Assembly (NCBI GenBank): GCA_021296215.1
Contig: JAGWBA010000020.1
Location: forward strand, 1-34,925
Source of the DNA: Flavobacteriales bacterium
GTDB taxonomy: Bacteria; Bacteroidota; Bacteroidia; Flavobacteriales; ECT2AJA-044
Reading direction: 5' to 3'
DNA: 34,925 nt
Shown in pieces: positions 1 to 34,925 of the stretch (positions are counted from its first letter, which is position 1; the number at the start of each line of letters is the position of its first letter). Both the position numbers and the translations under genes were made by a program. The notes under the pieces were generated by a model. The model ran no database searches. It saw only the letters and a list, made by a program, of their open reading frames with translations, and was not told where the DNA came from.

Positions 1-77
1 CAAACAGAGTAAATCTGTACAACAAATTGAATCGAATTTGATAGTTTAGAACGGTCTCATAACGGGGAAGTCTTCAA
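1..77. other. Window edge, no supported feature
   Basis: Short open stretches run in from the left edge but end quickly: stops occur at 39-44 and 60-62 in the frame of the next gene and at 47-49 in another frame. No promoter or RNA gene is evident. This could be the degraded 5' part of the gene that follows or the tail of a gene outside the window. Confidence 0.4.
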
Positions 78-797
78 ATGGACTTTGGAAACGACACCCC
101 GTACGTATCCATCGGGCAAGAAGGAATTCTCGAAGGTACTTACACTTCAGACGGCCCTACTCCGATATCATTCACCACCAACACTCTACCTGCAAATTTA
201 ATTGGCAAGTTCACTGTATCCAGATCTAATTCAAACGTCCGCATTTTAGGGCCTACATCTATTCCCGTAAACGGCACGGTGACTAGCGAACCACATCAAT
301 TCGCCGATATTCTGATTGAAGTAAATTCAAACATCGAGGCGGAAGAAGGTATATATGAACTGGAAGTAACCGGAGCAGCACAGTCTTCGGAATTGTATGA
401 ACCAACTCAGAGCACCAAGACCATTTACGTCAATGTCCAAAACAACGATGCTTCTTGTATCTCAGCCATGCTTGGAGGGTACACCGTAAATGATAACTGC
501 TCTGCTAATAATCCGTATGCAGGAACCGTGGTCCAGTCTCCGACTGAGCTCGAGATCTGGTTTAATTTCCCTGCCTGGGGGAATGCCTTAGTGGTTGGCC
601 AAGTCCTTTGCGCCACCCAAGAAATTCTGGTGCCTGAGCACTCTGTAACCACTAGTTCAGGACTTATGGATATTGAAGGAATCGCAACTTTTACAGAGGA
701 CTCCGGTGATCATACCATCACCCTCAACTACACCATGGTCCCTAGTGGCTCGGGAAACACCCCGATCAACTGTCAGGTCGTCTGGGTTCAGAATTAA
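78..797 (+). CDS. Hypothetical secreted-type protein, probably N-terminally truncated
   Basis: A 239-residue protein of unknown function. The sequence is rich in Thr, Ser and Asn and looks all-beta. The first ~125 residues resemble an adhesion or immunoglobulin-like beta domain. The last ~115 (from about NDASC) have the Cys, Gly, Tyr and Asn-Cys spacing of small repeated domains at the ends of many Bacteroidota lipoproteins and surface proteins; that comparison is from memory. Such proteins normally start with a signal peptide or lipobox, but this frame starts at an ordinary MDFGND and is closed upstream by TAA at 60-62. It may therefore be the remnant of a longer exported gene broken by a stop or frameshift, or the first codon may be internal. 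A terminator-like hairpin region follows before the convergent tRNA-Ser. Confidence 0.55.
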   Translation: MDFGNDTPYVSIGQEGILEGTYTSDGPTPISFTTNTLPANLIGKFTVSRSNSNVRILGPTSIPVNGTVTSEPHQFADILIEVNSNIEAEEGIYELEVTGAAQSSELYEPTQSTKTIYVNVQNNDASCISAMLGGYTVNDNCSANNPYAGTVVQSPTELEIWFNFPAWGNALVVGQVLCATQEILVPEHSVTTSSGLMDIEGIATFTEDSGDHTITLNYTMVPSGSGNTPINCQVVWVQN

Positions 798-873
798 ATA
801 CTTGGGATTACCTAGTGGTGATCCCGGATGGGGGAACGAGCGAGACAAAAAGCCTGATCGCTTCGCGATTATG

Positions 874-926
874 TTTTCTCTTTTCTTGCCACACCGTGCA
901 AGCACGAGTTGCCAGAAAAGAGAAAA
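874..926. other. Long-range inverted repeat overlapping the terminator
   Basis: The 13 bases at 874-886 (TTTTCTCTTTTCT) are exactly complementary to 914-926, enclosing a smaller hairpin CGTGC-AA-GCACG. The right arm overlaps the left arm of the hairpin at 919-956, so the two structures exclude each other. It lies between the hypothetical gene and tRNA-Ser. Confidence 0.5.
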
Positions 927-956
927 AGCCTGCATTTCCATGCAGGCTTTTTCTCT
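919..956. terminator. Bidirectional terminator between hypothetical gene and tRNA-Ser
   Basis: A perfect 16-bp stem (919-934 with 941-956, centred on GCCTGCA/TGCAGGC) with a 6-base loop. An A-run in the left arm and a T-run in the right arm give a U-rich end in either direction. It can terminate the + gene ending at 797 and the minus-strand tRNA-Ser transcript, whose 3' end at 959 is only two bases from the stem. Confidence 0.8.
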
Positions 957-958
957 TG

Positions 959-1047
<89 letters not shown>

Positions 1048-1079
1048 TTGGCTGTTTCCGTTTTGTGACAAACGGACGG

Positions 1080-1110
1080 CAAATTTAAAGAAATCATCTT
1101 TTCTGACAAA
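1080..1110 (-). promoter_or_regulatory. Promoter of tRNA-Ser (Bacteroidota type)
   Basis: Read on the minus strand, TTTG (1110-1107) is followed after 19 bases by TAAATTTG (1087-1080). This is an exact match to the Bacteroidota housekeeping consensus TTTG-N19-TAnnTTTG. It predicts a transcript start about 25-30 bases upstream of the mature tRNA. Confidence 0.82.
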
Positions 1111-1143
1111 GAGCGCATTTCGCTTTTTCCATCTTCTATTTGC

Positions 1144-1151
1144 TATATTCG
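1144..1151 (+). promoter_or_regulatory. Possible -7 element of the ABC importer operon
   Basis: TATATTCG differs from TAnnTTTG at one position and lies 22 bases before the ATG at 1174. I do not see a clear TTG at the matching -33 position, so support is partial. Confidence 0.45.
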
Positions 1152-1173
1152 CTTTACCCGTAAAACGTCCGTC

Positions 1174-2952
1174 ATGAAGCGCATTTTACTCCTTTTTGCC
1201 CTTTCCTCTTTGCTTATGAGTTGTGTGGAGGACACTCAACGCAATGAAGCTCAGGAAGATTTCTCCGTATTGATCCACACGAGCTATGAGCCCAATGGCC
1301 TACACCCGGTGAACGACTTCAGTACCTTGCGTTCGCACATCTACATGTATACCCACCGACCACTGCTCAAGATCAATCTCAAAACTTTCGATCTTCAGCC
1401 CTTGTTGGTCAAAGAACTGCCTTCCTCCGACGATGGTCAAAAGTACCTTTACTCCCTTCGGGAGGATGTGACCTGGGACGACGGAACTCGTGTTACCAGG
1501 GACGATGTAGAGTTCACCCTGAAAATGAACCTATGCCCTCTTTCCAACAATCAAGCGATACGACCGCTCTACTCGAGCGTTATTAAGGGCTTTGAACCCC
1601 ATCCAACCGACCCAAATAAATTCCACCTCCTGTGCAACGAACAACACGCCGGCAACAATCAAATCCTTATCGAAGCGAACTTGATTCAGAAATCTCGGTG
1701 GGATTCAACCGGAATCTTCGACGATATCCCATTTGACGCGATCCTGAACGACACTTTTGAACGCACCGACGAGGTCAATGCTTACTTCGAGCGATTCAAC
1801 GCACCGGCCAACCAGTACGACCCCCTCAAAATCAATGGCCTAGGCCCCTACCAAATCACCGAGTGGGAAAAAGGCCAATACATAACCCTAGAGCGCAAAC
1901 ACCATTGGTGGGGCGATGACCAGTCGGGAATCTATTACGACAACTACCCCTCTAAAATCGTGTTTCGCATCATCAAGGACGACAATGCGACCATGCTGGC
2001 CTTTCGGAACCGGCAGATCGATGTGAGCAACCGACTCGGAACCGATGAACTCCTACGCTTGCGTGAAACCGAAGACTTCAACGCCAACTACGAAAGCGCC
2101 TTTATAAATCAATTCTCTTACGGATATATGGGGCTAAACTCCCGCCCGGATACCGAAAAGCGCACCCCGTTCTTTACGGATCAGCGTGTCCGCCGAGCCA
2201 TGGCACACGCCACTCCCGTACGTTCGATCATCGATGATCTTCTTCACGGAAAGGGCGGCACCGAGCAAGTCTCCATGGTTAGCGAACTCAAAAAAGACGA
2301 GTACAACGATACCCTCGACTTCATCGAGTACGATCTAAACAAAGCCTCGGTATTGTTGACGGAGGCCGGATGGATCGATACAGACGGAGACGGCCTCCGC
2401 GATAAAACGATCGATGGAAAGGTGACTCCCTTCTCTTTAGAGCTTAATTTGATGAGCGGAAACCAGACTACGGAAGATGCGTGCCTTCTCATTCAGGAAT
2501 CACTCGCCTCTATCGGCGTTGAATGCAAGCTAAACAGCATGGATTTCTCGGCGTTCTACCAAAAAGCGTACGGGCAAGATTTCGATGCACTCATGGGAGC
2601 ATGGAGCGAAAGTGCAGCATATACCGATCCCTTACAGCTGTGGCATACGGACAGTTGGAAAAACAAAGGAGCCAATTTCTGCGGATTCGGAAACGCTTAT
2701 AGCGATTCGCTGATAGTCACGTACAACTCAACCTTGGATAAAGCGAAGCGCGATGACCTCATGAAAGCTCTACAGGCCGAGGTCTACGAATACCAACCGT
2801 ATGTATTCTTGTATTCGACGCGCCGAAAGGTCGCTATCCACAAGAAATTCCAAAACCGCAACCTGTACAGCGAGCGGCCCGGCGTCATGGTCAATGAATT
2901 CCGGCTCGATCCGGGCTTTACCGCAGCCTCAACGCCCGAAACTACTGAGTAA
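1174..2952 (+). CDS. Peptide/nickel-type ABC transporter substrate-binding lipoprotein (SBP family 5)
   Basis: Extracytoplasmic solute-binding protein of the DppA/OppA class, 592 residues. The N terminus is a lipoprotein signal with lipobox LLMSC and acylated Cys17, so it should be anchored in a membrane facing the periplasm. Family 5 features include the early stretch NGLHPVNDFS, the motif LREDVTWDDGTRVTRDDVEF, and a C-terminal lobe with the calcium-loop-like DTDGDGLRD. The length is slightly above the usual 500-550. The ATG at 1174 is the only start that gives a complete signal peptide. It begins a tight operon with two permeases (3-base gap, then an 11-base overlap). The substrate is probably oligopeptides or dipeptides, but family 5 also covers nickel and sugars, so specificity is not settled. 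Confidence 0.9.
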   Translation: MKRILLLFALSSLLMSCVEDTQRNEAQEDFSVLIHTSYEPNGLHPVNDFSTLRSHIYMYTHRPLLKINLKTFDLQPLLVKELPSSDDGQKYLYSLREDVTWDDGTRVTRDDVEFTLKMNLCPLSNNQAIRPLYSSVIKGFEPHPTDPNKFHLLCNEQHAGNNQILIEANLIQKSRWDSTGIFDDIPFDAILNDTFERTDEVNAYFERFNAPANQYDPLKINGLGPYQITEWEKGQYITLERKHHWWGDDQSGIYYDNYPSKIVFRIIKDDNATMLAFRNRQIDVSNRLGTDELLRLRETEDFNANYESAFINQFSYGYMGLNSRPDTEKRTPFFTDQRVRRAMAHATPVRSIIDDLLHGKGGTEQVSMVSELKKDEYNDTLDFIEYDLNKASVLLTEAGWIDTDGDGLRDKTIDGKVTPFSLELNLMSGNQTTEDACLLIQESLASIGVECKLNSMDFSAFYQKAYGQDFDALMGAWSESAAYTDPLQLWHTDSWKNKGANFCGFGNAYSDSLIVTYNSTLDKAKRDDLMKALQAEVYEYQPYVFLYSTRRKVAIHKKFQNRNLYSERPGVMVNEFRLDPGFTAASTPETTE

Positions 2953-2955
2953 AAC

Positions 2956-4032
2956 ATGCTGAATTATACGATCCGACGACTGCTCTGGATGGTGCCCACC
3001 TTGCTAGCCATTGCCCTCTTCAGCTTTTGGATCAGCATTGAAGCCCCGGGCGATCCGGTTGAGCGACTCATGCAATTCAGCGACGACGGCTCGGGCAGCG
3101 CAAACCAACAACGAACCGAACAGCTTAAGGAGCAGTGGCGTCAGCGGCTCGGACTCGATAAGCCGCTATTTTACTACTCCATGTCGGCCACCGAAACGGA
3201 CTTTCCACTCCCCCGACCTCATTTTCACGGCCTCAATAATCAATTCCACCACTGGCTCCGCAACGCCATTCGCGGCGACTTCGGATATAGCTACTTCGAC
3301 GGTGAAGCGGTAGGCACCAAACTCTGGCCCAAACTGCGCCTGAGTTTTCTCCTCACCGTGAGCTCCCTGCTTCTGGCTTTCGCGATCAGCATCCCCATTG
3401 GGGTATTTGGGGCCTCGCGGCCCGATGGCCACTTCGACCGCTATTCGGCTCTGGTAATGTTCATGATGTATTCCCTGCCTACATTCTTCGTAGGTACCCT
3501 GTTGCTTTACACCTTCTCAAACCCAGATGTCCTGTACTGGTTTCCGGAAGCGGGTATCCAGAATCCCGTTACCTTCGACCACGACTGGTCGCTTGGTCGA
3601 AAACTACAACACTGGCTACCCCACCTCGTGCTGCCTTTTGTCACCTTCACCTACGGATCCTTGGCTTACCTCAGCAGGATCACGCGTAGCGGTTTGGCCG
3701 AAGAACAACAAAAAGACTACATCACTACGGCTCGAGCCAAAGGTCTCAGCGAGCGAAAAGTTCTGTGGAAACACAGCCTGCGCAATGCACTTATTCCCCT
3801 CATTACGGTCATTGGCCAAGTATTCCCTATCACGGTTGGTGGAAGCGTCATCATAGAAACTATTTTCTCATTACCGGGCATCGGCTGGGAAGCCTATAGG
3901 GCCATCATGAATTACGACTATCCGGTCATCGTTGCGATCTTTACGTTGGGCGGACTCCTGACCGTTGTCGGGTACATCACTTCGGATCTCCTGTACGCGT
4001 GGGCCGATCCAAGAATACGGTATGACCGCTAA
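2956..4032 (+). CDS. ABC transporter permease, DppB/OppB type
   Basis: Inner-membrane permease of a peptide-type importer, 358 residues. It opens with the classic MLNYTIRRLLWMVPTLLAIA and the PGDPVERL motif of DppB/OppB. A periplasmic loop of about 90 residues follows TM1, somewhat enlarged. The remaining helices and the EAA coupling loop (ARAKGLSERKVLWKHSLRNA, about residues 256-276), which docks on the ATPase, match the BPD_transp_1 family. The C-terminal ADPRIRYD tail is also typical. It starts 3 bases after the binding-protein stop and overlaps the next permease by 11 bases, so translational coupling is likely. Confidence 0.93.
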   Translation: MLNYTIRRLLWMVPTLLAIALFSFWISIEAPGDPVERLMQFSDDGSGSANQQRTEQLKEQWRQRLGLDKPLFYYSMSATETDFPLPRPHFHGLNNQFHHWLRNAIRGDFGYSYFDGEAVGTKLWPKLRLSFLLTVSSLLLAFAISIPIGVFGASRPDGHFDRYSALVMFMMYSLPTFFVGTLLLYTFSNPDVLYWFPEAGIQNPVTFDHDWSLGRKLQHWLPHLVLPFVTFTYGSLAYLSRITRSGLAEEQQKDYITTARAKGLSERKVLWKHSLRNALIPLITVIGQVFPITVGGSVIIETIFSLPGIGWEAYRAIMNYDYPVIVAIFTLGGLLTVVGYITSDLLYAWADPRIRYDR

Positions 4033-5188
4033 TTCGGGTAAAATATCGATCGGCGTTCTCGGCATCCTACTGATGGCCGCACTATTGGCTCCCCTAATAG
4101 CAAATGACCTACCGCTTACCGTCAAATACCAAAACCATACCTACCACCCCGCTTGGGCGGTGTACTTTGGAAATGGCGGCACGCATACTATCGAAACCCC
4201 TTCCGGAACCCAAATCGTTCACTATCAGAGATTCGATTGGCATGCTCAAGATTGGGACCGCATCACCATGCCCTTGATCCTGTTTGCCCCCGATCAACTC
4301 GATGCGTCCAAGTCGAGCCTCGTTCCGCCCGGAACTAACGGACACCTCTTGGGAACTGATCGAGTTGGACGCGACGTTGCGGCCGGAATCATTCACGGGG
4401 CGCGGATATCGCTCAGTATTGGGTGGATCGCCATGGGCATCGCAGCACTCATTGGAGTTCTGTTGGGAGGGATCTCTGGCTATTGGGGTGATCGCAGGTG
4501 GCGTGTGCCCCGCATATCATTTTGGGTCTTTATGGCATTCATTCCCGTTGGGTGGTTCTACGCTACGCATAACTCAGTAAATCTGCTGGCAGACGCACTC
4601 GTATTCATTGCCGTACCCTCAGGTGCAGCGTACCTCGTCGGGCTGCATCGCGCCGCGAGGCGCAAAACCGTATCGGTACCCCTCGATAGCGCAATTACGC
4701 GGTTAACCGAGATACTGACCTCGTTGCCGCGCCTGTTGATCATTATTACCGTGGCGTCGATAACATCGCGCAGTATTTGGCTCGTGATGGTGATCATCGG
4801 GCTTACGAGTTGGACCCACATCACGCGTTATACGCGAGCCGAAGTACTCCGGATCCGAAGTCTGGAGTTCGTTACCGCGGCCGAAGCGACCGGATCTCAA
4901 TCCGGTCGGGTGCTGTTTATGCATGTGCTGCCCAACGCACTAGCGCCCGTTTGGGTGAACATGGCTTTTGGAATAGCATCAGCCATTCTGATCGAAAGTG
5001 GCTTATCGTTCCTCGGGATCGGAGTTCCGGTCGAAACAGTGACCTGGGGAAGTATGTTGAACTCGGGTCGAATGAACTTCGAAGCTTGGTGGCTCGTGGT
5101 ATTTCCGGGACTGGCTATCTTTTTGACCGTAACGGCGTACAACCTACTGGGTGAAGCGCTCCGCAAATGGCTGCAACCGAAAGAATGA
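4022..5188 (+). CDS. ABC transporter permease, DppC/OppC type
   Basis: Second permease of the importer, 388 residues. The family signature GTDRVGRDVAAGIIHGARIS lies near residues 109-128 and the EAA coupling loop (AAEATGSQSGRVLFMHVLPN) near 286-305. The open frame extends further upstream, but the ATG at 4022, overlapping the end of the previous permease, directly precedes the first helix (KISIGVLGILLMAALLAPLI). An enlarged soluble segment of about 70 residues sits between TM1 and the signature, with an extra hydrophobic stretch in the middle, which makes it longer than E. coli DppC. The gene ends 3 bases before the stop of the convergent gene. No ATP-binding subunits follow. Confidence 0.92.
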   Translation: MTANSGKISIGVLGILLMAALLAPLIANDLPLTVKYQNHTYHPAWAVYFGNGGTHTIETPSGTQIVHYQRFDWHAQDWDRITMPLILFAPDQLDASKSSLVPPGTNGHLLGTDRVGRDVAAGIIHGARISLSIGWIAMGIAALIGVLLGGISGYWGDRRWRVPRISFWVFMAFIPVGWFYATHNSVNLLADALVFIAVPSGAAYLVGLHRAARRKTVSVPLDSAITRLTEILTSLPRLLIIITVASITSRSIWLVMVIIGLTSWTHITRYTRAEVLRIRSLEFVTAAEATGSQSGRVLFMHVLPNALAPVWVNMAFGIASAILIESGLSFLGIGVPVETVTWGSMLNSGRMNFEAWWLVVFPGLAIFLTVTAYNLLGEALRKWLQPKE

Positions 5189-5191
5189 TCC

Positions 5192-7261
5192 TTATTCGGG
5201 ATACTCTATGCGCAGATGATAGATGTTCAGCAGCTTCTTTTTCAACACCTTACGCACCACATTGATCTCTTTCAAGGTGATATCCGCTTGCGCGAATTGC
5301 CCCTCCTCCATTTGATGGTCAATGATGTTGTTGACCAATTTATCGATGGATTCTGCCATAGGTTGTTTTAAACTCCTCGAAGCCGCCTCAACACTATCGG
5401 CCATCATGAGCACCGCAGTTTCTTTCGAGAAAGGCAACGGACCCGGATAACTGAATTCCGCGGCGTCGACCTCTTTTTCGGGGAAGCTTTTTACGTACTG
5501 TCGATAGAAGTACTGAACCGTAGAAGTTCCGTGATGGGTGCGAATGAAGTCGATTATGCGATCGGGCAAGTTGTTCTTCTTGGCCAGTTCAATTCCCTGC
5601 GATACGTGCTCGATGATGATGCGCGCGCTATCGTCGAACGGCAAGTCGTCGTGAGGATTCATTCCCGCCGCTTGGTTCTCGATGAAAAACAAGGGGTTCT
5701 TCATTTTCCCGATATCGTGATAGAGGGCTCCGGTGCGCACGAGCAAGGTATTGCCGTTGATCTCACTGACGGCGCTTTCCGACAAGTTGGCGACCTGAAG
5801 GGAGTGCTGAAATGTTCCGGGTGCTTTTTCGGCTAACTCGCGCAATAGCTTGTTGTTGGTGTCGGAAAGTTCGAGAAGCGAAATGTCACTGACCAGCCCA
5901 AAGGCTTTTTCAAAAGCGTAGATGAGCGGATTGGCAAAAAGGGTAAGGAATCCCGACCCCGCGAAAAGAGCGAAGTACATAGCCTCTAAATTACTTAAAC
6001 TCCCCTCTTGCAATATGGCCAGAGCAAAATAGCTGATGAAGTATATCCCGGTGATTTTAGCCGCCGAAATGAAGAGTTGAACCCGTTGATAAAGGTTCGT
6101 CACGGTCAAGATCGAAACGATTCCGGCGATCAGCTGCAGCAGAACGAATTCGTACGGGTTTGGTGCCACGAATCCGATGATGATCACAGTGACCAAATGG
6201 GTGAAAATGGCAACACGTCCGTCGAAGAAGGCCCGCAGCATGATGGGCAGTATACAGAAGGGCGCCAAGTACAGATACTCTGGAGCGAGCCGGATCAACA
6301 AGGCACCCATGAGGATCATGAGCACAATATTGAACAGAATAAAGCCGATTTGATTGTTATCGGCCCGGATCATTGGCCTAAACCGTTGCAAAAACAAGAA
6401 CAGCACCAGCAGTACCACGCTCACTAGAATGACTTGTCCGGCCACGATGAGGTAGTAATTACTCTTGGCCCAAATATTGGCTTCGTACTGATTCTTGAGT
6501 GAGCTCAGTTTCTGAAAACGATCTTCGTCGACCACCTCTCCCCGGAGAATGATGCTTTGTCCTCGCTGCACCATACCCCTGGTGAGCGAAATATTGTCGA
6601 GCTCACTTTCGAGCACCTTCATGGTGGTCTCCTCGTCGTACACAACATTGTGTTCGAGGCGTTCGAGCAGGGCCGATTCGAGGAGGTTCCTCCATTCCGT
6701 ATTAAGCTCAGAAGATCCTAAAAGGCGGTCTATTTCTGCAGCTGCTGCGCGAATGGTAAGCCAGTCGCTCGGCCGAACATCTTGCGCAACACCTCCAACC
6801 AACAAACTAACTTCGGGCCAATCGTTGGGATCCAGAGCTTCTGGCCAGCGAACGATGCCTTGACTGTACAGTGATGATAGGATGCTGTCACCGAGATCTA
6901 CGAGGTACGGATCCCTCACCGCGGTGGATGAGTCGGACCGCTGTTCCAATTGAGCTCGGAGTCTACCGCGGAAATCGGAGACGGCCTCGGCTTGCACATC
7001 CACCCGCAGGGTGAAAAAAACTTCTTTTTGACTGGTGATCAGTTCGCGTTCGTCCTCGATCTTTTCAGCGGATTTTTCAATGGCGAAATCGAAAGGCGCA
7101 ATGAGGTTCTCGTGCAGCCAGGGTTTCCCTTTCTGGAATTCGTATTTGAATTTACCTTCTTTGGGAAATAGGTATACAATGAGCCCGATGGCTATCACGA
7201 AAAGGAGGCCTTTGTATATCTCCTGATGGTTGTCTCGAAGAACGGATAAACCCTTACTCAT
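5192..7261 (-). CDS. pgpH: Membrane HD-domain phosphohydrolase, PgpH family (c-di-AMP phosphodiesterase)
   Basis: A 689-residue member of the 7TM-HD family. Order: a TM helix near residues 20-35, an extracytoplasmic 7TMR-HDED-type domain to about 260, seven closely spaced TM helices to about 460, and a cytoplasmic HD domain. The metal-binding motif YHDIGK lies near residues 511-516, the preceding H of EKAPGTFQHS helps define the fold, and a second conserved pair RTHHGTS lies near 573-579. Characterised PgpH proteins hydrolyse cyclic di-AMP to pApA, controlling osmotic and cell-wall homeostasis; activity here is inferred. A start 30 bases further up (7291) is open, but MSKGLSVLRDN at 7261 fits better because it leaves room for a promoter. 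It is convergent with the importer and divergent from the thiolase. Confidence 0.9.
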   Translation of the reverse strand: MSKGLSVLRDNHQEIYKGLLFVIAIGLIVYLFPKEGKFKYEFQKGKPWLHENLIAPFDFAIEKSAEKIEDERELITSQKEVFFTLRVDVQAEAVSDFRGRLRAQLEQRSDSSTAVRDPYLVDLGDSILSSLYSQGIVRWPEALDPNDWPEVSLLVGGVAQDVRPSDWLTIRAAAAEIDRLLGSSELNTEWRNLLESALLERLEHNVVYDEETTMKVLESELDNISLTRGMVQRGQSIILRGEVVDEDRFQKLSSLKNQYEANIWAKSNYYLIVAGQVILVSVVLLVLFLFLQRFRPMIRADNNQIGFILFNIVLMILMGALLIRLAPEYLYLAPFCILPIMLRAFFDGRVAIFTHLVTVIIIGFVAPNPYEFVLLQLIAGIVSILTVTNLYQRVQLFISAAKITGIYFISYFALAILQEGSLSNLEAMYFALFAGSGFLTLFANPLIYAFEKAFGLVSDISLLELSDTNNKLLRELAEKAPGTFQHSLQVANLSESAVSEINGNTLLVRTGALYHDIGKMKNPLFFIENQAAGMNPHDDLPFDDSARIIIEHVSQGIELAKKNNLPDRIIDFIRTHHGTSTVQYFYRQYVKSFPEKEVDAAEFSYPGPLPFSKETAVLMMADSVEAASRSLKQPMAESIDKLVNNIIDHQMEEGQFAQADITLKEINVVRKVLKKKLLNIYHLRIEYPE

Positions 7262-7266
7262 GAATA

Positions 7267-7274
7267 CAAACGTA
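7267..7274 (-). promoter_or_regulatory. Possible -7 element of pgpH
   Basis: Minus-strand TACGTTTG matches TAnnTTTG and ends only 5 bases before the ATG at 7261, implying an almost leaderless transcript. No convincing TTG at -33 is visible. Confidence 0.35.
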
Positions 7275-7310
7275 CGACAAATCGCGTGCACCTTTTCCTA
7301 TGTAATTGGT

Positions 7311-7318
7311 TACCTTTG
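7311..7318 (+). promoter_or_regulatory. -7 promoter element of the thiolase gene
   Basis: TACCTTTG matches TAnnTTTG exactly and lies 33 bases before the ATG at 7352. The -33 element is not obvious. Confidence 0.55.
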
Positions 7319-7351
7319 TGCAACGAATACTACCAAAAGAAAGAATTGAAT

Positions 7352-8530
7352 ATGAAAGAAGTCGTTATAGTTTCCGCCGTTCGTACACCCATGGGCAGTT
7401 TCATGGGATCATTGAGCGGAATCGCAGCCCCACAGCTGGGTGCCACTGCCATAAGAGGAGCCTTGAACAAAGCCGGAGTTTCGGCCGATCAGGTTCAGGA
7501 AGTCTTTATGGGCAACGTGCTTCAAGCCAACGTAGGTCAAGCACCTGCGCGTCAGGCAGCCATATTTGCAGGCGTGCCCGAGAGCGTTCCATGCACAACG
7601 GTGAACAAGGTGTGTTCATCGGGAATGAAAGCCATTATGCTCGGTGCTCAGGCGATCAAGGCGGGCGATAACGACATCGTGGTCGTTGGAGGCATGGAGA
7701 ACATGTCGCAAGTGCCGCATTACCTCGGATCGGGCCGAAGCGGGCAAAAATTGGGCGATCAAAAATTGGTCGACGGATTGTTGCGCGATGGACTCATGGA
7801 CGTATACAACAACCAACACATGGGGAACTGCGCGGAGCTATGTGCTTGCGAGGGCGAGTACAGCCGTGAAGAGCAAGATGCCTTCGCCATAGAGAGCTAC
7901 AACCGCAGTGCCCGGGCTTGGAGCGAAGGTCGATTCTCAGAGGAAGTAGTTCCGGTGGAGATCCCACAGCGCAAAGGCGATCCTATCATCATGAGCGAAG
8001 ACGAAGAGTACAAGAACGTGATCATGGATAAGATCCCCAATCTTCGTCCGGTATTTGATCGAGAAGGAACCGTGACCGCGGCCAACGCCTCAACATTGAA
8101 CGACGGAGCTTCTGCTTTGGTCTTGATGAGCGCCGATAAGGCAGTGGAACTAGGACTTAAGCCCATTGCTAAGATCATAAGCTACGCCGACGCAGCGCAA
8201 GCTCCCGAGTGGTTCACAACCGCTCCGGCGAAAGCCCTACCAATTGCTATCGGCAAATCAGGCTTGCAGCAAGGCGACATCGATTATTTCGAATTGAATG
8301 AGGCGTTTTCAGTCGTAGGATTGGCCAACATCAAAGAATTGAGCTTGGATCCTGAGCGTGTGAACGTCAATGGTGGTGCTGTATCATTGGGGCACCCACT
8401 CGGTAACTCCGGTTCTCGCATCATCGTTACTCTGATCAACGTACTCAAGCAAAACAACACTCGTTACGGAGCTGCCGGAATTTGCAACGGGGGTGGTGGT
8501 GCTAGCGCCATGGTCATCGAAAGTATTTAA
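7352..8530 (+). CDS. Acetyl-CoA C-acetyltransferase (thiolase)
   Basis: Thiolase of 392 residues, the usual size for the biosynthetic acetoacetyl-CoA class (AtoB/PhaA/ThlA), catalysing reversible condensation of two acetyl-CoA. The acyl-accepting Cys88 is in NKVCSSGMKA, His348 in GGAVSLGHPLGNSG, and the second catalytic Cys378 in GICNGGGGAS. All three catalytic residues are present. The N-terminal motif VIVSAVRTPMGSF fixes the start: the open frame extends upstream to 7286, but the ATG at 7352 matches the family and lies downstream of a promoter element. It is a single gene, divergent from pgpH; its last 17 bases overlap the end of the lipoprotein gene on the other strand. Confidence 0.95.
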   Translation: MKEVVIVSAVRTPMGSFMGSLSGIAAPQLGATAIRGALNKAGVSADQVQEVFMGNVLQANVGQAPARQAAIFAGVPESVPCTTVNKVCSSGMKAIMLGAQAIKAGDNDIVVVGGMENMSQVPHYLGSGRSGQKLGDQKLVDGLLRDGLMDVYNNQHMGNCAELCACEGEYSREEQDAFAIESYNRSARAWSEGRFSEEVVPVEIPQRKGDPIIMSEDEEYKNVIMDKIPNLRPVFDREGTVTAANASTLNDGASALVLMSADKAVELGLKPIAKIISYADAAQAPEWFTTAPAKALPIAIGKSGLQQGDIDYFELNEAFSVVGLANIKELSLDPERVNVNGGAVSLGHPLGNSGSRIIVTLINVLKQNNTRYGAAGICNGGGGASAMVIESI

Positions 8531-9233
8531 CGATTCGGCGCGATTCGAACACCATCCGCGCCTTACCTCCTTTTGATGTCGGTTCCGGCATCGGAATGGA
8601 TGTAAACCGATTGATTTGAAAAAGCGAAAGATACCCGTCACCCCAGTGGCGGGTTATTTCGTTTTGGCTATACCAATGCTTTCGATAAAGCTCCGTAATC
8701 ATCTGTATATCTGTAGTATCCGGACTCGGGGTTGTCATTAACACACGAACTGAATCATCGGCGATCTGAACCCCTTTCCCCGACCAACTCAAGCGGAAAT
8801 CGGCCAACATGTAAAGGCTATCCAGATCGTCCCTGAAGTCGATGGGTTCCCAGTTCTGAACCGGAAAGATCTGGGTCAAGGTATCTTGATCTTGAACGAG
8901 GTCAATACGAGCCGTATCGGTCGGATCAAAATTGAATCGGTAGGCGAACTTGCTTTTTGATGGGCAATCGCATTCGTAAATAAAGGGTGAATCTTGATAC
9001 TCCCCATTGTAGTAAATATCGATATCGTTCAGCTCGACCGGTGCGAAATCACCCCACTCCTCTTCGGCAACGACAAGGTACACGTAATTGGGCGTGGTGA
9101 TACTCCACTCGAGGGTAATATCGAGATAGAGATCGTCGAGCTTGAGAATCTCAGGGGCTTTTTCTTGCGTTTTAGTGCATGCGACGAGCAAGCTCAAAAC
9201 CGAAGCGACAATAATGATACGCGAGTAGTTCAT
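8514..9233 (-). CDS. Hypothetical lipoprotein
   Basis: A 239-residue protein of unknown function. The ATG at 9233 gives a clean lipoprotein signal, MNYSRIIIVASVLSLLVAC, with acylated Cys19; the frame stays open to 9359 but that extension would bury the signal peptide. The mature part is acidic and Trp/Tyr-rich with many predicted beta strands, a CDC motif near the middle and no enzyme motif I recognise. The composition recalls small Bacteroidota lipoproteins that bind or assemble at the cell surface. The 3' end overlaps the thiolase gene by 17 bases, and the 5' end diverges from the NlpC/P60 gene across 67 bases. Confidence 0.75.
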   Translation of the reverse strand: MNYSRIIIVASVLSLLVACTKTQEKAPEILKLDDLYLDITLEWSITTPNYVYLVVAEEEWGDFAPVELNDIDIYYNGEYQDSPFIYECDCPSKSKFAYRFNFDPTDTARIDLVQDQDTLTQIFPVQNWEPIDFRDDLDSLYMLADFRLSWSGKGVQIADDSVRVLMTTPSPDTTDIQMITELYRKHWYSQNEITRHWGDGYLSLFQINRFTSIPMPEPTSKGGKARMVFESRRIVKYFR

Positions 9234-9300
9234 ACCAGTAGTTAACGCTAAGATACAGGAAAAGGTCTTCAAAATTTTGCCGTACTTAGCGGTGCTGAAA

Positions 9301-10074
9301 ATGAAGTACGGAATTTGTCCATTGAGCATCGTTCCCGTCCGACGGGAGGCCTCCGACACGAGCGAGCAAGTTACGCAGCTCCTTTTCGGTGAAACCTACC
9401 GTATTTTACGCGAGACCAAGAAGTGGGTCCGCATTGAAACCGCTTTCGATCGTTACGAAGGCTGGATCGACGCCAAGCAATCTCGCGACATTTCCGAGGA
9501 AGAGTACAGCCAACTCAACGAACACCCGAATATCGTAACCACGGACCTCGTGGATGTCGTCATCCATGAAGAATCGAACCGCATGATGCCTATCGTTATG
9601 GGGTCCACTCTGCCCGATTACCAAGACGGCAGACTGACCTTGGCAGGTGAGCGATACCGATACGAAGGCGCAATAAGTTCCACCGATTCCCCAAAAGAAC
9701 AGTTGGTAGAAAATGCGTTCATGTATCTCCGTGCGCCGTATTTGTGGGGCGGAAGAAGTCCGTTTGGCATCGACTGTTCGGGATTTACCCAATTGGTGTA
9801 CAAGATGAATGGCTTTCGACTGTATCGCGATGCCAGTCAGCAAGCGACCCAGGGAGAAGTGTTGAGCTTCATCGAAGAAACCGAACCAGGCGATCTCGCT
9901 TTTTTTGACAATGCCGAAGGTGTAATTACTCATGTGGGTATTATTCTAGAAGAGAACCGCATTATTCACGCCAGCGGCCAAGTTCGTGTCGATAGACTCA
10001 ATCAACAAGGGATCTTCAACGCGGAAGTGCGAACTCACACCCACAAGCTTCGACTGATCAAAAAGGTCATTTAG
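9301..10074 (+). CDS. NlpC/P60 family cell-wall peptidase with SH3-like domain
   Basis: A 257-residue putative gamma-D-glutamyl-diamino-acid endopeptidase acting on peptidoglycan peptides. Residues about 1-65 form a bacterial SH3-like domain (VPVRREASDTSEQVTQLLFG, then WVRIET and YEGWID); a second SH3-like stretch is plausible to about 125. The NlpC/P60 domain follows: catalytic Cys159 in DCSGFTQL, His211 in THVGII and His223 in IIHASG, a complete Cys-His-His set. No signal peptide is evident with the ATG at 9301, chosen because homologues begin MxYGIC-like at this point; the longer start at 9277 adds only eight residues. Cytoplasmic or leaderless dipeptide peptidases of this kind (YkfC-like) usually recycle cell-wall peptides, which may be its role here. 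Confidence 0.9.
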   Translation: MKYGICPLSIVPVRREASDTSEQVTQLLFGETYRILRETKKWVRIETAFDRYEGWIDAKQSRDISEEEYSQLNEHPNIVTTDLVDVVIHEESNRMMPIVMGSTLPDYQDGRLTLAGERYRYEGAISSTDSPKEQLVENAFMYLRAPYLWGGRSPFGIDCSGFTQLVYKMNGFRLYRDASQQATQGEVLSFIEETEPGDLAFFDNAEGVITHVGIILEENRIIHASGQVRVDRLNQQGIFNAEVRTHTHKLRLIKKVI

Positions 10075-10214
10075 TCAGCTAAATCTCTGTTTTTAAGCCA
10101 TAAAGGCATTTTTCCATGATTTTTTCTGCCGGGTTTTCCGCCCGAGAATCGTGGTTCCTATTTTGATGTACGCGCATCGGACATCGATAATCACCCACTT
10201 AAAATAATTCAGAG

Positions 10215-12827
10215 ATGAACCTCAATCAATTCACCATAAAAGCTCAAGAAGCGATCGGAAAAGCCCAACAATTGGCCACCGCCGAAAGTCATCCGAGTAT
10301 CGAAGTGGTACACTTGTTCAAGGGCATGATGGCCGCAGACGAGCATGTAGTACCCTTTTTACTGAAGAAACTCAATGTATCCGTGGCATCAGTTGAACAA
10401 GCTGCGGATCGAATTCTGCAATCGCTTGCAGTGGTCGAGGGCGGACAAATTCAACTATCGCGCAACGCACAGGAAGTGCTAACCAAGGCATCGAACTACC
10501 CCAAAGATTTCGGGGACGAATACGTGACCTTGGAGCACTTGCTCTTAGGCATACTGGCAACTAAGGATCAAGTAGCCCAAATGCTCAAGGATGCCGGAGT
10601 AGATGAAAAAGGACTTAAAGCAGCCATAAAGGACTTGCGGAAGGGTTCAACGGCAACTTCGCAAAGTGCGGAAGATATCTATAATGCGTTGAATAAATAC
10701 GCCAAGAACTTGAATCAGCTCGCCAAGGACGGCAAGCTGGATCCCGTGATTGGCCGCGATGAAGAAATTCGTCGTGTGCTGCAGATATTATCGCGCCGAA
10801 CCAAGAACAACCCAATCCTCATTGGGGAGCCGGGAGTCGGTAAAACGGCCATTGCCGAGGGAATGGCTCACCGGATCGTCAATGGCGATGTGCCGGAGAA
10901 TTTGAAAAACAAACAACTCTTCTCGCTTGACATGGGAGCTTTGGTCGCCGGGGCTAAATACAAGGGGGAATTCGAGGAACGTTTGAAAAGCGTGGTCAAA
11001 GAAGTGACCGAAAGCGACGGAGACATATTGCTTTTCATTGATGAGATCCACACCTTGGTAGGTGCCGGAGGCGGCGAAGGAGCTATGGACGCCGCGAACA
11101 TACTGAAACCGGCGCTTGCCCGAGGAGAGCTTCGCGCCGTAGGCGCTACAACCCTAAATGAGTACCAAAAGTACTTTGAGAAAGACAAAGCCCTGGAACG
11201 CCGTTTCCAAAAGGTCATGGTCAATGAGCCGGACACCGATTCGGCGATTTCTATCTTGCGCGGGATCAAGGAGAAATACGAGACACACCACAAGGTTCGT
11301 ATTCAGGATGCGGCGATCATTTCGGCCGTGGAGTTGAGCCAGCGTTATATTACGGATCGATTCTTACCCGACAAGGCCATTGACCTTATCGACGAGGCCG
11401 CTTCGAAGTTGCGCATGGAGATCAACTCGAAACCCGAAGAGATCGATGTTCTCGACCGAAAGATCATGCAGATCGAGATCGAGATCGAAGCCATTAAACG
11501 TGAAAAGGACGAAAAGAAGCTAGCTTTTCTGGGAGAGGAATTAGCCAACTTAAAAGAAGAGCGCGCTGGTTTGAACGCTCAATGGGAGCAAGAGAAAGAG
11601 GTCGTTGAGGGAATTCAGCTGGCCAAGGAAGACCTCGAACGGTTGAAGCTAGAGGCGGATCGCGCAGAGCGGTCTGGCGATTTCGGGAAGGTCGCCGAGA
11701 TCAGGTACGGCAAGGTCAAAGAAGCTGAGGAGCGATTGAAGCAATTCGAAACGCAGTTAGGCGAAATGCAAACCGGCAAGAGCCTGATCAAGGAGGAAGT
11801 GGACAGCGAGGATATCGCGGACGTGGTAAGTCGTTGGACCGGTATCCCGGTCCGGAAAATGTTGCAAAGTGAGCGCGAAAAGCTCTTGAATCTCGAAGAT
11901 GAGCTTCACGAACGCGTCGTTGGTCAACACGAGGCCATTCAAGTCGTGGCCGACGCCGTAAGGCGCAATAGAGCCGGATTGCAGGATGCTCGTAAACCCA
12001 TAGGATCGTTCCTGTTCCTGGGAACTACGGGTGTCGGTAAAACAGAGCTCGCCCGAGCGCTGGCCGAATATCTGTTCGACAACGAAAACGCCATGACGCG
12101 ACTCGATATGAGCGAATATCAAGAGCGCCACAGCGTGAGTAGGCTCATCGGAGCACCTCCGGGTTACGTAGGTTACGACGAGGGCGGGCAACTCACTGAG
12201 GCCGTGCGCCGTAAGCCCTACAGCGTGATATTGCTCGACGAGATAGAGAAAGCTCACCCAGATACATTCAATATCCTGCTTCAGGTATTGGACGACGGAC
12301 GCTTGACCGACAATAAGGGGCGCGTAGCGGACTTCAAGAACGCGATCATCATTATGACCTCCAATTTGGGTTCGAGTATCATACAAGAGAATTACGAAGG
12401 CATGAATGCGGGAAATCAGTACGAGGTGCTCGAGAAAACGCGAACTCAAGTGCTCGAACTACTCCGCAAAAGTATACGTCCCGAATTCCTGAACCGTATC
12501 GACGAAACGGTGGTCTTTACACCGCTCAGTCAAAAGGATATCGAAAGCATCGTACGCATCCAAATCAAAGACGTTCAAAAGCGCCTTAAAGCCAACGACG
12601 TCACCATCGACGCAACGGACGATGCCGTCAAGCTGATCGCCGCGAGAGGCTTTGACCCTCAGTTCGGTGCCCGACCGGTAAAGCGGGTTCTGCAGCGCGA
12701 TATCCTGAACCAGCTTTCCCATGAAATACTCAAGGGAACGGTAACTTCGGACAGCAGCATCCTCATTGACGAAGAAAAAGGCGAATTGGTCTTTCGCAAT
12801 GAAGGGGAACTCATAGGAAACGCTTGA
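10215..12827 (+). CDS. clpB: ATP-dependent disaggregase ClpB
   Basis: Hsp104/ClpB chaperone of 870 residues that works with DnaK to pull apart protein aggregates. Domain order: double Clp N repeat (1-150), first AAA+ module with Walker A GEPGVGKT near 204 and Walker B LLFIDEIH, the ClpB-specific coiled-coil middle domain (about 410-525, Glu/Lys/Leu-rich), and a second AAA+ module with GTTGVGKT near 603, [13 protein letters not shown] and the NRIDE arginine-finger region, then the small C-terminal domain. The length is normal for ClpB, and the M domain separates it from ClpA and ClpC. It is monocistronic, with 140 bases upstream; I see no CIRCE element there. Confidence 0.97.
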
Positions 12828-12863
12828 TAGCATGTCGTTGAGGGGGAATTTCGCTTCATTTCG

Positions 12864-12871
12864 TAACTTTC
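12864..12871 (+). promoter_or_regulatory. Probable -7 element of the C1 peptidase gene
   Basis: TAACTTTC is one base off TAnnTTTG, 28 bases before the ATG at 12900. TTG at 12838-12840 lies 23 bases upstream, slightly longer than the usual spacer. Confidence 0.45.
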
Positions 12872-12899
12872 GGCCACTTAAACAGAATCAGTACTTAAA

Positions 12900-14072
12900 A
12901 TGAAGAAAACGTTATTTCTCCTCGCCCTTGCGGGCGGATTCGCAACCGTGCAGGCGCAGGATGAACTCATCAACAAGGTGAAGGACAATGGCGGTGAAGA
13001 AGGCTATGTGTTCGAAACTGTTGTAAATCTCGATGCCACGGAGATCAAGGATCAAGGAAGCTCAGGTACTTGCTGGAGCTACTGCACCACTTCGTTCATC
13101 GAGTCAGAAATGATCCGCATGGGAAAAGAGCCCGTCGATATCGCCGAAATGTATACGGTTCGCAAGACCTATGAGAACAAGGCCGATAAGTACGTGCGTT
13201 TGCACGGCCATTTGAACTTTGGCCAGGGTGGTGCATTACTCGACGCCTTGCATGTGATCAAATACTACAGAGCCGTTCCGCAAACGAATTACGAAGGCCT
13301 GGAGATCGGATTCGACCGCAACAAGCACAGTGAAATGGAAACCGCATTAAAAGGGATCGTCGACGCCGTGATCAAGAACAAAAACGTCGATTGAGTCCGG
13401 TGTGGCGCAAAAGCTTTGACGCTACTTTAGACGCGTACTTGGGCACTGACCCCGAAGAATTCGAGTGGAACGGAAAAACCTACACGCCGCACAGTTTTAC
13501 CGATGAAGTCATCGGGATCGATCCCGACGACTACGTGCAGTTCACATCGTTCTTGCATCACCCGATGCACGAAGAAGTGATGATCCAGGTTCCGGACAAC
13601 TGGCTTTGGGCTCCAGTCTACAACGTAGAACTCGACGAAATGATGGCCACGATCGATAATGCCATCAACGAAGGTTTCACCATCAGCTGGACAGCCGATG
13701 TTTCTGAAAAAGGATTCAGTGTTAAAAATGGAGTTGCCGTTATCCCGGATCGCGACTGGAAAGACCTTAGCGACGAGGAAAAAGCCGACATCTTCAACGG
13801 GCCTCACCCACAGCTTGAGGTAACTCCGGAGATCCGCCAGCTCGAGTACGACAACTACCAAACCACCGATGACCACGGTATGCAGATCACTGGTATCGCT
13901 GCGGATCAAGAAGGAAACAAGTTCTACATCGTTAAGAACTCTTGGGGTACTAAGTACGGATTCGACGGCTACCTGTACTTCAGCGAAGAATACGTACGCC
14001 TTAAAAACCTTGAGCTTCGTGGTTCACAAGGATGGAGTGCCTAAAGACGTCGCTAAAGCAGTTAATCCGTAA
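12900..14072 (+). pseudogene. Secreted C1B aminopeptidase (bleomycin-hydrolase type), two compensating frameshifts
   Basis: Papain-fold peptidase of the PepC/bleomycin hydrolase family. The signal peptide is MKKTLFLLALAGGFATVQAQ, with Cys58 in SSGTCWSYCTTSF, His near 325 in DDHGMQITG and Asn near 346 in IVKNSWG, so all catalytic residues are encoded. The frame breaks twice. It stops with TGA at 13392-13394, just after an A5 run at 13380-13384, while the protein continues in another frame as LSPVWRKSFDATLDAYLG. After a second A5 run at 14003-14007 that frame reaches TAA at 14042, whereas the original frame continues as LKTLSFVVHKDGVPKDVAK to TAA at 14070-14072. Adding one A at the first run and removing one at the second restores a 390-residue protein of normal length. 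Homopolymer sequencing error is the simplest cause; real mutations are possible. Confidence 0.85.
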
Positions 14073-14097
14073 AAACGAAAGATATATTGCAACGAAC

Positions 14098-14128
14098 AAA
14101 GCCTGCAGAAATGCGGGCTTTTTCTTTT
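14098..14128 (+). terminator. Terminator of the C1 peptidase gene
   Basis: Stem GCCTGCA (14101-14107) pairs with TGCGGGC (14112-14118) around a GAAA loop, with one G-T pair, followed by TTTTTCTTTT. It lies 26 bases after the restored stop codon at 14072. Confidence 0.85.
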
Positions 14129-14143
14129 GGGCAGTGGGCCGTT

Positions 14144-14196
14144 AGTTTAAAGTCTAAAGCATAGAGCCTAGAGCGTAAAGCAAACTAAAAACTCAT
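14144..14196. repeat. Degenerate 7-base tandem repeat array (locus A)
   Basis: Five consecutive 7-base units, AGTTTAA, AGTCTAA, AGCATAG, AGCCTAG and AGCGTAA, run from 14144 to 14178. After a short phase shift come AACTAAA and AACTCAT (14183-14196). Each of the first five units ends in TAA or TAG. It sits between the peptidase terminator and the convergent DUF493 gene and is followed by a hairpin series. Confidence 0.75.
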
Positions 14197-14211
14197 AATG
14201 CAATCCTTTCC

Positions 14212-14290
14212 TTTGCGAAGCAGAATGTACTCGCTCCTTGAGCGAATATCTTCGCGCATAGCGTGAACATTCTGTAGTCCTCGGACTACA
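14212..14290. other. Hairpin series next to repeat locus A
   Basis: Four short stem-loops in a row: TTTGC-GAA-GCAGA (14212-14224, with a wobble pair), TCGCT-CCTTG-AGCGA (14231-14245), TTCGCGC-ATA-GCGTGAA (14251-14267) and TGTAGTCC-TC-GGACTACA (14273-14290). In addition CAGAATGT (14221-14228) can pair with ACATTCTG (14267-14274), enclosing hairpins two and three as a three-way junction. The last hairpin contains the DUF493 stop codon (14286-14288). No coding potential is seen. Confidence 0.65.
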
Positions 14291-14561
14291 AGGATATGAT
14301 TCCCTCGATCTCCGCCGCCTTTTTGTACTTGATGATTATGGACTCCGCATTCATCATCACCTCCTTGGCGCTGATGCTCAAATAATTACCTTTATTCGAT
14401 GCCCGCGTCGTTATTTGCGCCGACCCATCGAACAGTTCATTCACTTGTGCCATTTTCTGATTATCCGCAGGTATGATAAATTTGAATAGATACACTGTCG
14501 GCCACTCTGTTTGCTCATTCAGCTTCTCGCGCAGTGATTTATAGAATTCCGCGTTCTTCAT
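14286..14561 (-). CDS. DUF493 (YbeD-like) family protein
   Basis: A small 91-residue protein of the DUF493 family, related to E. coli YbeD. It shows the family pattern YLFKFIIPAD, then AQVNELF, then the strand-forming SNKGNYLSISAKEVMMNAES, and the common ending IEGIISL. The fold resembles an ACT/ferredoxin-like regulatory domain; no biochemical role is established. It starts at 14561, divergent from the DUF547 lipoprotein gene with only 24 bases between the two start codons, and its stop codon is inside the last hairpin of the intergenic element. Confidence 0.88.
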   Translation of the reverse strand: MKNAEFYKSLREKLNEQTEWPTVYLFKFIIPADNQKMAQVNELFDGSAQITTRASNKGNYLSISAKEVMMNAESIIIKYKKAAEIEGIISL

Positions 14562-14585
14562 AGTTCTAATATACTAAACGCCCGC

Positions 14586-15398
14586 ATGCTCCGAAAGATC
14601 GCCCTCCTCCTACTTCCTTCCTTACTCATTCTCACGAGCTGTGGCAGCGATCGTACGGTCGAGCTAACTCCCTCGAACTCAGAAAGTCTTTCTAAAGCGG
14701 AACTTCTCAGCCAGGAAATTCTAATGTCGGCCTACGGCCAGATGAACACCTCTGCCCTTTCAAAAGAACTCGCCGAACTCAACCCTCAAGACCTCCGAAC
14801 ACAGCTCAATACCGATGCGGAACGCCTGGCATTTTGGATCAACGTGTATAACGCCTTCGCTCAAATTGAACTTCGATCCGATACATCGCTTTACACCGAC
14901 CGCGCCGCTTTCTTCAAAAGCCGCAACAAGATCGTCGCCGGGTACACCATGAGCTTCAACGACATCGAGCACGGCATCCTCCGCAAGAACAAGGGATTGT
15001 ACACTCTAGGATACCTCAACAAGATCAACCATACCCCAGTGACAAAAGATTTTTCTGTAGAGCGGCTCGATTGGCGTATCCACTTTGCTCTCAACTGCGA
15101 CGCTGCTAGTTGTCCGCCCGTTGCTTTCTACCGGAGCGATCGACTCCACGCTCAATTGAATATGGCCACCTTTAACTACCTCAAGAGAGAAATCGATCAA
15201 AGCGGATCGTCGCTTGAAGTGCCCAAACTCTTCCTTTGGTTCAGGGCCGATTTCGGCGGACCTAAGGGAATCACGAAAATTTTGCAGAAATTCGGTGGCC
15301 TAGAAGCTTCCGAAACCAAAAACTGGAACTACAAGGATTACGACTGGACGGTCGATCTGAATCAGTGGTACGCCCCGGGAGCGCTGGCAAACCCTTAA
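14586..15398 (+). CDS. DUF547 domain lipoprotein
   Basis: A 270-residue lipoprotein with lipobox LILTSC and acylated Cys19. It contains the DUF547 core: AFWINVYNAFAQ (about 80-91), FNDIEHGILRKNK, and RIHFALNCDAASCPP with two conserved cysteines. DUF547 has a papain-like (transglutaminase/NlpC-related) look, with Cys and His in conserved positions, but I know of no demonstrated activity. It heads an operon: the penicillin-acylase gene begins 10 bases after its stop, followed by two membrane proteins. Confidence 0.88.
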   Translation: MLRKIALLLLPSLLILTSCGSDRTVELTPSNSESLSKAELLSQEILMSAYGQMNTSALSKELAELNPQDLRTQLNTDAERLAFWINVYNAFAQIELRSDTSLYTDRAAFFKSRNKIVAGYTMSFNDIEHGILRKNKGLYTLGYLNKINHTPVTKDFSVERLDWRIHFALNCDAASCPPVAFYRSDRLHAQLNMATFNYLKREIDQSGSSLEVPKLFLWFRADFGGPKGITKILQKFGGLEASETKNWNYKDYDWTVDLNQWYAPGALANP

Positions 15399-15408
15399 TG
15401 ATAGATTT

Positions 15409-17784
15409 ATGCGCAGATGGTCTTGGTTCATTGTATTGATCCTCTGGATCGGAGTATTGAACTTCCCGTGGAGCGGATTACCGCCACTTCAGCAATTCTT
15501 GCTGTATCCTTCGTCTCCCCTACAAATTGAGCATTCAGATGAGGATATCGCCATTTCAGACTCGCCCTATCCAAACCTCTATTTGCGGTACGATGAACGC
15601 GGAGTGGCACACGTTTTTGCACTCAATGAGTTTGCCATGGCCTATGGAATGGGGTTCACCCATGCCAAGGACCGCCTCTTTCAAGTAGAAATGTTGCGCC
15701 GCACGGTTCGCGGTCGCCTGGCCGAAGTTGCAGGACCTGCCGCAATTCCGAGTGATCGATGGTGGCTCAAGTTTGATTTTGAAGCTAAGGCAAAAGCACA
15801 GTTTGAATCTTTGGCCGAGACCGATCCAAACATGAAGCTCCAATTCGAAGCTTATGCACAAGGGTTCAACGATTACCTCGAGACCCTGAAGCCTTCTCAA
15901 CGTCCGGTGGAATACCAATTACTTGGATTCGAGCCGAAGGCGATGGAGCCCCACACCCCGATTATGCTCGTACGGTATATGGACAAGGTGCTCGATTACC
16001 GAGAAGATGACCTCAAATTCAGTGCTTTGAAAAACCATCTGCCCGATAGTCTTATTGATATCTATTACCCTTGGGCATCTGAGTATAACTACCCAATTTA
16101 TCCCGAGATCTCGGGAAGATTAGCTTTAGCGTCGGATGAATCTTTAACAAGCCACTCTGCAGATCTCGGAGCAAATGCCGGAGCCAAACCTCTGGTATAC
16201 CTCCCAACAAGCGACTTCCCCAATGCCCAGGTCACGGATAATATCACCAAAGATCTCGGGAGTAACAACTGGGCAATTTCAGCGGAAAAGTCTACAACAG
16301 GAAATGCATTCCTCTGCAATGACACGCACTTGGCATTAGATCTTCCGGGTACGTGGTATGAAGTTCACCAAGTCATTGGAGATCGGGTCGTGCACGGATT
16401 GAGCGTACCGGGGGGGCCCTTTATCGTTTCCGGATTCACTAAAGACGTAGCTTGGGGCATGACCAGCGCTACATGGGATCTCACGGACTTTTATCACCTC
16501 GAAACCAATGACAAAGGCGAGTACAAGCTCGATGGCGAATGGGAGCCCCTCGAACCTCGTACGGTCACGATTCCCGTAAAAGGTGAAAATGATCTCGAGG
16601 TAACTTACTACGACACGTATTTTGGCCCGACCGACACCATCGAGGGCGAGTTCTTGGCTACCAACTGGGTAGCCAGTGACTTCAACATGAACGAGATGCG
16701 CGCACTTCGCGGTCTCATTTCAGCCAAGAACATCAACGAGGCCTATGAAGCCCTTCAGGACTTTAGTCACCCGCCTCAAAACTTCGTTTTGGCCGATAAA
16801 AACGGTGATATTGGCATGGTTACTTCCGGCTATGGAGCTTTCCATACAACGCCAACTCGAGGTATTATTGAAGCTCAGAGGAAATCGGACCGACAAGAGT
16901 TTCGTCACATGGGACGAACACTGTATGTTCTTAATCCCGAAAAAGGCTGGAATCACAGTGCCAATCAACACCAAGTAGCGGATTCCCTCACCCCCTATTT
17001 GAATACTCTGTTTACACCGACGGCAAGAGGAAGGCGAATTGGCGAAATGATGGAAGCTCGCGAAAAGATCGATCGCAGCTACCTTATGGAAATGCAATAC
17101 GATGTCATCGATGGCGAATGGGCTCTTCTAAAGGAGCACATTCATAAATACGCCCCGAACGACATGATGAAAGTACTGCGAAACTGGGACGGCAAAACAG
17201 ACGAGAAGAGTCAAGCCGCTACGGCCTACAACCACTACAAGTGGGCATTGCATGATACCATAAGCCGGATTCTGGTTGGAGATTTCGATTTCAGACCTCG
17301 GTCCGAGAACCTCTTCGTTATGATCAGTCAGAGCGACACGATCCCAGGTGTTGATGGACCTATTTACATGGCCCCTATCGCCAAGGCACTTTGGCAAAAA
17401 GTATTGCTCGATATGATCGATCGATTCAACTCCAAGGAACCTAATGATTGGCGTTGGGGCGATTATCACAAGATCACCTTGAGGCACATTGCGCGAATAC
17501 CGGCATTTAATTACGACACATTAGCCGGAAAAGGTAGTAGTAGAACCGTCAACGTATCGACCCATGAACCGGGAACTCACGGTCCGGCCATGAGAACCGT
17601 CATTGAACTAACTCCCAATGGCCCTAAAGCGGATTTCGCGATCGCGGGTGGTCAAGTTGGCCGACCGGAGCATCCACACTACAGCGACCAAGTCGATGAT
17701 TGGTATAACGGCCGCTATTTCAAGGTGGAACCCATCAGGGCACCTCAAGAAAAAAAATGGGCACAAAAAATTGATTTCCAGTAA
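15409..17784 (+). CDS. Penicillin acylase family hydrolase (peptidase S45, Ntn-hydrolase)
   Basis: A 791-residue N-terminal-nucleophile amidohydrolase of the penicillin G acylase / AHL acylase family. A hydrophobic N-terminal segment (residues 4-25) should export or anchor it in the periplasm. The family start IRRDERGVAHVFA-like motif reads LRYDERGVAHVFA, followed by AYGMGFTHAKDRLFQVEMLRR. Autocatalytic cleavage is expected between Gly284 and Ser285 in DLGSNNWAIS, which would leave Ser285 as the nucleophile. LSVPGGPFIVSGFTKDVAWGMT follows as in relatives. Substrates in the family include beta-lactams, acyl-homoserine lactones and other N-acyl amides; which applies here cannot be told. It starts 10 bases after the DUF547 gene and ends 1 base before the next start. 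Confidence 0.92.
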   Translation: MRRWSWFIVLILWIGVLNFPWSGLPPLQQFLLYPSSPLQIEHSDEDIAISDSPYPNLYLRYDERGVAHVFALNEFAMAYGMGFTHAKDRLFQVEMLRRTVRGRLAEVAGPAAIPSDRWWLKFDFEAKAKAQFESLAETDPNMKLQFEAYAQGFNDYLETLKPSQRPVEYQLLGFEPKAMEPHTPIMLVRYMDKVLDYREDDLKFSALKNHLPDSLIDIYYPWASEYNYPIYPEISGRLALASDESLTSHSADLGANAGAKPLVYLPTSDFPNAQVTDNITKDLGSNNWAISAEKSTTGNAFLCNDTHLALDLPGTWYEVHQVIGDRVVHGLSVPGGPFIVSGFTKDVAWGMTSATWDLTDFYHLETNDKGEYKLDGEWEPLEPRTVTIPVKGENDLEVTYYDTYFGPTDTIEGEFLATNWVASDFNMNEMRALRGLISAKNINEAYEALQDFSHPPQNFVLADKNGDIGMVTSGYGAFHTTPTRGIIEAQRKSDRQEFRHMGRTLYVLNPEKGWNHSANQHQVADSLTPYLNTLFTPTARGRRIGEMMEAREKIDRSYLMEMQYDVIDGEWALLKEHIHKYAPNDMMKVLRNWDGKTDEKSQAATAYNHYKWALHDTISRILVGDFDFRPRSENLFVMISQSDTIPGVDGPIYMAPIAKALWQKVLLDMIDRFNSKEPNDWRWGDYHKITLRHIARIPAFNYDTLAGKGSSRTVNVSTHEPGTHGPAMRTVIELTPNGPKADFAIAGGQVGRPEHPHYSDQVDDWYNGRYFKVEPIRAPQEKKWAQKIDFQ

Positions 17785-17785
17785 T

Positions 17786-18145
17786 ATGAATAATCCAGTC
17801 GTATCCTTTTTACTTTCGCTCATCTTCTTCGGATTCGCATTCGGACTGGAAGGTACCGCCCTGCTTTTCACCTTTTCGGCCTTGGCCGGATTATTACCTC
17901 GGCGGCGATTACATTTTTCCCACTATTTCGGCGCCTCCGCTTTGGCACTCGTCGGAATGTTCCTGATATTCCCACCGAACGATCTACTCAGCGACCTTTT
18001 AGCAGAAGTCCTCGGACTCGGCTCGGTACACCCATTCATACTGGTCGCCTTCGTGAGCGCGTTGACCGCCACCTTAACGGCTATAGCCGTGAACCGACTC
18101 ACGCTTCCTTCCGAAAGGAAGAATAACCAATACATCGCACCATGA
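17786..18145 (+). CDS. Small integral membrane protein, unknown
   Basis: A 119-residue protein with three or four hydrophobic segments (about 5-20, 24-34, 48-62 and 80-100) and a basic RRRR stretch between the second and third. I do not recognise the family. The ATG at 17786 is one base after the acylase stop; upstream in-frame starts lie inside the acylase gene and are unlikely. The stop overlaps the start of the DUF962 gene as ATGA, so the two are probably translationally coupled. Confidence 0.7.
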   Translation: MNNPVVSFLLSLIFFGFAFGLEGTALLFTFSALAGLLPRRRLHFSHYFGASALALVGMFLIFPPNDLLSDLLAEVLGLGSVHPFILVAFVSALTATLTAIAVNRLTLPSERKNNQYIAP

Positions 18146-18624
18146 GAAGCATGCAACAATGGCTCGACGAATACAGTATGAGCCATCAAAATTCGACCAA
18201 CAAACTGATTCATTGGATTTGTGTTCCTCTGATTTTCTGGAGTATCTTGGGGTTGCTTTCCGGATTGCCTTCGGCACGATTAACATCGCTCGTGGCGGAG
18301 CCGTTTCAACCCTATGTTCATTGGGGTACTGCCCTCGTGCTGGTCGGGCTCATTTTTTACCTTCGCCTCAGTACCGCTATGTTTTTGGGGGTTGCTGCGT
18401 TTTCGTCTTTTTGCCTGTACGTGATCAAGTGGCTCAATCTTAACGTCGAAATGGCGGTTTGGCAAGTATCGTTGATCGTATTCGTATTGGCTTGGATCGG
18501 GCAATTCATCGGCCATAAGATCGAAGGTGCCAAACCCAGCTTTTTCAAGGAAGTGCAGTTCTTGTTAATAGGGCCTGCTTGGTTGATCGCGTTCATTTAT
18601 AAGAGTCTGGGGATCAAGTATTGA
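18142..18624 (+). CDS. DUF962 / Mpo1-like membrane protein
   Basis: A 160-residue membrane protein of the DUF962 family, named after yeast Mpo1 (YGL010w), an Fe(II)-dependent dioxygenase that alpha-oxidises 2-hydroxy fatty acids. Family marks are the N-terminal WLDEYSMSHQNSTNKLIHW with two His residues, and the C-terminal WIGQFIGHKIEGAKPSFFKE followed by FLLIGPAWLIAF. Four or so TM helices are predicted. Activity on lipids in bacteria is inferred only. It is the last gene of the DUF547-acylase operon, with a 4-base ATGA overlap with the gene before. A second heptamer/hairpin element follows. Confidence 0.87.
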   Translation: MRSMQQWLDEYSMSHQNSTNKLIHWICVPLIFWSILGLLSGLPSARLTSLVAEPFQPYVHWGTALVLVGLIFYLRLSTAMFLGVAAFSSFCLYVIKWLNLNVEMAVWQVSLIVFVLAWIGQFIGHKIEGAKPSFFKEVQFLLIGPAWLIAFIYKSLGIKY

Positions 18625-18669
18625 TGAAATTCTCAATGCTTAACGGAGTTTTAAGAATAGCGTGTTGAA

Positions 18670-18715
18670 AGTCCAGAACCTAGAGCAAACTAAGAGCTCA
18701 ACACTAAGACCTAAG
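18670..18715. repeat. Degenerate 7-base tandem repeat array (locus B)
   Basis: Units read AGTCCAG, AACCTAG, then after a 4-base offset AACTAAG, AGCTCAA, CACTAAG and ACCTAAG. They lie in the gap between the DUF962 and recQ genes, 45 bases after the DUF962 stop. Unit length and sequence match loci A and C. Confidence 0.72.
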
Positions 18716-18720
18716 CACCA

Positions 18721-18836
18721 GCGTATCGCCGCACGCATCTCTTGGAAAAATACTTTTTTCCTCCGGCAAAGCCAGAATTTTCCTTGCCAAGGCAAGATAT
18801 ACACGCTGTAAGCGAATCTACTTGTGCCGTGCACAA
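18721..18836. other. Hairpin series next to repeat locus B
   Basis: Successive short stem-loops: GCGT/ACGC (18721-18736), GGAAAAA-TACT-TTTTTCC (18744-18761), GGC-AAA-GCC (18765-18773), CTTGCC-AA-GGCAAG (18783-18796), CGCT-GTA-AGCG (18804-18814) and TTGTGC-CGT-GCACAA (18822-18836). AT-rich linkers of 7-9 bases separate the last four. Their order and spacing parallel the four hairpins at 14212-14290. It ends about 20 bases before the possible recQ promoter. Confidence 0.62.
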
Positions 18837-18858
18837 ATAGTTTTGCCCCAGGATTTCT

Positions 18859-18866
18859 TATGTTCG
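18859..18866 (+). promoter_or_regulatory. Possible -7 element of recQ
   Basis: TATGTTCG is one base off TAnnTTTG and ends 7 bases before the ATG at 18874, implying a very short leader. No properly spaced TTG is seen, so support is weak. Confidence 0.3.
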
Positions 18867-18873
18867 CTGAGTC

Positions 18874-20775
18874 ATGCCGAGTAATCAAAAGTCACCGCAG
18901 GAAGTCCTCCAAGAGTATTGGGGTTATCCAAATTTCCGGGAGCCACAAGGCGCTATTATCGAATCCGTTCTAAGCGGTCGCGACACCCTTGCCCTTATGC
19001 CTACGGGCGGGGGAAAATCACTTTGCTTTCAAGTGCCGACCCTTACGAGGAGCGGAATGACCCTGGTCATCAGTCCACTCATTGCACTGATGAATGATCA
19101 GGTGAAAAATTTGAATGACCGAGGCATCCGCGCTGTGGCACTCACCTCGGAGCTCGATGCAAGACAGGTCGATATTGCTCTCGAAAATTGCATGTCGGGC
19201 GCCGTACCTTTTTTATACCTGTCTCCCGAGCGGCTTCGGACCGAAATAGTCAGAATGCGCTTGCCTCAAATGAAGATCACTATGATCGCCGTAGACGAAG
19301 CGCATTGTATTAGTGAATGGGGGTATGATTTCAGGCCGTCGTATCGATTGATCCGTGAAGTGCGCGATGCTCTACCCAACATACCCGTTTTGGCCCTTAC
19401 GGCATCCGCGACACCAGAAGTCGTTGACGATATTCAAGAACAGCTCGATTTCAAATCACCCCACGTCATACGCAAGAGTTTCGGACGTCCAAACCTCGCA
19501 TATAGGGTTTGGCCTACCAGAGATAAATACGGAGCTGTCACGGCTCTCTTGAAAAAACATTCGGGCGCCGGAGTCATCTATGTCCGCAATCGAAGAAAAA
19601 CGCAGGAAATCGCTTCATTCCTACAACGTCGCGGAATTCCTGCAACGTACTACCATGCAGGACTGGACGCAATGGAGAAGCAATCGAGGCAAGATTCATG
19701 GACGCGAAACGATACGCGTGTGATCGTGGCAACGAATGCCTTTGGAATGGGCATCGATAAACCCGACGTTCGTTGGGTGCTACACTGGGAGCCTGCGGAC
19801 TGTATCGAAAGCTACTTTCAAGAAGCCGGTCGAGCAGGACGTGATGGCAATGAAGCCGTATCGTATGTCTTGTACGACCAACGTGACGGCCAAGAGCTTC
19901 ACGAGCGATATGTAGAGCGGTTGGTGACCGAAAGAGAGGTGCATCGGCATTACGAAGCGCTGATGAACTACTTGCACTTGCCCATTGGCAGCGGTGCAGA
20001 CCAGAGCTACGATATTGACTTAAAAGAGTTCTCGAAACACTACGACTTCGATTTGTACGGGGTATATCAGACCATAGACCTGCTTGAGAAAGACGGGTTC
20101 TGGCATTTGAGTGATGGATACAAGGAGCGATCCTTTTTGCGGATCACCGTTGATCACCGATCCCTTTATGAAACCAGGTTGAAGAATAGCCCGGTCGACC
20201 GTCTCATTCAACTACTGCTTAGGAGTCATCCGGGAATCACCGAAGAGGGGTCGCATATCGACGAGAATCGCATGGCCGCTCGGCTCGGTGTAAGCACGGC
20301 TGCCATCCGCAAAGAGCTCGAGATAGGCAACAAGGAGCAGCGATGGGAATACAAGGGGCGACCCGAAGCAGACCGTCTTTGGATGATGATCCCACGGCAA
20401 GACACCCGACATTTGCCTTGGAATCGAAAGGCGCTTTCGGAACTGAGAAAGCGGAAGGAAGAACGCATTGGATCAATGATCGATTATCTAGAAAGCCAAG
20501 AAGGATGTAGAAATCAACTCCTTCTCTCCTACTTCGGGGAAAAAGAAACCGAACCTTGCGGAAAATGCGACCTTTGTCTGAAATCGGAGGATCTGGACGA
20601 AACAGTACTCTTGGATTATTTAAAGGCTGCTACACGGGAATGGAATGATGTAATGGCCGAGTTCCCAGGAATGGACGAAGAAATAAGTCAGTGGCTTCGA
20701 GTACAAGTGGAATCCGGAATGGTTCGCTGGGAAGGCCCGGAACTGGTGGTACTGAAAACTGGCTCCTCGAACTAA
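18874..20775 (+). CDS. recQ: RecQ family ATP-dependent DNA helicase
   Basis: A 633-residue superfamily 2 3'-to-5' DNA helicase for recombination and fork repair. Motif 0 (YWGYPNFREPQGAIIESVL) precedes Walker A MPTGGGKS near residue 43, DEAH at about 142 and the helicase C motifs FGMGIDKPDVRWV and QEAGRAGRDG. The RecQ zinc domain carries Cys near 545 (GCRNQLL) and the CGKCDLC cluster near 562-568. A winged-helix segment lies between the helicase core and the zinc cysteines in this order as read, and no HRDC domain is evident at the C terminus. The stop codon TAA at 20773-20775 is part of the first unit of a 7-base repeat array, so the true ancestral C terminus may have been altered. Confidence 0.92.
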   Translation: MPSNQKSPQEVLQEYWGYPNFREPQGAIIESVLSGRDTLALMPTGGGKSLCFQVPTLTRSGMTLVISPLIALMNDQVKNLNDRGIRAVALTSELDARQVDIALENCMSGAVPFLYLSPERLRTEIVRMRLPQMKITMIAVDEAHCISEWGYDFRPSYRLIREVRDALPNIPVLALTASATPEVVDDIQEQLDFKSPHVIRKSFGRPNLAYRVWPTRDKYGAVTALLKKHSGAGVIYVRNRRKTQEIASFLQRRGIPATYYHAGLDAMEKQSRQDSWTRNDTRVIVATNAFGMGIDKPDVRWVLHWEPADCIESYFQEAGRAGRDGNEAVSYVLYDQRDGQELHERYVERLVTEREVHRHYEALMNYLHLPIGSGADQSYDIDLKEFSKHYDFDLYGVYQTIDLLEKDGFWHLSDGYKERSFLRITVDHRSLYETRLKNSPVDRLIQLLLRSHPGITEEGSHIDENRMAARLGVSTAAIRKELEIGNKEQRWEYKGRPEADRLWMMIPRQDTRHLPWNRKALSELRKRKEERIGSMIDYLESQEGCRNQLLLSYFGEKETEPCGKCDLCLKSEDLDETVLLDYLKAATREWNDVMAEFPGMDEEISQWLRVQVESGMVRWEGPELVVLKTGSSN

Positions 20776-20804
20776 GAACTCAAAACTAAGAACTAAGAAC
20801 TTTG
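20770..20804. repeat. Perfect-phase 7-base tandem repeat array (locus C)
   Basis: Five contiguous units without phase shift: AACTAAG, AACTCAA, AACTAAG, AACTAAG and AACTTTG. The recQ stop (TAA, 20773-20775) is in unit one and the fmt start (TTG, 20802-20804) is in unit five. No hairpin series is attached here. Confidence 0.85.
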
Positions 20805-21734
20805 AGAATAGTATTCATGGGCACCCCGGAGTTCGCCGTGGCAACTTTGGAGACCATATATAGTAGCAAACACGAGGTTGTAGGGGTTGTTACCGCTCCG
20901 GACCGACCAGCTGGAAGAGGTCGGAAGCTTCGATCTTCCGCGGTGAAAGAATACGCGGTTAATAAAGGTATCCCTCTTGCACAACCCGAAAAACTTCGGG
21001 ATGAGTCGTTCGTTGATCAACTTCGGGAATGGGCGCCAGAGGCTATAGTGGTAGTGGCGTTTCGGATGTTACCCAAGATCGTCTGGAGTTTACCGTCAAA
21101 AGGAACGTTTAATGTTCACGCGTCGCTTTTACCCCAGTACCGTGGAGCAGCACCCATTAATTGGGCTTTGATCAATGGAGAAGAAAAGATCGGGGTTACC
21201 ACGTTCCTTTTGGACGAAGAAATCGATACGGGAAACATTCTGTTACAATCAGAAGAACCCATTTCGGAAGACGACCTTCTGGAAGACCTGTACGATCGCC
21301 TAATGGAGCGCGGCGCCAAGTTAGCTTTGGAGACTTTGGATGGATTAGAAAAAGGAACACTAGAGCCGAAGCCCCAGAAAGCTTCTGCGGAACTCAGGCC
21401 TGCACCTAAGTTAAATACAGAAACCGGGCACTTGGATTGGTCGGCTTCATCCCGGGAAATACACAACCTGGTTCGCGGATTATCTCCTATCCCCGGAGCT
21501 TGGACCGAAATGATCAATGGCGAGGAAAGAGTTAAGGTAAAGGTGTATCGAACCCATCCTGCCGTAGGCAGTAAACCTATTGGGGAGGCATATGTGGAAG
21601 GAAAATCCCTGTATGTAGGTTGCGGTGAAGGCCTTTTGGAGGTTCTGGAATTGCAGCCGGCGGGCAAAAAAAGGATGGCCGCGCGTGATTTTATCAATGG
21701 TTTGGGAGGTGAAAAGTCGCTTAAATTCGCCTGA
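20802..21734 (+). CDS. fmt: Methionyl-tRNA formyltransferase
   Basis: Formylates initiator Met-tRNA using 10-formyl-THF; 310 residues, the usual length. The catalytic residues are N104 and H106 in FNVHASLLPQYRGAAP and D142 in EEIDTGNILL, and the C-terminal OB-like domain starts near 205. The start is TTG at 20802, giving MRIVFMGTPEFAV, which matches the family N terminus exactly; the frame is closed by TAA at 20787-20789 and the next ATG (20817) would remove the first beta strand. The TTG belongs to the last unit of the 7-base array, 26 bases after the recQ stop. An ATG-to-TTG change or replacement by the repeat is therefore possible, and expression may be reduced. Confidence 0.94.
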   Translation: MRIVFMGTPEFAVATLETIYSSKHEVVGVVTAPDRPAGRGRKLRSSAVKEYAVNKGIPLAQPEKLRDESFVDQLREWAPEAIVVVAFRMLPKIVWSLPSKGTFNVHASLLPQYRGAAPINWALINGEEKIGVTTFLLDEEIDTGNILLQSEEPISEDDLLEDLYDRLMERGAKLALETLDGLEKGTLEPKPQKASAELRPAPKLNTETGHLDWSASSREIHNLVRGLSPIPGAWTEMINGEERVKVKVYRTHPAVGSKPIGEAYVEGKSLYVGCGEGLLEVLELQPAGKKRMAARDFINGLGGEKSLKFA

Positions 21735-21820
21735 AACCCGCACCAGCACTACGATTAGAGCGTGTTTATTAACAATTTGCCGCAATTATCAACAAAATAG
21801 GGGGATTGTAGGGGCAAATC

Positions 21821-21850
21821 TTGCGTAAACCCGCTACAAGTCTAACTTTG
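21821..21850 (+). promoter_or_regulatory. Promoter of the HU gene (Bacteroidota type)
   Basis: TTG (21821-21823), a 19-base spacer, then TAACTTTG (21843-21850) fit the consensus exactly. The predicted leader to the ATG at 21903 is about 45-48 bases, AT-rich. Confidence 0.82.
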
Positions 21851-21902
21851 TAAGGCATTGGAACCAAAAACAATAATGTTTAACCTTTAATTTCGATTTG
21901 TT

Positions 21903-22175
21903 ATGAACAAAGCTGACTTGATCGATGCTATGGCGGAAGACGCCGGAATCTCAAAAGCCGCTGCTAAAAAAGCATTGGACTCTTTCACTGACAATGTATC
22001 TGCTGCCCTTAAAAAAGGCGGGCGTATCTCATTGGTAGGATTCGGTTCTTTCTCAGTATCAAAGCGCAACGCTCGCGAAGGTCGCAACCCACAAACGGGA
22101 GCTACCATCAAAATCCCAGCTAAAAACGTAGTGAAGTTCAAAGCTGGTGCTGACTTGAACAGCAAAGTGAACTAA
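21903..22175 (+). CDS. hup: HU family DNA-binding protein
   Basis: A 90-residue histone-like protein that binds and bends DNA as a dimer. It has the HU pattern: MNKADLIDAMAEDAGISKA, LKKGGRISLVGFGSFSV, and the DNA-clamping arm RNPQTGATIKIPA with the intercalating Pro, ending in VVKFKAGADL. Length is standard. It has its own strong promoter and a strong terminator, so it is a single-gene unit, as is usual for abundant nucleoid proteins. Confidence 0.97.
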   Translation: MNKADLIDAMAEDAGISKAAAKKALDSFTDNVSAALKKGGRISLVGFGSFSVSKRNAREGRNPQTGATIKIPAKNVVKFKAGADLNSKVN

Positions 22176-22194
22176 GAAATTCGCTGACTGAATG

Positions 22195-22222
22195 AAAAAC
22201 CCCGCAGCAGCGGGGTTTTTTT
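22195..22222 (+). terminator. Terminator of the HU gene
   Basis: Perfect 11-bp stem AAAAACCCCGC/GCGGGGTTTTT with an AGCA loop and a continued T-run, 20 bases after the HU stop. Convergent pdxH ends at 22250, so it may also act on that transcript. Confidence 0.93.
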
Positions 22223-22249
22223 ATGCTTGGAAGTGACGTTTTGCGAATA

Positions 22250-22891
22250 TCACGGCGCTAAACGCTCAACCGCCCATCCGGCCCCTTCGGGCCGATAGCG
22301 GAAGCGGTCGTGCAGCCGGCTCCCACGCCCCTGCCAGAATTCGAATTCTACCGGAGTTATGGCATATCCTCCCCAGTGGGCCGGGCGCTCGATTGCGGAT
22401 CCATCCGGATACTCTCTTTGCAACTGCTTCCATCGGTCTTCAAGCCAGTCGCGACTCTGAATGATATTGCTTTGAGGTGAGGCCAATGCTCCGAGCCGGC
22501 TTCCGTAAGGGCGCGATTTGAAGTATTCATCCGAAGTCTCGGGCTTCACGCGTTCTACCGTTCCCAAAATACGAACCTGACGCTCGAGCTGGCGCCAGAA
22601 AAAAGTCATGGCTACTTTGGGATGACGCGCCAATTCTGCGCCCTTTTCGCTATTGTAGTTCGTGTAGAAAACGAACTTGCCCTCTTCTATTCCCTTGAGC
22701 AATACTACCCGGGCTGTTGGAAAGGCGCGATCGTTAATGGTACTCAAGGTAAAGGCATTTGCATCGAACACGTTCATGCTCGTGATCTGTTCGAACCATT
22801 TTTCGAATTGAGCCAATGGTTCCGATTCAAGATCCGACTTATGGAGGCTTCCTCTAGTATATTCTTCCCGCATATCGGCCAACGTACCCAT
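22250..22891 (-). CDS. pdxH: Pyridoxamine 5'-phosphate oxidase
   Basis: FMN-dependent oxidase converting pyridoxine or pyridoxamine 5'-phosphate to pyridoxal 5'-phosphate; 213 residues, typical length. It starts MGTLADMREEYTRGSLHKSDL (family pattern MREYxxxxLxxxDL) and contains FYTNYNSEKGAELARHP, QVRILGTVERV, SRPYGSRLGALAS and the C-terminal signature EFWQGRGSRLHDR with the phosphate- and FMN-binding Arg and His residues. Its -7 element overlaps the promoter region of divergent yqgE. Confidence 0.97.
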   Translation of the reverse strand: MGTLADMREEYTRGSLHKSDLESEPLAQFEKWFEQITSMNVFDANAFTLSTINDRAFPTARVVLLKGIEEGKFVFYTNYNSEKGAELARHPKVAMTFFWRQLERQVRILGTVERVKPETSDEYFKSRPYGSRLGALASPQSNIIQSRDWLEDRWKQLQREYPDGSAIERPAHWGGYAITPVEFEFWQGRGSRLHDRFRYRPEGAGWAVERLAP

Positions 22892-22922
22892 AGTATCTGA
22901 TTTATCGTTATTATCCTGTTAA

Positions 22923-22930
22923 CAAATATA
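22923..22930 (-). promoter_or_regulatory. -7 promoter element of pdxH
   Basis: Minus-strand TATATTTG matches TAnnTTTG exactly, 31 bases before the ATG at 22891. A -33 TTG at the right spacing is not obvious. It sits 10 bases from the -33 element of the divergent yqgE promoter. Confidence 0.55.
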
Positions 22931-22940
22931 CGATGTGTGC

Positions 22941-22972
22941 TTTGGAATGTTTACCCCGTCCCGCTACATTCG
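22941..22972 (+). promoter_or_regulatory. Promoter of yqgE, placed directly before its start
   Basis: TTTG (22941-22944), 20 bases, then TACATTCG (22965-22972), one base off consensus. The start codons ATG at 22976 and 22979 follow within 3-6 bases, so the transcript would be leaderless or nearly so. Confidence 0.6.
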
Positions 22973-22978
22973 TTTATG

Positions 22979-23548
22979 ATGAACCGTCATACGCCCATAA
23001 AGAAGGCCCGACAAGGCCGGTATCTCATTGCGGAACCCATGTTGCTCGATCAGAGTTTCAACAGAACCGTGGTTCTGCTGACCGAGTACAACGAAGAAGG
23101 ATTTGTTGGTTTTGTTCTCAACAAACCGATGGATCTTTACATTCACGAACTGGTACCGGAGTTGCCCGAAAGTGATTTCCCCGTATTCTTCGGAGGTCCC
23201 GTGCAGAACGACAGCATTTTCTACGTTCACACGCTGGGAAGCCGCGTCAGCGGATCACTTCATATCGCTGGTGACTTGTATTGGGGTGGTGATTTCGACG
23301 AGCTAAAGGCTCTGATGCATTCGGGTTCGGTGAATCCTCAAGAGATTCGTTTTTTCATGGGCTACAGTGGTTGGAGTCCCCGTCAACTGGAGGGCGAACT
23401 CGAAGAAAAAAGCTGGGTAGTGCTCGAAGCGGGTTCCATTGACCCATTGAACGATGCCCCAGGAACCATGTGGAAAAAGGTGCTGTTGCACTTGGGCGAC
23501 GACTACAAGATCTGGGCAAACGCCCCTAAAGACCCTATGCTCAATTAA
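22979..23548 (+). CDS. YqgE/AlgH family protein
   Basis: A 189-residue protein of the UPF0301 (YqgE/AlgH) family, cytoplasmic and without proven biochemical function. Family motifs: RYLIAEPMLLDQSFNRTVVLL, EGFVGFVLNKPM, FFGGPVQNDSIFYVHT, FFMGYSGWSPRQLEGELEE and SWVVLEA. The ATG at 22979 (or 22976) follows the family N terminus; the frame is open to 22937, but that would extend through the promoter. Its stop overlaps the stop of the convergent aminotransferase gene by sharing TTAA at 23545-23548. Confidence 0.9.
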   Translation: MNRHTPIKKARQGRYLIAEPMLLDQSFNRTVVLLTEYNEEGFVGFVLNKPMDLYIHELVPELPESDFPVFFGGPVQNDSIFYVHTLGSRVSGSLHIAGDLYWGGDFDELKALMHSGSVNPQEIRFFMGYSGWSPRQLEGELEEKSWVVLEAGSIDPLNDAPGTMWKKVLLHLGDDYKIWANAPKDPMLN

Positions 23549-24381
23549 GTGAGGGCCGTGTTGAGGTGCCGAGCCACGGCCTGAGCTTCGCTATTTTCGT
23601 ACGACTTCTTTCTATACTGTTGCACCCACTCAATGCCGCGAATGGTATTCGTAAGCCACACCTCGTCGACCCGCTGAAGCTCAAATGGTGTGATCTCCGT
23701 CTCCTCGGCCTCGTAGCCCCATTTGGGTAACCACTTCAGCAAATTCGCCCTCAAAACACCTTTCACACAGCCTTGGGACAGCGCGGGAGTCTTGATGGTT
23801 TTTCCCTTGACTAGCCAAATATTGCTACTCACGGCTTCTACCAAATGCTTGTGCTCGTTGATCAGAAAGCAATCGTCGAATCCGTTCTCCCGGGCAAAGA
23901 TCCCGGCGAGGATATACACTTGTGCGCTGGCCGATTTTAAATTCGAGAGTAGTCCGGTGGGTTTCACATGGTCCTGAAAGAGTTGCATGATCTTCCCTGC
24001 CTGCGGCAAGATGTACTCATCATCGACCAAAGGATAACATTCTACCAGGTAGCTCACCTCGCTTGTTTCGGGAACGTAGCCACCGCCACCATTTCGGAAT
24101 ACAGTAAATCGTATGCGCGCTGCGCCTTGCTCTAGCGCATTGGCGTCTAACGTTGTAAGTATCTCTTGCTCGAGGTGCTCAGGCGACCAGCTAATGGGGA
24201 TATTCATGCGCAGAATGCGCATATCGCTCATTAAGCGAAAGTAGTGGTCTTCCCAGAAGAGGATCTTCCCGCGAGCGAATTTAATGGTCTCAAAAACCCC
24301 ATCGGCGAATCGAAAGCTGCGATTCGAAGGGGACAACCGTACTTCCACATCGGGCCGCAAGGCCCCATTAAAATTGATCAT
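23545..24381 (-). CDS. Class IV aminotransferase (PabC/IlvE fold)
   Basis: PLP enzyme of fold type IV, 278 residues, related to 4-amino-4-deoxychorismate lyase, branched-chain and D-amino-acid aminotransferases. Motifs: RSFRFADGVFETIKF near the N terminus, the arginine-rich RIRFTVFRNGGGG, the lysine in LLSNLKSASAQVYILA expected to bind PLP, and LVEAVSSNIWLVKGK followed by TPALSQGCVKGVLR. The neighbourhood does not decide between folate synthesis (PabC) and amino-acid use. I chose ATG 24381 (MINFNGAL, the family start); an ATG at 24396 adds five residues. Either way the start overlaps the 3' end of the phosphatase gene (14 or 29 bases), so the pair is probably translationally coupled. Confidence 0.88.
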   Translation of the reverse strand: MINFNGALRPDVEVRLSPSNRSFRFADGVFETIKFARGKILFWEDHYFRLMSDMRILRMNIPISWSPEHLEQEILTTLDANALEQGAARIRFTVFRNGGGGYVPETSEVSYLVECYPLVDDEYILPQAGKIMQLFQDHVKPTGLLSNLKSASAQVYILAGIFARENGFDDCFLINEHKHLVEAVSSNIWLVKGKTIKTPALSQGCVKGVLRANLLKWLPKWGYEAEETEITPFELQRVDEVWLTNTIRGIEWVQQYRKKSYENSEAQAVARHLNTALT

Positions 24382-24853
24382 CGCTAAATACGTCATTTAG
24401 GTTTGAGTTCACCGGGACGAGGATCCCGGGAACTCCTGCCGCCGCCGCGCAATCGATGTCGCGCTGCTTGTCACCGATCATGACCGATGCCGATGCATCG
24501 ACCTCGAACCGTGCCAAGGCCTTTTCCACCATAATGGATCCCGGCTTTCTGGACAAGGAGCGCGTGTAATCGTCGTGGTAAGGGCTGTAATATATCTCCG
24601 TCAATTGAACGCCGTGGGCTTCGAAATGTGCACTCATTCGGCGGTGAATATCCTCAACCGTCTCGAGAGAATAGCGACCCTTGGCGACGCCACCTTGATT
24701 GGTGATCAAGATGAGCAGGTAACCTTGATCTTGTCGCTTTTTGAGAAACGACTCGATACCGGGTAAAAAAGTGAATTCGTCCCAAGATGTGGTGTAGTCT
24801 CCGGGGTCGTGGTTTATAACTCCATCGCGATCCAAGAACAAGGCTTTATTCAT
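24368..24853 (-). CDS. HAD-family phosphatase, GmhB-like (D-glycero-D-manno-heptose bisphosphatase type)
   Basis: A 161-residue HAD-IIIA phosphatase. The nucleophile motif is LFLDRDGVINHD (residues 5-16), motif II is ILITNQGG, the Lys is in SRKPG and motif IV is VMIGDKQRDIDCA. Overall this matches GmhB and histidinol-phosphatase-like enzymes. GmhB normally holds a structural zinc through a Cys-x-His and a Cys-x-Cys-Arg-Lys-Pro loop; here the same region reads YYSPYHDDYTRSLSRKPG, without the cysteines. It is therefore a zinc-free variant, and the exact substrate (heptose bisphosphate or another sugar phosphate) is open. It is the first gene of a pair with the class IV aminotransferase. Confidence 0.85.
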   Translation of the reverse strand: MNKALFLDRDGVINHDPGDYTTSWDEFTFLPGIESFLKKRQDQGYLLILITNQGGVAKGRYSLETVEDIHRRMSAHFEAHGVQLTEIYYSPYHDDYTRSLSRKPGSIMVEKALARFEVDASASVMIGDKQRDIDCAAAAGVPGILVPVNSNLNDVFSDDQF

Positions 24854-24865
24854 GCCGTAAAAGTA

Positions 24866-24897
24866 AGAAAGCCCCGAAACAACGTTCCGGGGCCTTC
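24866..24897 (-). terminator. Hairpin between the phosphatase and esterase genes
   Basis: GCCCCG (24871-24876) pairs with CGGGGC (24888-24893), extended by AA/TT. Read on the minus strand it follows the stop of the secreted esterase (24918) and ends in CTTTCTTAC, so it should terminate the TonB receptor/esterase transcript before the phosphatase gene. Confidence 0.75.
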
Positions 24898-24917
24898 CAA
24901 TTAATTCTTGACGTTCC

Positions 24918-26654
24918 TTACTGAACGATCAGTTTACGCGTTCCGCGCGAACCGTCTTCGAAATCGAAGTTGAGGAAGTACACCCCGGCATCGAGATCTT
25001 CCAAATTCCAGCAAAGTGAAGTTTCGGTAACATCGGCACGACGAACGATCTGCCCCATAGAGTTGATCATTTCAACGCCCGATACTCCTTTTGGAGCCTC
25101 AGCCAAATCAATGGTCAATTGATCCACAACTGGGTTTGGATATACGTCGATCATGTTTGCGATTTCAGCTGCTTCATCCACGCTGAAGATCTGCGCTCCT
25201 GGTAAGTTCAAGCTCAACATCACACGAGGCAACAAGTAACCCTGAATGGTATCGAGGTATGCATTTCCTTGCGCAGGACTCATGTTCGGGTTCGATGCCA
25301 ATCCGATCATGTGAATGGTGTTGGCATCATAGGTCGTTCCCAACTGGCCGTTTACGGCAGCTACAACTGCAGTCAATGTGTCCAGATCCCACCACTGCCA
25401 TGGAGCGCCATTTTGCTGCAATTGTGATGGAGCCAACGGCATGATTACGGGGAAGCATCCTTCGAGGTAATTCTCAACGGTGATGTTGTTATTGGGCGCT
25501 GGCAAGAAGTAGCTATAAGTTTCGCCGTAGATCGCACGAGCGCGATCGGTATAAGCATCACCCCAAAAGCTCAATCCGCGGAACGCATCGTTGTTTCCGA
25601 GTTGGTTGGCTTTTTTCATGAACAAGTTTGGACCTTGCACTTCAACAACGTCCTCATTGGTCGTAGGAACGATAACGATACCGTTCTCGAACGGAGCATA
25701 ACCATCACGTAGAGCGTGGAAAGAAACCATTGGTACATCTCCGGCTTCGAGCCACGAAGTGTCGGCCAATGCTCCACCAGCATTCGCACAGAAAGCGATT
25801 TCAGAATCGAATCCGTTGTCCTGGTACAAGTTCAAAGCACCACCAAGCCCGTCGAGATTACCAACAGTGTTGGTGTCGATGTACGACTGGCCAGCGGCCG
25901 GACCTGTAGCCCAAGTGAATTTAGGCAGACTTACCTCAGCGAACTTATCCATTGTAGCGTAAGCGAGAGATACGTAACCTCCTGACCCTTCACCGTAAAG
26001 TACGATGCGGTTAGGGTTGGTCTTATACGTATTGGTAGTTGCTGCATCGGCCTTCAAGAAACGCACACATTGCTTGGTATCGTGAATAGCGCGGTAAACT
26101 GCATTGAGCAGTTGTGCACGGCGCGACTCAACCGTAGAGGCTAGTGGATTCCATCCGCCGCGGTAGCTCATTGAAACAGCAACGTAACCTCGAGCGGCAA
26201 AGCGTTTTGCTAAATTAACGAGTGAGCTGTCAGTACGTGTTCCGGTTGCCGATCTGTTGATGATCTGTGGCAAAAAGTTACCCGTGTGAATCAAAATGAT
26301 GACTGGCCGAGCACCTTCCGTATCAACTGACTGATCGGGCTCGTAAATATCCATTTTCAAGTCAGTCACCTTTACTACTGATGATTGATCTGCAGCGTAA
26401 GGTGTGTAGTAGTTAGCTGGAATTGGGCTACCTGTTGCGATTGCCGTATTCAAAGCTACTAGGTCCGATTGGACTTGTGCAGCATTGTTTGGATCGGCCA
26501 AATCACCGGAGATCAATACATCTACGTTAGTACCGTATGTGACGCCTTGTGTTACGTTGATCTGAGTAAATACAGGATCGTAATAGCGCAATTGAGCGAA
26601 AGTCGTAACGCCAGCGACGATCGCGATCAATAAAAGAGATAATTTTTTGTTCAT
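24918..26654 (-). CDS. Secreted alpha/beta-hydrolase (esterase-like) with T9SS C-terminal sorting domain
   Basis: A 578-residue exported protein: signal peptide MNKKLSLLLIAIVAGVTTFAQ, an alpha/beta-hydrolase domain of the BD-FAE/carboxylesterase type to about residue 450, and a type A T9SS sorting domain in the last ~80 residues (IDVYPNPVVDQLTIDL, then AGVYFLNFDFEDGSRGTRKL). Hydrolase marks are PVIILIHTGNFLPQ (oxyanion region), FAARGYVAVSMSYRGG, and a nucleophile elbow in LYGEGSGGYVSLAYA near residue 221; the elbow reads EGSGG rather than strict GxSxG. The catalytic Asp may be in HALRDGYAPF. It should be released or attached at the cell surface through the gliding/type IX machinery. It lies 50 bases downstream of the TonB receptor gene on the same strand, so the two are probably co-transcribed. 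Substrate unknown. Confidence 0.88.
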   Translation of the reverse strand: MNKKLSLLLIAIVAGVTTFAQLRYYDPVFTQINVTQGVTYGTNVDVLISGDLADPNNAAQVQSDLVALNTAIATGSPIPANYYTPYAADQSSVVKVTDLKMDIYEPDQSVDTEGARPVIILIHTGNFLPQIINRSATGTRTDSSLVNLAKRFAARGYVAVSMSYRGGWNPLASTVESRRAQLLNAVYRAIHDTKQCVRFLKADAATTNTYKTNPNRIVLYGEGSGGYVSLAYATMDKFAEVSLPKFTWATGPAAGQSYIDTNTVGNLDGLGGALNLYQDNGFDSEIAFCANAGGALADTSWLEAGDVPMVSFHALRDGYAPFENGIVIVPTTNEDVVEVQGPNLFMKKANQLGNNDAFRGLSFWGDAYTDRARAIYGETYSYFLPAPNNNITVENYLEGCFPVIMPLAPSQLQQNGAPWQWWDLDTLTAVVAAVNGQLGTTYDANTIHMIGLASNPNMSPAQGNAYLDTIQGYLLPRVMLSLNLPGAQIFSVDEAAEIANMIDVYPNPVVDQLTIDLAEAPKGVSGVEMINSMGQIVRRADVTETSLCWNLEDLDAGVYFLNFDFEDGSRGTRKLIVQ

Positions 26655-26704
26655 AAAAACAATGTGTTAGGTTCTTGAATGAGCTAAAATAGTGAATTAG
26701 GCAG

Positions 26705-29512
26705 TTATTTCTTCGTGTCGAGGTCGAAAATGACCTGAGCGTAGATCAATCGACCCACGGTCGGGCCTCCATATACCTGTACAACGTCGTTGTTCAAAAC
26801 GTTCGACGCTCCAACTTTGAAGAGCAGGTTCCAATCGGGAATTCCATAATTGGCCTGTACATCCACAAGTGAATAAGATGGTACGATTCCGGTGAACTGT
26901 GGCGATCCTTCGAACAAGAAGCTGTCGACCCATTTGTAGTTCACGCTCCATCCGAGGTTCTTAACTCCGAAAATAGTGAGGTCTCGTCCAGTAACTCCCA
27001 GGTTGTACTTATGCTCCGGGGTGTTGAACGCCGGAATAATGGGATCGTCGGAATCGCGGAGATCAAGTCGGTTCCACGAATAGTTCCCATTGAGGATGTA
27101 GTTTTCGTTCACGTAGTAGTTGGCCCCAATTGAAAAGCCTTGAGTAGATACTCGATCACGGCTATTGGCGGCAATACGATACACTTGAACAGAGCTCGGT
27201 GGAATACCTCCTTGATTCGGAATTCCAGCATCAACCCCGACATTGAATCCAATAAAGTTATCGTACAAACTGTAGTAATAGGTAAGGTCGACATAGGCCT
27301 TTGTACCCAATGTTGTCCTATACCCAAACTCGATGGTCTTCACCTGCTCCGGTTTTATCGGATATACGCCGAAATATTCGATCTGATCGGGTTGGAGTGT
27401 GGCGATGTAGTCTTGGAACGAGCTCACGGTGATCAGCGAATCGTACCCGTCCAGATTTCCGATAAGAATGGCGCGCCCTACGTTGTAGTACAGGTATTGA
27501 TCTTGAAGAGTAGGGTTACGAACCGCAGAACTGAATGTTAAGCGCAAGGTATTCTTCTCATCCGGTGAAAATACTGCTGATACCGCAGGCGAAAAGACAA
27601 AGTCAAAATTCTGATTTTTATCGACCCGCAAGGTGGCGTTGAGTTTCAAGCGCTGATCCATCAATCTTTTCTCAAGTCCCACATAGGCCCCATATTCAGA
27701 ATTTCTGATCACGATATTGGCCGTATCGTAAAAAATGGTTCCTCTGCTGTCGGGCAAGTACTGACGGAAGTTACCCCCTACCACGATATCCCCGAAAGTA
27801 GGTGTGAATTTGTACTCCCCGTGAATGTGATACAGCGCACTCTTATCATAGAATCGAGATCCCCCTTCCTGGAATGAGCGGGAAGTTACCCAATTGAAGA
27901 GTGAATCGTACCGCTCAGTACCGGGTTCAAAATAGGCATAGCCTCCCGGGCGCGGTGTGCTGTCTGTATAGATCCGCGTAGCGTCATGGAAATCTTGAAT
28001 CGCGTCTGCATTCTGCTCGAGCAATGAATAATACAGGTCTTCATTGAACGGAAAAGTATTAAGAACCTCGCCTATGGTAACGGTATTCCCATTCCCATCG
28101 ACTCCCGCTAGGTCTTTTACTTGGCTACTGTATACGCTTCTCCAATAAGCCTTGTAGTCGATCAACCACTCGTCGATATCCTTTGATACGTCCTGCATTT
28201 GAAAGGCCGTGAATACCGCATCATACGTGTCACCCGCATCTTCATTGGTCATGAAGGCGCGCAAGAACCACTTTCCTTCTTTTTTGATCTCGAACCGGTT
28301 CTGCATGAACTGAATATTCTTCAGGCTGTAGCGATTGTCTCCTTGGTATACCGTTGTTCCCGTACCGTAATTGAATGCGTAGATAAGTTCTACATCCGGC
28401 TTGACCTTGTAGTGAAGACTGGCGGCGAATTTTCCGTTGCGCGTGTTGTAATCAACGAGGTCCAATTCCGAATAACCGGTTCTGTGAATGATACCTAATC
28501 CCGGAACATCGCGCAAACTAAGAGCATCGGTGTAATCATTACTGCGGCGCGAAACATCTTCATCGCCATAGAAATTGACGCGATCCCACCCTCCCGGATT
28601 CCCAAAAGGGGCATCTGATTGGTAAATAGGTTGGTCGTTCGTTGCTTCCCAGTCATAGGCGGACAAATAGAATAGGTTCAGTTTGAGCGCGAATTTATCT
28701 TCTCCTTTTTTGTTTTGCCATACGTTGGCATAACGAAAAGCTGTCTCGGTCAACGAACGCTCCCCTACTTTAAGCGATGCACTTATTCCTTCGTAACGCC
28801 AGGGATCTTTAGTTTCCATTTGGATGACACCGTTGAATGCCCCAGGGCCATAAAAAGCAGAACTAGCACCTGCGATAATGTTCACTCGAGCAACGTCGAG
28901 ATCACTGGCTCCGAGGAAGTTTCCAAGGCTAAAGTTCAATCCCGGTGCTTGGTTGTCCACCTCGTCAATGATCTGCAAAGAGCGAACCGGAGAGGTGCTG
29001 TTGAAACCGCGGGTGTTGATGATCTTGAATGCCAAGCTGGCCGAAGTCATGTCTACACCTTTTAAGTTGCCCAAGGATTCGTAAAAGGATCCAGAGGCCG
29101 CCTCTTTAATGGCGATAACATCGAGCGACTCTACGGTCAGAGCGGCTTCTTTCTGTTTTTTGGTGATCCGCGATTCTACGACCGTTACATCGTTGAGGTT
29201 AAAGCTCATTGGTTTCAATTTGGCGCGAACGAAGAAGCTGGCGTTCTTCACTTCTATCTCTTCTTGTTCGTATCCTATGTAGCTTATTTGAATATTCAGC
29301 GGAAAGCTTTGTCCCATGGGGTTCAACTCGAAGTTTCCGTCGAAATCAGTAGTCGTTCCGATCTGCGTGCCTTCAATGACGACTCCGGCTCCAAAAACGG
29401 GTTCACCTGATTCTAGATCGGTGACGGTTCCACGAATGCGTTGGGCATTCGCCGCAAGACCAAAAAAAACGAGCAGGATAAGCCAGCCCGCTCTAAAGTG
29501 CATACTCTTCAT
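26705..29512 (-). CDS. TonB-dependent outer-membrane receptor with carboxypeptidase-regulatory-like domain
   Basis: A 935-residue outer-membrane gated channel. Order: signal peptide (MKSMHFRAGWLILLVFFGLAANA), a carboxypeptidase D regulatory-like beta-sandwich (RIRGTVTDLESGEPVFGAGV to about 100), the plug domain (about 110-230, with INTRGFNSTSPVRSLQIIDE and IIAGASSAFYGPGAFNGVIQ), and a 22-strand barrel with the Bacteroidota Tyr/Trp/Asn-rich strands to the C-terminal strand ending VIFDLDTKK. The frame is open to 29653, but ATG 29512 gives the signal peptide. The ligand cannot be read from sequence, and there is no SusD partner, so this is not a classic Sus pair. The secreted esterase follows 50 bases downstream. 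Confidence 0.93.
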   Translation of the reverse strand: MKSMHFRAGWLILLVFFGLAANAQRIRGTVTDLESGEPVFGAGVVIEGTQIGTTTDFDGNFELNPMGQSFPLNIQISYIGYEQEEIEVKNASFFVRAKLKPMSFNLNDVTVVESRITKKQKEAALTVESLDVIAIKEAASGSFYESLGNLKGVDMTSASLAFKIINTRGFNSTSPVRSLQIIDEVDNQAPGLNFSLGNFLGASDLDVARVNIIAGASSAFYGPGAFNGVIQMETKDPWRYEGISASLKVGERSLTETAFRYANVWQNKKGEDKFALKLNLFYLSAYDWEATNDQPIYQSDAPFGNPGGWDRVNFYGDEDVSRRSNDYTDALSLRDVPGLGIIHRTGYSELDLVDYNTRNGKFAASLHYKVKPDVELIYAFNYGTGTTVYQGDNRYSLKNIQFMQNRFEIKKEGKWFLRAFMTNEDAGDTYDAVFTAFQMQDVSKDIDEWLIDYKAYWRSVYSSQVKDLAGVDGNGNTVTIGEVLNTFPFNEDLYYSLLEQNADAIQDFHDATRIYTDSTPRPGGYAYFEPGTERYDSLFNWVTSRSFQEGGSRFYDKSALYHIHGEYKFTPTFGDIVVGGNFRQYLPDSRGTIFYDTANIVIRNSEYGAYVGLEKRLMDQRLKLNATLRVDKNQNFDFVFSPAVSAVFSPDEKNTLRLTFSSAVRNPTLQDQYLYYNVGRAILIGNLDGYDSLITVSSFQDYIATLQPDQIEYFGVYPIKPEQVKTIEFGYRTTLGTKAYVDLTYYYSLYDNFIGFNVGVDAGIPNQGGIPPSSVQVYRIAANSRDRVSTQGFSIGANYYVNENYILNGNYSWNRLDLRDSDDPIIPAFNTPEHKYNLGVTGRDLTIFGVKNLGWSVNYKWVDSFLFEGSPQFTGIVPSYSLVDVQANYGIPDWNLLFKVGASNVLNNDVVQVYGGPTVGRLIYAQVIFDLDTKK

Positions 29513-29595
29513 TTTATCTTCACGTTCCAAACAGCTTCCTAAGCTAAAAAAATATCGCCGCAATGACGGTTTAGCCGCTTTACAGCCATATTTAT

Positions 29596-29603
29596 TACTT
29601 TTG
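29596..29603 (+). promoter_or_regulatory. -7 promoter element of the GT2 gene
   Basis: TACTTTTG matches TAnnTTTG, 27 bases before the ATG at 29631. A TTTAG about 21 bases upstream is a poor -33 match. Confidence 0.5.
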
Positions 29604-29630
29604 CCGTCGCCCAATAAAAAGGGAATCCCC

Positions 29631-30383
29631 ATGGTCAACGGAAAGAAACTCATCGTCGTACTGCCTGCTTACAACGCAGCAAAAACCCTGGAACAAACCT
29701 ACAACGAGCTCCCTATGGACTTGGTCGACGATGTAATTCTCGTTGATGACCACAGCCCCGACAACACCATCGAGGTCGGAAAACAACTCGGCATCAAACA
29801 CCTGATCCGACACGAGCAAAACAAGGGCTACGGTGGAAATCAAAAGACTTGCTACAACAAGGCTATTGAGCTAGGCGTTGATATTGTCGTCATGGTACAC
29901 CCCGACTACCAATATACTCCAAAACTGGTAGCCAGTATGAGCTACTTGATCGCCAATGGACTATACCACGTAGTATTGGGTTCGCGGATCCTGGGCAAAG
30001 GAGCTTTAAAAGGTGGCATGCCTTGGTATAAATACGTGGCGAACCGGATCTTGACCTTGGCACAGAATATTCTATTGAGCAAAAAGCTTTCGGAATACCA
30101 CACGGGGTATCGCGCTTTTTCGAAAGAGGTTCTCGAGTCGATCAACTACAATGTGAATTCCGATAATTTCGTATTCGACAATCAGATGTTGTCGCAGATC
30201 TTCTACGCGGGTTACGATATTGCCGAGGTTACTTGTCCTACCAAGTATTTCGACGACGCTTCTTCGATCAACCTCAAGGACAGTTCTGTGTACGGGCTCG
30301 GAGTTCTCCGCGTTTCGGTCATCCACCGCCTGTGTAAGTGGGGAATCATGAAGAGCAAACTCTACGATCCGCCCAAACCCTGA
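29631..30383 (+). CDS. GT2 family glycosyltransferase, DPM1-like (polyprenyl-phosphate sugar synthase type)
   Basis: A 250-residue GT-A fold transferase resembling dolichol-phosphate mannosyltransferase catalytic subunits. The start KKLIVVLPAYNAAKTL and DDVILVDDHSPDNT (DD at 39-40) bind the nucleotide, and the acceptor region is IVVMVHPDYQYTPKLV in place of the usual DxD. RILGKGALKGGMPWYKY and YHTGYRAF are family features. There are no C-terminal TM helices, so it resembles soluble DPM1 and not PglC-type or large GT2 enzymes. The likely reaction is sugar transfer from a nucleotide sugar to undecaprenyl phosphate. The frame is open upstream to 29316 but the ATG at 29631 fits the family and the promoter. 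Its 3' end overlaps the convergent GT39 gene by 22 bases. Confidence 0.88.
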   Translation: MVNGKKLIVVLPAYNAAKTLEQTYNELPMDLVDDVILVDDHSPDNTIEVGKQLGIKHLIRHEQNKGYGGNQKTCYNKAIELGVDIVVMVHPDYQYTPKLVASMSYLIANGLYHVVLGSRILGKGALKGGMPWYKYVANRILTLAQNILLSKKLSEYHTGYRAFSKEVLESINYNVNSDNFVFDNQMLSQIFYAGYDIAEVTCPTKYFDDASSINLKDSSVYGLGVLRVSVIHRLCKWGIMKSKLYDPPKP

Positions 30384-32017
30384 TCGATCGGTCTGTAGTA
30401 GAGAACATATCCGCCTTTTTCATCGACCACTTGTAATTGGGGGAATTCCTTCAGGGTCTTTTCTTTTCGCGTATTTCGACCAACGAAGTAGGCCGGTTTG
30501 TCAATGTCCCCGGTCAACAGCCATTTCCCGTCGCGCATATCGTCCGGTTTAGGAAGCGGTCCGGACTTTTCGCTGTAAAAGAGGTAGCCGTACGATTTCA
30601 TTCCGATCGGGTGAATATAGGCCCCTTCGGCCCCTGCCCTTTTGTAGAAGTCTATGGCCGAACGTTGAAGGTATATTTCCGCCTGCGGCGTGATGTGGAT
30701 GATCAAGGTAAGGGACATCAACAGCCCGACGAGGAGCTGATAGCGCACCCAAGAAACCTTTCCGGCCGATAGGCCGAGTAAAAAAACAATCGAGAGCAAT
30801 ACGAAAACGGGGCCCGCCCACCGCGTTAGGACCGACCACGACACCTCCTGTGTGAATTGAGCGGCGGTGAATGCATCGATCTCGGACCAATTGACCCGGG
30901 CTCCCCACACATTGATCCAAGGTAGAGCACTGTACGTTGCTCCTAGGAGTATTGCGATCAAAATACCGAGGACAGTCAGCCCAATGTGTAGCCTGCGGTT
31001 TCGCGTTTCGAAGCGGTAGAGTGTCAATGCGGCTAAGAAAGTTAGCGGGAAGTACGCCATGGAGCTGTAATGGACGATCTTGGTTTTGACGATCGAGAAA
31101 AGTATGAGGACTACCCAGAACAGAATCTTCATCCAGAGGTGGAAATGATCGCGCTCGTACGTTTGCAACCTCATTCTGGGAACCGCGGGCATTGCAAAGA
31201 GGCTGATCGGGAAGCAGCCAATTAGGATTACTACGAAATGGTACCAAAACGGTTGTGCTTGACCGGCCACGTCGGAACTGAACAGATTCGATTGTACGCG
31301 AATGAACTCGGCGACGACTTCGGGAGTTCCGGTAGCGGCGTGATACAAAAACCAAGATTCGCCCGTTAGGAAGAATACGGCAAGGAACAGCAGGATATGT
31401 GGGAGCCTTGGAAAGCCGTAAAATCGTTTAACGACGAAGTAAACGGCTCCGGCCAGCAGGAAGACGAGTAATCCGACAGGGCCTTTGATCAGCAGTGCCA
31501 ACCCTAAAAAGAATCCACTCATTATGACCACCCGCTTTTTTCGCTCCTGATACTTCGAGGTGAAGCGAATTCCGTAGTAAACCCCGAGAAAAATAAAGAG
31601 GTTGAACCAGGGGTCTATGATCCCCGATTTAAAGTAAAGTACCGGAAGCAGGGCTCCGAGGTAGGTCAAAACCCACCACCAGGCCAGTCGAGTATCGAAC
31701 CATCGTCGGCCTATATTATATATAACGACCAAGGTAACGGCGCCACAAATCGCATTTGGGAAACGGGCTGCGAATTCATTGACACCGAAGATGGACATGC
31801 TTATGGCCTGCATCCAGAAGAACAGTGGTGGTTTTTCAAGAAAGGTTTCAAAGTTGATTTGAACCAGGGCGTAATTCTGGGTCAGCAGCATTTCACGTGC
31901 TGCCTCGGCGAAGTTCAGTTCGTCCCAATCGAAAAGATGCACTTCACCGAGGAACGGCACAAAGAGCATTAACGCCCCGAGAAAAATGAGTACGCTGTGT
32001 ATAAAGGACTGCTTCAT
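30362..32017 (-). CDS. GT39 / ArnT-like integral-membrane glycosyltransferase
   Basis: A 551-residue GT-C fold protein with about 11-12 TM helices. The first periplasmic loop holds the catalytic acidic motif FDWDELNFAEAAREML (D30, D32, E33) and the characteristic FLEKPPLFFWMQA. The long helical core is followed by a soluble C-terminal domain of about 90 residues. The family includes protein O-mannosyltransferases and ArnT, which moves aminoarabinose from undecaprenyl phosphate to lipid A, so a polyprenyl-phosphate sugar donor and a periplasmic acceptor are likely; acceptor unknown. The ATG at 32017 overlaps the stop of the PAP2 gene as TAATG, indicating coupled translation. The convergent GT2 gene could supply the lipid-linked sugar. 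Confidence 0.9.
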   Translation of the reverse strand: MKQSFIHSVLIFLGALMLFVPFLGEVHLFDWDELNFAEAAREMLLTQNYALVQINFETFLEKPPLFFWMQAISMSIFGVNEFAARFPNAICGAVTLVVIYNIGRRWFDTRLAWWWVLTYLGALLPVLYFKSGIIDPWFNLFIFLGVYYGIRFTSKYQERKKRVVIMSGFFLGLALLIKGPVGLLVFLLAGAVYFVVKRFYGFPRLPHILLFLAVFFLTGESWFLYHAATGTPEVVAEFIRVQSNLFSSDVAGQAQPFWYHFVVILIGCFPISLFAMPAVPRMRLQTYERDHFHLWMKILFWVVLILFSIVKTKIVHYSSMAYFPLTFLAALTLYRFETRNRRLHIGLTVLGILIAILLGATYSALPWINVWGARVNWSEIDAFTAAQFTQEVSWSVLTRWAGPVFVLLSIVFLLGLSAGKVSWVRYQLLVGLLMSLTLIIHITPQAEIYLQRSAIDFYKRAGAEGAYIHPIGMKSYGYLFYSEKSGPLPKPDDMRDGKWLLTGDIDKPAYFVGRNTRKEKTLKEFPQLQVVDEKGGYVLYYRPIDQGLGGS

Positions 32018-32685
32018 TATAGTCGAATGAGAGGCCTATCTAGGGCGTTGGTTGTTGGATTCATCTCCCTCTTATAAAAAAAAGGAAACACCATCGCGGC
32101 GACAGCCGTACCGATCAAGGAACCGAGGTATACGTCTTCCAGGAAATGCTGATTGAGTTGAATTCGGCTCCACCCTACTGCGAGTGCAATGACACAGAAT
32201 ACCAACGAGGCGGCGCGGTGACGCACTATGAGCGCCAAAGAGAAATACATGCAAAATGCGGCGGCCGTATGCCCTGATGGAAAGCTGAAATTCTCGTGCA
32301 TTTCTACCCCCGGAACAGTCATGAGATCGGGGTGATCCCTGAAATAGTGGATTGGCCTATAATGATCCGCAAATACCCGGTGCTTCAAGTACTGAACGAT
32401 CACGCTATCGAGCACACTGGCGGTAAGCACAAATAAACCTGCCCTTAAATGAACGAACAGAATCAGAGTCAATACGACTACACCAACGAAAATACCATCT
32501 CCTAAAAAGGTGATCCACTTAAAAATTGTGTCTAGAAACGGCTGATGAAACCGTTGGAATCCCAGGTGAAGTACCTTGAGGTCATCGCTCACGTAAAGGG
32601 AATATCCGGCCCTCAATAAAAAGATCGAGAATGGGACCAAGAACCAGAAAAGCGATCGCGTCAGATCCCTTCGGTGGGTCCGCAT
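32017..32685 (-). CDS. PAP2-family membrane phosphatase
   Basis: A 222-residue integral membrane phosphatase with five or six TM helices. All three PAP2 motifs are present: RVFADHYRP (variant of KxxxxxxRP), PSGHT in FSFPSGHTAAAF, and SRIQLNQHFLEDV (SRxxxxxHxxxD). The family covers undecaprenyl-pyrophosphate phosphatases and lipid A or phosphatidylglycerophosphate phosphatases. The ATG at 32685 shares its A with the TGA of the preceding SRPBCC gene (TGATG), which favours this start over the one at 32730. The neighbouring GT39 and GT2 genes suggest recycling of a polyprenyl carrier or trimming of a lipid acceptor. Confidence 0.9.
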   Translation of the reverse strand: MRTHRRDLTRSLFWFLVPFSIFLLRAGYSLYVSDDLKVLHLGFQRFHQPFLDTIFKWITFLGDGIFVGVVVLTLILFVHLRAGLFVLTASVLDSVIVQYLKHRVFADHYRPIHYFRDHPDLMTVPGVEMHENFSFPSGHTAAAFCMYFSLALIVRHRAASLVFCVIALAVGWSRIQLNQHFLEDVYLGSLIGTAVAAMVFPFFYKREMNPTTNALDRPLIRL

Positions 32686-33065
32686 CACGAGCCGATGGCG
32701 TGCAGCAGGGTGTGGATTTGGCTTTCCCATAGCATTTTGCTTTCCTCCACTTCATCCTCTTCAGCGTAATCGGTAACGATGAGGGACACGTCCTTAGTGA
32801 GGTCATCGATTTCTATGCGGAACTCGAAGTAAGAATCATCGTCGTTAGCGAGCCAGTGTAGTTTAATGTAAACATTGGGCTTTTTACTGATGATCTCGGC
32901 TTCTTCTTGGCTGTCATCCCAGATGAAAACGTACTTTTTACCTCGGAAATTCACATCGTCCGAAAACCATTCCGATAGGCCTGAAGGCGTGGTCAAGTAT
33001 TGATACAACATCTTTGGGGAGGCCTTAACCGGGAATTCTAGCTGATATTTAACCTTGTCTGACAT
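32685..33065 (-). CDS. SRPBCC/START-like domain protein (AHSA1-like)
   Basis: A 126-residue single-domain protein. The N-terminal VKYQLEFPVKASPKMLYQYLTTPSGLSEWFSDDV and the C-terminal helix (SKMLWESQIHTLLHAIG) match Bacteroidota START-like/AHSA1 proteins, whose fold has a hydrophobic ligand pocket. The middle is strongly acidic (DYAEEDEVEE). No enzyme residues can be identified; lipid or small-ligand binding is only a fold-level guess. ATG 33065 gives the family N terminus. It heads the operon with PAP2 and GT39, all with one-base stop/start overlaps, and diverges from tRNA-Met. Confidence 0.87.
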   Translation of the reverse strand: MSDKVKYQLEFPVKASPKMLYQYLTTPSGLSEWFSDDVNFRGKKYVFIWDDSQEEAEIISKKPNVYIKLHWLANDDDSYFEFRIEIDDLTKDVSLIVTDYAEEDEVEESKMLWESQIHTLLHAIGS

Positions 33066-33117
33066 GTGGGGGATGAATTGCTGGGTCGCAATATATAAAA
33101 AGATAGGGTTAGGAATA

Positions 33118-33149
33118 TTGCTGTGAAAAATCAATTTACCTTATATTTG
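33118..33149 (+). promoter_or_regulatory. Promoter of tRNA-Met (Bacteroidota type)
   Basis: TTG (33118-33120), 21 bases, then TATATTTG (33142-33149), an exact -7 match, 15 bases before the tRNA. Confidence 0.78.
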
Positions 33150-33164
33150 CACCCTCAAAAATAC

Positions 33165-33238
33165 GGCGAGGTAGCTCAGCTGGTTAGAGCGTCGGATTCA
33201 TAACCCGGAGGTCGCGAGTTCAAGTCTCGCTCTCGCTA
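33165..33238 (+). tRNA. tRNA-Met(CAT)
   Basis: A 74-base cloverleaf: acceptor GGCGAGG/TCTCGCT with G-T pairs at both ends, D arm GCTC...GAGC, loop TTCATAA with anticodon CAT, and T arm GCGAG-TTCAAGT-CTCGC. CCA is not encoded. The CAT anticodon could be elongator or initiator Met, or Ile2 with lysidine; there is no initiator-type GGG/CCC anticodon stem, so elongator is favoured. The anticodon stem has an A-C mismatch at its last pair. Confidence 0.93.
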
Positions 33239-33251
33239 CAACAAAGACAAG

Positions 33252-33278
33252 GTACTGCTTCGGCAGGACTTTTCTTTT
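33252..33278 (+). terminator. Terminator of tRNA-Met
   Basis: GTACTGC-TTCG-GCAGGAC stem-loop with one A-G mismatch, followed by TTTTCTTTT. It starts 14 bases after the tRNA. Confidence 0.8.
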
Positions 33279-33328
33279 AATGGCCTAAACGGAGTATGCT
33301 CTTGTGCAAGTCCATTGAAAGGAAGGTA

Positions 33329-33355
33329 GCAAACCGAAAGGTTTGCCTTGTTTTT
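33329..33355 (+). terminator. Second terminator-like hairpin
   Basis: GCAAACC-GAAA-GGTTTGC, a perfect 7-bp stem followed by CTTGTTTTT. No intact gene precedes it, so it may be a leftover of a lost transcription unit. Confidence 0.6.
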
Positions 33356-33389
33356 GTTGTGGGCTACCCCTACACTCAGCGACCGAAGG

Positions 33390-33410
33390 GAGCTAATTCT
33401 CGCTCTCGCT
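33390..33410 (+). pseudogene. Relic of a tRNA 3' end
   Basis: Twenty-one bases match the last 22 of tRNA-Met (33216-33237) with a few differences; the final 13, TCTCGCTCTCGCT, are identical. A terminator hairpin follows 14 bases later, as it does after the real tRNA. Confidence 0.5.
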
Positions 33411-33421
33411 TCGATTCAAAT

Positions 33422-33447
33422 AAGGTCCCGCAATAGCGGGACTTTTT
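33422..33447 (+). terminator. Third terminator-like hairpin, after the tRNA relic
   Basis: GTCCCGC-AATA-GCGGGAC, a perfect 7-bp stem with AAG before and TTTTT after. Confidence 0.75.
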
Positions 33448-33613
33448 CGTTTTACCCCCGAATAAAACTTGCTTTAACGAGTGAGGAAAAGCAAAATAAT
33501 GCGCCGAATGAAGTGAAGCCTTATTTGATTGGTACGGCTCCTCCATCACTCAGTAGCTGAAAGAATTTCCCAACAATCACGATAGAAAGGGAAAGTTACG
33601 CTGAAGTTCCCTA

Positions 33614-34846
33614 TTAAGCCCGCTTGAAAACGGCTTCCCCGTGAACGGCGCGATTAAGCCCTTCATGTTCCTCCTGTTCTGAGACCCTCATGGGAATCAA
33701 CTTGTCTACGAACCGAAGAATGAAAAATGAAGACAGTCCGACAAAAAGCACGACCATCAACATACTCAGCAGATGCTTGATAAATAAGGGCGGATTCCCC
33801 GTGGTTGCCCACCCTCCATCTTCGGCGTATACGCCAGTGAGCAGCATACCGATCATTCCACCTAATCCATGACCGGCGAAAACGTCCAAAGTGTCGTCAA
33901 CAGTCGATCTTTTGAATCGCTCCACCACTACGTTACTGACCAAGGCGGCCGTTAGTCCTATTCATATGGACGGTCCATAACTTACGAATCCGGCCGCAGG
34001 CGTTATGGCTACTAGTCCGACCACTGCACCAATCCACGCTCCCAAGGCCGAAGGTTTTCGGCCCATGACCACATCAAAGAGTATCCGGCCGATCATAGCC
34101 GCAGCGGATGCAAAATGCGTATTCACAAAGGCCTTTACGGCCAAATCTTCTGCGGCCAATGCAGACCCGGCGTTGAATCCGAACCACCCGAACCAAAGCA
34201 GGCCGGTACCGAGAATAACATAGGGCACGTTGACCTCTGAGGGGTCAACTATCTCCTTTTGCTTACGCGGTCCGAGGTACCACGCCCCCACCAACGCCAT
34301 CACCCCCGCACTGATATGGACCACGGTTCCACAAGCGAAATCCAATTCTCCAAGTTGATACAAGACACCATCAGGATACCAAGTCCAGTGCGCAAGCGGG
34401 CAATAAACGATCAGCGAAAACAGTACCATAAGTACTACGCAGCGACAGAACTGCAATCGTTCGGCCATTGAACCCATAAATAAAGCAGGTGTAATAATGG
34501 CGAACTTCAACTGAAAGGCCGCGAATAAAATGAACGGGGTGCCCGAGGCGATCCTCGGATGGGGTGCTGTGCCAACCTCATTGAAGAACGCGAAGCTGAG
34601 CGGGTTGCCAATCCAGCCGTTGAGGCTGTCACCAAAAGCCTGACTAAACCCTATGGCATACCGGAATATACTGACCACGCCGAGCGCTATGAAGCTCCGG
34701 AGCATGGTGCTGACCACATTTTTGGCGCGCACCATTCCTCCGTAGAAAAAACTGAGTCCCAGCGTCATAAGCAGTACTAATCCGGCCGCCGTCAGCATCC
34801 ACATGCTCCACTTCTCTTTCGTCTTATCGACAAAAGTAGAGATCAT
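33614..34846 (-). pseudogene. amt: Ammonium transporter (Amt family), interrupted by in-frame TGA
   Basis: An Amt/Rh-family channel of about 410 codons. Family features: LSFFYGGMVRAKNVVSTM near the N terminus, AERLQF and PLAHWTW, the first pore histidine in GTVVHISAG, WFGWFGFNAGSA, and the second pore histidine in LDVFAGHGLGGMIG, then the C-terminal tail LIPMRVSEQEEHEGLNRAVHGE. The reading frame is the same throughout, but codon 33964-33962 is TGA, between GFVSYGPSI and IGLTAALVSNVVVERF. The C-terminal part with the second pore His is thus cut off unless the stop is an error or is read through. LDFACGTVVH has Cys where the family usually has Gly, which may be another sign of decay. No GlnK gene is seen within the window; the upstream 79 bases run to the edge. 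Confidence 0.85.
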
Positions 34847-34925
34847 GGTGAAGGCTTACCCTAGTTAGTAACACTTAAAACTAGTGATTTCCATTGATAT
34901 TGATGGTCTGGCAGCAGCGAAGAAG

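Follow-up and report, generated by a model that had tools for sequence, protein, structure and literature searches.

A dispersed, polar heptamer repeat occupies the recQ-fmt spacer of a Flavobacteriales genome

Heptamer repeats in other bacteria

The short tandemly repeated repetitive (STRR) sequences of cyanobacteria are heptanucleotide tandem repeats that occur at many loci per genome. An array of the same general kind, five 7-base units with an AACT core, fills the spacer between recQ and fmt in a 34,925-nucleotide stretch of DNA from a Flavobacteriales bacterium (the window, meaning the whole stretch that was analysed); as in the class of dispersed heptamers, its tandem 7-base units are found at many loci of the genome. 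Its likeness to the STRR sequences and to the long simple sequence repeats (LSSR) of prokaryotes described in PMC4679880 is one of description only, all being heptanucleotide tandem repeats at many loci.

The sole close match for AACT-type heptamers found in a search of open-access papers is that same paper (MacGregor 2015, PMC4679880), which describes TAACTGA direct repeats in Beggiatoaceae, Cyanobacteria and five Bacteroidetes. Thirteen sets are there said to overlap the stop codon of the upstream gene while being aimed at the downstream gene, and some close relatives to be without the repeats. Features in common with the present element are the 7-base unit, the AACT core, two to six units per set, the admixture of variant heptamers, a mostly intergenic location, polarity and closeness to gene boundaries. 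The units differ, being AACTAAG, AACTCAA and AACTTTG here rather than exact TAACTGA, and the present copies lie mostly at gene 3' ends, whereas those of the orange Guaymas genome are described as mostly pointing at start codons (PMC4679880). The forward placement just upstream of start codons that characterises TAACTGA fits the recQ-fmt copy but not the family as a whole (42 sites at 3' ends against 11 at 5' ends), and, unlike in TAACTGA, variant units come back in the same 25-base order.

The GGGNATC heptamers of Xanthomonas and Nostoc (Rehm 2015, PMC4692102) are likewise dispersed, made of few units, enriched in non-coding DNA and located within 50 bp of gene boundaries. They share the outward polarity as well, being downstream of genes on the sense strand and upstream on the antisense strand, but they are G-rich and quadruplex-forming (PMC4692102), whereas the present units contain neither GG nor a G-run. 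The minisatellite-MITE BrickBuilt of Porphyromonas gingivalis (PMC4596501) is also an intergenic tandem repeat in a Bacteroidetes genome, with 19 copies; unlike the present array, it has a 23-base unit, a leader, a tail and inverted ends, and lies 49-591 nt from genes. The present element is best placed with the known dispersed heptamers, and differs from the TAACTGA kind by its units and its preference for 3' ends. If further genomes show the same polarity and flush placement, heptamer repeats would supply genes with new stop codons and C-terminal tails, and the outward orientation would unite the present, Beggiatoaceae and Xanthomonas repeats under one rule without an accepted mechanism.

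The recQ-fmt array and its dispersed family

The initial annotation had five units filling the recQ-fmt gap, with the TAA of recQ in the first and the TTG of fmt in the fifth, and this is confirmed in the sequence (Table 1). The order of units is AACTAAG-AACTCAA-AACTAAG-AACTAAG-AACTTTG, and the 26-nt spacer is array throughout. With at most one mismatch, AACTNNNAACTNNNAACT has three matches in the window, all of them within this array, against 0.14 expected, and none of 100 shuffled windows reached three; TRF likewise ranks it as the top-scoring tandem array in the window. The zinc-binding domain of the RecQ product is present by profile match. The second copy in the window is flush with neither of its neighbouring genes, which are 63 and 161 bp away.

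Table 1. Positions in the window of the array, the adjoining genes and codons, and the second element copy
Feature	Position	Strand	Basis
Five-unit AACTNNN heptamer array that takes up the whole recQ-fmt spacer	20770..20804	+	Sequence; TRF period 7, score 52; chance count
The 25-base core of the dispersed element, without mismatch: AACTAAGAACTCAAAACTAAGAACT	20770..20794	+	Genome core search; top-ranked in the profile search (E 3.4e-7)
TAA stop codon of recQ, in unit 1	20773..20775	+	Sequence; AAC TAG at this position in the array-less sister
Start codon of fmt (TTG), made up of the three final bases of unit 5; also in the array-less sister	20802..20804	+	Alignment to the Pfam and TIGR00460 profiles begins at residue 1
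recQ, RecQ-family helicase, 633 aa	18874..20775	+	TIGR00614 396.7 bits (cut-off 219.8); Pfam DEAD, Helicase_C, RecQ_Zn_bind
fmt, methionyl-tRNA formyltransferase, 310 aa	20802..21734	+	TIGR00460 258.2 bits (cut-off 201.5)
Second, degenerate element copy, lying between recQ and an ORF with its end at 18624	18688..18712	+	3 mismatches to the core; profile E 2.2e-5

Across the genome that holds the window (G000), three consecutive AACTNNN units gave 38 overlapping matches and the reversed control none; the two-unit form gave 66 against 3 in controls. The 25-base core, AACTAAG AACTCAA AACTAAG AACT, occurs at 38 places with at most three mismatches, seven of them exact, again with a reversed control of 0. 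A profile built from 29 of these 38 places found 82 places up to E = 10 and puts the number of copies at about 60; 61 sites with E up to 0.05 were analysed. None of the 61 is inside a called gene and 15 overlap a gene edge. The recQ-fmt array is therefore neither a chance occurrence nor unique. The order of unit variants, AAG-CAA-AAG, is repeated at many sites, and on that ground separate slippage events at the individual sites were rejected as a complete explanation. After removal of the first 45 bp of each spacer, the spacers of G000 still have a lag-7 periodicity of 0.296 (0.261 when shuffled, sd 0.007), which suggests a repeat process wider than the 25-base core. For a period-8 version of the motif there were 2 matches and 12 in the reversed control, indicating that G000 also holds period-8 arrays of another motif; period-8 arrays AACTATCC are seen at C11:44596 and C106:416.

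Polarity and placement at gene boundaries

Gene ends were taken from open reading frames and codon scores, not from annotation, and an array was called flush when its right end, the side to which the AACT arrow points, was at most 20 bp from a gene boundary, with 12 bp of overlap allowed. The right-hand end lies within 20 bp of a boundary at 49 of the 61 sites and the left-hand end at 3 of 47, with median distances to the gene of 6 and 132 bp. Random placement in the same gaps would give 10.3 of 47 where 36 were observed, a value reached in none of 20,000 trials. The claim that the array sits exactly at gene ends is accordingly true of recQ-fmt and, when profile sites are set against gene calls, general across the genome. 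Within 30 bp, 42 sites are at gene 3' ends and 11 at 5' ends; the recQ-fmt copy, whose arrow points toward fmt, belongs to the latter group and occupies its whole spacer. Outward from the gene the repeat reads AGTTCTTAGTT and its like, whichever way the gene runs, so the rule is one of DNA and not of mRNA. When the arrays are extended by near-matching units, the stop codon is inside the array at 23 of the 42 three-prime sites, and in 7 of 24 genes examined the last residues, -SS, -LSS or -VLSS, are encoded by the array.

The right-hand gene is more than 30 bp away at eight of the 61 sites, including the second copy of the window; one of these misfits, C30:1350, arises because a broken gene end was missed by gene calling. 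At about 1240-1375 of the same contig (locus L076) there is a fragment of about 22 codons (..GAMLEYLEGKELPGIAAVLSS*) with the array on its 3' side, separate from the full gene beside C27:691. We take the fragment to resemble the 3' end of a phosphoglycerate kinase gene, and the array here seems to have been duplicated along with a gene end. At C8:106083/106176, C69:6864/7032 and C28:37760/37935, pairs of elements point outward at both 3' ends of convergent genes around unrelated spacer DNA, in the manner of terminal inverted repeats.

In the wider order, the three-unit pattern has at least one match in 39 of 60 genomes; since several of them have frequent matches to the reversed pattern too, only some are clearly enriched. 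Two enriched genomes from other families carry other heptamers, and the right-hand gene is the nearer one in 14 of 16 scorable arrays (18 examined). AACT-core arrays could be regarded as a general polar gene-boundary feature of the order, with a directional synthesis of seven nucleotides at a time extending toward a gene until coding sequence is reached and continually rewriting C-termini and spacers, but we consider this improbable.

The sister genome and the origin of the array

The only genome of the same genus compared (G001) has an Fmt 75% identical to that of G000 and a recQ-fmt junction without the array, AACTAG-CGCA-TTGAGAGTAG (...AAC TAG CGCA TTG AGA), so that the gap is 4 nt against 26 nt in G000. 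The TTG start is common to both genomes, with no in-frame ATG, GTG or TTG between it and the preceding in-frame stop in either, and recQ ends in both with an Asn-stop in the letters AACTA. The initial annotation had raised the possibility that the array replaced a native ATG, which is not borne out, since array-less G001 has the same TTG; its converse expectation, an array-less relative with TTG and the same recQ C terminus, agrees with G001 in the TTG and the final Asn-stop but not in the residues before them (...VLKTGSSN in G000, ...VVNQEKN in G001). Among 30 genomes of the order surveyed for the fmt start, out of 40 with a match, ATG is upstream in 25, so the codon at the TTG position is internal there; ATG is at this codon in 3 and TTG in 2, namely G000 and G001. 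A wider scan of contigs with the two Fmt proteins found no relative beyond 56% identity besides this pair; the named Fmt relatives in it suggest that the host belongs to the Bacteroidetes, probably the Flavobacteriales. Its 80 loci (73 with ATG at the position, 5 with ATG upstream, 2 unscored) were left unused because one of its two patterns, MR[IV]VFMGT, favours ATG.

The fmt TTG is most likely an old coding triplet that became the start before the species split. Judged from these alignments, either TTG was the start in the ancestor of G000 and G001 or it arose twice; in both cases the array is needless as an explanation and would not have replaced an fmt ATG. The same probably holds for the recQ stop, which would be ancestral as well. 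Locally, the clear difference is the longer gap, a visible change of spacing and not of the start codon. For gene calling this advises caution, as a start or stop codon within a repeat need not originate from the repeat.

Other sites were compared in the same way. G001 orthologues were found for 22 of 24 array-bordering 3' ends, and none of the 22 has an array, by eye, in the 72 nt after its stop; with a single sister genome, loss in G001 and gain in G000 look alike. In 10 of the 22 the two proteins stop at the same residue of the alignment; in 12 the end is extended, shortened or has residues replaced, part of which may be ordinary divergence. The next homologous block was found at 15 of 23 sites (recQ-fmt included), gene order is kept there, and the idea that arrays mark gene-order breakpoints was rejected on this count. 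The gap is longer in G000 at 14 of the 15 comparable sites, the exception being a C16 site (831 vs 857 bp); the C62 entry in this comparison is the neighbouring C62:6098 array. In G001 the two-unit pattern has three overlapping matches at two places, with 2 control matches. One of its arrays, upstream of an ABC-transporter-like gene, is at the site orthologous to C75:4665 of G000 (gene identity and orthology by eye), so some arrays are older than the split.

We propose, with a probability of about 0.7, that the recQ-fmt array represents one member of a family of polar, dispersed heptamer elements, which spread or expanded in spacers until selection halted them once no further codon could be spared, the fmt TTG and the recQ stop being already in place. 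Once present in spacer DNA, whether by spreading or by expansion, the element would be stopped there by purifying selection on coding sequence, because units like AACTAAG carry stop codons whatever the frame: with a unit length of 7, which 3 does not divide, tandem AACTAAG brings stops into all three frames and a gene cannot read through it. An element halted in this way would often hold the stop codon and sometimes the last few codons. Selection against gene invasion explains the halt at boundaries and does not by itself explain which end is favoured. Between recQ and fmt, the array probably grew, or was retained, in a spacer where the AACTA stop and the TTG were present beforehand. Gain or loss of units would here alter the spacing only and neither reading frame; the likely effect is a gap that measures 26 nt rather than 4, with a possible loosening of the translational coupling between recQ and fmt.

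An unlikely alternative is that both species inherited the array from their ancestor and that it decayed in G001, where AACTAGC at recQ would be a remnant unit, and that the codons may have evolved beside the older array. Both the resemblance of AACTAGC to one unit and the array kept in G001 opposite C75:4665 speak for it, but the other 22 stops of G001 are followed by no visible remnant, so that wholesale loss would be needed. We think it rather improbable that the array is a functional gene-boundary element, that is, a DNA or RNA binding site kept by selection for translation control, transcript ends or nucleoid organisation. The strong polarity, the closeness to gene boundaries, the AAG-CAA-AAG order at many sites and the same polarity of other heptamers in two other families would all suit such an element, and translational control has been proposed for TAACTGA repeats near start codons (MacGregor 2015, PMC4679880). 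Absence from all 22 orthologous sites of G001, with its very few matches in total, argues against it, and the split between 3' and 5' ends fits no single mRNA-level role. The RNA around the recQ-fmt copy is of ordinary structure (z -0.41), and the promoter and terminator scan found nothing at the array; neither these two analyses nor the G001 orthologues gave a sign of selection as a regulator.

It is improbable that a small mobile element (MITE) entered short intergenic gaps and that the arrays are its terminal inverted repeats. Outward-pointing arrays at both ends of some gaps (C8, C69, C28:37760 and 37935) and the mostly much shorter gaps of G001 are what a MITE would predict, but inverted pairs are found at some sites only and their interiors are generally unshared: beyond an element of about 25-40 bp the spacers have little in common, with three longer shared pieces, most sites have a single array, and the recQ-fmt spacer consists of the array alone. 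It is highly improbable that a lineage-specific insertion replaced a native stop and ATG by bringing in both codons, the stop of recQ and the TTG of fmt, since array-less G001 has the TTG and a recQ ending in AACTAG, even though both codons are in array units and arrays elsewhere hold the stop with 2-4 terminal residues such as -VLSS.

Two spacers near contig ends deserve mention. Past the array at contig position 219 of C110 (locus L086), a 7-base register continues by eye with another core (GGCCACT GGCCCAT GGCAGTG AGCCGTG GGCTCTA ...), which suggests a spacer of degenerate heptads with a changing motif. L086 and L027 (C52), near two contig ends, have 76 bp in common at 98.7% identity, which may mark the end of an insertion sequence at which the assembly broke.
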